58,688 bases of DNA from Methanofastidiosum sp. (GTDB taxonomy: Archaea; Methanobacteriota_B; Thermococci; Methanofastidiosales; Methanofastidiosaceae), in NCBI GenBank assembly GCA_020854815.1, contig JAHKLW010000022.1, positions 1 through 58,688 of the forward strand. The letters are read 5' to 3'. This document shows, one piece after another, positions 1 to 58,688 of the stretch (within the stretch, counting starts at the first letter, position 1; the number at the start of each line of letters is the position of its first letter). The translations under genes and the position numbers were made by a program. The notes below the pieces were generated by a model. It did no database searches and was not told the origin of the DNA. It was given only the letters and a program-made list of their open reading frames with translations.

Positions 1-1780
1 CAGTAACTCCTCCATGAGCTGGGTTTGTCACGATTGAAAATGTGAGACTATCGCCGTCTATATCAGAGGCGTTAAGCTTGCCAGACTTAGGAGTGTCTTC
101 TATTACTACAAGAGCCCCATCGAATGTTACTGGTGGATTATCTCTAGCAGTCATCTTCCACCATGTTGAGTTTGTCTCTCCCAAAGGATCTCTAACTAAA
201 AGGCCAAAATACCAATCTTTTTCTCCGTTCCCTCTCAAATCATCTGTAATTGAAAAATTAGCATATGCAGATTGCCATGTTTGATTGTAATCAGGAGAAG
301 TCCATAAATTTTCGAAAGTTTGACTTACCAGCCAAACTGTTTGAACTTCATCCCCATTTGGATCTCCATTATCCTTTCCTTTCATTGTGAAGAGATAACT
401 AAGTCCGTTATCCTCATCATAAATATAACTAGAATTGGTATCCGTCCCTCCTATTGAGAATATAGTCGGGGCATTTGGAGGTTTATTATTTGCTACAATA
501 AATCCTCCCAAATGTTGGTCGCTTAACTTAGTTATTACACAAATTTCAGGATCACATATTGAAAGACTTAAATCGTATTCTCCATCTGGAACAGTAGTGC
601 TATCCCAACTAAAAGATGTTAAAGTTGTATTTTCCACTAAAGTAGTTTCGGTTCCATCACGAGTTAAAACTAATTTATAAGTCAATGGATCATTGTTAGC
701 ATCTGTCGCAGGCAACCATTCTATTAATATTTGTCCACTATAAGCCCCCAATTCTGGGTTTGGAGATGTAAATATCGTTTTAGAGGGCGGTAAGTTAGGA
801 AGTGGCGTATAAAAGAATTCATATGAGTCTGAAGTTGTTCCCGAAGTATTTGTTGCATTTATATCTATTTTTACCCCATCGATAATGTTTACTCTTCTAG
901 CTATGTGGACATGGACATCGGGACTTCCTACTTGAACAGATGGAGCGTTCCAATTTGAAGAGGGAAATCTATTGGCAGTATACCACGCTTGAGTAGTATA
1001 TAAATTTTCATTGTGATATTTTAAATCCCATCCTCTTTGTTCAGGTTCCGCATCGTTGTATAGGATTATCCAAAAGTCATCAGAAACATCAAGTCCTCCT
1101 ATCTTTCCGTTCGTGTCTGTCTTCAAAGGTATTAAGAAGTGAGAGGAATTTGTTGTGTGGTTGTGATTAAAACTATCAGTTCTCAAGATGCTTCCTACAT
1201 AATAACTATTGGATTTAGTTCTCCATTCACTTTGGAAATATGAAGTAGTTTCTCCTTTTCCAATAACGTATATATCTATAGGTGCTGAAGTACTATAGGT
1301 TCGTGGAACTGCATTGAATTCTATCCAAACACTCATATTTGTATCCATTTGAAAAGGGTTAACAAAATGAAATAACTGATAATTATGTCTACGTAGCAAC
1401 ATGCTAGAGGGTGTATTATACCATGTTGTGTCCGAAGTTGTAAAGAATACCTCTGGATATATGTTGTCAGGATAAATGTATTCTTTTTTCCAAATGTCGC
1501 CACTTGCCCAAGTCATGTCAAATTCCAAAGGTTCGCTTGCGCATACACCGTCTATATAATAATCCCAACAATCATTTCCAGATTCGCCATTAATTGCTGT
1601 GACCTTTATTTTTACTGTGTCGGCATTTGTAATGTTTGCTTCTACTGTATATCTCCCAAAATAAGATATATCTAACTCAGGAGAAATTTTCAAATCATTT
1701 ATTGTAGGCGTATCCGATCCAGCGACTATATTTAATCCCACTATAATAGTTAACAGAGTAACAAAGATTATTTTTTTCAT
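1..1780 (-). CDS. Large secreted surface protein with FnIII/Ig-like modules (3' end outside window)
   Basis: An open frame runs from an ATG at 1780 to the window edge (593 codons) with no stop. It begins with a signal peptide (MKKIIFVTLLTIIVGLNIVAG). A Trp/Tyr-rich beta region follows (roughly residues 25-300), then fibronectin-type stretches marked by PPSKTIFTSPNPELG and PPNAPTIFSIGG, and at the edge a cadherin/bacterial-Ig-like repeat with ASDIDGDSLTFSIVTNPAHG. N-x-S/T sequons are frequent. A Shine-Dalgarno GAGGATACTA sits directly before the ATG, and a TATA box lies about 75 nt upstream. The architecture is typical of archaeal cell-surface adhesins or S-layer-associated proteins. No catalytic domain is visible, so no enzymatic role is assigned. 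The C-terminal anchor and the true length cannot be seen. Confidence 0.85.
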   Translation of the reverse strand, partial: MKKIIFVTLLTIIVGLNIVAGSDTPTINDLKISPELDISYFGRYTVEANITNADTVKIKVTAINGESGNDCWDYYIDGVCASEPLEFDMTWASGDIWKKEYIYPDNIYPEVFFTTSDTTWYNTPSSMLLRRHNYQLFHFVNPFQMDTNMSVWIEFNAVPRTYSTSAPIDIYVIGKGETTSYFQSEWRTKSNSYYVGSILRTDSFNHNHTTNSSHFLIPLKTDTNGKIGGLDVSDDFWIILYNDAEPEQRGWDLKYHNENLYTTQAWYTANRFPSSNWNAPSVQVGSPDVHVHIARRVNIIDGVKIDINATNTSGTTSDSYEFFYTPLPNLPPSKTIFTSPNPELGAYSGQILIEWLPATDANNDPLTYKLVLTRDGTETTLVENTTLTSFSWDSTTVPDGEYDLSLSICDPEICVITKLSDQHLGGFIVANNKPPNAPTIFSIGGTDTNSSYIYDEDNGLSYLFTMKGKDNGDPNGDEVQTVWLVSQTFENLWTSPDYNQTWQSAYANFSITDDLRGNGEKDWYFGLLVRDPLGETNSTWWKMTARDNPPVTFDGALVVIEDTPKSGKLNASDIDGDSLTFSIVTNPAHGGVT

Positions 1781-1850
1781 TAGTATCCTCTTAATTATTA
1801 CATACAAGCGAGAGTAATCGTTGTAAAATTAATATTGTATGGATGGTCAA

Positions 1851-1866
1851 AGTTTATAAATATTTC
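1851..1866 (-). promoter_or_regulatory. TATA promoter of the surface-protein gene
   Basis: On the minus strand this reads GAAATATTTATAAACT, an archaeal TATA box with an A-rich BRE-like flank. Transcription would start near 1830, giving a leader of about 50 nt that includes the SD before the ATG at 1780. It lies in the 195-nt gap after sepS, so the surface gene appears to have its own promoter. Confidence 0.5.
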
Positions 1867-1975
1867 GTTAATCTCTCCCCATTGGATAGTCGCCACAAAT
1901 AAATTAGAAAAATTAAAAGCTTTAGAACTGATATAGTCTAAACAATCAAAAAAATTCAAAGAAAGAATATAAAAA

Positions 1976-3418
1976 TTATTGTATCTTCCACTTTACAGTT
2001 GTAAATACCGGACCTCTAATATCTATCTTACCTTTACCCCTTAGGTACTGGTGAATGTATGTCGGAAGGGATATATTGATATCAGAAATGCTTCTGACTA
2101 TAGGGATTCTTTCTTCGTACTCTCCCTGTTCTTTGGTCGCCTCTATTTTTGAAACAACTTTTCTAAAGAAAGCCTCAAGATATGAAATTTTGGTATCAAC
2201 GCCATTCTTTATTATATTTAGGGAATTTGGATCTGTTGAATCTTGAAGTATTCCAACCATGACTTTTTCTAAGACATAAATCTGATTGAATCCTGCAGGC
2301 CCAATTAATTTAGTATTTTCCTCAGGTTCTACAATCATTACCTCTATTTTTCTGCCCAGAAAATCTCCTTTGTAAGAAGTAAAGTCGCATGGTGATTGTG
2401 CATCTTTGTTTTGCCGTGCAGTTTCAATTAAAGCCTTCAATAATTTTTCTCCGTCTGATGTTTTAATATCCTGAACAAACTCAATAGATTTTGCAATATC
2501 TTGATCGGAAAAGTCAATTTTGTAAAACTGTGGATATATCAGCTCACGAATATCATTTACTCCGCTTCGGATCATAGATATTCTTTCTGCACCTTGCCCA
2601 ATATTTAAGACATCATACGGGATTTTGTATTTCTTCAAGACTTCCGCGGAATATAATCCAAAGTCAGCAATCTCTATCCAGTCCCCTAATTTAATAAACG
2701 CTTCATGCTCAGTTCCAGCTTCATAGTAACTTGCACTTCTTTTTTTGACCTTGAATTTGACTTTGTCGAAGCCAAGTCTTTCTGTGAAATTTGTTACAAT
2801 TTCTTTTCCTAATTCGGGAGATATTTCTTTGTCCATGACAACACATGATGCAGAGAAGTGGCTTCTAAGATGTGTCTGGTCTTCTCGCTGCTCACGTCTG
2901 AAACATCTGTCAATTGAAAATAATTTTAATGGAAGTTCACTCCTACCAGCAAGAGCTTGTAGAGTAATAAACCATCCGGAAGTCATATGAGACCTTAAAG
3001 TGAGATTTGTAGGAACTGGAATTAATTCTTTAAACTCTTTGAAAAGGTCCAATACTTTTTCAGCCGCTTCAAATTCAATTCCCAGGCCTTTGGATATTGC
3101 TTCAACAAAGTCGTCACCTTCTATAGTACCTCTCTTATAATCTTGTAGAGTTCTTTCAAGATTTCTGCTCCTTCTTTCGTCTAGTTCTACATAATTAGAT
3201 ATCTTATCTTTGACTTCCTTTGAGAGGCCAACGTTTGGTCTTGGAAGTCCAGCTAGGTAATATACCCTATCAAGTATGGCAGGAGTCTCTGAACCCCACT
3301 GTCTGTACATATCATCATCAGTTATGAAAAGAGGATTGAAAACCTCATCAAAATCAAGATCAAGATAAATGTTCCTAAGAATGGATATTGTTTCTTCTAA
3401 AACATGTGGCTTACCCAT
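1976..3418 (-). CDS. sepS: O-phosphoseryl-tRNA(Cys) synthetase, SepRS
   Basis: This class II synthetase charges tRNA-Cys with phosphoserine, which SepCysS converts to Cys in the methanogen indirect pathway. Family hallmarks are present: LTLRSHMTSGWFITL, the motif-2 block DRCFRREQREDQTHLRSHFSAS, ASYYEAGTEHEAF, DWIEIADFGLYS and NIGQGAERISM. The 480 residues are shorter than the roughly 535 I recall for Methanocaldococcus SepRS. The protein starts at the GKPHVL block, without the usual N-terminal extension of about 45-60 residues. An in-frame TAG lies two codons before the ATG, so no longer start exists without a frameshift. A purine-rich GGGAGAGGGG precedes the ATG. The start overlaps the end of the upstream SecB-like gene by 8 nt, implying co-transcription. 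No SepCysS gene is in the window. Confidence 0.93.
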   Translation of the reverse strand: MGKPHVLEETISILRNIYLDLDFDEVFNPLFITDDDMYRQWGSETPAILDRVYYLAGLPRPNVGLSKEVKDKISNYVELDERRSRNLERTLQDYKRGTIEGDDFVEAISKGLGIEFEAAEKVLDLFKEFKELIPVPTNLTLRSHMTSGWFITLQALAGRSELPLKLFSIDRCFRREQREDQTHLRSHFSASCVVMDKEISPELGKEIVTNFTERLGFDKVKFKVKKRSASYYEAGTEHEAFIKLGDWIEIADFGLYSAEVLKKYKIPYDVLNIGQGAERISMIRSGVNDIRELIYPQFYKIDFSDQDIAKSIEFVQDIKTSDGEKLLKALIETARQNKDAQSPCDFTSYKGDFLGRKIEVMIVEPEENTKLIGPAGFNQIYVLEKVMVGILQDSTDPNSLNIIKNGVDTKISYLEAFFRKVVSKIEATKEQGEYEERIPIVRSISDINISLPTYIHQYLRGKGKIDIRGPVFTTVKWKIQ

Positions 3419-3830
3419 AAACTAGCCCCTCTCCCGGATCAACTTCTCTCTTTGGTGAAACTGAAGGCATGGAAACAGGGGATGGAACGTTTATATCATT
3501 AGAAACGCCTACCGCCTCAACAAAACATCTGTATAGTATTGCATTGTGAATAAAAAGATATTTGCCAGTATCAAGCTTCTTTTTCTCTTTCCATTCATTA
3601 AATAGTTCTTCTTTTTCAGGGCCATCGTAAATAAAAACGCCTTCAATTTTAATTGAGCAAACATTGGGGCTATAATTGCAGCAGAAAACAAATTCTATGA
3701 AAATATTGTTATTATTGCTGAAATACGCATCTGTTAAGGTTAAGTTGCTTGAAATATTAACAGATGGCGATCCTTCATCGACTCTGATAAATCTTTTGGC
3801 TTCAATGCCAGTTAAAATTACGCCCCCCAT
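3411..3830 (-). CDS. SecB-like conserved archaeal protein
   Basis: A small protein of 139 residues from the ATG at 3830. The sequence has alternating hydrophobic strands (FIEFVFCCNYSPNVCSIKIEG), then WKEKKKL, then a helix HNAILYRCFVEAVGVS ending in a proline-rich PSPVSMPSV. The pattern matches archaeal SecB-like proteins as I remember them (Methanocaldococcus MJ0357 type), which end in a proline-rich element. Function in archaea is unproven; a chaperone or antitoxin-associated role is conjecture. A TTG at 3842 extends the frame by four codons. I prefer ATG 3830 because a TATA-like TTATATATAA near 3853-3862 sits about 26 nt upstream, as expected for a leaderless transcript. The stop overlaps sepS by 8 nt. 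Confidence 0.6.
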   Translation of the reverse strand: MGGVILTGIEAKRFIRVDEGSPSVNISSNLTLTDAYFSNNNNIFIEFVFCCNYSPNVCSIKIEGVFIYDGPEKEELFNEWKEKKKLDTGKYLFIHNAILYRCFVEAVGVSNDINVPSPVSMPSVSPKREVDPGEGLVYG

Positions 3831-3879
3831 AATACCATCCAAAAGTATGAGATATTATATATAAGATTAACTTATTTAA

Positions 3880-4794
3880 TCAATCCTTGGATAATAAGAC
3901 AACTCTTGATTCTGGTGCCGAATCAATTGCCCGATACCCGGATGTTTCTTCAAATTTTTTACAGAATTCTTGTATATCCTCAAACATAGGCATGTTTTCT
4001 ACTTCAAGCCTTTTTCTAGAATATCCTACAAACATGTAAGCTTTAGCCTCAATAAAATCCGGATTTGCCTTTTCTATAATTTTTGAGTATTCATCGATAT
4101 CCGCCATATTATAATCCTTTACAAGTGTCAGCCTAATTATTCTCCTTTTTGTTTTAATCGTTGGTAGAACTTCCAAAGATTCATTTAGCTTTTCCCATCC
4201 ATCTCTAATTTGCGGATTACATACTCTTTCATAAGTCTCTTTTGTGGGTGCTGGCAATGTGATGTAAAGGTTATCTGGATACGTATTCATTGATGAAAGC
4301 ACTTCTGGAGTTGTTCCGTTTGTCACGAGGAATGTCGAGAAATTTCTTTTTCTAAATCCATCTATTAGCCCAGATAGATCAGGATAAAGCGTAGGCTCAC
4401 CTGCAAGAGAAATTGCAACGTTTGTTGGATTTTCTGCTTCTTTTAATTTATTAATGTTGACCTTTTCGAGGAAGCCGTGGTATACTGAGAGTAGTTCTCT
4501 TTGTGCCTCTATGCATCCTTCAATTATAGTCTCAGGATCATCATACTTAGCGAGATTATCTTCATTGTACTCAACTGGCCGCCAACAGAACAAACACTTG
4601 TGCGTACACCAAGCAACTGAGGGGGTCATCTGGAGACACCTATGGCTTTCAATCCCATAGAATTTTTGTTTATAACAAACTCTATCTTCAGTTAAACTTT
4701 TCTTTGTCCAGTGACAGATTTTTACTGCGCTATGTTCCCCAACAATCCTGTATTTCTGCCTCTTCAGTATACTCCAAACTTTCTCCATTGCCAT
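3880..4794 (-). CDS. taw1: 4-demethylwyosine synthase Taw1 (radical SAM)
   Basis: Makes the tricyclic imG-14 base from m1G37 of tRNA-Phe using pyruvate. The radical-SAM cysteines form CTHKCLFC (C63, C67, C70), and the second iron-sulfur cluster cysteines C27, C40 and C53 are spaced as in characterised Taw1, offset by one. The conserved YRIVGEHSAVKICHW block precedes them, and WRPVEY and SLAGEPTLYPDL follow. At 304 residues the length is normal. The first 65 nt overlap the end of the DHH phosphoesterase gene. The overlap is real because conserved N-terminal residues are needed. Trm5, the enzyme supplying m1G37, is at 16.1-17.1 kb, so two wyosine-pathway steps are present. Confidence 0.93.
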   Translation of the reverse strand: MAMEKVWSILKRQKYRIVGEHSAVKICHWTKKSLTEDRVCYKQKFYGIESHRCLQMTPSVAWCTHKCLFCWRPVEYNEDNLAKYDDPETIIEGCIEAQRELLSVYHGFLEKVNINKLKEAENPTNVAISLAGEPTLYPDLSGLIDGFRKRNFSTFLVTNGTTPEVLSSMNTYPDNLYITLPAPTKETYERVCNPQIRDGWEKLNESLEVLPTIKTKRRIIRLTLVKDYNMADIDEYSKIIEKANPDFIEAKAYMFVGYSRKRLEVENMPMFEDIQEFCKKFEETSGYRAIDSAPESRVVLLSKD

Positions 4795-5794
4795 GGCCTC
4801 CTAGATCCTGAATAAAAAGCTCTACGCATTTTTTTAATCCTTCTTCCATGTTATTTTTACCGTTGGCCCCGGCAGCCCCTTTGTGTCCGCCACCCTCGCC
4901 ACCAATTACTGGAGCTACTTGAGACATTATCTTGGCAAGATTAATTCCTTTGTCAATGACTGATTTTTTGGCCCTGCCACTTATCCTAACTTCACTTCCA
5001 TTATCTGCACCAACAAATGCAACATCTGCACCTGTTGAAAGGATGGCCTTTGCTGCTAGGGCCTCACAACTCGAAACATTTGAAGTTGCAATAATAAAAT
5101 CTGAAACACTATAAAGTTTCATTCTTTGATGTGCCTTTAGAATGGCTATCTTCTTTGATATATCATCTTCAACTCTTAGAAGCTCATCAACGTCTGATAT
5201 ATGGTACCCTCTTTTAAAAATATGAATCAAAGTTTTCAAAGTGTTTACATCAGAAAATCTCATGTGGCCCGTATCAGTAACTATTCCGGTGAGAATAGCT
5301 CGAATAATCTTATCGCAGTTTGTATTTTCTTTATCGATTAATCCTTCATCCCTCATTTTTAGCATGATGTCAAATATAATTTCGGCTGTAGAAGTCCTTT
5401 CCTTATTGATAAAATATGTGTATTTAGTTCCCTTGAATTTGTTTGTATCAAATGTTTCGTGATGATCAATTGATATTACAACTTCAGCTTTCTCAACCAT
5501 GCTCTCAAAAATTCCAAGCTGCACGGGGGTAGAAGTGTCAAGTATTATCAGATTTTTATGATCTGTGGGTGCTGCGACGATAAAATCCCCAAGACTAGAA
5601 ATTAGATTCTTTGACAAATTGTTTAAAGTTTCTGCCGCAATCATTATATTTTTGCCCTGGGATTTTAACAATTCCTTTAAAGCAATCGCACTCCCTATGG
5701 CATCAGGATCGGCATTTTGATGAAGAAGTATTATGTATTGATCTTGGCGCAATAAAATTTCCATTAATCTAGTATACTCTACATTACTTAACAT
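4730..5794 (-). CDS. DHH/DHHA1 phosphoesterase (NrnA/GdpP-like)
   Basis: N-terminal DHH domain: HQNADPDAIGSAIAL (metal-binding D-x-D), LDTS and the signature ISIDHHETFD. C-terminal DHHA1 domain: SGRAKKS and GGEGGGHKGAAGA. The roughly 330-residue core resembles nanoRNase/pAp-phosphatase or cyclic-dinucleotide phosphodiesterase enzymes, Mn-dependent in known members; the exact substrate cannot be read from the sequence. No membrane or PAS segments precede the DHH domain, so it is a soluble stand-alone type. The last 22 residues (from GHGNGES on) overlap the taw1 start in another frame and look like a low-conservation tail. Likely co-transcribed with prefoldin beta (30-nt gap) upstream and taw1 downstream. 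Confidence 0.85.
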   Translation of the reverse strand: MLSNVEYTRLMEILLRQDQYIILLHQNADPDAIGSAIALKELLKSQGKNIMIAAETLNNLSKNLISSLGDFIVAAPTDHKNLIILDTSTPVQLGIFESMVEKAEVVISIDHHETFDTNKFKGTKYTYFINKERTSTAEIIFDIMLKMRDEGLIDKENTNCDKIIRAILTGIVTDTGHMRFSDVNTLKTLIHIFKRGYHISDVDELLRVEDDISKKIAILKAHQRMKLYSVSDFIIATSNVSSCEALAAKAILSTGADVAFVGADNGSEVRISGRAKKSVIDKGINLAKIMSQVAPVIGGEGGGHKGAAGANGKNNMEEGLKKCVELFIQDLGGHGNGESLEYTEEAEIQDCWGT

Positions 5795-5823
5795 TTATTC
5801 ATTCTCAACAAATTAATCAAAGC

Positions 5824-6177
5824 TTAGCCTGACGTAGGTTGTCCACCTAAAGCCTTCTGAAGACTTTTCTGCATCTCTTCAAGTTTCTTCTTCACTCTAT
5901 CTTCTTGTTTTTCGATAGTAGTAATCCGGATACCGATGGACTCCTTCTTCTTGTTAAGATCATCCAACATATCTGATTTTTCAGATTTTATTAGAATGCT
6001 ACCAATACTCTTGTAAAGAACTGGATTTTCAGTCTTTGAAAGCTCAGTCAACGCTGCCTCTGTTTCATTCATTTCCAATTTCAAAGATTGTAATTGGCTA
6101 ACTATTATCTGGTACTGACTCTGCAACTGTTGAAATTGCATTAGTTCCTGTTGTATATTTTCCGGAATATTCTGCAA
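5824..6177 (-). CDS. pfdB: Prefoldin beta subunit
   Basis: 117 residues with two long coiled-coil helices (about 5-45 and 75-110) flanking a beta-hairpin region around TENPVLYKSIGSILIKS, the classic prefoldin beta layout. Prefoldin captures unfolded chains and delivers them to the thermosome. The C-terminal tail (GGQPTSG) is disordered. AATATTGAGGTGATG-like sequence before the ATG supplies a good SD. First gene of the minus-strand group leading to DHH and taw1. It is divergent from nadM, with about 100 nt of AT-rich promoter sequence between them. Confidence 0.93.
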   Translation of the reverse strand: MQNIPENIQQELMQFQQLQSQYQIIVSQLQSLKLEMNETEAALTELSKTENPVLYKSIGSILIKSEKSDMLDDLNKKKESIGIRITTIEKQEDRVKKKLEEMQKSLQKALGGQPTSG

Positions 6178-6278
6178 AAAACATCACCTCAATATTATCT
6201 ATAATCCAATCTAAAAAACAACAATTATAAACCTTTGGGTAGCATAAGTTTAAATAATCTTAAGAGAAGTGAGAATTT

Positions 6279-6830
6279 ATGAGGGCACTATACATAGGTA
6301 GATTCCAACCATTTCACTTGGGACATCTCCATGTTGTTAAGCTTATTCTAAAATCTTCAAAGGAGATTATTATTGCGATAGGTAGTTCTCAAGTTTCACA
6401 TACAGTTCAAAATCCATTCACTGCGGGAGAGCGTTTTCTTATGATCAAAAAGACATTAGAAACTGAAGGTGTTGATCTAAGACGTGTTCACATTTTACCT
6501 GTGCCTGACATTTATAGAAATGCATTGTGGGTCAAACATGTTGAAACTATTACCCCTCCTTTTGATGTAGTCTATGCAAATGAACCTGTGACAGTTCGAC
6601 TGTTCAAAGAGTCTTCTTATGATGTCAGAGGGCCTGAATTCTACAACAGACCCATATATTCTGGTGAAGAGATACGAAATAGAATCTTAAACAATGGGAA
6701 CTGGGAGAGTCTAGTACCTAAAGCCACAGCCGACGTTATAAAAGATATTGATGGTGTGGCAAGACTTTTTGAAATAATAAAATCTGACAAGAAAGAAACT
6801 TCGTATCAAGAGATGTCAAACTCGGTCTAG
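6279..6830 (+). CDS. nadM: Nicotinamide-nucleotide adenylyltransferase
   Basis: Nucleotidyltransferase of NAD synthesis (NMN + ATP to NAD). The N-terminus ALYIGRFQPFHLGHL carries the GRFQPxHxGH nucleotide-binding signature. IAIGSSQVSHTVQNPFTAGER and YSGEEIRNRI (the ISSTxIR-like motif) are also present. 183 residues match archaeal NadM. TTTAAATAAT (about 6249-6258) lies around 26 nt upstream of the ATG, so the mRNA may be leaderless or very short-leadered. An embedded GTGAG could act as a weak SD. Confidence 0.93.
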   Translation: MRALYIGRFQPFHLGHLHVVKLILKSSKEIIIAIGSSQVSHTVQNPFTAGERFLMIKKTLETEGVDLRRVHILPVPDIYRNALWVKHVETITPPFDVVYANEPVTVRLFKESSYDVRGPEFYNRPIYSGEEIRNRILNNGNWESLVPKATADVIKDIDGVARLFEIIKSDKKETSYQEMSNSV

Positions 6831-6876
6831 TCGATAATTTTAAATACTGTTTTATAATAAATCACAAGGTTAGGTT

Positions 6877-7398
6877 ATGGAAAATAAAAGTATTTTTGCC
6901 GCCAGAGAGATATCTGAGATGGCAATAGCAATTGCTCTTTCAACCGTTCTTAGCTTCATCAAAGTTTTCCAGATGCCACAGGGCGGATCAATTACAGCAG
7001 GAAGCATGATTCCTATAATATTTTTAGCGCTCAGAAACAGACCCAAGGTTGCACTTACGGGGGCTATTCTTTATGGCGTTGTTCAATTTATGATTGAGCC
7101 TTTCTTTGTTCATCCGGCACAATTTCTTTTGGATTATCCCTTAGCCTTTGGTGCACTTGGTGTTGCCACTTTTTTAAAGAAATATCCTTTTGTTGGAGCA
7201 AGCATAGGTGTATCTCTAAGATTTGTTTGCCACTTTCTTTCAGGATTTATATTCTTTGGAATGTACGCTCCCGAAGGTATTAATCCAGCTTATTATTCGG
7301 CTATTTACAATGGGTCTTACTTATTGCCTGAACTTTTTGTAACAGCGATATTTATTTATATACTGTCTAAGAAGAAGTTAATAGATGCCTTCAAATAA
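6877..7398 (+). CDS. thiT: ThiT-type thiamine transporter (ECF S component)
   Basis: Integral membrane protein of 173 residues with about six hydrophobic helices. It contains the ThiT/YuaJ features MPQGGSITAGSMIPI, GVVQFMIEPFFVHPAQFLLDYPLAFGALG and YAPEGINPAYYSAIYNGSYLLPE, the aromatic/Pro-rich thiamine-binding loops. ECF S components need the shared EcfAAT module, which is not in this window. AAGGTTAGG precedes the ATG. The next gene, thiamine pyrophosphokinase, overlaps its 3' end by 14 nt, which strongly supports thiamine as substrate. No TPP riboswitch fits in the 46-nt gap upstream. Confidence 0.92.
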   Translation: MENKSIFAAREISEMAIAIALSTVLSFIKVFQMPQGGSITAGSMIPIIFLALRNRPKVALTGAILYGVVQFMIEPFFVHPAQFLLDYPLAFGALGVATFLKKYPFVGASIGVSLRFVCHFLSGFIFFGMYAPEGINPAYYSAIYNGSYLLPELFVTAIFIYILSKKKLIDAFK

Positions 7399-8014
7399 AA
7401 GAACACTGATAATACTAAGTGAATCTGAGCCCTGTTATCTAGAAGATAGTTTTGATCTTATAGTTGCCGCAGATGGCGGATATAAGACCGCTAAAAAAAT
7501 GAATCTAAATATCGATGTTCTTCTTGGAGATTTTGATTCAATTACCCCTGAAGAAATTAAAGAAGCAGAATCAAAAGGAATTAAAACTGTATCATTCCCA
7601 ACTGACAAAGACAAGACCGATGGAGAGTTAGCAGTTGATTATGCTATTTCTGAAGGATCAAAAGAACTTGTAATCCTTGGCAGTTTCAAAGAAGAGCTTG
7701 ATCATGCACTAGGAAATCTATTTTTACTTTTCAAGATAGACAAGGTTGGGATTAAGTCAAAGCTCCTTACCCAAGAATATGAGATCGAAATAATAACTAA
7801 TGAGAAAGAATATCTCCTTGAAACAGGGCATGAATTATCCCTCATACCAGTTTCTGAAATAGTTCAAGATCTTAGTATAGAAGGCTGCAAATATAATCTC
7901 AAAAATGTAAACGTTGGAATGGGCCAAACTCTAACATTAAGGAATATTATAATTGACAAAAAGGCAAAAGTATATTTTAAAAAAGGTAAAGTTTTATCAA
8001 TCCTAAAAATATAA
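7385..8014 (+). CDS. thiN: Thiamine pyrophosphokinase
   Basis: Converts imported thiamine to TPP. Motifs: VAADGGYKTA near the N-terminus, LGDFDSI (substrate/metal-binding GDFDS), FPTDKDKTDGELAVDYA (the D-K-T-D segment) and GSFKEELDHALGN (usual G-x-x-x-x-R-x-DH-x-x-x-N, with E in place of R). The C-terminal part is beta-rich, as in the TPK B1-binding domain. 209 residues is normal. The start overlaps thiT by 14 nt, so the two are translationally linked. It ends 23 nt before the E1-like gene. Confidence 0.92.
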   Translation: MPSNKRTLIILSESEPCYLEDSFDLIVAADGGYKTAKKMNLNIDVLLGDFDSITPEEIKEAESKGIKTVSFPTDKDKTDGELAVDYAISEGSKELVILGSFKEELDHALGNLFLLFKIDKVGIKSKLLTQEYEIEIITNEKEYLLETGHELSLIPVSEIVQDLSIEGCKYNLKNVNVGMGQTLTLRNIIIDKKAKVYFKKGKVLSILKI

Positions 8015-8028
8015 TATATTATTAATGT

Positions 8029-8034
8029 GGTGAT
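8029..8034 (+). promoter_or_regulatory. Shine-Dalgarno that sets an AUA start
   Basis: GGTGAT complements the archaeal 16S 3' end. It is followed by CCC and then ATA. The distance from GGTGA to the presumed start (4 nt) equals that in GGTGAATCAATG at the beta-helix gene at 20.5 kb. No ATG, GTG or TTG exists in the correct frame between the preceding in-frame stop (8023-8025) and the conserved N-terminus. Confidence 0.55.
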
Positions 8035-8037
8035 CCC

Positions 8038-8781
8038 ATAAATGAACTTTCAGAAAAAGATATTCAAAGGTATAAAAGACAGATAATACTCAAAGATTTT
8101 GGAGAGAAGTCTCAGAAAGCCCTTAAAAATTCAACTGCCACTGTATTTGGTTGTGGCGGTCTTGGGTGCCCAACTGCAACATATCTTGCAGCTGCAGGAA
8201 TTGGAAAAATAAATCTAATTGATTTTCAAAAACCTGAACTCTCAAATCTTAACAGACAGATAATGCACTTTGAAAGTGATATGGGCAAAAAAGACAAATC
8301 TGTTTCACTTAAAGAAAAGCTAGAAAGATTAAACAGTTCGATAGAAATAAAATCTTTTTCTGTAGAGATTGATGAAAAAACAATTGGTAAATTCAATGAC
8401 TGCGATATTTTAGTCGACTGTTTGGATAATTTTCATACAAGATACCTTTTGAATAAGTTTTCATTAAGGGAAAAAATCCCACTAGTTCATGCGGCAGTGG
8501 AGGCTTATTATGGACAAATCACAACCATTATTCCTGAGAAAACTCCTTGTATACAATGCTTATTTCCAAACATGCCAAGTAAAAAAGAGATATTTCCGAT
8601 AATTGGGCCAACATGTGGGGTAGTTGGATCAATTGAAGCTATGGAAGTGATTAAAGTACTTACTGGAATTGGAGATATTCTTCAGGGAAAGCTACTTATT
8701 GTTGACTTAAAATTTATGGAATTCGAAACTATTAATTTTAAGAGAAAAGAAGATTGTTCAGTTTGTTCAAAGTATTTTTAA
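8038..8781 (+). CDS. ThiF/MoeB/HesA-family E1-like adenylyltransferase, apparent AUA start
   Basis: Rossmann-type ubiquitin-activating-like enzyme that adenylates a ubiquitin-fold sulfur carrier (ThiS/MoaD/SAMP). The frame open from 8026 gives NELSEKDIQRYKRQIIL, FGCGGLGCPTATYLAAAG (nucleotide loop about residues 38-43) and LSNLNRQI. Next come DILVDCLDNFHTRY, a zinc pair CIQC (about 172-175) and CSVC (about 241-244), and GPTCGVVGSIEAMEVIK. 247 residues is the usual MoeB/ThiF size. The first ATG in frame, at 8263, would delete the nucleotide-binding loop. The start therefore appears to be the ATA at 8038, with SD GGTGAT at correct spacing. Third gene of the thiT-thiN run, suggesting a thiamine role, but MoeB-like or SAMP activation is equally possible. 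Confidence 0.85.
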   Translation: MNELSEKDIQRYKRQIILKDFGEKSQKALKNSTATVFGCGGLGCPTATYLAAAGIGKINLIDFQKPELSNLNRQIMHFESDMGKKDKSVSLKEKLERLNSSIEIKSFSVEIDEKTIGKFNDCDILVDCLDNFHTRYLLNKFSLREKIPLVHAAVEAYYGQITTIIPEKTPCIQCLFPNMPSKKEIFPIIGPTCGVVGSIEAMEVIKVLTGIGDILQGKLLIVDLKFMEFETINFKRKEDCSVCSKYF

Positions 8782-8785
8782 TAGA

Positions 8786-9490
8786 TTATGTATCCGATAA
8801 GAATCCAACTTCGATGTAGTACTGATTGCTGACACCTATCATATAAGTTCCACCTTCGTCGACAGTTAATTCATATCCCTGCATGACTTCGAAATTCTTC
8901 CATAAAGGTCCAAAATAATCGACTGTTTCGTCTTCGCTTCTCTCAAAAGGATCATCAAATTTTGTATAATACACTGTAGGAGGGTCTGTACATAATGAGG
9001 TTCTGCAGGTCACAACTGCTCTTATTAGCTGATCGCTCCTTATTGAATATACATTTGCAATTATTCCAACTTCACGAAGTCTGTATCTTGCTAATGGAAC
9101 TAACTTATAGAAGAATTTTGGTGCACACCCACATTCAATAGCGCATGTTTCCTTTATACTTTCAGGGGTACAAATTCCATTAACACACTTGTAAGCCCAA
9201 AGGTCTTCACTTCTGCATTGGTCATTACATTTAATTCTTTGACATAGATCAACTACACAACCACAGTTTTCAGAGCATGGCTCGATTCTAACAAAATCAA
9301 CACATTCGCCATCTACACATTTCTGACTCCATAGGTCGTTTCCTTTACAGACATCAGGGCACTCTACATTTTCACATGGGTCAGTTATTATGGGAGGTGG
9401 CTCTTCTTTAGGTTTGCTGCATCCTGAAAATAAAATAAGAACACTTATCAGTATAATTATCCCGACATTGCGTGCTCTTATTTTATCCAT
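8786..9490 (-). CDS. Cysteine-rich lipoprotein with two tandem repeats
   Basis: The N-terminal signal ends in the lipobox LFSGC (residues about 20-24), so the mature protein is probably lipid-anchored outside the cell. Residues about 38-76 and 82-119 are two copies of a Cys-rich unit. Each has C-x-x-[VI]-x-C-x-x-x-C, then DLW, then KCV-[DN]-G-x-C and a closing C-x-x-x-C-x-C. Each unit has eight cysteines, suggesting disulfide-bonded or metal-binding mini-domains. The C-terminal half (120-234) is a beta-rich domain with one further cysteine pair. No enzyme family is recognised. The 3' end lies 4 nt from the convergent E1-like gene. TTTATATT near 9512-9519 is about 26 nt from the ATG, suggesting a leaderless mRNA. 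Confidence 0.7.
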   Translation of the reverse strand: MDKIRARNVGIIILISVLILFSGCSKPKEEPPPIITDPCENVECPDVCKGNDLWSQKCVDGECVDFVRIEPCSENCGCVVDLCQRIKCNDQCRSEDLWAYKCVNGICTPESIKETCAIECGCAPKFFYKLVPLARYRLREVGIIANVYSIRSDQLIRAVVTCRTSLCTDPPTVYYTKFDDPFERSEDETVDYFGPLWKNFEVMQGYELTVDEGGTYMIGVSNQYYIEVGFLSDT

Positions 9491-9544
9491 GAAAATCTCA
9501 ATGAACTATTTCAATATAAACTTTAAGGTTAAAAGAAACTCAGT

Positions 9545-9553
9545 CTTATATAT
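9545..9553 (+). promoter_or_regulatory. TATA box of the DUF1624-like gene
   Basis: CTTATATAT is centred about 25 nt before the ATG at 9574, the spacing expected between an archaeal TATA box and a transcription start on the A of a leaderless ATG. It favours ATG 9574 over the GTG at 9562. Confidence 0.5.
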
Positions 9554-9573
9554 CTGAAATAGTGAATTTTAAC

Positions 9574-10329
9574 ATGGAAAATTCCCCCGTAAGGTTCTGG
9601 GAGATTGATGTCTTAAGAGGAATAGCTATAATAATGATGGTTTTATACCATTTAAGTTACGATCTTTATTTTCTAGGTGATTTCCCAATAAAAATATACT
9701 CGCTTTCTTGGACACTTTTCCAAAGAACGACTGCTTCCTTATTCTTGTTGTTGGTAGGCGTTTCTTTAACAATTAGCTATTCAAAAATAAAAGGAAAATA
9801 TTCCAAAAAAGTGATCTTTCAAAGAAATCTGAAGAGGGGATTAAAGATATTTCTTTGGGGTGTTTTAATAACACTCTTTACATTTGTCTTTCTAGGTAAT
9901 GGCATTATTCTCTTTGGCATACTCCATTTGATAGGGGTTTCCATAATAATATCCTATCCACTCCTGGATTACAAATACAAAAATCTCGGGTTAGGATTAA
10001 TAATTATTATGTTAGGATTATATCTAGGAAAGTTCACATTTGACACTCCTTACTTACTCTGGTTGGGATTTGAGCCACAATCATTTTTCTCTTTTGATTA
10101 TTTCCCATTGCTACCTTGGTATGGTATTGTCTTAATTGGTATTTTTTTAGGAAATTTGGCCTATTCGAATTCTAAAAGAAGATTTAACATACCTGATTTC
10201 TCAAATAATTTAATTACTAGATTATTGTCCTTTTTAGGAAAACACTCGCTGAAGATCTATCTGATTCACCAGCCGATAATAATATTGTTATTATATGCCC
10301 TTGGATTTGCAAACCTCTCCCTGCTCTGA
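9574..10329 (+). CDS. DUF1624 / HGSNAT-like membrane acyltransferase
   Basis: Polytopic membrane protein (251 residues, about seven helices). It starts with the family signature RFWEIDVLRGIAIIMMVLYH, in which the EIDxLRG and the following His are typical of heparan-alpha-glucosaminide N-acetyltransferase-like and DUF1624 proteins. Later blocks are RTTASLFLLLVGVSL, FGILHLIGVSII, FPLLPWYGIVLIGIFLGNL and GKHSLKIYLIHQPI, which ends as in other acyltransferase-3-like families. Probable role: transfer of an acyl group to a surface glycan or lipid from the cytoplasmic side (inference). The GTG at 9562 gives four extra codons, but promoter spacing favours ATG 9574. Confidence 0.8.
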   Translation: MENSPVRFWEIDVLRGIAIIMMVLYHLSYDLYFLGDFPIKIYSLSWTLFQRTTASLFLLLVGVSLTISYSKIKGKYSKKVIFQRNLKRGLKIFLWGVLITLFTFVFLGNGIILFGILHLIGVSIIISYPLLDYKYKNLGLGLIIIMLGLYLGKFTFDTPYLLWLGFEPQSFFSFDYFPLLPWYGIVLIGIFLGNLAYSNSKRRFNIPDFSNNLITRLLSFLGKHSLKIYLIHQPIIILLLYALGFANLSLL

Positions 10330-10335
10330 ATATGA

Positions 10336-11028
10336 TTAAAGGTACCCTTTCGTCAAAAGTATTTTTTTAAGAACTGTAATATTGAAATGATTTCCATGAG
10401 AAGGGTATAATGTGTGTATCTCACTTTCAATTAATTTTTTCCAGCTTTGATATATCTGATTTATATCTTCCCCAAAGATTGGCTCTCCGGCCCCCAATCT
10501 GAGGGGCAGTCCATTCATAGCAAGATCCCCAATGAATGCGTCGCCTGAGTCCAAAATAACAGATATTGAACCTTTTGAATGCCCTGGTGTTGGAATAATC
10601 CTTCCATTAATTCCATAACTAATAAGGTCAAACTCAGAATCAATTATAATATCCGGTTTTAAAGGATTAAAGCTAGTATCAATTGACGAAACTTTATTCA
10701 AGAGTATTTTGCCCCAAGCGTTCAGAGGTTTTGTACTCATTTTTCCAGTTAATCCTGAATCTAAAAGTTGCAAGTCTTCTTTATGGAGAAGTATTTTTGC
10801 ATCAGTTATCTTTTTTAATTCCTGAGCATTTCCAATATGATCATAATGCGCATGCGTCAATATAATTAGTCCAATATTCTTAGGGGAAATCCCATTATCT
10901 TCTAGAAAATCCAAAATTATTTTTGCTTTGCCCTTATATCCAGTATCAATAAGAATGTTAAGAGAGTTTGATTTCAAAAGATAACAATTTGTTACTCCAA
11001 CTTTTATAATATTAAGATTATTTTCCAC
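10336..11028 (-). CDS. Metallo-beta-lactamase-fold hydrolase
   Basis: Zinc hydrolase of 230 residues with ILTHAHYDHIG (HxHxDH motif), TPGHSKGSISV (third metal histidine), IGDLAM (bridging Asp) and YPSHGNH (last His). The layout is that of glyoxalase II-like or general MBL hydrolases; the substrate is not determinable. The annotated start is GTG. It is transcribed convergently with the DUF1624-like gene (6-nt gap) and divergently from the histone-fold gene. Confidence 0.85.
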   Translation of the reverse strand: MENNLNIIKVGVTNCYLLKSNSLNILIDTGYKGKAKIILDFLEDNGISPKNIGLIILTHAHYDHIGNAQELKKITDAKILLHKEDLQLLDSGLTGKMSTKPLNAWGKILLNKVSSIDTSFNPLKPDIIIDSEFDLISYGINGRIIPTPGHSKGSISVILDSGDAFIGDLAMNGLPLRLGAGEPIFGEDINQIYQSWKKLIESEIHTLYPSHGNHFNITVLKKILLTKGYL

Positions 11029-11090
11029 AATTTTTAATATATTGGAAAGTCTTATAAGTTTTATAGTGTATTCAAATCATAGGTGTTTAT

Positions 11091-11447
11091 ATGGAAGAAG
11101 AAATTAACAACGATGAAACAAGCGAAGACAGTCAAAAATTTCCTTTGCCAATGGGTACCATTGTCAGACTTATGAGGACACATCTCGATAAAGACAAGAT
11201 GATTTCAAGAAAAGTCAAGGAAGATATGAACCTCTTTTTAGGTAAAATGATTGAAGATATATCTACAAAATTAAACGATAGTCCTTATGTCACAGTAGAT
11301 GAAGTGATGTTTAGAGAGGCTGTAAAGCCATATGAAAACATGAAAGCAGTTGAGCTTGAAAAGAAAAGAATAATAAAGACTCTTGAGAAGATAAAAGCCG
11401 ATTGTGATGTTTTGATAGAAGAGGTTAACAGGACTTTTAGGTTATAG
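11091..11447 (+). CDS. Histone-fold protein with acidic tail and C-terminal coiled coil
   Basis: Residues about 17-82 follow the archaeal histone pattern. FPLPMGTIVRLMRTHLDK corresponds to the LPIAPIGRIIK start. A long central helix (ISRKVKEDMNLFLGKMIEDIS) comes next, followed by a short strand/loop YVTVDEVMFREAVKPY matching KTIKAEDIELAVRRF. Unlike canonical 65-70 residue histones, it has an acidic N-terminal tail (seven D/E in the first 13) and a 35-residue helical extension with hydrophobics at 94, 98, 101, 105, 108 and 112, a clean heptad pattern. DNA-contact residues of HMfB are only partly kept. It may therefore bridge DNA, act as a histone variant, or be a non-chromatin CBF/NF-Y-like protein. 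GGTG 8-11 nt before the ATG is the SD; CTTATAAGT near 11050 is a TATA candidate. Confidence 0.6.
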   Translation: MEEEINNDETSEDSQKFPLPMGTIVRLMRTHLDKDKMISRKVKEDMNLFLGKMIEDISTKLNDSPYVTVDEVMFREAVKPYENMKAVELEKKRIIKTLEKIKADCDVLIEEVNRTFRL

Positions 11448-11516
11448 ATTTATTTATTTTTATTAAAAAAAATTATTATAAATTATGTATTAAAATTTTG
11501 TTAGTATCTAAAGATC

Positions 11517-12134
11517 ATGTTGTTAAAAAAGAAAATCCTGGCAATTGGTGGAAGTCCAAGAAAGAATGGAAATACAGACTATCTTTTAGATTGTTTTATA
11601 AAATCTGCTAAGAATAGAAAAATTGATTTCAAACTTCTATATTTGAGAGACTTAGACATACATCCGTGTACTGGATGCGAAAAGTGCAGAAAAGATAAGA
11701 TATGTACAAATTTTTCTGATGATATGGTAGACATATACCCACTAATTTACGAGTCTGTGGGCATGATAATTGGCGCGCCCACTCACAACTACAATGTCCC
11801 TGCATTGATGAAATCATTCATAGACAGGCTTTACTGCTTTTATGATTTTACCGATGACAGGCCAAGACAATATTCAAGTAGATTGGCCAATCAAGGTAGG
11901 CAGGCAATAATATTCGGAGTTGGTGAGCAGAAAACTATGGAAGAATTCGGTTTTACCCTTGAAGCACTTGAAATGCCTCTAAAAGCACTGGGTTATAATA
12001 CAATCTTTAAACTACCTGTGCTGGGTATTTTTGATAAAGGTGCTGTTAAAAATAAAAAAGATGTAATATCAGAAGCAGAAAAAGCAGGGCTAGAAATGGC
12101 TAAGTACATTGAAAATATTAGTTTCTCAAAATGA
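11517..12134 (+). CDS. Flavodoxin-family NAD(P)H/FMN oxidoreductase with cysteine motif
   Basis: FMN-binding start ILAIGGSPRKNGNTDYLLDCF, followed by HPCTGCEKCRKDKICT (C-x-x-C-x-x-C plus a fourth cysteine, as in archaeal iron-sulfur flavoproteins and related NADPH-dependent FMN reductases) and GAPTHNYNVPALMKSFIDR. About 205 residues. Archaeal iron-sulfur flavoproteins use a compact cysteine motif at this place for a [4Fe-4S] cluster, so a cluster is possible. The electron partner is unknown. It stands alone; the sequence after the stop is AT-rich with no gene until 12268. Confidence 0.82.
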   Translation: MLLKKKILAIGGSPRKNGNTDYLLDCFIKSAKNRKIDFKLLYLRDLDIHPCTGCEKCRKDKICTNFSDDMVDIYPLIYESVGMIIGAPTHNYNVPALMKSFIDRLYCFYDFTDDRPRQYSSRLANQGRQAIIFGVGEQKTMEEFGFTLEALEMPLKALGYNTIFKLPVLGIFDKGAVKNKKDVISEAEKAGLEMAKYIENISFSK

Positions 12135-12267
12135 ATTTCCAATATGCATTCAAGTAGGAAGTTCAAATTCAGAAATCTTATCTTTATTAAATTTTCAAAC
12201 TAAAAGGTAAACAAGACTTTAAAGCCAAGGAGAAGTTTTATTTAAAAAATTTAATAAAAATTAAATA

Positions 12268-13380
12268 TTAAAGTATTCTTAAAATTTGCTCTAATAGCTC
12301 TTTTGCTTTTTTGAGATCATTCACTGCTTTAATGACATTGCCTGTTTTCTTGGCATTTTCAATATATTGCTGTGCTTCGTTCCATGAGCTTTTTACATTT
12401 TCAGAAACGCTGCACCCTGCACTTGAAACTCCGCTTTGCTTGCAATCTACTGGAAGCTTATTTAATATCTGTGTCTGTAAGATATTAACTGTTTTTAATC
12501 TATTATTGTAAGAAGATTTCAATTGTGAGTGAATAGCTAATTGTGAGTTATTTTGGACATGAACAGTAACTGTTGCTGTAGGTAGAGTTGAAACATCGTT
12601 TGGCATTCCCCCATACTCCACAATATAACCGTCGATATTGTTAGAATCTTTAGGAAGATCATTCCAGGATCCAGAGTAATAAAACTCTCCGTAACTTTCT
12701 CCTCCTCCACTGCCATCATTTGGTTCTTCAACATTCCAATTACAGTAGATGTAACATTCTGGCCCAATATCTGGGTGCCTTCCATAGAAAAATTTAGTGC
12801 CGGCTTCTGGACCTGTGACCCAATACCAATTATTATTCGTATCACCAGTTATGCTAGGATCATCAGTAGCCCCCATCCATGCAGAATTTTCTGTTGCGTT
12901 AACATCTTCCATTGAAGCGATGAACACATTTTCTTCTTGAGAAGTTATGGTAACAAGATATCCTTTAAGCCCATATAGAGATAGCGCTGATGCATTCGCG
13001 TTGGCATCATCCCAAGTAAAAATACCTGAAACAAAGTCATAATAGTGGCCAGTATCTATACAAAATTTATATATATTCTCGTCATTAAGAGGAACAGAGT
13101 AAGTAAATGTATCAATCCCGGACCAATTTGGATCAGGTGTATACCTTATCACGCCATTTTCTATAATGGCCGTACCATGCTTTGGTTGGCTAATCGGCCC
13201 TATGTATTTAAGTTCTGTAGTATCATTAGCCAATACATTAATCAAAACTGTACTACCTTTATCACATATGGCAGAGTCGTTTACTGCCCCTCCAGAAGCC
13301 CAAACTGAAGAAACTAAAAAGCAGGGCATAATCAAAGAAAATATTATTAGCGACGTTATTGTTTTTCTTATAGATATAAT
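12268..13380 (-). CDS. Secreted Ig-like plus C-type-lectin-like protein, apparent AUU start
   Basis: From the presumed start, a signal peptide (ISIRKTITSLIIFSLIMPC to VWASG) leads into a cadherin-like/bacterial Ig domain (INVLANDTTELKYIG, SQPKHGTAII, YTPDPNWSGIDTFTYSV). Next is a C-type-lectin fold of about 140 residues (WDDANANASAL, LVTITSQEENVFIA, SAWMGATDD, WYWVTGPEAG, WNVEEPND, WNDLPKDS). The last 80 residues are helical and coiled-coil-prone. Likely a surface-exposed ligand-binding protein. An in-frame ATG at 13425 lies upstream of where transcription should begin (TATA box at 13429-13436). A strong SD, AAGGAGGTAATAAT, is followed directly by ATT at 13380, so AUU is the best start. Confidence 0.8.
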   Translation of the reverse strand: MISIRKTITSLIIFSLIMPCFLVSSVWASGGAVNDSAICDKGSTVLINVLANDTTELKYIGPISQPKHGTAIIENGVIRYTPDPNWSGIDTFTYSVPLNDENIYKFCIDTGHYYDFVSGIFTWDDANANASALSLYGLKGYLVTITSQEENVFIASMEDVNATENSAWMGATDDPSITGDTNNNWYWVTGPEAGTKFFYGRHPDIGPECYIYCNWNVEEPNDGSGGGESYGEFYYSGSWNDLPKDSNNIDGYIVEYGGMPNDVSTLPTATVTVHVQNNSQLAIHSQLKSSYNNRLKTVNILQTQILNKLPVDCKQSGVSSAGCSVSENVKSSWNEAQQYIENAKKTGNVIKAVNDLKKAKELLEQILRIL

Positions 13381-13386
13381 ATTATT

Positions 13387-13394
13387 ACCTCCTT
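13387..13394 (-). promoter_or_regulatory. Strong Shine-Dalgarno ahead of an AUU codon
   Basis: Minus strand AAGGAGGT then AATAAT then ATT. The EF-1alpha gene has AAGGAGGAAATAAT then ATG: the same spacing and 13 of 14 bases. No ATG, GTG or TTG lies within the next 12 codons in this frame at a comparable distance. Confidence 0.6.
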
Positions 13395-13428
13395 GCAATA
13401 CATTATATATCAATATATTATGCATTAA

Positions 13429-13436
13429 TATATAAA
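13429..13436 (-). promoter_or_regulatory. TATA box of the lectin-like gene
   Basis: Minus strand AAAAAGTTTATATA, an A-rich BRE plus TTTATATA. Its centre predicts a transcript start near 13406, downstream of the ATG at 13425 but upstream of the SD at 13394-13387. Confidence 0.5.
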
Positions 13437-13523
13437 CTTTTTGGAAATATTAGTTATCAATAATGGTAATAAATAACTAAATTTTATATAAAAAAATAAT
13501 CTAGAAAAATAGGATTAGTTGAA

Positions 13524-14405
13524 TCATAGATTAAGTTCCATAAAGTCTTCTGCAACTATTGCATTTTCACAGTATTTTTTTGATTCTTCTTCGACTTCTT
13601 TTGTTTCGTATCGCTGACTTATATGTGTCAATACAAGCTTTTTTGCAGAAAGAAGCTGTGCAACTTCACATGCTTCCTTTACAGTTGAGTGATAAGTTTC
13701 TTTTTTGTCTTCTTGTGATATGAATGTAGAGTCATGGATTAGGACATCACAATTGTATGCTTCCTCAGGAAATATTTCTATTTTCTCTGTATCTCCTGTA
13801 TAAACTATCTTCTTTCCTTTCTTGGTTTTACCTGTAACTTCATCAATAGAAATTTCTCTTCCGTTTAACTCAACTATTCCGTTTTTTTCAAGTAGCGCGA
13901 ACATCTCGCCTTTTATTCCAAGCTCATCACAGAGTTTTTTGTTAAATTTACCTCTTGAATAATTTACGCCAAAAACATATCCAATTGCAGGCACCCCATG
14001 AGAGACGGGAAATGGTCGTATCCAATAACTATCGAATTCAATCCTCTGGTCAAATACTTCTATGACGTGAATATCGAAATCAGCCGAGAAATAGGGTATA
14101 GAAAAAAGTGTCTCCATGTACCCAATAGTATCCTTAGGAACAAATATCTCCAACAGTTGAGTCCTGCCATTTAACTTCATAGATTGAATTAATCCTACAA
14201 GGCCCATTATATGATCGGCATGAAGGTGTGTAATAAAGATCTTAGAAATCTTCATAGGTGACACCTTTTTTATCATCTGTCTCTGTGTACCTTCGCCACA
14301 GTCAAAAAGCATGAACTCGCCATTATTGTACTGCAATGCCACTGAAGGTGGATTTCTATCCGACGTAGGCTTGGATGCTGAAGTTCCAAGGAATATAAGC
14401 TTCAT
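13524..14405 (-). CDS. rnz: Ribonuclease Z (tRNA 3' endonuclease)
   Basis: Processes tRNA 3' trailers; relevant here because tRNA-Ser and tRNA-Lys in this window lack an encoded CCA. 293 residues with FLGTSASKPTSDRNPPSVAL, LFDCGEGTQRQM, FITHLHADHIMGLVGL (zinc HxHxDH), PVSHGVPAIGYVF, VYTGDTEK and LTHISQRY. All metal ligands typical of RNase Z are visible. ATTTAAAC about 26 nt upstream and no SD suggest a leaderless mRNA. Confidence 0.95.
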   Translation of the reverse strand: MKLIFLGTSASKPTSDRNPPSVALQYNNGEFMLFDCGEGTQRQMIKKVSPMKISKIFITHLHADHIMGLVGLIQSMKLNGRTQLLEIFVPKDTIGYMETLFSIPYFSADFDIHVIEVFDQRIEFDSYWIRPFPVSHGVPAIGYVFGVNYSRGKFNKKLCDELGIKGEMFALLEKNGIVELNGREISIDEVTGKTKKGKKIVYTGDTEKIEIFPEEAYNCDVLIHDSTFISQEDKKETYHSTVKEACEVAQLLSAKKLVLTHISQRYETKEVEEESKKYCENAIVAEDFMELNL

Positions 14406-14441
14406 CAGATTTAAGAAAAGAATAGAAGTTTAAATTATTTA

Positions 14442-15116
14442 TTATAAAATTTCTATTTCTACCTCAGCTTTGTCTTGAGATTCAGTAATAACAATGAAAT
14501 ACCAATATCCTGAGTGAGGTACATTATAGCTTGTTCTCATGAAAGGTCCAGTATCTGAAGGCAATTCTATTCCAGTTATTCCTTCTGTGGAAAAAGCAAG
14601 AAACCAGTTGGCATTCAAGAATTTTTCATATGCGTCTTCGTCAATGAAGTAAATCGAAACATTTCCTGTTTTAATTTGATATTTAAACTCTAAACTTTGA
14701 TCTTTAAAGGCTTCTAATCTAATTGAATCGTATTTCTTGTAAGAGTAAACAGTTATAGTTTTTTTAATATTATAATAATTAGATATACTTGAAGGCAAAA
14801 TTATCTGTTTGGACATTAGAGCTTTACTTAAAGTATAGTCATTTGCATTTAGGCCTAAAATATTATTACATTCCTTAATTCTTTCATTTGCAGTATATGC
14901 CAAATAATTGTTTCCTGCCTTAATAGCTTCGTTGTGGGAATATATAAAAAAATCTTTAGCTTTTAAGAAATCCTCAGCCCTCATAAAACTTGCACCTGTG
15001 CTGTAAAAATCCTGTGCAACTTGATTCTTCTGCTGGTTATTAAGAGAAGTTACGGTAAAAAGATTAGACAATAACAAAATAAAAGTCATTAGAAAAACAA
15101 AGCATATTTTTTTCAT
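14442..15116 (-). CDS. Secreted protein of unknown function
   Basis: Not recognised. A signal peptide (first 24 residues, ending LFTVTS) is followed by a helical region (about 28-95) with TPR-like spacing (FYSTGASFMRAEDFLKAKDF, then NNYLAYTANERIKECN). A beta-rich C-terminal half (125-224) ends HSGYWYFIVITESQDKAEVEIEIL, resembling a small jelly-roll in which a terminal strand closes a sandwich. It has no cysteines suited to disulfides and no catalytic motif. It sits between rnz and a DUF2284 gene on the same strand. Confidence 0.65.
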   Translation of the reverse strand: MKKICFVFLMTFILLLSNLFTVTSLNNQQKNQVAQDFYSTGASFMRAEDFLKAKDFFIYSHNEAIKAGNNYLAYTANERIKECNNILGLNANDYTLSKALMSKQIILPSSISNYYNIKKTITVYSYKKYDSIRLEAFKDQSLEFKYQIKTGNVSIYFIDEDAYEKFLNANWFLAFSTEGITGIELPSDTGPFMRTSYNVPHSGYWYFIVITESQDKAEVEIEIL

Positions 15117-15138
15117 GGAAATAATTAATTTCCCAATA

Positions 15139-15705
15139 TTATTTAAACTTATCTTTTATGTCATTAATCAGAATGCAGCCTGTCCAAACAATCTTATCAG
15201 GATAAAAATTATTATCAAGTCCAAAATTATCAAGAAGTTTTTGTACATCAATTCCAAGTGACTCAAGAGAAGGTCTTGCCTTGTGTGGATGTTTGCAAGG
15301 CTTGTTTGATATTGCCTTGCACTCAATACAAAAAGAACAACTACCTCCGACTAACCCCCAAGCATCAATACCCGTTTGATTGAGAAAATTTTCTAATTCT
15401 AATATCCTCTTGTGAAAGTCAATTTTAGACCTCTTGACTTTCATTTTGTCTCGTGTTACATCAAATTCTTCTTTGTATCTTACCAAAATAGCTTTGTTAT
15501 AATCTCCTAGCCTAGACTTGATTTCTTCAATTGAACCTATAATCGGCGGGCACATGTAATGTTTTCCATAATGCCCACATAAATTCTCATAGCAATACTC
15601 CCTAATTCTTTCTTCAGGTATAAGCAAGCATGGATTAAATTCAATGAAGTCTCTAAAGCCTATTTTCTCAGACAATGCCTTTAGCTCTAAAATGTATTCT
15701 GACAC
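15139..15705 (-). CDS. DUF2284 cysteine-rich metal-binding protein
   Basis: 188 residues with the DUF2284 cysteine set: CYENLCGHYGKHYMCPP near residue 40-55, and GGSCSFCIECKAISNKPCKHP near residue 120-140. The conserved ARPSLESLGIDV and VWTGCILI also match. The cysteines probably bind a metal or iron-sulfur cluster; family members occur with corrinoid-related and redox genes in anaerobes, but the function is unestablished. The ATG lies about 50 nt from the divergent DUF371 gene, so the two may share a promoter region. Confidence 0.85.
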   Translation of the reverse strand: MSEYILELKALSEKIGFRDFIEFNPCLLIPEERIREYCYENLCGHYGKHYMCPPIIGSIEEIKSRLGDYNKAILVRYKEEFDVTRDKMKVKRSKIDFHKRILELENFLNQTGIDAWGLVGGSCSFCIECKAISNKPCKHPHKARPSLESLGIDVQKLLDNFGLDNNFYPDKIVWTGCILINDIKDKFK

Positions 15706-15755
15706 AATAGTAATTCTAAAGTAAATCTTTTAAGAGTAAAGGTTTCTTTCGAGAT

Positions 15756-16157
15756 ATGATCTCCTTTACAGTTAAAGGTCATCCAAAAATTAGTGCAGAG
15801 CATAGAAGCACTTTAGAATTTACAAAACAGGGCCACATTTCAGGAAACGGTGATTGTATATTGGGCATATCCTCTGATCACGATATCGGAGATCTTAACA
15901 AACTAAATGGAAGACTAGTTTTTGTAATGAATATTGATGAGATCGAAGATTCTTTTGAAGCCACAATCCCAAAAAATCATGAAATATCTGATAAAAAGGA
16001 GCTTGTCATAAGAACGTCTTCCTTTGTCTCGAGCAGAACCTATGCTATCGGATCCACTAAAGCATCAATTGACATCGATAGAGAATTAATTCAGGCCCTA
16101 AAAGAAGGTAAAGAAATGAAAGTCTCTGTCTATGAAAAGCCAAAGTCTATGCAATAG
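15756..16157 (+). CDS. DUF371 family archaeal protein
   Basis: Conserved archaeal protein of 133 residues beginning with the family pattern FTVKGHPKISAEHRSTLEFTK and GNGDCILGISSDHDI. RTYAIGSTKASIDIDREL also fits the family, whose members are beta-rich. Function is unknown. The final 28 nt overlap the end of trm5 on the opposite strand, so both stop codons lie inside the neighbouring frame. Confidence 0.85.
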   Translation: MISFTVKGHPKISAEHRSTLEFTKQGHISGNGDCILGISSDHDIGDLNKLNGRLVFVMNIDEIEDSFEATIPKNHEISDKKELVIRTSSFVSSRTYAIGSTKASIDIDRELIQALKEGKEMKVSVYEKPKSMQ

Positions 16158-17125
16158 ATATCTGTGTTTGGAGAATAGCTCTTTACAACTCTTTCAGATA
16201 GAAACTCTATTTCTTTTTCATGTTTTGTTGATTTTTCTATTATCTTTTTCTTGACTGAAAGGATATTTTCAGAAACTGCATAAAAGTGAACTGTTGCATT
16301 TTTGTATGTTGATAGAACATCAGATAAAAACTCAAATGATGAATGCGGAAGATTCATTATTATTCTATCCGGATTTTCAATCTTCTTTATTTCACTTCTT
16401 GAATCACCCTGTATTGGAACTATATTGTAAGTTTTATTTAGGGCGATATTCTTCTTAAGATAATATATGGCCATTTCATTGATATCAATTGCATATATTT
16501 TTTTTGGTTCCGATTTTTTAGAAATCATTAACGAAAATGGGCCTACGCCACAGAACATGTCCAGAACTATCTCATCTTTCTTAACAAGGGAAGCTATCCT
16601 TTTTCGTTCCTCAGAAAGCCTTGGTGAAAAATATACTTTAGAAACATCAAGTAGAATTCTTACGCCAAACTCCCTGTAGACAGTTTCTGTGACGTTGTTC
16701 CCGGCAATAAGTTCTAGTTTTGGGACTCTATACTCCCCTTCAATACTATCCTTTCTAAAAACTGCTTTGATGAAAGGGTTTAATTCAAGAAGTGCTTCAC
16801 CTATAATTTTCTCGTATGGAATAAGATCGTCACTCAACTGTATTAATGCGATATTTCCTATTGCATCAAATGCCCTGAGTTTTGCAAGGAGAGAGTCTGG
16901 TATTTTTTTTGATAGTATTTCTCTTAATGAGCTTTTTCTCTTTTCAAGAGGTAAAAAATCATAGTCTATAGTATTGTAGCCATTAATCTCTTCTTTTATA
17001 GGTAATAAGACAAAGTCATCATCGTAGGCAATTTTAAAATTAATATCAAGAACTCCAATATCCAAAAGAGTTTTTCTGTGTTTTTCTGCTTCTGACCTAG
17101 AAACTCTAACGCCTATCATGGCCAT
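16130..17125 (-). CDS. trm5: tRNA (guanine-N1)-methyltransferase Trm5
   Basis: SAM-dependent formation of m1G37, preventing frameshifting and feeding wyosine synthesis by Taw1 (3.9-4.8 kb). An N-terminal D1-like segment (IGVRVSRSEAEKHRKTL) leads to the class I methyltransferase domain: FGVRILLDVSKVYFSPRLSEER, VLDMFCGVGPFSLM (SAM loop), IYAIDINEMAIYYLKKNI and the catalytic RIIMNLPHSSFEFL (NLPH motif). 331 residues is normal. It ends 28 nt inside the convergent DUF371 gene and is followed upstream by pyrH (7-nt gap), suggesting the order ribK-pyrH-trm5 in one transcript. Confidence 0.93.
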   Translation of the reverse strand: MAMIGVRVSRSEAEKHRKTLLDIGVLDINFKIAYDDDFVLLPIKEEINGYNTIDYDFLPLEKRKSSLREILSKKIPDSLLAKLRAFDAIGNIALIQLSDDLIPYEKIIGEALLELNPFIKAVFRKDSIEGEYRVPKLELIAGNNVTETVYREFGVRILLDVSKVYFSPRLSEERKRIASLVKKDEIVLDMFCGVGPFSLMISKKSEPKKIYAIDINEMAIYYLKKNIALNKTYNIVPIQGDSRSEIKKIENPDRIIMNLPHSSFEFLSDVLSTYKNATVHFYAVSENILSVKKKIIEKSTKHEKEIEFLSERVVKSYSPNTDIYCIDFGFS

Positions 17126-17132
17126 CTAACAA

Positions 17133-17807
17133 TTAGAATATTTCTGTTCCTTTATGCTTTCCCTCTAATACGGACTTTATGTTCTTGAGTTCTTCCTTTC
17201 CGCAGACAATGGCCTTTATCTCTGATCTCTTCAGAATTTTTGCCGCCAGTGGATCAATGACTGCATTGACTCCGGCTTCTGCCTTTGTTCCTTCGACAAT
17301 GTCAAGAAGCTTTTCATGACTAATTTTTTGAAGTTTTTTTGCGTCCGAGAACTTTCGGGGGTCCTTGTCATATACCCCATCTACATTTGTGAATCTCAAG
17401 AATAGATCTGCACCTGTAAATTCTGCAAGCATTGCGGATACAGCATCAGTTGTATGTCCTGGATGTGTTCCACCGAGCACAGGAATCTTCCCCAAATACA
17501 GGGTAGATAGAGCATGCTTAAAGTCATTTGAAACTTCGGCTGGAGCTTTATCTTCTAAAGCCCCCATAAAGAGAGTAGCATTCAATTTGGCAACTTCCAT
17601 CCCAAGAAAATCAAGAAATGTATCATCTTTACCTATAGCCTTTAGCGCACCAATATACTCTCTGGCGATTGTTCCGCCTCCAACAACGAGTAAGAATTCA
17701 TTATTTTTTGAAAGTGAAACAATTTGTTTGGAAACATTCTTAATAAGTTCAACATCTATTTTATCTGGAAAAACAACAGATCCGCCAATTTTTAAAACAA
17801 TTCTCAT
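17133..17807 (-). CDS. pyrH: UMP kinase (archaeal type)
   Basis: Amino-acid-kinase fold enzyme phosphorylating UMP to UDP. Motifs: VLKIGGSVV, LLVVGGGTIAREYIG, FLGMEVAKLNATLF, GTHPGHTTDAVSAMLAEFTGADL and TNVDGVYDKDPRKF. 224 residues matches archaeal PyrH. The start lies 3 nt after the ribK stop, so translation is probably coupled. Confidence 0.95.
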   Translation of the reverse strand: MRIVLKIGGSVVFPDKIDVELIKNVSKQIVSLSKNNEFLLVVGGGTIAREYIGALKAIGKDDTFLDFLGMEVAKLNATLFMGALEDKAPAEVSNDFKHALSTLYLGKIPVLGGTHPGHTTDAVSAMLAEFTGADLFLRFTNVDGVYDKDPRKFSDAKKLQKISHEKLLDIVEGTKAEAGVNAVIDPLAAKILKRSEIKAIVCGKEELKNIKSVLEGKHKGTEIF

Positions 17808-17810
17808 AGA

Positions 17811-18479
17811 TTAAACCTCAATTGTGATTCTAACAAGATCACCATCTTTTTTCTTTAAAGCATTTTTAAGATTTTTAGGCGATATAATTTCGACGACATT
17901 TGGGGGATGATGCGTCCTTAAAGGAATAATGACCGCTCCCTCCACCTTCTCATCAATCAATGCCTTGTAACAGCGAACATGTCCAAACGACCTCCCCTCG
18001 TCAGTGCCTGATTTCAATATAACTGAAGGGTATCGGTCAAGGAATTTTCTAAGCAAGATGTCTGTTTCATCGGTGAGTTTAATATTTAATGTTCCAGGAT
18101 ACGGACTAAATCCAACCCCATCCTCAAACTGTTTTTTATAAAAGGGTCTTGAAACATAATATTTTCCTTCGCCTATTCCAGAAACTATTGTACCATCAAT
18201 AGTAAGTTCATCATTTTTTTTGTTGAATAGCTCACACATGTCAACGAAGAAAGTCTTTAGATAATTTTTTCCGTGTTCAGTAAGTGTAATTGTCTGCCCT
18301 CCTTTTACAAATGTTCTTTCTATAACACCAAAAGATTCCAACTCTTTTAGCCACCTTGAAGCAGTCTGCTGAGATACCCCAAGCTCTTTTCCAAACTCCT
18401 TTGAAGAAATATAAACAGAGCCTTTGACCTTACCTTTTTTAGCTAATGTTAAAAGAGGTAAGAGATGGCTGTCTTTCAT
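17811..18479 (-). CDS. ribK: CTP-dependent riboflavin kinase with N-terminal HTH (RbkR type)
   Basis: Residues about 1-85 form a winged helix-turn-helix (SSKEFGKELGVSQQTASRWLKELESFGVIER). Residues 90-222 form the archaeal RibK kinase: TIVSGIGEGKYYVSRPFY, GVGFSPYPGTLNIKL, RSFGHVRCYKALI and LRTHHPPNVVEIISP. Known members of this fusion use CTP to make FMN and regulate riboflavin genes as repressors/activators. No other riboflavin gene is nearby, so its regulon lies elsewhere. It heads the ribK-pyrH-trm5 group. Confidence 0.93.
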   Translation of the reverse strand: MKDSHLLPLLTLAKKGKVKGSVYISSKEFGKELGVSQQTASRWLKELESFGVIERTFVKGGQTITLTEHGKNYLKTFFVDMCELFNKKNDELTIDGTIVSGIGEGKYYVSRPFYKKQFEDGVGFSPYPGTLNIKLTDETDILLRKFLDRYPSVILKSGTDEGRSFGHVRCYKALIDEKVEGAVIIPLRTHHPPNVVEIISPKNLKNALKKKDGDLVRITIEV

Positions 18480-18522
18480 ATATTAAAGATTATTTTAATA
18501 AATTTAAAAGGTTATTGGGATT

Positions 18523-18975
18523 TTATGCAAGAGTCACGAGTGAATGTATTAATTCATTTACGCCATTTCCCATCTTTGCAGACCCGACTATGACTGGAAA
18601 TCCATTGAATTTTCTTTGTATTGCTTCTGCATCTGCAATATCACTCTTATTCAGAAATATTAGACACGGAATCCCTTTCTGTTTTAATTCCTGCAAAAGG
18701 TGTATGTCAAATTCTGAGATATTCATTGTAGAATCCAAAACCATTACCCCTATATTTGCGCCCTTTGATAAGATATCCCTCATGAAGTCAAATCTTTCCT
18801 GTCCTGGTGTACCGTAGAAATGGATCTTTCTTCCGCCGATGATTGCCCTACCATAATCCATAGAAACTGTCGTATTGTTTTTATCAATGTTTATAGCGTC
18901 GTGCTCTATGGCTTTGATTAGGGTACTCTTACCAGCGTTTTCCTTTCCAAAGACTACAACCTTAACATCTTCCAT
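18523..18975 (-). CDS. Small Ras/MglA-like GTPase (COG2229-like)
   Basis: 150-residue single-domain GTPase. G1 loop FGKENAGKSTLIKA, G3 YGTPGQERF (DxxG replaced by GTPG, as in several MglA/Rab-like archaeal-bacterial GTPases), G4 LNKSDIADA and G5 VGSAKMGNG. No membrane segment and no effector domain. Partners such as roadblock/MglB proteins are not adjacent, so the signalling role is unknown. SD GGAGAATATC precedes the ATG. Confidence 0.88.
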   Translation of the reverse strand: MEDVKVVVFGKENAGKSTLIKAIEHDAINIDKNNTTVSMDYGRAIIGGRKIHFYGTPGQERFDFMRDILSKGANIGVMVLDSTMNISEFDIHLLQELKQKGIPCLIFLNKSDIADAEAIQRKFNGFPVIVGSAKMGNGVNELIHSLVTLA

Positions 18976-19116
18976 GATATTCTCCTCTATACTCTAATTA
19001 TTATTGCTAATCAATATAGTTAACTAATACTATATAAATCTATTGGTATTGTTGAATATAAATGGTAAATAAATAAATAGGTGGAAAAAAATAAGAAGAA
19101 CCTAGGCTTCTAAAAT

Positions 19117-19590
19117 TTATTTTTTAGATCTATATGCGGTGCATGATATTTCTATATCGGCATTTTTTGGTAATCTTGACACTTGTGATGTGACTCTAGC
19201 TGGTTTTATATCTGATGTAAATTTTTTCTCATAAACTTTGTTAAATTTATCAAAGTTATCGAGATCTTTAAGATAAATATCGCACTTAACAACGTCATTA
19301 AGGGATAGATTTTCTTCTTTCAAGATTGCTTCGATATTATCAAGAATGACTTCTGTTGCCTTTTCAATGTCATTTGTTACTAACTCTCCGGATTTTTGAA
19401 TTGGAATCTGCCCTGAAACAAACACAAAGTCTCCTGCAGCAACTGCTTGTGAATAAGGGCCAATTGGAGTTGGTGCATTTATGGATTCCAATTTTTTTAT
19501 AGAATTACTTTCAGTTGTATCTTTATTAGTTAAACATCCAGAGAGGGGCAATAGTAGAGCAATAATAACTAATACATACATTATTTTCAT
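19117..19590 (-). CDS. Lipid-anchored RidA-family protein
   Basis: The C-terminal 125 residues are a RidA/YjgF domain: APTPIGPYSQAVAAGDFVFVSGQIPI, ATEVILDNIEAILKEENLSLNDVVKCDIYLKDL, KPARVTSQVSRLPKNADIEISCTAYR. The active-site Arg of imine deaminases is present in the PARVTSQVSRLP segment. Unusually, this domain follows a signal sequence with lipobox LPLSGC, so the protein is probably attached to the outer face of the membrane. RidA enzymes are normally cytosolic. The chosen start is the ATG at 19590; an upstream in-frame ATG at 19611 covers the SD-like GAGAAGGGATTATT. No neighbouring gene suggests a substrate. Confidence 0.85.
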   Translation of the reverse strand: MKIMYVLVIIALLLPLSGCLTNKDTTESNSIKKLESINAPTPIGPYSQAVAAGDFVFVSGQIPIQKSGELVTNDIEKATEVILDNIEAILKEENLSLNDVVKCDIYLKDLDNFDKFNKVYEKKFTSDIKPARVTSQVSRLPKNADIEISCTAYRSKK

Positions 19591-19723
19591 AATAATCCCT
19601 TCTCTCGCCATATTATTCTAAGTTATTTAAATTTTATGGGGTATTGAATGAATCAGAAAATAATAATCGATATACCTCTGAAATCAGATAATTATTTAAT
19701 TTAGTAAATCCACAATTACTATT

Positions 19724-20485
19724 ATGGAACTCTCCGAAAAGATTATTTTGTTAACAGGTGCAAGTGGGGGAATTGGTAAGCCCATCTTTGAACACTTGAA
19801 TGGAAATGTTAAGGTTCTAATAGGAAGTGGAAGGAAAAATCTTCAAGATTTCACAAGAATAAAAGAAGATGAAAAGTTCAACTACATGCCCATGGATCTA
19901 AACTCAGAGGACAATCTCAAATTCCTTTTTAGTTACATCATTGAGGAATATGGAAGGCTTGATACAGTTATCAATACTATTGGTGGAAGTCTATATTCTC
20001 ATCCAATTGAAGATTTCCCGATTGAAGAATATGATAAAGTTATTGATACAAATTTAAAAACTTCATTCATGTTAACAAAAGAATCAATAAAGTACATGAA
20101 AAGAAATGTTGATCAAGGGGGCAATATCTTGCACTTTGTTTCCTCTTCCTCAAAAGATATCTCACATAACAAAGCCCCTTACGGCATAGCAAAGGCTGGA
20201 CTTGAAGCTCTAATCAAGTACTCGGCACATGAGGCTGCAAAATATAACATAAAAGTCAACGGGATATCTCCAACTTATGTTTTCACAGAAAGACATGAGA
20301 AAGAGATAGAGATACAGTCAAGAAGAACTGACACGTCTATAGAAAAAATAGAAGAAAGGATGATAGAAGGCCAACTTCTAAAAAGAAAACTTTATCCAAA
20401 AGATCTATTTCCACTAGTTGACCTATTAATTAACACAGAAGTAATAACTGGAAAGATATACGAATGCACTCTTGGAAAAACATAG
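19724..20485 (+). CDS. Short-chain dehydrogenase/reductase
   Basis: 253-residue Rossmann oxidoreductase. ILLTGASGGIGKPIFEHL is the TGxxxGxG cofactor loop. TVINTIGGSLY corresponds to NNAG. HFVSSSSKDISHNKAPYGIAKAG supplies catalytic Ser and the YxxxK pair. NGISPTYVFTERHEK is the usual N-G-I-x-P. The substrate is unknown. A TATA-like TTATTTAATTTAG about 26 nt before the ATG and no SD suggest a leaderless mRNA. Confidence 0.88.
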   Translation: MELSEKIILLTGASGGIGKPIFEHLNGNVKVLIGSGRKNLQDFTRIKEDEKFNYMPMDLNSEDNLKFLFSYIIEEYGRLDTVINTIGGSLYSHPIEDFPIEEYDKVIDTNLKTSFMLTKESIKYMKRNVDQGGNILHFVSSSSKDISHNKAPYGIAKAGLEALIKYSAHEAAKYNIKVNGISPTYVFTERHEKEIEIQSRRTDTSIEKIEERMIEGQLLKRKLYPKDLFPLVDLLINTEVITGKIYECTLGKT

Positions 20486-20544
20486 TGATAAATTTTACGA
20501 AAATTTTATAATATAATGATTTTTTTATTGACAAAGGTGAATCA

Positions 20545-21825
20545 ATGAGAAAATCAGGATTAATTTTGATATTTATTTTATTTTTATCTTTTAGTTTTAA
20601 TATGGAAGCTATTTATGGAGCAACAATAAGTCTAACTCCTGGACAATCGATACAGATTGCCATAAATTCCGCATCTCCAGGGGATACAATTTATTTATCC
20701 TCAGGCATATACGTTGAGAGTTTTACTATAAACAAAAGAGTATCTATTGTGGGCTCAGGCCCATCAACAATTCTTAGAAGGTCAACAAATAATCCCGTAA
20801 TAAGAATTACTTCTTCAGGTGCAAGTGGTGCCCCTATTCTTATAAAAGATCTTAGAATCGAGCCTGATGGCAGATATGGAATAGAGATCCCAAATGGCCA
20901 AAGTATCAGTTATATCAGCTTAGAAAATGTGAGCGTGGTAGGGAGCAATTTATCCCACACAGAAAACGAGATTGGATTTAAAGTTGCAAGTGATGCCAGT
21001 ATATTTTATCTTTCTATTAAAAATTCTAGTTTTGAATACTGCGATATGGGTTGGTATTTTGCAAAGCATGGTGATTGGTTTGGAGGGAGCATTGTCCAAT
21101 ACGTTACTGTTGAAAATAGTAGCATAAGTTACAATGACTATAAAGGCATCTATGTAGAAAAACTAAGTGACGCACTATTCAGGAACATCAAAGTGTATAA
21201 TAACGGAACTAAAGACAACTGGAATCAAGCCTGGAATGGAGGATTTGATATAAACTTGAAAGGCATGACATACCAGAACCTTATTTTTGAGAATCTTGAT
21301 GTTGGGGGAAATGGACTTAGATACAGAGAGGGTGCCGGAGTTATGATAAAGGCAAGAGATGACGGCCCAACTTACGGAACATACCCAGCTTCTCTCAATA
21401 ACGTACAAATTCTTGGAGGTACATTCTCAAACAATGAAAGAGGTATAAGGTTCGGAGAGCCAAATCAGAATAACTATGGGCCAACTGGAGTTGTAATTAA
21501 AGATGCACAAATATATGAAAATAAAAAGAGTTATTCTGGAAGCGATGGATCAATATATGGTGGAGTTTTAAATCATGCTCAAACTATTGTTGATGCAAGA
21601 TACAACTGGTGGGGGCATATATCTGGGCCATACCATCCCTCTTTAAATTCATCTGGATATGGGAACGCTGTAAGTGACAAAGTCGATTTCAGGCCATGGA
21701 ACATAAAACAAAGTAAATCGCTTATTCCCATAGAAGGCATTATTAAGCTAGTTGGTGTTGGAAAAGGCAATAGAAATATTGGAGAGATAATAGAAGATTC
21801 AAATTCTTCAAACTTAGACAAATAA
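20545..21825 (+). CDS. Secreted right-handed beta-helix protein
   Basis: A signal peptide (first 26 residues, ending NMEAIYG) is followed by SLTPGQSIQIAINSASPGDTIY, the usual opening of parallel beta-helix surface proteins (NosD/DUF1565-like). Repeated coil units follow: LSSGIYVESFTINKRVSIVG, SSFEYCDMGWYF, SSISYNDYKGIYVEKLS, VYNNGTKDN, GGTFSNNERGIRFG. It ends RYNWWGHISGPYHPSLN, a motif common in archaeal beta-helix proteins. Probably a cell-surface glycan-binding or structural protein. No lyase catalytic residues were identified. The SD GGTGAATCA is perfectly placed before the ATG. Convergent with the PAS sensor gene (1-nt gap). Confidence 0.85.
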   Translation: MRKSGLILIFILFLSFSFNMEAIYGATISLTPGQSIQIAINSASPGDTIYLSSGIYVESFTINKRVSIVGSGPSTILRRSTNNPVIRITSSGASGAPILIKDLRIEPDGRYGIEIPNGQSISYISLENVSVVGSNLSHTENEIGFKVASDASIFYLSIKNSSFEYCDMGWYFAKHGDWFGGSIVQYVTVENSSISYNDYKGIYVEKLSDALFRNIKVYNNGTKDNWNQAWNGGFDINLKGMTYQNLIFENLDVGGNGLRYREGAGVMIKARDDGPTYGTYPASLNNVQILGGTFSNNERGIRFGEPNQNNYGPTGVVIKDAQIYENKKSYSGSDGSIYGGVLNHAQTIVDARYNWWGHISGPYHPSLNSSGYGNAVSDKVDFRPWNIKQSKSLIPIEGIIKLVGVGKGNRNIGEIIEDSNSSNLDK

Positions 21826-21826
21826 C

Positions 21827-24007
21827 TTACACATATTTTTTCAAAAATCTTTTTGTATCTTCTGTATCCATCCAGCCTTGATCAAGCATCTTTATGATTT
21901 CTTCTATCCTGTCAACTTGTCTCAATAATCTTTCCTTTGTATCGCCTTCTTCAACTTTTACCTGAACAAATCCGCTTAAGATGGCCAAAGGATTTCTTAT
22001 GTGGTCAATTAAGTGTGCAAAATATTCTATATTCTCATCAATTTGCTTCTTGACCCTCTTCTTCATTGTGATATCTTCAGAAACTTTTATGTAGTTTGTA
22101 ATTTCACCTTTTTCGTTTCTTATAGGAGATATTGTTGCATATTCCCAATAATATTCTCCATCTTTTTTTCTATTATGGAATTCCCCTTTCCAAGTTGAAC
22201 CTGAGGATATTGTGTCCCAAAGACTTGTATAGAATTCAGATGGCAAGAAATTTGATTTCATTATCCTAAGATTTTCCCCCAATACATCTTTAGCAGTATA
22301 TCCAGTAACTTCAACAAATTTGGGATTGGCATATTCAATATTTCCTTCTATATCTGTGATTACGACTATACCTGGACCTTGTTCAATTGCCATGTAAACT
22401 TTTTTCAAATCATCTTCTATTAATTTGGCCTCTGTTATGTCTCTAATACTTTCAATTGCACCTATAATGTTACCACTGACATCACGAAGCGTAGTTGCCT
22501 TTGCCCATACATTAATAATTTCTCCGCTGGAATTGAATACCTTTGCTTCCCCTTCAATTGTATCTCCTTCTCTTCTTAGATTATCATATCTTATGTCAAA
22601 TTCTTTTTGAGAATTCAGTATAAGATCGACCAATCCAGGCCTACGCTCACCATAAAATGGTATTGTATATTCGTAATCCCCTTTCCCAATAATATCTTCA
22701 GATTTTATGCCGGTCATCTCTTCAATCTTCTTATTCCAAGAGATTACCTTGCCCTCATTATCAACTGAAAAGGTAGCGTCAGGGAGGTAATCTATTATAT
22801 TCTGTAAAAGGTATTTCGAATCTACAAGTTCATTGTTAGTTTTTATGATATTTGTTACATCATGAACAATTCCAATATACCCCAATAGTTCTCCATTAGA
22901 GTTTGTCCATATTGAAGAAGAGAATACACAATCTATTTCATTTCCGTCTTTTCGTTTAAGTTTTATCCCATAATCCTTTAAGGATTTGTTTTTCTCAACT
23001 TCTTGCCGAAATTGTTCCCTGTCTTTAGGATTTACATAGAAATTATTGATGTTTGAACCAATCAATTCTTTAAGGTCGCACCCTAACATATCTGCAGCAG
23101 CTTGATTTGCTTCAACTATTGTTCCGTCTAATTTTGAAGCCCAAATTGCATCCATTGAGCCTTCAAATAAACATCTTATCCTCTGTTGGCTTTCTTTAAG
23201 TTTTTCTTCTGATTTTTTCATATCGGTTATGTCTGATCCAATGCATACAACGTACTCTACATCACCTTGAGAATTTAAAAGAGGAGTTTTAGTAATCTTC
23301 AGCAATCTTTTGTTTCCTCTAGTATCAGGTGCCCATTCCTCTGTTTGAAGCGTCTTTTTTTGAGAAAAGACTTCGTCATTACTTTTTATACATGTTTCAG
23401 CAATGTCTTTTGACAAGAAATCCTTAAGATTTCTATTATCTAAATATTCTTTACTGTGCCCTAAAAAATCTGCATGTGCTTTATTTACCATTCCGTAAGT
23501 TTGATTGTCCTTTAGATACCACACATGCATTTCAATATTATCTAAAAGCAAAGACATTTCTAGATTTTTTATTTCAAGACTTCTTTCATATTCTCTTCGA
23601 TAAGAGATATCTTCTAGTATACAAAAAATATCGGGAGCATCTTCACCATACTTATTCCCAATTCTTGCAGAAAAACAAACGTCGATTTTCGATTTGTCTT
23701 TTTTGATTATTTGGAACTCTACACCGAAAATACTATCAAAAGTTTCTAGTTTTTTTACCGAATTTAAGAAGAGGTCCTTATTATCGGGGGAAATAAACTC
23801 TAAAAAATTCTCCCCCATCACTTCATTCCTTTCGTAACCAAAGGTATCCAAAAATTGTTGGCTTACTTCATCAATAATATAATCTTGGGTAATAATGACC
23901 GAAGGCATAGGAATGCTATCGTATAGTTCGTACAAATAGTCCAAAACTTCAATTGAATTTCCCTTATCTGCAAGGGCAGAATACTTAGATTTTAAATCAG
24001 GAGCCAT
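21827..24007 (-). CDS. Multi-PAS sensor protein with HisKA-like end but no ATPase domain
   Basis: About 726 residues. Five PAS domains can be traced. They begin near residues 25 (SIPMPSVIITQDYIIDEV), 145, 280 (GSMDAIWASKLDGTIVEANQ), 400 (YLPDATFSVDNEGKVISWN) and 535 (QGPGIVVITDIEGNIEYANP). PAS-associated C-terminal segments lie between them. The last 70 residues (EYFAHLIDHIRNPLAILSGF through VDRIEEIIKML) are a histidine-kinase dimerisation-like helix with H in DHIRNPL. The protein stops there, so the HATPase domain is absent. It cannot phosphorylate itself and may be a sensor scaffold or partner protein. The start ATG 24007 suits a TATA-like element near 24031-24040; a TTG at 24028 would add seven residues. 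Confidence 0.82.
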   Translation of the reverse strand: MAPDLKSKYSALADKGNSIEVLDYLYELYDSIPMPSVIITQDYIIDEVSQQFLDTFGYERNEVMGENFLEFISPDNKDLFLNSVKKLETFDSIFGVEFQIIKKDKSKIDVCFSARIGNKYGEDAPDIFCILEDISYRREYERSLEIKNLEMSLLLDNIEMHVWYLKDNQTYGMVNKAHADFLGHSKEYLDNRNLKDFLSKDIAETCIKSNDEVFSQKKTLQTEEWAPDTRGNKRLLKITKTPLLNSQGDVEYVVCIGSDITDMKKSEEKLKESQQRIRCLFEGSMDAIWASKLDGTIVEANQAAADMLGCDLKELIGSNINNFYVNPKDREQFRQEVEKNKSLKDYGIKLKRKDGNEIDCVFSSSIWTNSNGELLGYIGIVHDVTNIIKTNNELVDSKYLLQNIIDYLPDATFSVDNEGKVISWNKKIEEMTGIKSEDIIGKGDYEYTIPFYGERRPGLVDLILNSQKEFDIRYDNLRREGDTIEGEAKVFNSSGEIINVWAKATTLRDVSGNIIGAIESIRDITEAKLIEDDLKKVYMAIEQGPGIVVITDIEGNIEYANPKFVEVTGYTAKDVLGENLRIMKSNFLPSEFYTSLWDTISSGSTWKGEFHNRKKDGEYYWEYATISPIRNEKGEITNYIKVSEDITMKKRVKKQIDENIEYFAHLIDHIRNPLAILSGFVQVKVEEGDTKERLLRQVDRIEEIIKMLDQGWMDTEDTKRFLKKYV

Positions 24008-24081
24008 CCATAATATTTTTTTAGACAACTTTATTAAAGTTATTGATTAAGATTACGAATATCGCAAATGACAACATCTTA

Positions 24082-24477
24082 TTAATTTTGAATATTATTA
24101 AGGTCTTTCTCTAAAGTTTTTAGAGTTAAGACATGTATACTAACTCCAATGCCTATAATGAAAAGAAGAATTCTCAAATGAAAATATTGTAAAAAATATA
24201 TTGAAATACCAAGTGTAGCCCATAAAAATATCAAACTCCCAATCTTCATGTCTCTTTTGACTGCCCCATAATTGATATAATTATTAAAATGGGCCAAATA
24301 TTTTATGATTAATTAACCAATCATGAAGGTGTTTTGAACTACGAATAAAGCAAAATGAACTAAGCAATAAAAAAGGCGTTGTAGGTAAACTGGAACAAAA
24401 ATACCTACTACCCCTAAAGCTAAGGAAGTATATCCTGTATAAATTAATGCATATTATTTAACTGTGCTTGTTATCAT
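24082..24477 (-). pseudogene. Decayed DUF454 (YbaN-like) membrane protein gene
   Basis: Reading three frames in succession reconstructs one DUF454 protein. A start ATG at 24477 gives MITSTVK then an in-frame TAA (24454-24456). After that come YTGYTSLALGVVGIFVP, a frameshift near 24388, LPTTPFLLLSSFCFIRSSKH and LHDWLINHKIFGP. A second shift near 24288, in a T4 run, leads into NNYINYGAVKRDMKIGSLIF and LWATLGISIYFLQ to the stop. LALGxxGIFLPxLPTTPFLLL is the family signature. The last 71 codons remain open and could be mistaken for a small membrane protein. An AAGGA sequence still precedes the ATG. Three separate lesions make a single sequencing error unlikely. Confidence 0.85.
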
Positions 24478-24575
24478 TATTTTATTTTCCTTTTTATTTT
24501 AATAAAATTGAATAGTTGAGTTAATCTATCCCTTCAGAACATACTTCCTAAATAAATTTAATTCTAAATATGCAT

Positions 24576-25844
24576 TTATTTAATAAAGTTTATTTTCTCT
24601 TCCTTACCGTTTAGGATAATATTTGTCTCATATGGTTTTGTTTGTGCAATTACCTTTCCATCCTTAATGACAATATATCTTCTAGCAACTAGCCTTATTG
24701 CATCGATTGCTGTTGGGGCGTCAAATACAACTAGATCTGCAGTGTTTCCTACTTTAATCCCATAATCATTTGCTCCAAATGCTTTGGCTGAATTTGTTGT
24801 GATCATTTCAATTAATCGCATCATTTCATTGTATCCGGACATCTGCCCATAGTGAACAAAAACAAATGCTGCTTGAAGAGGATCCCCAAGGCCCAGGGGA
24901 TACCAGGGATCCATTATTGAGTCATCAGCTATGCACACATTAATTCCCATTGCATCCATCTCTTTTACTCTGGTGTGCCCTCTTCTTTTTGGATATGTAT
25001 CAAATCTTGCCTGAAGAACAGAGTTGTCAAGAGGATTTGTGACCATATTTAACTCTGCTCTCTTGATCCACCCTAAAAGTTTGAAGGCGTATGCATTATT
25101 GTAAGAATGCATTGCAGTTGTGTGGCTTGCCGTTACTTTTCCGTGATAATTATTCTTTATTGTTTCAGCTGCTAGGACTTCAACAAATCTGGAATGATCG
25201 TCATCAGTTTCATCTATGTGAAGGTCAATCATTTTTCCAAGTTCTTTCCCTAAAGAAACAGCAAATATTGTGTCTTTTACTCCGTCTTCTCTTGTCCATT
25301 CATAATGAGGTATTCCACCAACTACATCAGCCCCTTTTTCCATAGCTTTCCTCATAAGCTCCTCGCCATCTGGATAGGAGAAAATACCTTCTTGTGGAAA
25401 GGCCACTATCTGCAAATCTATATACTCCTTGAATTCTTTCTTTAGGTCTAAAATAGCTTTGAACGCACTTAAGGAAGGGTCACAAACATCTACATGAGTC
25501 CTTACACGCGTAACACCATTTGCAATCTCCCACTTCAAAGCTTTCCTTACTCTAGCCTTTACATCTTCTTTAGTTAGACTTTTTTTTCTTTCAGACCATA
25601 TCTCAATTCCTTCTAGAAGAGAGCCACCTAGATTATATCTCGGTTCACCTACTGTAAGGGCAGCGTCCATATGCACATGTATTTCAACTAAAGGAGGTGA
25701 AACGAATCTTCCTTGTAGATCAATTTCTTCGTCACCCTTTGCACCTATACTATTCTTTATCTCTGAAAATTTTCCATCGTTAATCCCAATATCAACAAGA
25801 TGATTATTATCATATAATCTGGCATTTCTCAAAATTAGATCCAT
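24576..25844 (-). CDS. codA: Cytosine deaminase-like amidohydrolase
   Basis: 422-residue metal-dependent amidohydrolase resembling E. coli CodA along its length. Metal ligands EIHVHMD (H56, H58), the DLHIDETDDDHSRF helix (HxDE), SHTTAMHSYNNAYAFKL, NPLDNSVLQARFDTYPKRRG and CIADDSIMDPWYPLG with the catalytic Asp. It deaminates cytosine or related pyrimidines to salvage ammonia and uracil. CodA carries GHDDV where this has ADDSI, so substrate range may differ. The C-terminal strands (GNTADLVVFDAP) are intact. No permease is adjacent. It is divergent from trkH. Confidence 0.9.
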   Translation of the reverse strand: MDLILRNARLYDNNHLVDIGINDGKFSEIKNSIGAKGDEEIDLQGRFVSPPLVEIHVHMDAALTVGEPRYNLGGSLLEGIEIWSERKKSLTKEDVKARVRKALKWEIANGVTRVRTHVDVCDPSLSAFKAILDLKKEFKEYIDLQIVAFPQEGIFSYPDGEELMRKAMEKGADVVGGIPHYEWTREDGVKDTIFAVSLGKELGKMIDLHIDETDDDHSRFVEVLAAETIKNNYHGKVTASHTTAMHSYNNAYAFKLLGWIKRAELNMVTNPLDNSVLQARFDTYPKRRGHTRVKEMDAMGINVCIADDSIMDPWYPLGLGDPLQAAFVFVHYGQMSGYNEMMRLIEMITTNSAKAFGANDYGIKVGNTADLVVFDAPTAIDAIRLVARRYIVIKDGKVIAQTKPYETNIILNGKEEKINFIK

Positions 25845-25914
25845 ATACTCACCTCATAAAATTTATTTTCAGCTAATATAAATCTAATCTTAATAGTTCA
25901 AATTAAGATAAAGA

Positions 25915-25927
25915 AATATATATAAAA
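25915..25927 (+). promoter_or_regulatory. TATA promoter of the trkH-trkA operon
   Basis: AATATATATAAAAG-type box centred about 26-30 nt before the trkH ATG at 25951, with no SD before that ATG. The geometry suits a leaderless transcript. Confidence 0.45.
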
Positions 25928-25950
25928 GAAAATAAATGATTAAAAATTAG

Positions 25951-27279
25951 ATGGATAAAATCAATTTAGGAAAAATCTGGGATTATTTAACTCCAATTCA
26001 ATTACTTGTAATAGGATATCTTTCTATATCCATTATTGGCTCTGTTTTGCTTTCCCTTCCTATATCCTCATCATCTGGAATCTCTCAAAAGTTTATTGAT
26101 GCTCTTTTCACATCTACTTCTGCCTCAACTACTACAGGACTTATTGTTGAAGACACTGGTAGTTACTACTCAATTTTTGGTCAAGTAATAATAATGCTAC
26201 TTTTCCAGATTGGCGCACTTGGATACATGATTGGGGTTACACTTATGGTCTTGGGCCTTGGGGGAAAAATATCCATCACAGATAAAATGTTATTAAAAGA
26301 ATCTGTTAAGAAACCCACGACTTTGGATATGATATGGTTTGTGAAAGTAATAACAATAATTACATTAACTATTGAGGCATTAGGTGCCTTATTTCTTTCA
26401 ATCTATTGGGCAAAAGATTTTGGATTTATTAAAGGACTATATGTGGGAATTTTCCACTCTGTTTCTGCATTCTGTACAGCTGGATTTTCATTATTCCAAG
26501 ATGGGTTTATTGGATATCAAAACAGCATTATATTCAATGTAACTATCAGCATTTTATCTATTCTTGGGGCGGTAGGTTTCTTTGTTATCTATGATGTACT
26601 TAGATTTGCCAAAGCATCTTATAATAAAGAACAGAAGAAACTCGCAGTCTACACAAAATTTAGTTTTTTACTTACGGCACTTCTAATAGTAATTGGATTC
26701 ATTATTATTTTCTTGTCAGAAGGCGGTTCTGTAATTTTTTCCTTATTCCAATCAATATCTGCTTCAACTACTACGGGATTTAATAGCGTTGATATTTCCA
26801 TTATGGGATTGCCAAGTCTTTTTATTATGATGGTCTTGATGTTCATAGGCGCCTCTTCCGGAGGAACTGGAGGGGGTATCAAGACAAGCACTTTTGGCGT
26901 ATTGATTTTATTCACTTATTATCTTTTGAAAGGTAAAAAGGATGTAAATATATTCAAGAGATTAATAGCGTCAGAAAAAATTGAAAAGTCCTTTGGAATT
27001 TTTATAACTTCCATGATTTTTATTGTAGTTGCCCTCTGCATACTACTTTTCAGCGAGGAGTTTAGTTTCATTGCTCTTCTTTTTGAAGTAGTTTCAGCTC
27101 TCGGAACTGTTGGGCTTTCCGTTGGAATAACTCCTCACCTTAGTTCAGTTGGAAAACTAGTAATTATATCGCTTATGTTAATTGGAAGGATAGGCCCATT
27201 GGCTATTGGATTTTCACTTTTGGGCAAACAGAAGGAAATATCTTTTAAATATCCAAAGGCAGATATCTTTGTCGGATAA
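25951..27279 (+). CDS. trkH: Trk/Ktr potassium channel subunit TrkH (KtrB)
   Basis: 442-residue membrane protein with four pore repeats whose selectivity-filter glycines are visible: STSASTTTGLIVED, SAFCTAGFSL, SASTTTGFNSVD and SALGTVGLSVG. GGTGGGIKTSTFG follows the third repeat, the typical intramembrane hinge. Imports K+ under control of the soluble TrkA encoded next. It ends 14 nt before trkA. Confidence 0.95.
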   Translation: MDKINLGKIWDYLTPIQLLVIGYLSISIIGSVLLSLPISSSSGISQKFIDALFTSTSASTTTGLIVEDTGSYYSIFGQVIIMLLFQIGALGYMIGVTLMVLGLGGKISITDKMLLKESVKKPTTLDMIWFVKVITIITLTIEALGALFLSIYWAKDFGFIKGLYVGIFHSVSAFCTAGFSLFQDGFIGYQNSIIFNVTISILSILGAVGFFVIYDVLRFAKASYNKEQKKLAVYTKFSFLLTALLIVIGFIIIFLSEGGSVIFSLFQSISASTTTGFNSVDISIMGLPSLFIMMVLMFIGASSGGTGGGIKTSTFGVLILFTYYLLKGKKDVNIFKRLIASEKIEKSFGIFITSMIFIVVALCILLFSEEFSFIALLFEVVSALGTVGLSVGITPHLSSVGKLVIISLMLIGRIGPLAIGFSLLGKQKEISFKYPKADIFVG

Positions 27280-27292
27280 GAGAAGTGATTTG

Positions 27293-27955
27293 ATGAAACA
27301 GTTTGTAGTTATTGGTCTTGGAAATTTTGGGGTGAACGTTGCAACTGCCCTCCACAAACTAGGCAATCAAGTTCTAGTAATTGATGAATCTGAGAGAAAA
27401 GTAGAACAGATTAAGGAGTTAGTAACCCAAGCTATTGTTGCTGATGCGACTGATAAGAAGGTGCTAACAGAATTTGTGGATAAATCTATCGATGGGGCAA
27501 TAGTATGCATGAGAGATAACATTGAAGCCAGTGTAATGATTACTCTATATCTGAAGGATCTAGGCGTTGAAAAGATAATAGCAAAGGCGATAAATGAAGA
27601 CCATGGCCGTATTTTGGAACTAGTAGGGGCTACAAAGATAATTTATCCTGAAAAAGATGTTGCAATTGAACTTGCCGAAACCTTAACAACTCCAAACCTT
27701 ATCAATTGGCTTCCTGTGGAGCCTGACTATAAAATATTTGAGTTAAAAGCTCCAAAGGAATATGTAGGGAAGACTCTTGCAGAGCTAAAGCTAGACGATA
27801 ACTATGGGATCCAGGTAATAGCTGTAAAAGAAGGGCCAAAAGGACCTTTTCATTTAATCCCTGGAGGAAGCTTTACCATAACTGAAAATAGCTCTCTTGC
27901 CATAATAGGCAAAAATGAGGATATCGCTAAACTAAAATCAAATGATAAAATATAA
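27293..27955 (+). CDS. trkA: Trk potassium uptake regulatory subunit TrkA (KtrA)
   Basis: RCK protein. Residues 1-130 form an NAD(H)/ATP-binding Rossmann domain (FVVIGLGNFGVNVATAL, VLVIDESERKVEQI, VADATDKKVL). Residues 140-220 form a TrkA-C domain (VGKTLAELKLDDNYGIQVIAV). It gates the TrkH channel. The ATG at 27293 has AAGTGATTTG just upstream; the open frame extends upstream inside trkH, but the Rossmann start fixes this ATG. Confidence 0.95.
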   Translation: MKQFVVIGLGNFGVNVATALHKLGNQVLVIDESERKVEQIKELVTQAIVADATDKKVLTEFVDKSIDGAIVCMRDNIEASVMITLYLKDLGVEKIIAKAINEDHGRILELVGATKIIYPEKDVAIELAETLTTPNLINWLPVEPDYKIFELKAPKEYVGKTLAELKLDDNYGIQVIAVKEGPKGPFHLIPGGSFTITENSSLAIIGKNEDIAKLKSNDKI

Positions 27956-27994
27956 CAAATAACTTTTTATTTCTAAACATCCAATTATTACTGT

Positions 27995-28225
27995 ATGGAT
28001 GAAGAAGATAAGATTGTCCTTATGGGAATTGGAGCTTTCGGCGCCTTGGCTTATCTTGCCGTAAAAGAGATTCAGAAAAGAGAAGCTTTGGAAGAGCAAG
28101 GTGAATCTAAGTTATCGAACCAGGGTGATGCAATTTTTGAAGCAGGATATAACCTTTCTGAAAAAGAAGATATAGAAGTTCCAATATACAAAGATATTCT
28201 GGAACTTCTTTTTGGGAAGAAGTAA
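27995..28225 (+). CDS. Small hypothetical protein with one N-terminal membrane helix
   Basis: 76 residues. A short hydrophobic helix (IVLMGIGAFGALAYLAV, about 7-24) is followed by a charged, probably cytosolic tail ending YKDILELLFGKK. Not recognised. The ATG lies about 28 nt after CTTTTTATTT (27963-27972), compatible with a leaderless transcript separate from trkHA. Confidence 0.5.
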   Translation: MDEEDKIVLMGIGAFGALAYLAVKEIQKREALEEQGESKLSNQGDAIFEAGYNLSEKEDIEVPIYKDILELLFGKK

Positions 28226-28272
28226 ATTTATTAGTAGGAACTCTTTTAAGATACTTGCGATATACCCCTCCA

Positions 28273-29136
28273 ATGGATAAAAAGCAAATAGGCGTTCTGG
28301 CAATAGTTGGTGCAAGCGTCATGTGGTCTATAGAGCCCATATTTGCAAAACTTGCCTATGCCAATTCTAGTGTTGTCCAGACATCAGGTTTTAGGGCCAT
28401 ATTTGTCACGATAGTTGCTTTGATCTATGCCCTCACTACAAATGGAAGAAATATCAAGATCTCAAAGAAAGAGTTTTCTGTAATTTTCTATATAGCTGTT
28501 TTTGGAACGCTTGTTGCGGATTTATTATTCTATATTGCACTCACAAGAATTCCTGTTCTAAATGCAGTTTTAATTGGGCATCTCCAGCCTATCTTCATTA
28601 TATTAATAGGCTATTTTATCTTAAAGGATGAAAAACACTCAAAATATGATTATGCAGGCATATTCATAATGATATTTGGGGCGCTACTTGTCACCACACA
28701 AACAATACAAAATCTCCTTATCTTGAGAATAGGAACTGTTGGGGACCTATTAGTTGTGGGTGCAACTTTATCTTGGGCTACTACAGGGATAGTTGCAAGA
28801 AAGTACCTAAAGACCATGAACTGCGGAATAATCACATTTTATAGATTCTTGATTGCTGCCATATTCTTTTCAATCTATTTACTCTTCAGATCAGAGTTCC
28901 AATTTGGAAGTGTAAATCAGATAATAATTGGAATAATAGTTGGAGTCGGATACATTTTATACTATGAAGGTCTTAAAAGAATAAAAGCTGCTCAAGCTGG
29001 TGCTTTGGAACTATCAACACCATTTTTTGCAGCGCTTTTGGGGTTTGTTGTTCTTGGGGAGTTAGTAACACCCATGCAGATAGCAGGGATTCTTATTCTA
29101 TGCATTGGCGTTTATCTACTTTCAAAAAAGGAATAG
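28273..29136 (+). CDS. EamA/DMT-family transporter
   Basis: Ten-helix drug/metabolite transporter made of two EamA halves. Half 1 contains GASVMWSIEPIFAKLAY, RAIFVTIVALIYA and LLFYIALTRIPVLNAVLIGHLQPIF. Half 2 contains GDLLVVGATLSWATTGIVARK, GYILYYEGLKRIKAAQAGALEL and TPFFAALLGFVVLGELVTPMQ. Substrate unknown; relatives export amino acids or metabolites. ATG 28273 is preferred because TTTTAAGA near 28243 is about 26 nt upstream; the TTG at 28255 is an alternative. Confidence 0.88.
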   Translation: MDKKQIGVLAIVGASVMWSIEPIFAKLAYANSSVVQTSGFRAIFVTIVALIYALTTNGRNIKISKKEFSVIFYIAVFGTLVADLLFYIALTRIPVLNAVLIGHLQPIFIILIGYFILKDEKHSKYDYAGIFIMIFGALLVTTQTIQNLLILRIGTVGDLLVVGATLSWATTGIVARKYLKTMNCGIITFYRFLIAAIFFSIYLLFRSEFQFGSVNQIIIGIIVGVGYILYYEGLKRIKAAQAGALELSTPFFAALLGFVVLGELVTPMQIAGILILCIGVYLLSKKE

Positions 29137-29259
29137 GTTCAAATAAATAAGTTTTTATAGGCAAATTCCTTAATAATCTTGAATAAATATAGAATTCATA
29201 TCTGTAACTTTGTAAAAGTCTACATAATATTCAATTTATTGGTATATGGGGATATTTTT

Positions 29260-32010
29260 ATGAATAATGAGGCTAGAGCTAGAGAAGACATTGACAAGAT
29301 GCTTGTTGATTGCGGCTGGACTGTTCAGGATTATAAACTAATGGATCTTGGTGCTTCAAGAGGTGTTGCAGTAAGAGAGTTCCCACTCCTTACAGGAATT
29401 GCAGACTACCTCCTTTTTATTGATAGAAAAGCCTGTGGGGTTCTTGAAGCTAAAAGAGTCGGAATACCTTTAGGTGGTGTTGCAGATCAATCCATAAAAT
29501 ATGTTGGAGGTTTGCCTGAAGATATCCCATCTGTTGGCAATCCACTTCCCTTTGTGTACAATAGCACGGGGAAAGAAATTTCATTTGTTGACATGAGAGA
29601 CCCAAGGCGACGCTCGAGAAGAATCTTCTCTTTTCACAGACCTGAAACATTGAAGGAATTTCTATCTGATGAAAAGACGTTGAGAGGCAAGTTGCAAGAG
29701 ATGCCACCACTAATAACTTCTGGATTGCGAGATTGCCAGATTGAGGCAGTTACGAATCTTGAAAGATCATTTAGAGATACAAGACCTCGTGCATTAATCC
29801 AGATGGCAACAGGTTCTGGAAAAACTTTTACTGCAATTAGCTTTGTCTATAGGCTGATAAAACATTCAAATGCAAAAAGAGTGCTTTTCTTAGTTGATAG
29901 GACAAATCTTGGAAAGCAGGCCATGACAGAGTTTAGCCAGTATAGAACTCCAGATGATGGGAGAAAGTTTACTGAACTTTATAATGTTCAGCATCTCTCT
30001 TCAAACGTAATCGACCCCGCAAGTAGGGTTTGTATTTCAACTATCCAAAGAGTCTACTCGATGCTTAGGGGAGAAATCGAAATGGAGAGTGAAACTGAAG
30101 AGCAGTCACTTTTTGACCAAGATATCGATGGAACTCCAGTTGATGTTTGTTACAACCCTTTCATCCCAATTGAAACATTTGATTTTATTATAACAGATGA
30201 GTGCCACAGATCGATTTACAATCTCTGGAGGCAAGTTTTGGAATATTTTGATGCGTTTATTATTGGATTAACAGCTACACCTTCAAAGCAGACCCTTGGA
30301 TTTTTCAATCAGAATCTTGTGATGGAGTATAATCATGAACGGGCAGTTGCTGATGGTGTTAATGTAGGGTATGATGTTTATAGAATTAATACTGCAATAA
30401 CTGAGAAAGGGAGTAGTGTAGAAGCGGGATTTTACATTGATAAGAGGGACAGATTGACAAGGCAGGTTAGATGGGAATCACTTGATGAAGAATTCAAATA
30501 TGAAGGAAGGGACCTTGATAGGTCAGTTGTTGCACCTGACCAGATCAGAACTGTAATAAAAACATTCAAGGAAAGATTGTTTACCGAGATATTTCCGGGG
30601 AGAAAAACAGTACCTAAGACTCTAATCTTTGCAAAAGACGATTCCCATGCTGAGGATATTGTAAATATTATAAGGGAAGAGTTTGGCCAGGGAGATGAAT
30701 TCTGTAAAAAGATTACTTACAGAACTATGGGCGAGAAACCTGAAGACCTGATAGCAAGTTTCAGAAACTCTTACAATCCAAGGATAGCCGTAACTGTTGA
30801 TATGATATCAACTGGTACTGACATAAAGCCTTTAGAGTGCCTTATATTCATGCGAGATGTTAAATCAAGAGTTTATTTCGAGCAGATGAAGGGAAGGGGA
30901 ACAAGAGTGATTAATCCCACCGATTTGCAAATGGTAACTTCTGATGCAAGAAATAAAACTCATTTTGTGATAATAGATGCTGTTGGAGTATGCGAAACAG
31001 ACAAAACTGATTCAATGCCGCTTGAGAGGGCTAGGAATGTACCTTTAGAGAAGCTTCTTATGGGGATGGCTCTAAGAAAAAAGAACAAAGATATGATATC
31101 CTCCCTTGCAGGTAGACTCGCCAAAATTGAAATAGAAATGAATGAAAAGGAGAAACAGGAGATTCAAAAGATTGCTGGAAAGAACATGAACGAGATTGTA
31201 AATGAACTTCTTGATGCTGTTGATCCAGATAAAACTATTGAAACTGCATGTAAGATGTTCGATACGACTGAGCCCACAAAGGAGCAGCTGAACAAGGCTA
31301 CAGAAGAACTCCTAAACAAAGCAAGTAAGCCGTTTGATAATCCAAAGTTTAGGACGAAGATTATTGAGATAAAAAAGAAGAATGAGCAGATAATTGATAA
31401 TATCAGTAAGGATGAGATTCTATTTGCAGGATTTGATGACCTTGCAGCTGAAAAAGCAAGAATAATTGTAAATAATTTCAAGAACTTTATAGAAGAAAAT
31501 AAAGATGAATTAACAGCACTTCAAATTATTTATAGCAATCCATACCCAACAAGATTTCTAACTTATGATGCTATTAAGGAGCTTGCTGAGGCAATAGAAA
31601 AGCCGCCTTATTACCTTACAACGGATAAGTTATGGGCTGCATATGAGAAGCTAGAAAAATCTAAGGTGAGGGGTGCGGGGCCTCATAAATTACTTACGGA
31701 TATTGTATCTCTCCTAAAATTTGAACTTGGAGAAATTCAAGTCCTTGAACCTTTTTCGTATACGGTAGATAAGAGATTTGAAGATTGGATTTCGAAGAAG
31801 AAAAAGGAAGGCGTAACTTTTACCGCGGAACAGTTAGAATGGCTTAGAATGATAAAAGATCACATTTCTACTTCAATGAGTATTTCTAAGGATGATCTTG
31901 AACAGACCCCATTCCACAACAAAGGTGGACTTGTTAAGGCGAATAAAATCTTTGATGGAAAAATTGATAATGTCATGAAGGATCTTCAAGAAGCACTGGT
32001 GAGTAAGTGA
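29260..32010 (+). CDS. hsdR: Type I restriction enzyme subunit R (HsdR)
   Basis: 916 residues from the ATG at 29260 (GGGGATATTTTT before it). N-terminal nuclease domain with LLFIDRKACGVLEAKRVG, the D...ExK core (about residues 50-70). Superfamily 2 translocase motifs: QMATGSGKTFTAISF (Walker A, about 181-190), ITDECHRSIYN (DECH, about 313), IGLTATPSK, FAKDDSHAEDIV, VTVDMISTGTDIKPLECLIF and FEQMKGRGTRV. A helical C-terminal domain binds the methylase complex. The frame is open further upstream to a TTG, but conserved sequence begins at ARAREDIDKML. It is the first gene of hsdR-hsdS-hsdM; its stop overlaps the hsdS start as GTGA. Confidence 0.95.
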   Translation: MNNEARAREDIDKMLVDCGWTVQDYKLMDLGASRGVAVREFPLLTGIADYLLFIDRKACGVLEAKRVGIPLGGVADQSIKYVGGLPEDIPSVGNPLPFVYNSTGKEISFVDMRDPRRRSRRIFSFHRPETLKEFLSDEKTLRGKLQEMPPLITSGLRDCQIEAVTNLERSFRDTRPRALIQMATGSGKTFTAISFVYRLIKHSNAKRVLFLVDRTNLGKQAMTEFSQYRTPDDGRKFTELYNVQHLSSNVIDPASRVCISTIQRVYSMLRGEIEMESETEEQSLFDQDIDGTPVDVCYNPFIPIETFDFIITDECHRSIYNLWRQVLEYFDAFIIGLTATPSKQTLGFFNQNLVMEYNHERAVADGVNVGYDVYRINTAITEKGSSVEAGFYIDKRDRLTRQVRWESLDEEFKYEGRDLDRSVVAPDQIRTVIKTFKERLFTEIFPGRKTVPKTLIFAKDDSHAEDIVNIIREEFGQGDEFCKKITYRTMGEKPEDLIASFRNSYNPRIAVTVDMISTGTDIKPLECLIFMRDVKSRVYFEQMKGRGTRVINPTDLQMVTSDARNKTHFVIIDAVGVCETDKTDSMPLERARNVPLEKLLMGMALRKKNKDMISSLAGRLAKIEIEMNEKEKQEIQKIAGKNMNEIVNELLDAVDPDKTIETACKMFDTTEPTKEQLNKATEELLNKASKPFDNPKFRTKIIEIKKKNEQIIDNISKDEILFAGFDDLAAEKARIIVNNFKNFIEENKDELTALQIIYSNPYPTRFLTYDAIKELAEAIEKPPYYLTTDKLWAAYEKLEKSKVRGAGPHKLLTDIVSLLKFELGEIQVLEPFSYTVDKRFEDWISKKKKEGVTFTAEQLEWLRMIKDHISTSMSISKDDLEQTPFHNKGGLVKANKIFDGKIDNVMKDLQEALVSK

Positions 32011-33347
32011 ATGGTGAGCTACCCAAAGGTTGGGTTTGGACGAGCTTAGAAAATTGCGTTGATATTCTAGATAGTCAAAGAAAGCCAATTAATTCAGAAG
32101 AACGTCAAGAAAGGATTCTAAATAAAAACGAATCTGATCTTTATCCTTATTATGGGGCCACTGGACAAGTTGGTTGGATTGATGGATATATTTTTGATGA
32201 AGAACTTATTCTACTTGGCGAGGATGGTGCGCCTTTCTTAGATTTTACCAAAGACAAATCCTATCTCATTAAAGGTAAAACTTGGGTTAATAATCATGCT
32301 CATGTTTTAAGGGCTATAAAGGATATTAGTTTTAATTCTTATATTTGCCATTATCTTAATAGTTTTGATTATCGTAATTACATTACTGGGACAACTAGAT
32401 ACAAGCTTAATCAATCTCAAATGAGAAAAATAATGATTCCCCTCCCACCATTAGCCGAACAACAAAGAATAGTAAACAAAATAGAAGAGCTCTTCACAAA
32501 TCTTGACAAAGGTATTGAATCTCTAGAGCAAGTCAAATACAAACTTAAAATATATCGCCAAGCTATTTTGAAATATGCAATGGAAGGAAAACTCACTGAA
32601 AAGTGGAGAGAAAATAATAAAACATTTTTTGAGGAGTCTAATTCTTTTGATAATAAAGAAGTTATTGCATTTGAAATTCCAAGTAGCTGGAGATTAGTAG
32701 AATTAAAAGATGTATCAATTATAATATTAGGACAATCGCCACCCTCGTCTACATATAATGAAAAAAGAATAGGTTTACCTTTTTATCAAGGTAAATCTGA
32801 ATTTGGTTTAATCTATCCAACTCCAGTTAAGTGGTGTGCTTTTCCAAAAAAAATTGCAGAGAAAGGGGATGTCTTAATTTCAGTTAGGGCTCCTGTTGGC
32901 CCTACAAACATCTGCCCTGAAAAATCTTGTATTGGAAGAGGATTGGCTGCAATTAGAGGATTGGGGAATATCGATAATAAATTTATTTTTTACTTATTAA
33001 GGAATATTGAAAAGGATATTTCTTCCCAAGCTACAGGTACGACTTTTGAAGCAATTAGGGGAGATGTACTAAAAAAATTGATAATTCCACTCCCTCCTCT
33101 CGAAGAACAGCAAGAAATAGTTAACAGAATAGAAAAACTATTCTCTCTTGCAGACCATATAGAAGAAACCGTCAGCTCTAAGCTAGAACAGTCCAAAACT
33201 CTTCGCCAAAGCATCCTAAAAAAAGCTTTTGAAGGGCAGCTTGTTCCACAAGATCCTAATGATGAGCCTGCAGAAATTTTACTAGAAAAAATAAAAATGG
33301 AAAAGTTAAATAAAGGAAAAGCAATTCAGGAGAAGCTGGTACAATGA
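32007..33347 (+). CDS. hsdS: Type I restriction-modification specificity subunit HsdS
   Basis: 446 residues, starting GTG inside the hsdR stop (GTGA). Two target-recognition domains (about 5-140 and 222-365) each begin with the aromatic start (LPKGWVWTSL; IPSSWRLVEL) and end in a conserved spacer helix (LPPLAEQQRIVNKIEELF; LPPLEEQQEIVNRIEKLF). Each spacer is followed by a coiled coil with LRQSILKKAFEGQL-type sequence. TRD1 is very AT-rich compared with hsdR/hsdM, a usual sign of domain exchange. The bipartite DNA target cannot be predicted by eye. There is no recombinase or inverted partial hsdS nearby, so no phase-variation cassette. Confidence 0.94.
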   Translation: MNGELPKGWVWTSLENCVDILDSQRKPINSEERQERILNKNESDLYPYYGATGQVGWIDGYIFDEELILLGEDGAPFLDFTKDKSYLIKGKTWVNNHAHVLRAIKDISFNSYICHYLNSFDYRNYITGTTRYKLNQSQMRKIMIPLPPLAEQQRIVNKIEELFTNLDKGIESLEQVKYKLKIYRQAILKYAMEGKLTEKWRENNKTFFEESNSFDNKEVIAFEIPSSWRLVELKDVSIIILGQSPPSSTYNEKRIGLPFYQGKSEFGLIYPTPVKWCAFPKKIAEKGDVLISVRAPVGPTNICPEKSCIGRGLAAIRGLGNIDNKFIFYLLRNIEKDISSQATGTTFEAIRGDVLKKLIIPLPPLEEQQEIVNRIEKLFSLADHIEETVSSKLEQSKTLRQSILKKAFEGQLVPQDPNDEPAEILLEKIKMEKLNKGKAIQEKLVQ

Positions 33348-34795
33348 GTAACGAAACGCTTGCAGTCCAAAAGCTTTGGAACTATTGCAATGTCCTAAGA
33401 GACGATGGAGTAAGTTACGGCGATTATGTAGAGCAACTAACATACTTATTATTTCTAAAAATGGATGATGAGCAAACTAAGCCTCCGTTTAGCAGAGAGT
33501 CAAAGATACCAAAAAATCTTAACTGGGAGAGCCTTCTAAAAAAGGATGGTGATGAGCTTGAAGTTCATTACAGGCATATTCTAGAATCTTTAGGGAAAGA
33601 AAAGGGGATGATAGGTGTCATCTTCAGAAAAGCCCAGAATAAAATTCAGGACCCTGCAAAACTAAAGAGGCTTGTCATGCTTATTGAAGGAGAAGAAACC
33701 TGGATGGGTATGGGTATCGATGTAAAGGGTGCAATCTATGAAGGCTTACTACAAAAGAATGCAGAAGATATCAAAAGTGGCGCCGGTCAGTACTTCACCC
33801 CTAGAGCACTAATCAAAGCAATGGTTGAAGTGATAAGGCCAAAACCTGGTGAAACTATCTGTGACCCGGCATGCGGGACAGGGGGATTCCTTTTAGCTTC
33901 TTATGACCTAATCTCTAAATATCCGCTAAATGTTGAAGAGAAGAAATTCTTAAGAGAAGGCACATTTCACGGTTGGGACATTGTGGATAGTGTTGTAAGG
34001 CTCTGCACAATGAACCTCTACTTGCATGGGATTGGTGGAGAGGAAAGCCCAATAGTAACTGACGATGCACTTGCATCTGACCCTGGAGATAGGTTTGACA
34101 TAGTGCTCACTAACCCGCCATTTGGAAAGAAGAGTAGCATTACTATAGTAAATGGCGAGGGAAAGATTGAAAAAGAATCACTGACATACCAGAGAAATGA
34201 CTTCTGGGCAACTACTTCTAACAAGCAGCTAAACTTCCTGCAGCACGTTAAAACTCTACTAAAAATAAATGGCAGGGCCGCAATAGTCGTCCCTGATAAC
34301 GTGCTTTTCGAAGGTGGGGCTGGAGAAACACTCAGAAAAAGACTCTTACAGCAGTGTGATGTCCACACACTTTTAAGACTCCCAACTGGGATCTTCTATG
34401 CGCAAGGTGTAAAGGCAAACGTGCTATTCTTTGATAAAAGGCCGGCAAGTGAAAAACCTTGGACAGAAAAACTCTGGATATATGATCTAAGGACTAACAT
34501 TCACTTCACCCTGAAAACAAACACTCTAAGATATGAAGATCTAGTAGACTTCATAAAATGCTATAATCCAGAAAATAGGCACGAGAGACGAGAAACTGAA
34601 AGGTTCAAAGCATTTACCTATGGAGAGGTCATGAAAAGAGACAAAACAAATCTAGATATCTTCTGGCTAAAAGACAATAGCCTTGGCGACTCAGAAAATC
34701 TTCCAGACCCAAAGCTACTAGCTTTAGAAATTGCAGAAGATTTAGAGTCGGCGCTTGACGAGTTTAAAAGAATATATGAAGAATTAGAAGAATAA
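33344..34795 (+). CDS. hsdM: Type I N6-adenine DNA methyltransferase HsdM
   Basis: 483 residues, ATGA-overlapping the hsdS stop. N-terminal HsdM domain (LWNYCNVLRDDGVSYGDYVEQLTYLLFLKMDD), then the methyltransferase with GAGQYFTPRALIKAMVE, motif I CDPACGTGGFLLASYD (about 172-187) and catalytic motif IV NPPFG (about 256-260). The complete set implies a functional R2M2S enzyme, which would leave m6A at a bipartite site in this genome. Confidence 0.96.
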   Translation: MSNETLAVQKLWNYCNVLRDDGVSYGDYVEQLTYLLFLKMDDEQTKPPFSRESKIPKNLNWESLLKKDGDELEVHYRHILESLGKEKGMIGVIFRKAQNKIQDPAKLKRLVMLIEGEETWMGMGIDVKGAIYEGLLQKNAEDIKSGAGQYFTPRALIKAMVEVIRPKPGETICDPACGTGGFLLASYDLISKYPLNVEEKKFLREGTFHGWDIVDSVVRLCTMNLYLHGIGGEESPIVTDDALASDPGDRFDIVLTNPPFGKKSSITIVNGEGKIEKESLTYQRNDFWATTSNKQLNFLQHVKTLLKINGRAAIVVPDNVLFEGGAGETLRKRLLQQCDVHTLLRLPTGIFYAQGVKANVLFFDKRPASEKPWTEKLWIYDLRTNIHFTLKTNTLRYEDLVDFIKCYNPENRHERRETERFKAFTYGEVMKRDKTNLDIFWLKDNSLGDSENLPDPKLLALEIAEDLESALDEFKRIYEELEE

Positions 34796-34799
34796 TAAA

Positions 34800-35099
34800 T
34801 TAAAGAAGCTTATTCTCCTTCAATATTCTGACAACTTCATCATAAACTTCGTTTAGATCCGTCTCGCTTTTTGCACCGGTAATAATGTACTTGCCATTTT
34901 TGTATATTGTAACGTGCCTTCTTTCTCCATTAATCATGACCTTTACAAGGAGCGCAGGATATGTCTCTGGATTGTATTCGGCATGAACAAAGTCAATGAT
35001 ACTGTATGCCTTTACTATATCTACATCATTTGGAAATCTTCCAGTTGCAACAATATTTGTTATTATAGGTCTTGTCCCAAAGGGTACATCTTTCTTCAT
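34800..35099 (-). CDS. Single-repeat TBP-like protein (half-TBP)
   Basis: 99 residues that align with one repeat (about 85-90 residues) of TATA-binding protein. PIITNIVATGRFPNDVDI corresponds to IVNIVASxDL. Later, HAEYNPETYPALLVKV corresponds to xYNPExFPGLVYR, and VTIYKNGKYIITGAKSETD corresponds to xLIFxSGKxVxTGAKS. Full TBP has two such repeats, and this gene stops after one. The two positions that hold DNA-intercalating phenylalanines in TBP are both tyrosine here (YPA; IYKNGK). A homodimer could mimic a full saddle, but DNA binding is unproven. ATG 35099 is chosen because GGATGATTTTG precedes it; another ATG lies three codons upstream. Convergent with hsdM (4-nt gap). Confidence 0.75.
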   Translation of the reverse strand: MKKDVPFGTRPIITNIVATGRFPNDVDIVKAYSIIDFVHAEYNPETYPALLVKVMINGERRHVTIYKNGKYIITGAKSETDLNEVYDEVVRILKENKLL

Positions 35100-35291
35100 C
35101 AAAATCATCCTTCATTAGCTATATTATTAGTATTGTTGGCACTAGTATATAAGCTTTTATTTTTAACTTCTTTAAAATATAGCCCCTTGACTATTTTTTT
35201 CATAAAATTAAATGAAAAACAGTAATAAATATATATTAAGAACTATATTTAGTATTGACATGCTAATAATTTTATTATATGGGCGCAACTC

Positions 35292-36074
35292 TTGAAAAAA
35301 AAATTTGAAAAAGAAATAAGTTTTAATAATAACGAAATTGATTCTAAAACTTTAAAGATATTCTTTGATAAATCTCCATTTGCAATTCAATCATTAAATG
35401 AATCTGGCCATATTCTAAATGTAAGTAAAGCATGGCTTGATATCTTGGGGTATTCAAAAGAAGATATAATTGGAAAATCATTTCGTGATTTCCTCTCTGA
35501 TAATTGTAAAGACCATTTCAGTGAATGCTTTCCTAAATTTAAAGAAATGGGCCAAATAAGTGATGCAGAATTAGAAATGAAAAAGAAAAATGGGGATATA
35601 GTCTTTGTATCTTTTAATGGTAAAATTATTCATGATGACAAAGGAAATTTTAAACAAACTTTCTGTTTCTTGAGCGATATAACTAATCGTAAGACAATCG
35701 AGACAGAATTGAGTGAAAGCGAAGAAAAGTTTAGAGAGCTTTACAATAACATGAGTACTTGTATGGCAATCTATCAAGCCATTGATGACGGGCAGGATTT
35801 CGTTATCAAAGGCATTAACAAGGCAGGAGAGGAAAAAAGCAAAGTAAAAATAGAAGAAATCAAAGGCAAACGTGTTTCAGATGTATTTCCAAGTGTAAAA
35901 GAAATCGGACTATTTGATATTTTTAAGAAAGTCTATGCCACCGGCAAACCTGAATATCTTCCAACAAAGTTTTACAAGGATAGTAGGATGTCCCATTGGG
36001 TAGAAAACCTGTTTTTAAAAATCTTGGATTCTTTCCTATTACCTCTGAAGGTTTATACCCAGTTAAATCGATAA
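35292..36074 (+). pseudogene. 5' part of a PAS sensor gene, truncated at a rearrangement
   Basis: Two PAS domains are readable: about 20-140 (IFFDKSPFAIQSLNESGHIL, LGYSKEDIIGKSFRDF) and 145-240 (FRELYNNMSTCMAIYQAI, DVFPSVKEIGLFDIFKKV). The similarity stops abruptly after DSRMSHWVEN; in related PAS domains that motif continues into another strand and a DIT ending. The remaining 24 residues are antisense sequence of the facing PAS gene. The start is also uncertain: TTG at 35292, or ATG 35279 with one base too many or few in the A9 run 35295-35303. Any kinase or output domain has been lost. Confidence 0.75.
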
Positions 36075-37427
36075 ACTTTGGATTTACATAATTTATGAAT
36101 CCATTTTTATCTGTTATAACAACTATTGTCGGGGCTTGCTCAATAGCGTTGTATAAAAGTTTTATTTCTCCTTCTAATCTTTTTCTATCTGTGATATCTC
36201 TTGATATGTTCAAGATTACGTTTTTCCCTTTCAGTTTTAGTTTTGTTGCAACTACTTCCACGTAAAATAATCTTCCATGTTTATCAATATCTAATACTTC
36301 AAATGGTTTTTCTCCATATTTTTCTAATTCTCTTTTTATTGTCTTACCGGCTTTACCTCTTAACTCGGGAGCTTGTAGGTCTGGAATTATTAATGAAAGA
36401 AACTCATTTTTTGAATAGCCAAATTTTCTACACGCCGCTTCATTTACATCAATTATTGAATCATCTTCAGCTACTAAGAGCATGGGATCATTGGCCTTCT
36501 CAAAATATAGCCTAAATCTTTCTTCACTTTCCTTTAGTTCTTCTTCCATATTTTTCCTATCAGTAATATCATTACCTACCGAAAGTAGAGCCTTAATATC
36601 TCCTTTTTTATCCAGTATAGGTTTATTGGTCCAATAAATCCATGCCCGTTCTCCATTCTTTTTTATGTTTTCATTAATGTGCCGAGTATATTTCTCTACA
36701 TCAAAATAAATCTCAGATATCAGATTTTCTAAAATTCTTCCTGTAGATTCAATTCGAGGGATACACGTTTCTTGCCATTTTTTTCCTATTAGTTCTTCCT
36801 CTTTGTAACCAAAAAAATCCAATCCAAATTCATTCATTGAAAGAATTATTCCATCTTTGTCAAATTTTGCAATTATGCTATTTGCATTTTCCACTAGCTC
36901 CCTATACTTCTCTTCACTTTTTCTTAGTTTTTCTTTTTCACGTTCAAGTTCATATTTTTTCAAAACATTGTCAAGGTCTGTTTCTATGATTGTCTTAAAC
37001 TCATTGATTAAATCTTTATAAGTTGTGGCCTTTGGATTATCTTTGTAATCAAGGACACATATTGTCCCAAAAATTGATTATCTGGCCACTGGAGAGGAAA
37101 TCCAAGGTAATACACCATTCCAAGAGGTATATCTGGATTGTGATCCCACTCTATATCTTTAGTAGCATCAGGGACTAACAAGGACTCATGCTTTTGCATT
37201 ACAGTTTCACAATAAAGCCCGGTATTAAGATTAGCTCTTTCACCCTTATGATAAGGATTACCTTCAGTTTTACTAGATATAAAAACTTCAATCTCAGGAG
37301 GGTCAGCCTTCATTATTAAACCGGCTGGAACTCCGATTTGTTTCGCCATTAAATTCACAATTCTCTGCCATTTATCTAATATTTCTTTAGGCAAATCAGG
37401 CTTTTCTGTAATATGTAAATCGGGCAT
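35923..37427 (-). pseudogene. GAF-PAS-PAS-PAS sensor gene, frameshifted and 3'-truncated
   Basis: A GAF domain begins at ATG 37427 (MPDLHITEKPDLPKEILDKW, GYPY-like GLYCETVM, YYLGFPLQWPDNQF). At the T5 run 37069-37073 the frame slips by one. The next frame continues GAF (GTICVLDYKDNPKATTYKDL) and runs without interruption into KKYELEREKEKLRKSEEKY and three PAS domains (NSIIAKFDKDGIILSMNEFG; NDPMLLVAEDDSIIDVNEAA; PTIVVITDKNGFINYVNP). The third PAS breaks off at PRFLKTGFLPN near 36000, where antisense of the plus-strand PAS gene begins; the frame ends at 35923. No transmitter domain remains. Both lesions together make it non-functional as a full-length sensor. Confidence 0.78.
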
Positions 37428-37477
37428 TATAATCAAACTTAACTTATATTTTTATTATTATATAAATTTTCTGCATT

Positions 37478-38926
37478 TTACATCCCAAACCTTTCATCTC
37501 TCCACCTTTTTGGTATTGTGGAGAAGATTATTTTAGAAAAAAATAATAAAATGGTCAAGGTAACAATTAGGGTGACTAAAGAAATGGAATAATTAAACTT
37601 TATAGAAAATGAAACAATAACCATAACTATCAATGGAGGGGTAACAAGAGCAAAGAATTTACTTAGTACTTTGGCATCGAAAAGCATAGTGTTTGTCTTC
37701 AAACCTGTCAATCTTGCAGTTACACCAACAACATAGATATTTGTGACAAGGGCAACAGTTAAAGCCAATGGCAGCAGATCAATTTCATTTCTTATGATGG
37801 ATATACCAATGACATAGACTAAAGAAAGCCCAACAGTTAATAAAAAGTAAAATAACAGTTTTGCTTTTATCGCCATATCAACTGAAATGGGCTGATAATT
37901 TAGGAATTCATTTGTCTCAAAATTATTGAGCCATGAATACGTCATGACACCAAAGAATCCTACCATGCTTCCATAAAATATCGCATTGTAATCAATTTCT
38001 ACTCCAAGGCTTATCTCAAACAGAGAGACTATAAAATAAATACCAAGCAATGGCCCGATAAATCCCATTATAACTGGCCCAAATCCCCCGCTTCTCTTAA
38101 GTTCCAAAAATTCTTTAGCCAGTAGGGTTTTCATGCTTCCTGTAAAGGCGAATCTACTTTCGGCTGATGATATTTCCTCTTGATACTTGTTTGTTTTCTC
38201 TTCAAACCTCTCTTTCATTGAAAGGATGGCAAGTATTGAAAATAGAAATGCAAGAATCACCGGGATAAAGAAAGAAGAAACACCGCCATTTTCCAAGTAT
38301 CCAATAGGGAAGATTATCCGCTCAATAAGGAAATCGTCCAAAATAAACCTAAGAGAAAGAACTCCGAGGATTCCCAAAATAAAAACTACAAGTAACTTAC
38401 TAGATATAATTGAAATCGAAGAGGAGAGAAAGCTCAAAGACATTCCTAGCATGAAAGTAATAGTTAAGATGATAAAAATAAGAACTACAAATGAAAGACT
38501 AAAGCCAGATATGGGTATAGAAACTAATGCCCCTAATGTAAAAGGTATGATTGAATAGAATAGGTAAAATACGGCATCTTTTAAGAAAAAATAAGACATT
38601 ACCTTCCTTAAAGAAATTGGAAAAAGTTTTGGTAATTGAAGGATAAGATTGATCTCCCCAAATCGTCGTGTCATTACCTCTTCCCCAATCTTTCCTAAAA
38701 ATCCCACAACAAAACCATAAAAAAATGCGCCTAGATTTAGAAACAAGATAGCTTTGTATAGCCCCATTGAGTTTATTATAACTGGGGAAGAAAGAGAGAG
38801 AATAAAAGAAAGTACAAATATTATTACTGGAAAAAATATTGATCCAACTGCCCCAACAAAGGACTTGTGGAGCCTTAACTCTTCCTTTATCATCAAAACA
38901 AATAGATCTAAGTCTAGAAAGGACAT
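37478..38926 (-). CDS. ABC transporter permease, probably an exporter
   Basis: 482-residue protein with about twelve hydrophobic helices in two blocks. The blocks are separated by a charged segment around residues 230-270 (KERFEEKTNKYQEEISSAES). It encodes no ATP-binding domain and starts 2 nt after the ABC ATPase gene, so the two form one transporter. Substrate unknown; the layout resembles ABC-2-type permeases for small molecules, lipids or peptides. Confidence 0.8.
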   Translation of the reverse strand: MSFLDLDLFVLMIKEELRLHKSFVGAVGSIFFPVIIFVLSFILSLSSPVIINSMGLYKAILFLNLGAFFYGFVVGFLGKIGEEVMTRRFGEINLILQLPKLFPISLRKVMSYFFLKDAVFYLFYSIIPFTLGALVSIPISGFSLSFVVLIFIILTITFMLGMSLSFLSSSISIISSKLLVVFILGILGVLSLRFILDDFLIERIIFPIGYLENGGVSSFFIPVILAFLFSILAILSMKERFEEKTNKYQEEISSAESRFAFTGSMKTLLAKEFLELKRSGGFGPVIMGFIGPLLGIYFIVSLFEISLGVEIDYNAIFYGSMVGFFGVMTYSWLNNFETNEFLNYQPISVDMAIKAKLLFYFLLTVGLSLVYVIGISIIRNEIDLLPLALTVALVTNIYVVGVTARLTGLKTNTMLFDAKVLSKFFALVTPPLIVMVIVSFSIKFNYSISLVTLIVTLTILLFFSKIIFSTIPKRWRDERFGM

Positions 38927-38928
38927 TT

Positions 38929-39639
38929 TTACTCCTCTATAAGTCTCATGAATGTATCCTCTAGATGCTCGCCTTTCTTTAATCTAATTTTCTCTAGACT
39001 TCCCTGCGCAATTATCTTCCCTTTATTGATTACGGCAACTTCTGTGCATAGTTTTTCTGCAATCTCTAAAATATGAGTACACATGAATATTGTGCAGCCT
39101 TCCTTGACTAGATTAAAGAGGTAATCTCTAATCTTTCTCTGAAATATTGGGTCAAGATTTATGAAAGGCTCGTCAAGAAATAATAACTTTGGCTCGTGGA
39201 TAAATGCAGCAGAAAGCATCAGTTTCTGCCTCTGGCCTTTAGAAAGATCCTTACACAATATTTCCTTCTTTTCCTCTATCTCAAAGAATCCAATCCACTT
39301 GGAAACTTTTTCATTGATATTATCAACGTTTCTTAATCTGCAGACAAACTTTAGGAACTCTTCAGCAGTTAGAAAAGAAGGTGGGCTTTCAGCTTCTGGT
39401 ACAATCCCGGAGATTCTTTTGATCCCAATTGAGTCTGCTGTTGGAACGCCCATTACCTCTGCATCCCCAGAATCTTGATCAATCTGCCCTGTTAAGATCC
39501 GGAGAAGTGTAGTTTTGCCTGCTCCATTTGGGCCCAAAAGACCAAAGAACTCTCCTTTTTTGACTTTTAGATTTATTCCATCAAGTGCTTTGTAATCCCC
39601 AAAGTTCTTTGAGATATTACGAGAAATGATTGCAGACAT
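38929..39639 (-). CDS. ABC transporter ATP-binding protein
   Basis: 236-residue ATPase: Walker A GLLGPNGAGKTTLLRIL, Q-loop region GIVPEAESPPSFLTAEEFLKF, signature LSKGQRQKLMLSA, Walker B LLFLDEPFINLDP and switch CTHILEIAEKL. It belongs to the CcmA/NatA-like class that pairs with ABC-2 permeases. First gene of the pair. TTTAAGAT-like sequence about 25 nt upstream of the ATG suggests a leaderless mRNA. Confidence 0.93.
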   Translation of the reverse strand: MSAIISRNISKNFGDYKALDGINLKVKKGEFFGLLGPNGAGKTTLLRILTGQIDQDSGDAEVMGVPTADSIGIKRISGIVPEAESPPSFLTAEEFLKFVCRLRNVDNINEKVSKWIGFFEIEEKKEILCKDLSKGQRQKLMLSAAFIHEPKLLFLDEPFINLDPIFQRKIRDYLFNLVKEGCTIFMCTHILEIAEKLCTEVAVINKGKIIAQGSLEKIRLKKGEHLEDTFMRLIEE

Positions 39640-39771
39640 AATGATTTATAGAAATGCTTCATATTTAAGATTACCCAACTATTTTGTGAAAAATACAAAT
39701 ATTCATAATAGTCTGTATAAAAAGTATTAGAAAATAATTTATAGAAAAGAGTTATTGTATCTAATGATATT

Positions 39772-40345
39772 ATGGCAAAAAGTGTTTTAGTCACATATGG
39801 TAGTAGGTACGGATGCACAGAGGAAGTATCTAAAGAAATTGGAAAAGTATTAGAAAAAGAAGGATTAAAGGTAAGTTTAATTAATCTTGAAATAGATAAG
39901 AATCCCCCGATATAGAAAAATATGATGCTTTTTTAGTCGGCTCGGGAATAAAGATTGGCAAATGGACAAAAGAAACGGATAATTTTCTCAAGAAGAATAA
40001 AGAACTATTAAAAAATAAAATATTGGGGCTTTATACATGTTCAGGACTTGCTATTGAAGATGCAGATAAAGCAAAGAAACATATATGGAAGAAAAAATGG
40101 AAAAACTAGGTATTGATGCACAATTATTCGATGTTTTCCCAGGAAGATCTATACTAACAGACTTTGACCTTTCCAATCCCAAGATTGGATTTATAGAAAG
40201 AAAAATTATAGAACAGGCAGCTAAGGCTCAAGCGAAGGACAATAAACCAATAAAAATTGATGATAGATGGAAGGATGACCCCGGAGGTTTGAAAGAGATT
40301 AGATCTTTTGCTTCAAGTTTTGCAGAACTTGTAAACTCTAAATAG
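39772..40345 (+). pseudogene. Flavodoxin-domain protein gene with two frameshifts
   Basis: ATG 39772 gives SVLVTYGSRYGCTEEVSKEI (FMN-loop start of HemG-like/flavodoxin_5 proteins) and continues to LINLEIDKN. At the C5 run near 39903-39907 the frame must change to continue DIEKYDAFLVGSGIKIGKW, TKETDNFLKKN and ILGLYTCSGLAIEDADKAKK. A second change near 40082 leads to MEEKMEKLGIDAQLFDVFPG through to the stop at 40345. Without both shifts only fragments are made; the downstream 86 codons stay open from an internal ATG at 40085. Likely function before decay: a small flavoprotein related to protoporphyrinogen dehydrogenase or flavodoxin. Confidence 0.82.
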
Positions 40346-40359
40346 TCATTGGTTAGATA

Positions 40360-40938
40360 TTAGCAAACTGTGTAATTTAGGTAGTCCATCTGTACTTGTA
40401 TCTTTTCTCTAATTTCTTTTCCCATAATCTTTTCACAGAGAAAAAGCCCCAAATCAATAGCAGAGGATACTCCCCGGGCAGTTATAATATTCCCATCCTC
40501 AACTATCCTGCAATCTGAAACGTTATTTGTATATTTCTTCAAATCTTCCATAACGACTCTGTGAGTTGTTGCTTTCTTATCGTTTAGTTTTCCCATTACA
40601 CCTAGTAGTAGAGATGCGTAACATACAGTGCATATCACAGTAGTATCTGGTATTTTTCCTAACCAGTCCAAAAATTCTTTATTTTCCATTAATTCAAAGA
40701 CTCCTTTACCGCCAGGGATTATGACATAATCGTAACTGGACAAATCATTTCTGACTTTTGTTGGAACAATCTCTAGCCCCTCTACAGATATTACCCTATC
40801 AGTAAATGAGCAGACATCGTACTCAATTTGATTTGAGAATCCCATAGTTTTAATTCTAGTCAATGGATCGTATGCTCCAACAAAATCGAGAGTGGTTAGA
40901 TTGTTATAAATTATAAAAGCTATTCTCATGGAACTCAT
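40360..40938 (-). CDS. DJ-1/PfpI family protein
   Basis: 192 residues. RIAFIIYNNLTTLDFVGAYDPL is the usual start with the conserved acidic Asp. YDYVIIPGGKGVFEL and ICTVCYASLLLG (nucleophile-elbow Cys) follow, then KKATTHRVVMEDLKKY and ITARGVSSAIDLGLFLCEKI. It resembles the transcriptional-regulator-type class I amidotransferase domain and isonitrile-hydratase-like proteins, without an AraC HTH. Catalytic activity and substrate unknown. Divergent from azlC. Confidence 0.87.
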   Translation of the reverse strand: MSSMRIAFIIYNNLTTLDFVGAYDPLTRIKTMGFSNQIEYDVCSFTDRVISVEGLEIVPTKVRNDLSSYDYVIIPGGKGVFELMENKEFLDWLGKIPDTTVICTVCYASLLLGVMGKLNDKKATTHRVVMEDLKKYTNNVSDCRIVEDGNIITARGVSSAIDLGLFLCEKIMGKEIREKIQVQMDYLNYTVC

Positions 40939-41068
40939 AATATCAAATAAGAATAATCCTTAAATAATTTATTACTTGCAATAAGAAATTAGTAATGTTT
41001 ATAAAAAGATTATCATCTGAAAAATTAAATAAATAAAACAATCTTTGAAATAAATAAAGGCGAAATCG

Positions 41069-41758
41069 ATGAAATCAAACTTTATAAAAGGGTTTTCGGC
41101 CACCATACCTGTTGCTTTATCTGTATGTGCATATGGTCTTGTTCTTGGGGTTCTTGCATACTCTAAAGGAGTTACTTTTATTGAATTACTGTTAATGGAT
41201 GTTATCACTTTTGCAGGCTCTGCACAACTACTAATGGTAGAACTCTGGAAAGATCCACTGCCGTTTACAGAGATGCTTTTTGCAGTTTTTGCGATTAATT
41301 TAAGATATCTATTAATTGGAGCTTCACTGACACCGCTTTTCAAAGGAAGCTCATTGTTCGAAAAGGCGGCATTGATGCATCTTGTTGCGGATGAAAACTG
41401 GGCAGTGACAATGGCAAGATTAAAAAAAGAAAAGATTAATCCCTATTTCCTTTTTGGTGGAGGGATATGCCTTGTTATATGTTGGCTAATTAGTACTCTG
41501 GCAGGCCATACTTTTGGATTTATAATATCAGACCCTTATTCAGCGGGACTCGATTTTGTCATAATTATAATTTTTACAGCGTTGGTAGCCAGCTTCTACG
41601 ACGGAAAAGACAGTGTTTTACCGTGGGTAGTTGCTGCAATATTTGCTTATCTCTCTTTTGTGTTTATACCTGGAAAATGGTATATTGTAATAGGAGGGAT
41701 TACAGGAGCTTTGATTTATTCGATTCAAAAACATTTTAGAGGTGTCGAAAGTGAATGA
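41069..41758 (+). CDS. azlC: AzlC-family branched-chain amino-acid exporter, large subunit
   Basis: 229 residues, five to six helices. The family start GFSATIPVALSVCAYGLVLGVLA is followed by FIELLLMDVITFAGSAQLLMVELW, FAVFAINLRYLLIGASLTP and HLVADENWAVTMA. Works with the small subunit AzlD encoded next, with which it overlaps by 8 nt. SD AAAGGCGAAATCG precedes the ATG. Confidence 0.92.
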   Translation: MKSNFIKGFSATIPVALSVCAYGLVLGVLAYSKGVTFIELLLMDVITFAGSAQLLMVELWKDPLPFTEMLFAVFAINLRYLLIGASLTPLFKGSSLFEKAALMHLVADENWAVTMARLKKEKINPYFLFGGGICLVICWLISTLAGHTFGFIISDPYSAGLDFVIIIIFTALVASFYDGKDSVLPWVVAAIFAYLSFVFIPGKWYIVIGGITGALIYSIQKHFRGVESE

Positions 41759-42056
41759 TTTTGACATGCTAGCGATAACCTTGATAATACTTGCAGGGGT
41801 AATCACATACTCTTTAAGATTTGGAGGGTTATTAGTTGGAAATATGCTATCGAAGCACAAGTTTATCGAAAATTTGATAAAAGCTTTGCCTGGAACTCTT
41901 CTTCTCTCTTTTATCGTTCCCAGTATAGTGTCTGAAGGAGTATCTGGGGCGATTAGTGCTTTAGCTGCAGGATTAATAGCAAAGAAAACAAACAATGTCC
42001 TTATTGCACTAGTGGCAGGTATGGCAATTATAATTTTATTCAGAAATTTTCTATAA
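41751..42056 (+). CDS. azlD: AzlD-family exporter small subunit
   Basis: About 101 residues, four helices: LAITLIILAGVITYSLRFGG, LVGNMLSKHKFIENLIKALPG and a glycine/alanine-rich end with LIAKKTNNVLIALVAGMAIIILFR. A GTG at 41751 within the azlC end (GTGAATGA) is preferred, with GGTGTCGAAA just upstream; a GTG at 41742 is the longer option. Overlap with azlC implies coupled translation of the AzlCD complex. Confidence 0.88.
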   Translation: MNDFDMLAITLIILAGVITYSLRFGGLLVGNMLSKHKFIENLIKALPGTLLLSFIVPSIVSEGVSGAISALAAGLIAKKTNNVLIALVAGMAIIILFRNFL

Positions 42057-42064
42057 AAAAGATG

Positions 42065-42409
42065 CTAATTTTTTCCTTTTCCGAGTAAATTCATTAAAGC
42101 GGTAAATGGAGTTTCTTTTGGGAAGATTCTTACAGTCATCTTGCTATCACAATTTTCAAAAACTATAGTTCCAGAACTTTTTGCTTTATAAACGCAGAAT
42201 TTCCCATTTATAGCAACTAACTCGACACAACCAGTAGATATACTTTGATTAATTGTTACATTTGTCGGGCATACGAAAAAATTATCCCCAACTTTTAAAG
42301 TGTCTTTCTCAAGTATTACAGAAACACAGTCTTCAGATAAAACCGACGTCGTTCCTAAGAACGAGAGTAACAATAATAAGCCGATACTTATAGAAATTTT
42401 TTTCTTCAT
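42065..42409 (-). CDS. Small secreted protein of unknown function
   Basis: From the ATG at 42409: a signal peptide (KKKISISIGLLLLLSFLG to VLS) and a beta-rich domain of about 85 residues with four cysteines (DCVSVILEKD, FVCPTNVTI, STGCVELV, FCVYKAKSSG, ENCDSKMTVRIF). These could form disulfides. The upstream ATG at 42451 would put a polar stretch before the signal peptide, so the internal start (with GGCGTG before it) is preferred. Convergent with azlD (8-nt gap). Confidence 0.6.
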   Translation of the reverse strand: MKKKISISIGLLLLLSFLGTTSVLSEDCVSVILEKDTLKVGDNFFVCPTNVTINQSISTGCVELVAINGKFCVYKAKSSGTIVFENCDSKMTVRIFPKETPFTALMNLLGKGKN

Positions 42410-42559
42410 AAGCACACGCCTTTTCGATAGATTAAGGATATATTTACTCAATATAAATCTTTCTGATAAAATGAACCTTAATAATTATGCCAATTAAATA
42501 GTCTAACCTTTAGAATAAAGTAGAAAAAGTAAAATAGTTGGAAAGTATAGTATAAATAT

Positions 42560-42799
42560 ATGTTAAAACAAGAGAAATTAAAAAGTCTTGCAGACCAGGG
42601 AAGACAAATATTGGAACTAAAAGAAGGTGAATATGTGAATAAGGGCGCATTTGCAGCATGGAGGACAAATGTCTTTAATTTCCTAAATGATGAATTTTCA
42701 ATTGAAGAAGCCCTTGCATTTACTAACATCTGTGAGAATAATCATCATAAAAATGTTCAAAATGGCATATATTTCTTAGAACACTTGAATATTGATTAA
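42560..42799 (+). CDS. Hypothetical small protein
   Basis: 79 residues, soluble and mostly helical. The NKGAFAAWRTNVFNFLNDEF segment resembles a short helical domain found in many bacterial and phage hypothetical proteins (aromatic, WRT, then NFL). Function unknown. TATAAATAT abuts the ATG at 42560, which is too close for a promoter of that start. A GTG at 42635 with GGTGAATAT before it is an alternative giving 54 residues. Convergent with a GNAT gene (2-nt gap). Confidence 0.5.
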   Translation: MLKQEKLKSLADQGRQILELKEGEYVNKGAFAAWRTNVFNFLNDEFSIEEALAFTNICENNHHKNVQNGIYFLEHLNID

Positions 42800-42801
42800 A
42801 A

Positions 42802-43293
42802 TCAATAATTATTGAGATTCAGTTCTATTTCTGGATCTATTGGATCTTTAAAGCCAAATCTTCTATACATTTTAATACCGTCTTTTGTTGCGTGGAGATT
42901 TAGGATATCTATATTCAATATTTTTGCTTCTTCAATTAATATTTTAATTAACTTGGTACTGATCCCATTTTTTCTGGCTTTTGGGATTGTATACATATTA
43001 GTGATATACCCATAGCGCCCGTGTAGGCAATCGTATCGCGGAGGGACTCTCCATAATACTAATCCGCTTGTCGCTATGACATCTCCTTCATATTCAACAA
43101 GCCATGAGACCATTTTATTTGATTCAATATACTCTTTAAAGAAACTCTCTAATTCTATTTTTAGCTGTTCTAGATTATCTTTATTTTTATTTTCATTTAA
43201 TCCATCTAATAGGAGAAGCTTGAATTTTATTAAATCAGGTATGTCTTTTGAGGTAGCTTTTCGAAAAACTAGTTTGTCCTTATCGATGTTCAT
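42802..43293 (-). CDS. GNAT-family N-acetyltransferase
   Basis: 163 residues. RKATSKDIPDLIKFKLLLLD is the GNAT N-terminus. MVSWLVEYEGDVIATSGLVLW is followed by GYITNMYTIPKARKNGISTKLIKILIEEA (motif A, with the acetyl-CoA loop R-K-N-G-I-S) and LNLHATKDGIKMYRRFGF. Substrate unknown. No linked operon partner. Confidence 0.85.
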   Translation of the reverse strand: MNIDKDKLVFRKATSKDIPDLIKFKLLLLDGLNENKNKDNLEQLKIELESFFKEYIESNKMVSWLVEYEGDVIATSGLVLWRVPPRYDCLHGRYGYITNMYTIPKARKNGISTKLIKILIEEAKILNIDILNLHATKDGIKMYRRFGFKDPIDPEIELNLNNY

Positions 43294-43745
43294 CTTACTA
43301 CAAAGGATTTATAATTTTTTAATGCTTTCTATTGCCACTATTCATATGTCCTATGTTTCTGTTTTAGCTTCCAAATAGCTTACCACAATAAGGCCATAGC
43401 AACCGAATAAAATAAAAATACTAATGAGCAAATACATAAAGAGTTGATTGAATATGTTGGAGCTTATTATATTTCTGGTGTTAGTCCCAATAATAATAAG
43501 TTTGGTATTGCGATTCAGTCGATACGATGAAAAGTTATAAGAATAGAAAAGAAAAAATAAATTTATTCTTTGTTTTTGTTCTCTTTTAGGATCTTGTCCA
43601 TTGGAAGGTCTCTTGATTGGGGTATCACGGAGATCCTGGGTACTGAAATATTATTACAGTTCCATCGCCTAGATTTTGCCTAACTTGAATTAGACTTTAG
43701 CTTATTGGATGGATGAAAGATAGGGACAAAACGACTTAAAAAAGC
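43294..43745. other. Gene-poor AT-rich stretch before tRNA-Ser
   Basis: About 450 nt with no convincing standard gene. It holds two 28-codon ORFs, each a single hydrophobic helix, diverging from a 16-nt gap (43351-43437 minus and 43454-43540 plus). On the minus strand at 43563-43690 there is a possible decayed coding remnant needing one frameshift (QNLGDGTVIIFQ, then SVPRISVIPQSRDLPMDKIL). The rest holds nothing I can name. Confidence 0.5.
43454..43540 (+). CDS. Possible tiny single-helix membrane protein
   Basis: 28 codons from an ATG preceded by GTTGATTGAAT, a weak SD (5 of 6 to GGTGAT). The product is almost one transmembrane helix (ELIIFLVLVPIIISLVLRF) with a short charged end. Tiny membrane subunits of this size exist (for example KdpF-like), but AT-rich noncoding DNA also yields hydrophobic ORFs, so this is only a candidate. 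Confidence 0.25.
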   Translation: MLELIIFLVLVPIIISLVLRFSRYDEKL

Positions 43746-43831
43746 GCCGAGGGGGAGATTTGAACTCCCGCTTCCCTAAGGGAAACCGGATCTCAAGTCC
43801 GGCGCACTAATCCAGGCTATACGACCTCGGC
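43746..43831 (-). tRNA. tRNA-Ser (anticodon TGA)
   Basis: 86 nt folding as a type II tRNA. Acceptor GCCGAGG pairs with CCTCGGC. The anticodon arm is CCGGA-CTTGAGA-TCCGG (anticodon TGA, reading UCA). A long variable arm TTCCCTTAGGGAA follows, and the T arm is GGGAG-TTCAAAT-CTCCC. The long variable arm and anticodon fit Ser. CCA is not encoded. Confidence 0.95.
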
Positions 43832-43875
43832 TTAAAGTTTCATCAGGTTAGTTAGTTTATAAAATTTTTGGGGAA

Positions 43876-44346
43876 TCAAATCTCAATTTGGTATATCATC
43901 TCAAATTCTTTCTTATCGGACAAGGTATCATAGTATTTGACTTCGTCAATCTTTGAAAGAGAGTAAGAATGCTCTTTTACATATTTTAGAAAAGCCTTGT
44001 AACTTACTTCATTGTCAGGAGATATTGAAACTTGAATTTTATTACAATCTAGTTCAATAACAGCTTTGATAAAATTATCAATTAAAACTGACGCATAATT
44101 CTTGCCACGATGGTCTTTAGATATTCCAATCTGCCAAAGATATACTACTTCTTTATCTAACAAGCCTTTGATGCCAGAGATAAATCCAATTAATTCATCT
44201 TCTTCTATCATTAAAAAACATAGATTAGAAAAATAGTTAAATAATGTCCAGTAAGTGAAAGGTGTGTGCAATTCTAGAGGTTTACACCTATCTACAAATT
44301 TTCTTATTCTGTCAACATCTTCTACGGTGCAGTTTCTTATTATCAT
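43876..44346 (-). CDS. GNAT acetyltransferase resembling diaminobutyrate acetyltransferase (EctA-like)
   Basis: 156 residues. KPLELHTPFTYWTLFNYFSNLCFLM resembles EctA's KPLDLNTPY...; ELIGFISGIKG, VYLWQIGISKDHRGKNYASVLID (acetyl-CoA loop) and KIQVSISPDNEVSYKAF also match that subfamily. EctA makes N-gamma-acetyldiaminobutyrate in ectoine synthesis, but EctB and EctC are not present here. The true substrate may be another omega-amino acid or diamine, for example an osmolyte precursor. Confidence 0.75.
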   Translation of the reverse strand: MIIRNCTVEDVDRIRKFVDRCKPLELHTPFTYWTLFNYFSNLCFLMIEEDELIGFISGIKGLLDKEVVYLWQIGISKDHRGKNYASVLIDNFIKAVIELDCNKIQVSISPDNEVSYKAFLKYVKEHSYSLSKIDEVKYYDTLSDKKEFEMIYQIEI

Positions 44347-44362
44347 CTAATCCCAAAATAAA

Positions 44363-44749
44363 TTATTTGATTAAAGAAGATAATCCTGCAATGCCAATTG
44401 CACCCATTATTATCAGTATGGCAATGACAACGAAGACCAGTATCCATGCCACAAATGCTTTACCCCATGAAGTGTCGTATATGGATTTTATGACCCAAAG
44501 AGTCGCTAATAGACTTATAAGCGGTGCCAAAAGACTGCCAAAAAATCCCATTGAGGCTTTTAGGCTATTTAGAAGAACTCCTAATATAGAGCTTGCAATT
44601 GAGAGAACTAGTGCACAGATTATTGCTTTCCCATAAGAAGCTTTTTCTATCCCTGCCAACTTTGTTCCTAACCATATGAAGATTGCACCTATTAACAATA
44701 GAAAAATAAATCCAACAATTGATCCAAATCCTGGTAATCCATCAAACAT
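44363..44749 (-). CDS. Small polytopic membrane protein
   Basis: 128 residues, about four hydrophobic helices: SIVGFIFLLLIGAIFIWLG, AIICALVLSIASSILGVLL, GFFGSLLAPLISLLATLWV, AFVAWILVFVVIAILIIMG. A Gly-rich N-terminus and no charged catalytic residues. Not recognised. Similar small membrane proteins are frequent in methanogen genomes without known role. It lies just upstream of the EctA-like gene on the same strand (16-nt gap). Confidence 0.6.
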   Translation of the reverse strand: MFDGLPGFGSIVGFIFLLLIGAIFIWLGTKLAGIEKASYGKAIICALVLSIASSILGVLLNSLKASMGFFGSLLAPLISLLATLWVIKSIYDTSWGKAFVAWILVFVVIAILIIMGAIGIAGLSSLIK

Positions 44750-44878
44750 TTTTATCCCCTATGAATAAAAAGGGAGATACAATATTTAAATTTTATTATA
44801 TGGATTGGGATTATTTGATAATTTAATATGAGAATGAATAGATATATATTTTTATACAAATTCTATCAAAGAAGAGAT

Positions 44879-44899
44879 ATTGTATTTTTTAAATACAAT
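44879..44899 (-). terminator. Perfect 9-bp inverted repeat after rps10
   Basis: ATTGTATTT / 3-nt loop / AAATACAAT lies 7 nt after the rps10 stop, at the end of the long operon. It is AT-rich with one G-C pair per arm, so a weak hairpin. T-rich runs surround it, so it may mark the 3' end. Confidence 0.35.
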
Positions 44900-44905
44900 A
44901 AAAGA

Positions 44906-45214
44906 TTAAGACAATAATTCAATTTCTATGTTAACTCTTTCTGGAACCTTGACTCTCATTATCTGTCTCATTGTTCTTTCGTCGGCGTCGATTTCAATGA
45001 GTCTTTTGTGAATTCTCATTTCCCATCTTTCCCATGTAGCCTTACCGTCACCAGAGGTTGATTTCCTCACAGGTACCTTTAATTTTTTTGTTGGTAATGG
45101 TATTGGCCCGGCTATGTCTACACCTGTACGCTCTGCTATCTTCTTAACTTGCGAACAAACTTCGTCAAGTTTCTGAGTTTCCATTGCAGTCAATCTTATT
45201 CTAGCTTTTTGCAC
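44906..45214 (-). CDS. rps10: Ribosomal protein S10
   Basis: 102 residues: [79 protein letters not shown] normal archaeal uS10. GTG start with GAGGCGATATAG before it. Last gene of the rpo-EF operon, directly after EF-1alpha, as in many archaea. Confidence 0.97.
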
Positions 45215-45255
45215 CTATATCGCCTCATTTAAATAAAAATAAAATAAATTAAATT

Positions 45256-46545
45256 TTAGCCCTTAGTAATAGACTGGACCATTCCGGCAGCAACTGTTGC
45301 CCCCATATCCCTTATAGCAAACCTACCCAACTGAGGTATTACTTTTATTTCCTCAATTACCAGGGGTTTTGTTGGTTTTATCTGGACAATGGCAGCACTT
45401 CCGCTCTTTAAGAAATCAGGGTTTTCAGTCTTTACATTACCAGTCTTTGGATCAAGTTCTGCAAGTAACTTCTCAAATATACATGCTACCTGTGCTGTGT
45501 GGCAGTGGAATACTGGTGTGTATCCAGCAGTAATTGCTGTTGGATGTCTCAAGACTACTATCTGTGCTTTGAAAGAGTCATTTAATGTTACTACTGAAGG
45601 TGGGGTGTTTGGATGTCCTAGAACATCTCCTCTCTTAATATCGTTCTTTCCAACACCTCTAACGTTGAATCCAACATTGTCTCCAGGTAATGCCTGATCC
45701 AATGTTTCATGGTGCATTTCAATTGTCTTTACTTCACCAGAAATTGGCTTGCCAAATACTGTTGAGGCTGGCTCAAATAATACTGTGTCTCCCTTCTTCA
45801 TTATTCCAGTTTCTACTCTTCCCACAGGGACTGTTCCTACACCAGTGATGGTGTAAACATCCTGGATTGGAAGTCTAAGTGGTTTGTCTGTTGGTTTATC
45901 TGGCTCTTTGAAAGAGTCTACTGCTTCTAATAGTGATGGTCCTGTGTACCAGGGCGTCTTATCAGATTTACCAACTATATTGTCTCCGTTAAATGCTGAA
46001 CCAGGGATGAACTTTGTTTCTTCGACTTTGAATCCAACTGTCCTGATTAATTTCTCTACTTCTGCCTTAACTGCATTAAACTTATCCTGTGAGTAATCTA
46101 CTGTATCCATCTTGTTTACTAATACTGCTAATTGCTGGATACCAAGTGTTCTAGACAAGAAAACGTGTTCCTGTGTCTGTGGCATGATACCGTCATTTAC
46201 TGCAACTATAAGAACTGCAGCATCTGCCTGTGAAGCTCCTGTAATCATGTTTTTAACGAAGTCTCTGTGGCCTGGACAGTCCACGATTGTAATGTATTTT
46301 GAATCAGTCTCAAACTTTTTGTGAGAAAGATCAATTGTAACTCCTCTTTCTCTCTCTTCTTTTAAGTTATCCATTACCCAAGCAAACTTAAACGTCTTAC
46401 CTTTTTCACCCATATCTTCGAACTTCTTAACAAGATCGGCTCTGATATCACCATGCATAACTAGCAATTGCCCTACGGCTGTAGATTTTCCGTGATCTAC
46501 GTGGCCGATGAAGGCTACATTTAAGTGTGGTTTTTGAGTTGCCAT
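45256..46545 (-). CDS. tuf: Elongation factor 1-alpha (aEF1A)
   Basis: 429 residues delivering aminoacyl-tRNA to the ribosome. G1 [15 protein letters not shown], switch [14 protein letters not shown]3 DCPGHRDF, G4 VNKMD and G5 GSAFNGDN. Domain 2 and 3 landmarks include [13 protein letters not shown] and [15 protein letters not shown]. Preceded by the strong SD AAGGAGGAAATAAT. AAAAAGCTTAAAAATAG in the 83-nt gap after fusA may be an internal promoter giving extra expression. Confidence 0.98.
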
Positions 46546-46628
46546 ATTATTTCCTCCTTTTTTTATTATATTTTTATTATATCTGGTATAATCCTCTAAA
46601 TTGAATCTATTTTTAAGCTTTTTCCATT

Positions 46629-48827
46629 TTACATGTTCAGGTAATCTTCAGGTTTTGGAGGCTGTGGTTTTAGCCCTTTCCTCTTTCTGATTGCCTCAAC
46701 GGTCTGCATCTGGAGTTCTGTTGGAAGCTTCTGGTAACCTGCATATTCAGTTGACCATAATGCCCTACCTTCAGTTGCACCTCTTATGTCACCAGCAAAT
46801 CCAAACATTTCAGATACTGGTGAAATTGATACAACTGTGGTTGAATCTCCTTCCTGAGAGATGTCAACTATCTGTCCTCTTCTAGATTGCATTTCTCGTG
46901 TTACAGCTCCCATGTAATCTTGGGGGGTTGTAATAGTAACCTTCTGGATAGGCTCGTATATTACCGGTCTTGCATAAAGCATTGCTGCGAATAAACCTTC
47001 TCTTACTGCAGGTATAACCTGTGCTGGACCTCTGTGGATTGAATCCTCGTGAAGCTTACAGTCTACAAGTTTTATCTTAAGTTTCATAACTGGCTCTCTT
47101 GAATATGGGCCTCCGTCAAGCGCTTCATGGATGGATTGGATGACAAGTTCTATTACCTCGTTAATGTATACAATTCCTTTTGTCATGTTGAAAAATACAT
47201 TTCCATTGTAAACGTCTGCAATACCTTTTACTTCATCGCTTTCCATTCCAAGTTCTCTAAGTTGAGGAGCTAGATCTTTACCTTTAATTCTGCCTTCAGG
47301 AATTATTCCTTCTTTTATTGCAGTGTAAATGTTGTCTTCCAAAGGCTCTACCTGCATGTAAAACCTGTTGTGTTTGTTTGGAGATTTACCTTCTACGGCC
47401 TCAGATTTTCCATCGATTGATTCTCTGTAGATAACGATTGGTTGAGAAAGTTTAATATCAATTCCTCTGTCGTGAGTAATCCTGTAACCAACGACTTCTA
47501 AGTGAAGTTCTCCCATACCAGAGAGTAGATATTCTCCACTGTCTTCATTGATCTTAGCTACGAGTGTTGGGTCTTCCTTTGAAACTTGTCTTAAGACCTC
47601 GACTAACTTTGCTAGGTCTTTTGTATTTTTTGGCTCTACTGCAACTGTGACTACAGGCTCTGAATAATGTTTTATAGCTTCAAATGGTGTGATTGGCTCA
47701 TCACCAGTACAGATTGTTTCACCTGCTATTGCTTCTTTTAAACCTGTGACTGCAACTATGTTACCGCATGGAACTACTTCTAAGTTCTCCCTGTCTGCAC
47801 CCATGAAAATTCCAACTTGCTGGACTCTTCTCTTTGTTTTTGTGGCTACTATCCATACTTCTTGGCCAGTTTTTATAGTTCCTGAGAACAATCTCCCTAC
47901 AGAGATTTCCCCTGCGTGAGGATCTTGTACAATCTTTGTAACTACCATTCCAAGATTTCCTTTTGGATTGCACTCCAACATGTCCTTAGCGACGGTACTT
48001 TCAAGGTCTCCCTTCCATATCTGCGGGATTCTGTATTTCTGTGCAGTCAATGGATTTGGAAGATGTGTAACAATCATGCCAAGAAGAATTTCATGTAACG
48101 GTGATTTTTTAGAAAGTTCTTTTTGAGTATCATTCATACAATGCTCAATTATATCCTTAAATGTAATTCCGCTCTTTTTCATGTAAGGAACATTAATTGC
48201 CCAGTTATAGTAAGCTGAACCAAATGATACACTGCCTTCAGTAACACTGACCTGCCAGCTATCCTTAAACTCCGGTGGTGCTGCGTTTTTAATTAATTTG
48301 TTTACTTCATTTATAATTTTAATAAATCTATTCTGCAACTCTTCAGGTGAAAGCTGAAGTTCTCTTATTAATCTGTCAACTTTATTGATGAAAAGAGTTG
48401 GTTTAACTTTTTCTTTCAGAGCTTGTCTTACAACAGTTTCAGTCTGGGGCATCTTACCCTCTACAGCACATACAACTATAATACATCCATCAATTGCCCT
48501 CATTGCCCTAGTAACATCTCCTCCAAAGTCAACGTGTCCTGGGGTATCAATCAAGTTAACAAGATAATCTTGGCCTTTACTATTATGTACCATTGATACG
48601 TTAGCTGCATTAATTGTAATTCCTCTTGCCTGCTCCTGCTCATCGAAATCTAAGACGAGCTGCTTTCCGGCTAGATCTTCTGACATTAGACCTGCACCAG
48701 AAAGAAGATTGTCACTCAATGTAGTTTTACCGTGATCTATGTGCGCTGCTATTCCAGTATTTCTTATGTGCACTGGATCGTTCATTAACTCCTTAACTCT
48801 TTTTGCCATCTCTTCTTTTCTGCCCAT
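46629..48827 (-). CDS. fusA: Elongation factor 2 (aEF2)
   Basis: 732-residue translocation GTPase. G1 [48 protein letters not shown]. The domain IV tip [12 protein letters not shown] and the [13 protein letters not shown] segment containing the diphthamide histidine ([10 protein letters not shown]) are present, so diphthamide modification is expected. C-terminal [17 protein letters not shown] is typical. SD GGTGATTCATT before ATG. Confidence 0.98.
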
Positions 48828-48847
48828 AATGAATCACCGCTATCTAA

Positions 48848-49483
48848 TTATCTAGCTGATTTTGCTATCCTCTCTACTTCTTCCTTCTTGTTAACAGAAA
48901 AGCTTGCCATTTCTCCTTTTGAAGCAAGAATAAGCTCTTCGGCCAATGTTTCGTGAAACTTCTTCTTAGTTTTAAAAGTTTTAAGACTTGCACCAAGTGC
49001 TATATTCTTAAGTGCCATATCAAGTCTTCTTTGAGATCCTGTATCTACTGAAAGATGGTATTTAATTCCACCATAAGAAAGTGTTGTTACTTCTTCCCTT
49101 GGCCCTGCATATTCTAGTGCTTTAACTAATACTTCCAAAGGATTCTGTTTTGTTCTTTTGTTAATATCTTCAAAAGCTAATTTTAATGTTTTATATGTGG
49201 CCTGTTTCTTACCTGTATAACCACCGTGTCTTCTCAAGTATCTTCCACCCGTCTTTCTTCCTGCAGAGCCGGATCTCATCATCTTATTTGCAAGTCTTTC
49301 AACAATGCTCATTTTATTTTTCCAAAATCTTCTCTTTTGATGCCTTCCTGCTGTATGAGGAATTATGATGGGGGTAAGATTAACATAACTCTTTATTCCC
49401 AAATCTTCTACGGCAATATCTGTATCCCACTTGCCAAAGACCTTAAGATTATCTGGTACAAAAAATCTCTCTTTCACATCCAT
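48848..49483 (-). CDS. rps7: Ribosomal protein S7
   Basis: 211 residues, archaeal uS7: HTAGRHQKRRFWKNKMSIVERLANKMMRSG, QNPLEVLVKALEYAGPREEVTT, YHLSVDTGSQRRLDMALKNI and ELILASKGEMASFSVNKKEEVERIAKSAR. Only 5 nt separates it from rps12, and fusA follows 20 nt later. Confidence 0.97.
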   Translation of the reverse strand: MDVKERFFVPDNLKVFGKWDTDIAVEDLGIKSYVNLTPIIIPHTAGRHQKRRFWKNKMSIVERLANKMMRSGSAGRKTGGRYLRRHGGYTGKKQATYKTLKLAFEDINKRTKQNPLEVLVKALEYAGPREEVTTLSYGGIKYHLSVDTGSQRRLDMALKNIALGASLKTFKTKKKFHETLAEELILASKGEMASFSVNKKEEVERIAKSAR

Positions 49484-49488
49484 GATAT

Positions 49489-49923
49489 CTACCTTACCGG
49501 TTTCTCTTTCCTTCCTTTAACCATCTCATTTAATGAAACTCTGTTTACTTTAATTACTTTAAATCTGACTCCAGGGATATCCCCCATTGACCCACCCTGT
49601 CTGCCGCCAATTCCTTCAATTACGACTTCATCGTGTTCGTCAATGAAGTTTATAGCGCCGTCTCCAGGGCAAAATGCAGTTATCTGCCTACCGTTTTTAA
49701 TAAGCTGAACTCTAATACATTTTCTAAGGGCTGAGTTGGGCTGTTTTGCCTCAATAGGTACCTTCTCAAGTACAATTCCCCTAGCCTGTGGGCTACCTTC
49801 TAAAGGGTCTGATTTGACCTTAAGGTCAAGTTCTCTGACCTTGTAAACTTTATCTTTCCATCTAAATTTTTTTCTTATTCCCTCAATTTTTCTCGCTGCG
49901 TTTCTGCCATGTGGTTTACTCAT
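49489..49923 (-). CDS. rps12: Ribosomal protein S12
   Basis: 144 residues, archaeal uS12. [25 protein letters not shown] contains the decoding-site PNSALRK loop, and [33 protein letters not shown] and the basic N-terminus (HGRNAARK) follow. SD AGAGGTTGTAAAT before ATG. Part of the conserved nusA-rps12-rps7 order. Confidence 0.97.
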
Positions 49924-49934
49924 ATTTACAACCT

Positions 49935-50366
49935 CTACATGATCATTATATCGTCAAGATTATGATGTCTCTTTAATAGGTTTTTGATTCGATCTATATT
50001 TTTCCCCTCTTTTCCTATTACAAGACCTTTATCTTTTTTATTAATATCAAGAACGGCTATCTTCTTACCATCTTTTCTCTCTGAAACATGAATACTTTTA
50101 ACTTTAACAGGCCAAATAATATTCTTAATAAACTTAACAGGATCATCTGAATACTCAATTATATCTATTGGTTTATTCAGAGTTTCTTTTACTCTCTGTG
50201 CATTTGCACCATTTTTCCCAATGGCAAGGCCCATGTCGCCTTCTTTAACAACATAAACAATTTTATTTTTATTGTCCTCAAAAATACAATCCTTAACAGT
50301 TGCACCGGTCATACTTTCAAAAAGCCCAATATACTTTATCTCGTCAGTTGAAATTTTAATTCCCAT
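49935..50366 (-). CDS. nusA: NusA-like transcription factor with KH domains
   Basis: 143 residues with two KH motifs ([38 protein letters not shown]), the short archaeal NusA form without S1 or acidic repeats. Probably contacts RNA polymerase/RNA as elongation/termination factor. The start overlaps the rpl30e stop by 11 nt. SD GGAGGTAAGGTTT. Confidence 0.95.
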
Positions 50367-50664
50367 AAACCTTACCTCCAGAAAGTATATTGGACTCTCC
50401 GGGAGACATAACTACCATTACTGAAACAAGAAACGGTTTACCGCAAACTGTACCCAGCTCCAGTGATGTACCACTAAACTCTAGAATGGGTATGCTTGAT
50501 ATCTTTGAGTAATATAAAATATCCTCTTTAATATTTTTAGGACAGTTCTGAGCATAGATAATCATCTTAGCGTTACCCGTCTTAAGAGAATTAATGGATT
50601 TATTGGTTCCAAGTATCACCTTTCCGGTGTCTACTGTTCTCTTTATTTCTCTATTTACGTCCAT
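50356..50664 (-). CDS. rpl30e: Ribosomal protein L30e
   Basis: 102 residues, L7Ae/L30e family: NREIKRTVDTGKVILGTNKSIN, KMIIYAQNCPKNIKEDILYYSKI, GTSLELGTVCGKPFLVSVMVV. Classic position between rpoA2 and nusA. SD AGGAGGTTATTCA before ATG. Confidence 0.95.
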   Translation of the reverse strand: MDVNREIKRTVDTGKVILGTNKSINSLKTGNAKMIIYAQNCPKNIKEDILYYSKISSIPILEFSGTSLELGTVCGKPFLVSVMVVMSPGESNILSGGKVYGN

Positions 50665-50675
50665 TGAATAACCTC

Positions 50676-54489
<3,814 letters not shown>

Positions 54490-54494
54490 GATAA

Positions 54495-57400
54495 TCACGC
54501 CCTATCCCTAAGTTTTAATTTTGGATCCAAACACATAGATTTTAACTCTTCGAGCAAAAGCTTGAAGGCATAAGACATTTCGACTGGATAAATATCAGTC
54601 TCTTCTTCACAAATTGGACAGTACTCTCTATTCCTAAGCTTATCATAAACAGCCAATGAACCACATTTTCCACAGATTAATATGTCCGCTTTATCTGAAG
54701 CATCAAGCAATCTTTCTTTCAATAATAAGCTTGTTCCGTGCCCAACCAAACAATCTCGTTCCATCTCACCAAATCTAAGACCTCCTTCTCTGGCCTTACC
54801 TTCAGTTGGTTGTCTTGTGAGCATTTGCCTTGGACCACGGGACCTTGCGTGAATTTTATCTGCAACCATATGGTGTAACTTCTGGTAGTAACAAACTCCA
54901 ACAAATATGTCAGCTTCAATTACTTCTCCCGTAATCCCATTGTATAGTCTTTCTCTTCCAGTATTTTTAAATCCGAAATTCTGGAGTATTTGTCTTATAT
55001 CTACTTCTTTTTCTCCGGCAAATAGTGTAGCATCTACAGTCTTTGCTTTAAGTGATCCTGCTTTACCTCCAATCATCTCCAATATCTGGCCGACTGTTTT
55101 TCTTGAAGGTATCGCATGTGGGTTAATGATAAGATCAGGCGTTATTCCGTGTTCTGTAAATGGCATGTCTTTCTGTGGACATAAAAATCCTAAAACTCCT
55201 TTCTGACCGTGTCTTGATGCAAATTTGTCTCCAAGTTCAGGTATCCTTTCATCTCTGGCTTTTATTTTAACTAGTTTGTTCCCATCTTCAGTTTCACTCA
55301 ATAATACTAAATCGATAATTCCTTTTTCGGAAGGTCTAACGCCAATTGAGGTCTCTCTTCTACCTTCAATTGCAGTCCCAAACTCATCAAGTTCTTCTAA
55401 GAATCTTGGAGGGCTTGTTCTTCCGATCAAGACGTCTCCTCCCTTTACTTTAGATTCAGGTCTTATAAATCCATCAATATCAAGATTTTCATAGGCGTCA
55501 GGGCCCCTGTATCCGCTTACAGACTCTTCGGGCATCTCAAACTTATCCTGTTGACCACCCGGGTATCTCCTCTCGTCTGAGTCATATGTTCTAAAGAAAG
55601 TAGTTCTTCCAAGACCTCTGTCTACTGAACTTTTGTTAATTATAAGTGCATCTTCTATATTATACCCCAAGTAAGAAAGTACAGCAACGACAAAGTTCTG
55701 GCCCGCAGGTCTATTATTAAACCCAACAGCATCCATGACTTTAGTTTTCACTATGGGCATCTGAGGATAGTACATCAAATGACCTCTAGTTTCAACTTTT
55801 AGTTTGAAATTAGATTGTGAAAATCCAAGACTCTGTTTTCCCATCCCTGCCCCATAAGAGTTTCTTGGTGCAGCGTTATGTTCCGCAAACGGAACAATTG
55901 ATGCACATACCCCAAGGATGGATGGAGAATAAATTTCAAGATGAGTGTATTCAGGCGTCAAATCTTCTTCTGAAAGTGCAATAAGAGTGTTTTCTTCCTC
56001 TTCGGCGTCTAAGTACTCAATAATTCCCTCGGCTATAAGATCTGACCAGCTTTTAGCCCTTCTTTCAATCGCTTTTATATGATCTTCAGTCAAAAGAGGC
56101 TTGCCGTCTTCCACTATTATAAGTGGTCTTCTAACTCTTCCTGGATCACAGTTTATGTGAATCTCATTTGTAATCTGGTAATAAACAATGTTTGCTTCGT
56201 TGTCAATCTTTGACTTTCTTCTGTCTGTTCTTACAGTTTCGGTGAATGTTTTTCCGTCTCTAACAAATCCAATTAAATTACCATTTAAGTAAATGTAAGT
56301 CATTGCTTTAAGACCCGCTACATCTGTAATCTGCTCTAACCCTAAAGAGAATAAATAGTTCTGGATATCAAGTTCGTTTGACCCAATTGAAATGTAAGAC
56401 ATCAATGCCATGTTTTTTACAAGTCCACAGTTTGGACCTTCGGGTGTTTCACTTGGACATATTCTTCCCCAGTGAGTTGGATGAAGATCTCTAGCTTCAA
56501 AGTGAGGCTGTGTTCTTGAAAGTGGGGAAAGAACTCTCCTAAGGTGGGAGAATCTTGAGATGAAGTTTGTATCGTCCATAAGCTGACTGATACCCATTCT
56601 GCCACCAGGCCAAGTTCCAGTAGCCATAGCGTATCGGATTCTTTCTGTCAAAACGTCAGCCCTAACTGATTTCTTTACAAAGTCTCCTTCGTTACCTTCT
56701 TCAAATCTGCCCCGTGCATATGTCCTTTCAAGCTGATATTTGATATCTCTTGTAAGTTGAACAAATGATAATCTGAATAAATTTTCTAGTAGATCTCCTG
56801 CTAATTTTAATCTCTTATTTGCATAATGGTCTTTGTCATCTGCCTCTCTCTTGCCAAGTGAAAGTTCAATGACCCTATTTGCCATTATACCTAGATAATA
56901 GGCCTTTCTTAATCTGTCGGCCTCTTCTGTACCAATGTGTGGCAGGAGATACTTGTCAAGAGCCATCTCTGCCCTCTTTAAACGATACTCTTTCTGCTGG
57001 CCCATGGCTAATCTCTTACCAAGGTAATCTAAAGCAAGTTCTTTGTCAGTTATGTCCATTGACTCTTCCAAGTTATCTAAAAGCTCCTTCTGGATATCCT
57101 TCTCAGAGGATACTGCATTGACTATATCAATGTCTTTCTCAAGACCTAATGATTTCATTAAAGTTACAAAGGGCATCTTTCCTGGGAGGGACGGAAATGA
57201 AACTCTAAGAAGTCCATCTTTTTTTCTCTCGACAGTTACCAACGCCCTAAATCCACTTCTAGTTGAAAATACTTTTGCTATAGCAACTGACAATCTCTCA
57301 TCAATTTCAACTAATATTCTGTTTGGTGCCAAATCTTCAATAGCAACTACTACTCTTTCTGCACCATTGATTATGAAATAACCACCTGGATCTCTAGCAT

Positions 57401-57809
57401 CTTCTCCTTTCAAAATCAGGTCATCTCTTCCTAACCCATGAAGACTACATGCCTGTGATTTTAACATTATAGGAAGCTTACCAATCTCTACTTCAACTGG
57501 CTCTCTTTCCTTTTCATCTATAACAGGTATAAACTCCAAATAAAGAGGAACAACATAGGAAAGACTCCTAAGCCTCGCTTCTTGGGGGTAAAAATCTCTC
57601 TTGGAACCATCTGCTTCTTTATATACAGGTTCTCCGGCCCGTATCTTACCAAATTTAACGTGAAATCCTTCAATGTCAGTTTCAATCTTAGCCTGTTCAT
57701 TAATTACTTCCTGAAGTCTTCTTCCAACAAAATCATTAAAAGAATCAAGATGCTGTCTTACGAAACCTTTTTCATTAAAAAATGACTCAATAACTGTCCA
57801 TCTATCCAA
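54495..57809 (-). CDS. rpoB: RNA polymerase subunit B, unsplit (RpoB)
   Basis: 1104 residues in one chain covering both B'' and B'. N-terminal lobe with [63 protein letters not shown] is split here as [59 protein letters not shown] and the zinc ribbon CGKCGS...CPICEEE follow. Start is TTG with GAGGTGATATTAG before it. Classical methanogens usually have two genes here; no internal stop/start pair is seen. Confidence 0.97.
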
Positions 57810-57821
57810 CTAATATCACCT

Positions 57822-58133
57822 CTATTCCTCCCCAGAATCCTCTTCAATTATTTCATCAACTAAATCTTCTTCTAATCCTTGTTTTATATCTTCGCCAATC
57901 ACATATCTATAGAAAACACTCCTTCCGGCAGGAGAATCGGATCTCACAATTTTTATTAAATCTCCAGATTTAGCTCCAATAATTTTTACAACGGGATCAG
58001 TTTCTAATATCAAGGGAAGTTTATCATGTGTTACGCCAAATCTCTGAAGAAGTTCGATAGATTCTTCTTCGTTAAGAATAGTATGTTCAGGGACAAATTC
58101 ATTATCCAATATATTAATCTTTTTTTTCGTCAT
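57822..58133 (-). CDS. rpoH: RNA polymerase subunit H (RpoH/RPB5 C-domain)
   Basis: 103 residues: EFVPEHTILNEEESIELLQRFGVTHDKLPLI, DPVVKIIGAKSGDLIKIVRSDSPAGRSVFYRYVI. This is the archaeal RPB5-like assembly domain, here with an acidic tail (about 20 residues, mostly E/D) beyond the usual end. SD AAGGAGAGGTAATA before ATG. First protein gene of the rpo operon, just downstream of tRNA-Lys. Confidence 0.95.
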   Translation of the reverse strand: MTKKKINILDNEFVPEHTILNEEESIELLQRFGVTHDKLPLILETDPVVKIIGAKSGDLIKIVRSDSPAGRSVFYRYVIGEDIKQGLEEDLVDEIIEEDSGEE

Positions 58134-58156
58134 TATTACCTCTCCTTGGATGTGAC

Positions 58157-58230
58157 GGGCTCGAGGGGATTTGAACCCCCGACTCCCGGCTTAAAAGGCC
58201 GGTGCTCTAGCCAGACTGAGCTACGAGCCC
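58157..58230 (-). tRNA. tRNA-Lys (anticodon TTT)
   Basis: 74 nt. Acceptor GGGCTCG/CGAGCCC, anticodon arm CCGGC-CTTTTAA-GCCGG (anticodon TTT), T arm GGGGG-TTCAAAT-CCCCT. CCA is not encoded (discriminator G then TCA). Confidence 0.95.
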
Positions 58231-58407
58231 GTATAAAAGGAGTTTTTTTTACAAAAAGCCTCTTCAGGGTGCAGATTTCAGCTTTTGGAATTGAAAATGG
58301 AGTGCTATTTAAGCTTTTCGGTGATTTCCTGAAGACGCATACAAGAATTTTATCACCTTATTTTCATATTAATGGCCTAATGCCTTTTTGCTAATTTATG
58401 ATTATTA

Positions 58408-58485
58408 TGGCGCCCGAGTCGGGATTTGAACCCGAGTCACAGGAGTGACAGTCCTGGATGATGGGCCGGGCTACACCACTCGGGC
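58408..58485 (-). tRNA. tRNA-Asp (anticodon GTC) with encoded CCA
   Basis: Acceptor GCCCGAG/CTCGGGC, anticodon arm CAGGA-CTGTCAC-TCCTG (anticodon GTC), T arm CTCGG-GTTCAAATC-CCGA. The discriminator G is followed by CCA in the DNA, unlike the other two tRNAs here. A TTAAATAT-type TATA box at 58517-58524 lies about 30 nt upstream. Confidence 0.95.
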
Positions 58486-58604
58486 ATAATAATGCAAATC
58501 CATCAATATGAAATGCATATTTAAGTCTTTCCATCTTCGTATCACAATGTGTAATCTGCTAAAAATTTCGCCTAGCTTTAAATCGCTCTTTTGCCTTAAA
58601 TGGC

Positions 58605-58688
58605 ATGAAGCTTAAGGATGCAGATCTTGAGGCGATTGTACTTAGGGTAACAAAGTACAAACTTCCCACAAGAATCGTTGCCTCTCAG
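58605..58688 (+). CDS. Start of an unidentified gene (runs off the window)
   Basis: 28 codons open to the edge (MKLKDADLEAIVLRVTKYKL then PTRIVASQ). Too short to identify. GCTTTAAATCG centred near 58580 is about 26 nt before this ATG, matching the leaderless-promoter geometry seen elsewhere, which supports a real gene here. Confidence 0.5.
   Translation, partial: MKLKDADLEAIVLRVTKYKLPTRIVASQ

What the first reader, a model, noticed from the sequence alone, without database searches (positions are those of the whole stretch)
34800..35099. Stand-alone half-TBP with tyrosines at the DNA-kinking positions
One TBP repeat encoded as a complete small gene, beside a type I restriction operon. Both intercalating Phe positions of a TBP repeat are Tyr, and the NIVA, YNPE and TGAKS landmarks are kept. 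It could dimerise into a TBP-like saddle and compete with TBP, act as a regulator, or represent a derived domain with another ligand. The TBP-domain superfamily is broad, so some relatives may already be catalogued.
Basis: partly seen in the sequence, partly recalled or inferred. Interest (0 to 1): 0.7.

Follow-up and report, generated by a model that had tools for sequence, protein, structure and literature searches.

The report
Half-TBP tied to DNA-methylating defence systems
A small archaeal gene encodes only half of the universal TATA-box-binding protein, with altered DNA-kinking residues, and it belongs to a distinct branch of such domains that was found beside virus-defence systems that methylate DNA in nearly every case examined, which suggests a transcription-factor module dedicated to controlling immunity in archaea.

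Summary
Window 34800-35108, minus strand, is a complete 99-102 aa gene for one TBP repeat (Pfam TBP 1.4e-16; predicted fold matches only TBPs). Both intercalating Phe are Tyr. The host is a Methanofastidiosum archaeon that also has an ordinary 191-aa TBP. The gene is under strong purifying selection and present in 8 of 10 genus genomes.

The hsd neighbourhood is not a coincidence. Tyr-type half-TBPs in four other genomes lie beside type I RM (two), type III RM (one) and BREX (one). Full-length TBPs whose first repeat lost the Phe pair (haloarchaeal "TbpC" and relatives) lie beside RM, BREX, PglX-BrxHII, DUF1156 or type IIG genes in 15 of 15 plasmid/virus loci; Phe-type paralogs do so in 0 of 7 (p = 6e-6). 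Seven chromosomal cases chosen by sequence before their context was seen were all beside defence. The 22 Tyr-type repeats in the tree form one clade (bootstrap 84).

Best reading: a defence-dedicated TBP lobe that controls transcription of DNA-methylating immune systems, the half form acting as a dimer. Regulation is inferred. One relative (G005) keeps the gene without any hsd locus. TBP in conflict systems (TOTE/TALON) and TbpC's missing Phe were known; the link between them, and the half-TBP form, I found nowhere.

The parts
34800..35108 (-). Tyr-type half-TBP gene (102 aa from ATG 35108, or 99 aa from ATG 35099); one TBP repeat with Y50 and Y69 at the intercalating positions
   Evidence: Pfam TBP 1.4e-16; AF2 model pLDDT 83.4 with only TBPs among significant PDB matches
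35141..35166 (-). Conserved promoter block (minus-strand TTAAAAATAAAAGCTTATATACTAGT, read as BRE plus TATA box) upstream of the half-TBP gene, essentially identical in all 8 species
   Evidence: alignment; BRE/TATA reading from established archaeal promoter knowledge
33344..34795 (+). hsdM, type I N6-adenine methyltransferase, convergent with the half-TBP (4 bp between stop codons)
   Evidence: PADLOC MTase_I 1.1e-193; Pfam N6_Mtase and HsdM_N
32007..33347 (+). hsdS, type I specificity subunit
   Evidence: PADLOC Specificity_I; Pfam Methylase_S
29260..32010 (+). hsdR, type I restriction subunit (mechanical ORF begins 29179; start at 29260 inferred from relatives)
   Evidence: PADLOC REase_I 1.1e-54; Pfam EcoEI_R_C 2.2e-38

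Best explanation
It is a stand-alone member of a distinct branch of TBP repeats ('Tyr-type' or defence TBP lobe) that travels with, and most likely controls, DNA-methylating defence systems of archaea. SHOWN by sequence: one TBP repeat; Tyr at both intercalating positions; recurrent location next to type I, type III and type IIG RM, BREX and PglX/BrxHII systems; monophyly in the best tree; purifying selection. INFERRED: the protein pairs with itself through the TBP strand S1 edge to form a four-tyrosine saddle, binds AT-rich promoter DNA with less or different bending than TBP, and so represses or times transcription of the methylase/nuclease operon and possibly its own gene, much as control (C) proteins do in bacterial RM systems, but built from the archaeal transcription machinery. 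In the two-repeat versions the ordinary second repeat could still bind TBP-type DNA and TFB, giving a dedicated or blocking initiation factor.
For: Seven chromosomal loci chosen on sequence alone, before their context was seen, are all next to methylase-type defence: G372 and G304 (type I), G476 (type III), G537 (BREX BrxB-BrxC-BrxL), G530 (hsdMSR-TBP), G107 (DUF1156 methylase), G371 (TBP 124 bp upstream of an hsd cluster). In haloarchaeal plasmids and viruses, 15 of 15 TBPs without the repeat-1 Phe pair are beside defence genes and 0 of 7 with Phe at the first site are (Fisher p = 5.9e-6). ML tree: all 22 Tyr-type repeats form one clade; descent from the organism's own TBP rejected, AU p = 0.006. 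Gene placement varies (convergent, divergent with separate promoter, 5' of operon, last gene), which suits a trans-acting regulator better than a fixed complex subunit. The only common factor among the linked systems is a DNA methylase. The half-TBP has its own conserved promoter, and residues N18, V20, I75 and T77 of the canonical DNA face are kept.
Against: No experiment. G005 (99% complete) keeps the gene at the same locus but has no hsd operon and no convincing N6-methylase, and it is basal in the elongation-factor tree, so in this genus the half-TBP may predate the hsd insertion. No shared DNA motif was seen between the half-TBP promoter and the hsdR promoter. Halobacterium delta-tbpC has no apparent phenotype (PMC2121645). 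In several haloarchaeal operons the TBP gene overlaps the BrxHII gene, which also suits a complex subunit. Clade support is moderate (84) and some alternatives are not rejected (AU p = 0.058 and 0.078).
Confidence: 0.5

Rival explanations
1. The Tyr-type lobe is a structural part of the defence complex itself: a duplex nucleic-acid-binding adaptor that positions or licenses the methylase/nuclease on DNA, not a transcription factor.
For: The TBP gene overlaps the BrxHII-like helicase gene in PglX-BrxHII-TBP operons and lies between PglX and PglZ in a BREX operon. Single TBP lobes with Tyr at the key loop position bind duplexes in bacterial RNase H3, and one is part of the anti-phage nuclease RnlA (PMC7221094). 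TOTE and TALON conflict systems contain TBPs (PMC12458937).
Against: Linked systems have unrelated nucleases and complexes (types I, III, IIG, BREX), so a common binding partner is hard to see. The gene is separate, convergent or divergent, with its own promoter in several lineages, and it persists without hsd in G005.
Confidence: 0.3
2. The half-TBP is an anti-TBP or TFB competitor with a genome-wide role (global repressor or stress factor), and its hsd neighbourhood in Methanofastidiosum is a defence-island accident.
For: G005 keeps it without hsd. It is vertically conserved in the genus with dN/dS 0.047, unlike a typical mobile RM accessory.
Against: Same-clade repeats are next to defence in every other lineage examined; in family f135 only 2 of 45 genomes have one, each beside a different defence system.
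Confidence: 0.15
3. A degenerate relic of a duplicated TBP with no remaining function.
For: Loss of both Phe and of the second repeat; Haloquadratum PL100 and G304 carry visibly broken copies.
Against: Purifying selection in 8 species, N-terminal region nearly invariant, conserved promoter; Tyr is conserved, not drifting; the clade is widespread.
Confidence: 0.03

Closest known systems
Haloarchaeal TbpC-like TBPs (Becker et al. 2014, PMC4230888)
   Same: Repeat 1 lacks the intercalating Phe pair, mostly Y/Y; the repeat-1 sequences group with the half-TBP in the tree; loci examined here are beside defence genes
   Different: TbpC-like proteins keep a second, ordinary F/F repeat; the window protein has only the Tyr repeat. 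The 2014 paper treats the loss as possible defunctionalisation and its text never mentions restriction
TBP components of TOTE and TALON conflict systems (Aravind/Iyer 2022 as cited in PMC12458937)
   Same: A TBP-domain protein encoded in an antiviral conflict locus
   Different: Those loci have TPR-CSD/OB genes, and TALON is described mainly in Chloroflexota; no such genes lie next to the window gene, whose neighbours are hsdM and a PAS sensor. The TOTE paper itself was not available to read
Canonical archaeal TBP (PF00352, NCBIfam PRK00394)
   Same: Same fold and superfamily; about 30% identity; several DNA-face residues kept
   Different: One repeat, not two; Tyr instead of Phe at both kinking positions; not the housekeeping TBP, which the genome also has
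Single-repeat TBPs of small-genome (DPANN-like) archaea
   Same: Complete one-repeat TBP genes
   Different: They keep both Phe, branch elsewhere in the tree, and seem to be the only TBP of their genomes
Bacterial single TBP lobes: RNase H3 N-domain, RnlA (PMC7221094)
   Same: One lobe, Tyr or His at the key loop position; RnlA is anti-phage
   Different: Part of larger nuclease proteins; sequence far more distant
RM controller (C) proteins of bacteria
   Same: Proposed role: timing of methylase versus nuclease expression
   Different: C proteins are HTH proteins; the role here is inferred

Membership tests
TBP domain superfamily (PF00352) | Profile match above curated cut-off | tested here: met
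   60.5 bits versus 22.9; homologs 58.7-62.8 bits
TBP domain superfamily (PF00352) | TBP half-saddle fold | tested here: met
   AF2 pLDDT 83.4; first 44 PDB matches all TBP, TM 0.66-0.76 by query length. The alignment used contained viral TBP repeats
Canonical TBP (general transcription factor) | Two tandem repeats in one chain | tested here: not met
   One repeat, 102 aa
Canonical TBP (general transcription factor) | Intercalating Phe pair in each repeat | tested here: not met
   Y50 and Y69
Canonical TBP (general transcription factor) | Binds and bends TATA DNA and recruits TFB | not testable with these tools
   Needs biochemistry
Haloarchaeal TbpC-like TBPs | Repeat 1 without the Phe pair | tested here: met
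   Y/Y; same clade as repeat 1 of TbpC-like proteins, UFBoot 84
Haloarchaeal TbpC-like TBPs | Intact second repeat with F/F | tested here: not met
   No second repeat in the gene
TOTE/TALON conflict systems | TPR plus OB/CSD gene with a TBP and an effector | tested here: not met
   Pfam of the flanking genes: EamA, HsdR, HsdS, HsdM, PAS; no TPR or CSD
DPANN single-repeat TBP | One repeat keeping F/F, sole TBP of the genome | tested here: not met
   Y/Y, and a full TBP is present at G000:C49
Type I RM locus (neighbour) | hsdR, hsdM, hsdS | tested here: met
   PADLOC and Pfam
Defence-linked Tyr-type TBP lobe (group proposed here) | Tyr-type repeat adjacent to a DNA-methylase defence system | tested here: met
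   Window and 7 of 8 genus genomes with the gene; exception G005

The most novel reading that the evidence does not exclude
Archaea have a dedicated general-transcription-factor lobe for immunity: a single ancient clade of Tyr-substituted TBP repeats, free-standing or fused to a normal repeat, that regulates DNA-methylating defence systems of otherwise unrelated kinds (RM types I, II, III and BREX), and that viruses also carry with their own RM genes.
Probability: 0.45. Interest if true: 0.85.

Novelty: new variant of a known kind. Interest (0 to 1): 0.72.

Why it matters
How archaea time expression of self-methylating immune systems on entering a new host is, to my knowledge, largely unknown. 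A TBP lobe that marks such systems across archaeal phyla gives a directly testable candidate regulator, offers a reason why haloarchaeal TbpC 'lost' its phenylalanines (previously read as possible decay), and supplies a sequence signature (YxxGKYIxxG) for finding new archaeal defence loci. A natural one-repeat TBP also gives a test of whether a symmetric TBP dimer can work.

Tried and rejected
First AF2 run with 7 near-identical sequences gave pLDDT 50.7 and was discarded. Viral-contig searches with the half-TBP itself or alignment A3 found nothing; phage records gave no hit with P0001. PADLOC and PHROGs do not hold the half-TBP. Considered and rejected: descent from the organism's own TBP (AU p = 0.006); pseudogene (dN/dS); identity with the DPANN half-TBPs, which keep Phe and branch apart, although forcing them together is not formally rejected (p = 0.078). 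Searches of two further archaeal groups (36 and 398 genomes) gave no strong half-TBP hit, and typing of their best-scoring loci showed only one non-Phe TBP, G371. No motif common to the half-TBP and hsdR promoters was visible. Marine viral TBPs with F/F are not next to RM, a useful negative.

Full report
OBSERVATION. Pfam gives one significant family, TBP, at 1.4e-16, NCBIfam only TBP models, and PDB sequence hits better than 1e-10 are all TBPs. Its genome also has a full TBP of 191 aa. Relatives with named records are Candidatus Methanofastidiosum. Aligned with the organism's own TBP, both intercalating Phe are Tyr, Y50 and Y69. A first structure run failed; with 15 sequences, including viral TBP repeats, the model reached pLDDT 83.4 and the order strand-helix-four strands-helix. 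The first 44 PDB matches are TBPs; the next plausible fold match is a TBP-fold DNA glycosylase.

CONSERVATION. The gene is in 8 of 10 genomes of the genus at 89-96% identity and in none of the other 105 genomes of its phylum. In the two genomes lacking it, G003 and G008, the best hsdM match is partial and looks cut by a contig end, so absence is uncertain. Mean dN/dS is 0.047 for the half-TBP and 0.027 for hsdM; a 25-base promoter block is almost unchanged in all 8 species.

LOCUS. hsdR, hsdS and hsdM run toward the half-TBP, which is convergent with 4 bp between the stop codons of hsdM and half-TBP. Seven of the eight genomes share this. In G005 the locus reads transporter, half-TBP, PAS kinase with no hsd between, and that 99%-complete genome has no hsdM match and no convincing N6-methylase. 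G005 is basal in the elongation-factor tree, so either hsd was lost there or it was inserted later beside an existing half-TBP. This is the main fact against a strict dependence.

OTHER HALF-TBPs. A survey of 396 archaeal genomes found a 51%-identical half-TBP in G372 and a related, frameshifted one in G304. Their loci were fetched on sequence alone: in G372 the gene follows a YgjP-like peptidase and HsdR; in G304 it overlaps the end of a different HsdR. A second survey found two more. G476 lies convergent with a type III Res/Mod pair, and G537 lies 4 bp from BrxL of a BREX locus. In that family only 2 of 45 genomes have a half-TBP, so it is patchy, like mobile defence genes.

FULL-LENGTH RELATIVES. 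Tblastn against plasmids led to haloarchaeal TBPs next to HsdR, PglX-like methylase plus BrxHII-like helicase with overlapping genes, BREX-5, BREX between PglX and PglZ, a DUF1156 locus, and methylase loci. Two haloarchaeal tailed viruses carry such TBPs beside a type IIG enzyme or an Eco29kI-type RM. Typing the intercalating positions shows repeat 1 is non-Phe in all 15 defence-linked proteins and repeat 2 is F/F in all. Seven plasmid TBPs with Phe at the first site (six F/F, one F/Y) are not beside defence genes. Fisher p = 5.9e-6; these loci were sampled down a ranked list by me, are not phylogenetically independent, and context was read from a window of a few kb. Natribaculum, unannotated, also fits: Y/Y TBP 31 bp after an Eco57I-type enzyme.

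BLIND TESTS. Three further full-length TBPs were picked because of sequence or residue typing, before context was seen: G530 lies directly after hsdM-hsdS-hsdR, G107 beside a DUF1156 methylase, and G371, Y/F in repeat 1, 124 bp upstream of an hsd cluster. With G372, G304, G476 and G537 that is 7 of 7 (G372/G304 share a genus and G476/G537 a family, so fewer than seven independent events). Two Thermococcus F/F paralogs and marine viral F/F TBPs are not near defence.

PHYLOGENY. In an ML tree of 69 repeats all 22 Tyr-type repeats (4 half, 18 repeat-1) form one clade with ultrafast bootstrap 84, apart from canonical and DPANN repeats; repeat 2 of the haloarchaeal forms groups with ordinary haloarchaeal repeat 2. 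AU tests reject grouping the half-TBPs with the organism's own TBP (p = 0.006) but not quite haloarchaeal in-situ origin (0.058) or union with DPANN halves (0.078). Short sequences and long branches limit this.

MECHANISM. The common denominator of all linked systems is a DNA methylase. Gene position varies: last gene, first gene, divergent, convergent. That pattern suits a trans-acting regulator. TBP is the natural scaffold for a promoter-level switch in archaea. I therefore favour transcriptional control (0.5) over a nucleic-acid adaptor inside the complex (0.3). Dimerisation, DNA binding, TFB contact and regulation are all inferred. No motif shared by the hsdR and half-TBP promoters was visible.

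KNOWN VERSUS NEW. TbpC's missing N-terminal Phe pair was reported and read as possible loss of function (PMC4230888); its deletion had no apparent phenotype (PMC2121645). TBPs in TOTE and TALON conflict systems are known (PMC12458937). Single lobes with Tyr or His occur in bacterial RNase H3 and RnlA (PMC7221094). I found no paper in the held open-access library linking Tyr-type TBPs to RM or BREX in archaea; subscription papers, including the TOTE paper and the 2013 TBP-superfamily paper, could not be read.

Noticed in passing
L079-L098 (genomes of families f10, f12, f32, f72 and others): Small-genome, DPANN-like archaea encode TBP as one or two separate single-repeat genes that keep both Phe, with no full-length TBP match in the search; their working TBP is probably a homo- or heterodimer of half-TBPs.
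   Followed up: partly
L169 9401-9832 (+) and L252 6953-7393 (+): An EVE-domain (modified-base reader type) gene sits next to the defence TBP in two unrelated genomes.
   Followed up: partly
L124, L125, L174: Haloarchaeal tailed viruses carry a TbpC-like TBP directly beside RM genes; one uncultivated relative (L174) has an in-frame stop in its TBP.
   Followed up: partly
L176, L178, L180: Marine viral contigs carry ordinary F/F two-repeat TBPs, not beside RM genes in the 8.5 kb viewed.
   Followed up: no
L099 2992-3951: Haloquadratum walsbyi plasmid PL100 has remnants of two TBPs, on opposite strands, upstream of hsdM/hsdS.
   Followed up: no
L040 3929-5321: hsdM in G009 is split by an in-frame TGA and an ambiguous base, probably an assembly flaw.
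   Followed up: no
window 35292-36963: A short PAS-domain reading frame (35292-36074, +) overlaps the end of an opposite-strand PAS gene (35923-36963, -); several relatives have longer sensor kinases here.
   Followed up: no
tree of TBP repeats: Repeat 1 of haloarchaeal defence TBPs groups across phyla while repeat 2 groups with local haloarchaeal TBPs, hinting that the Tyr lobe was fused to a host repeat 2.
   Followed up: partly
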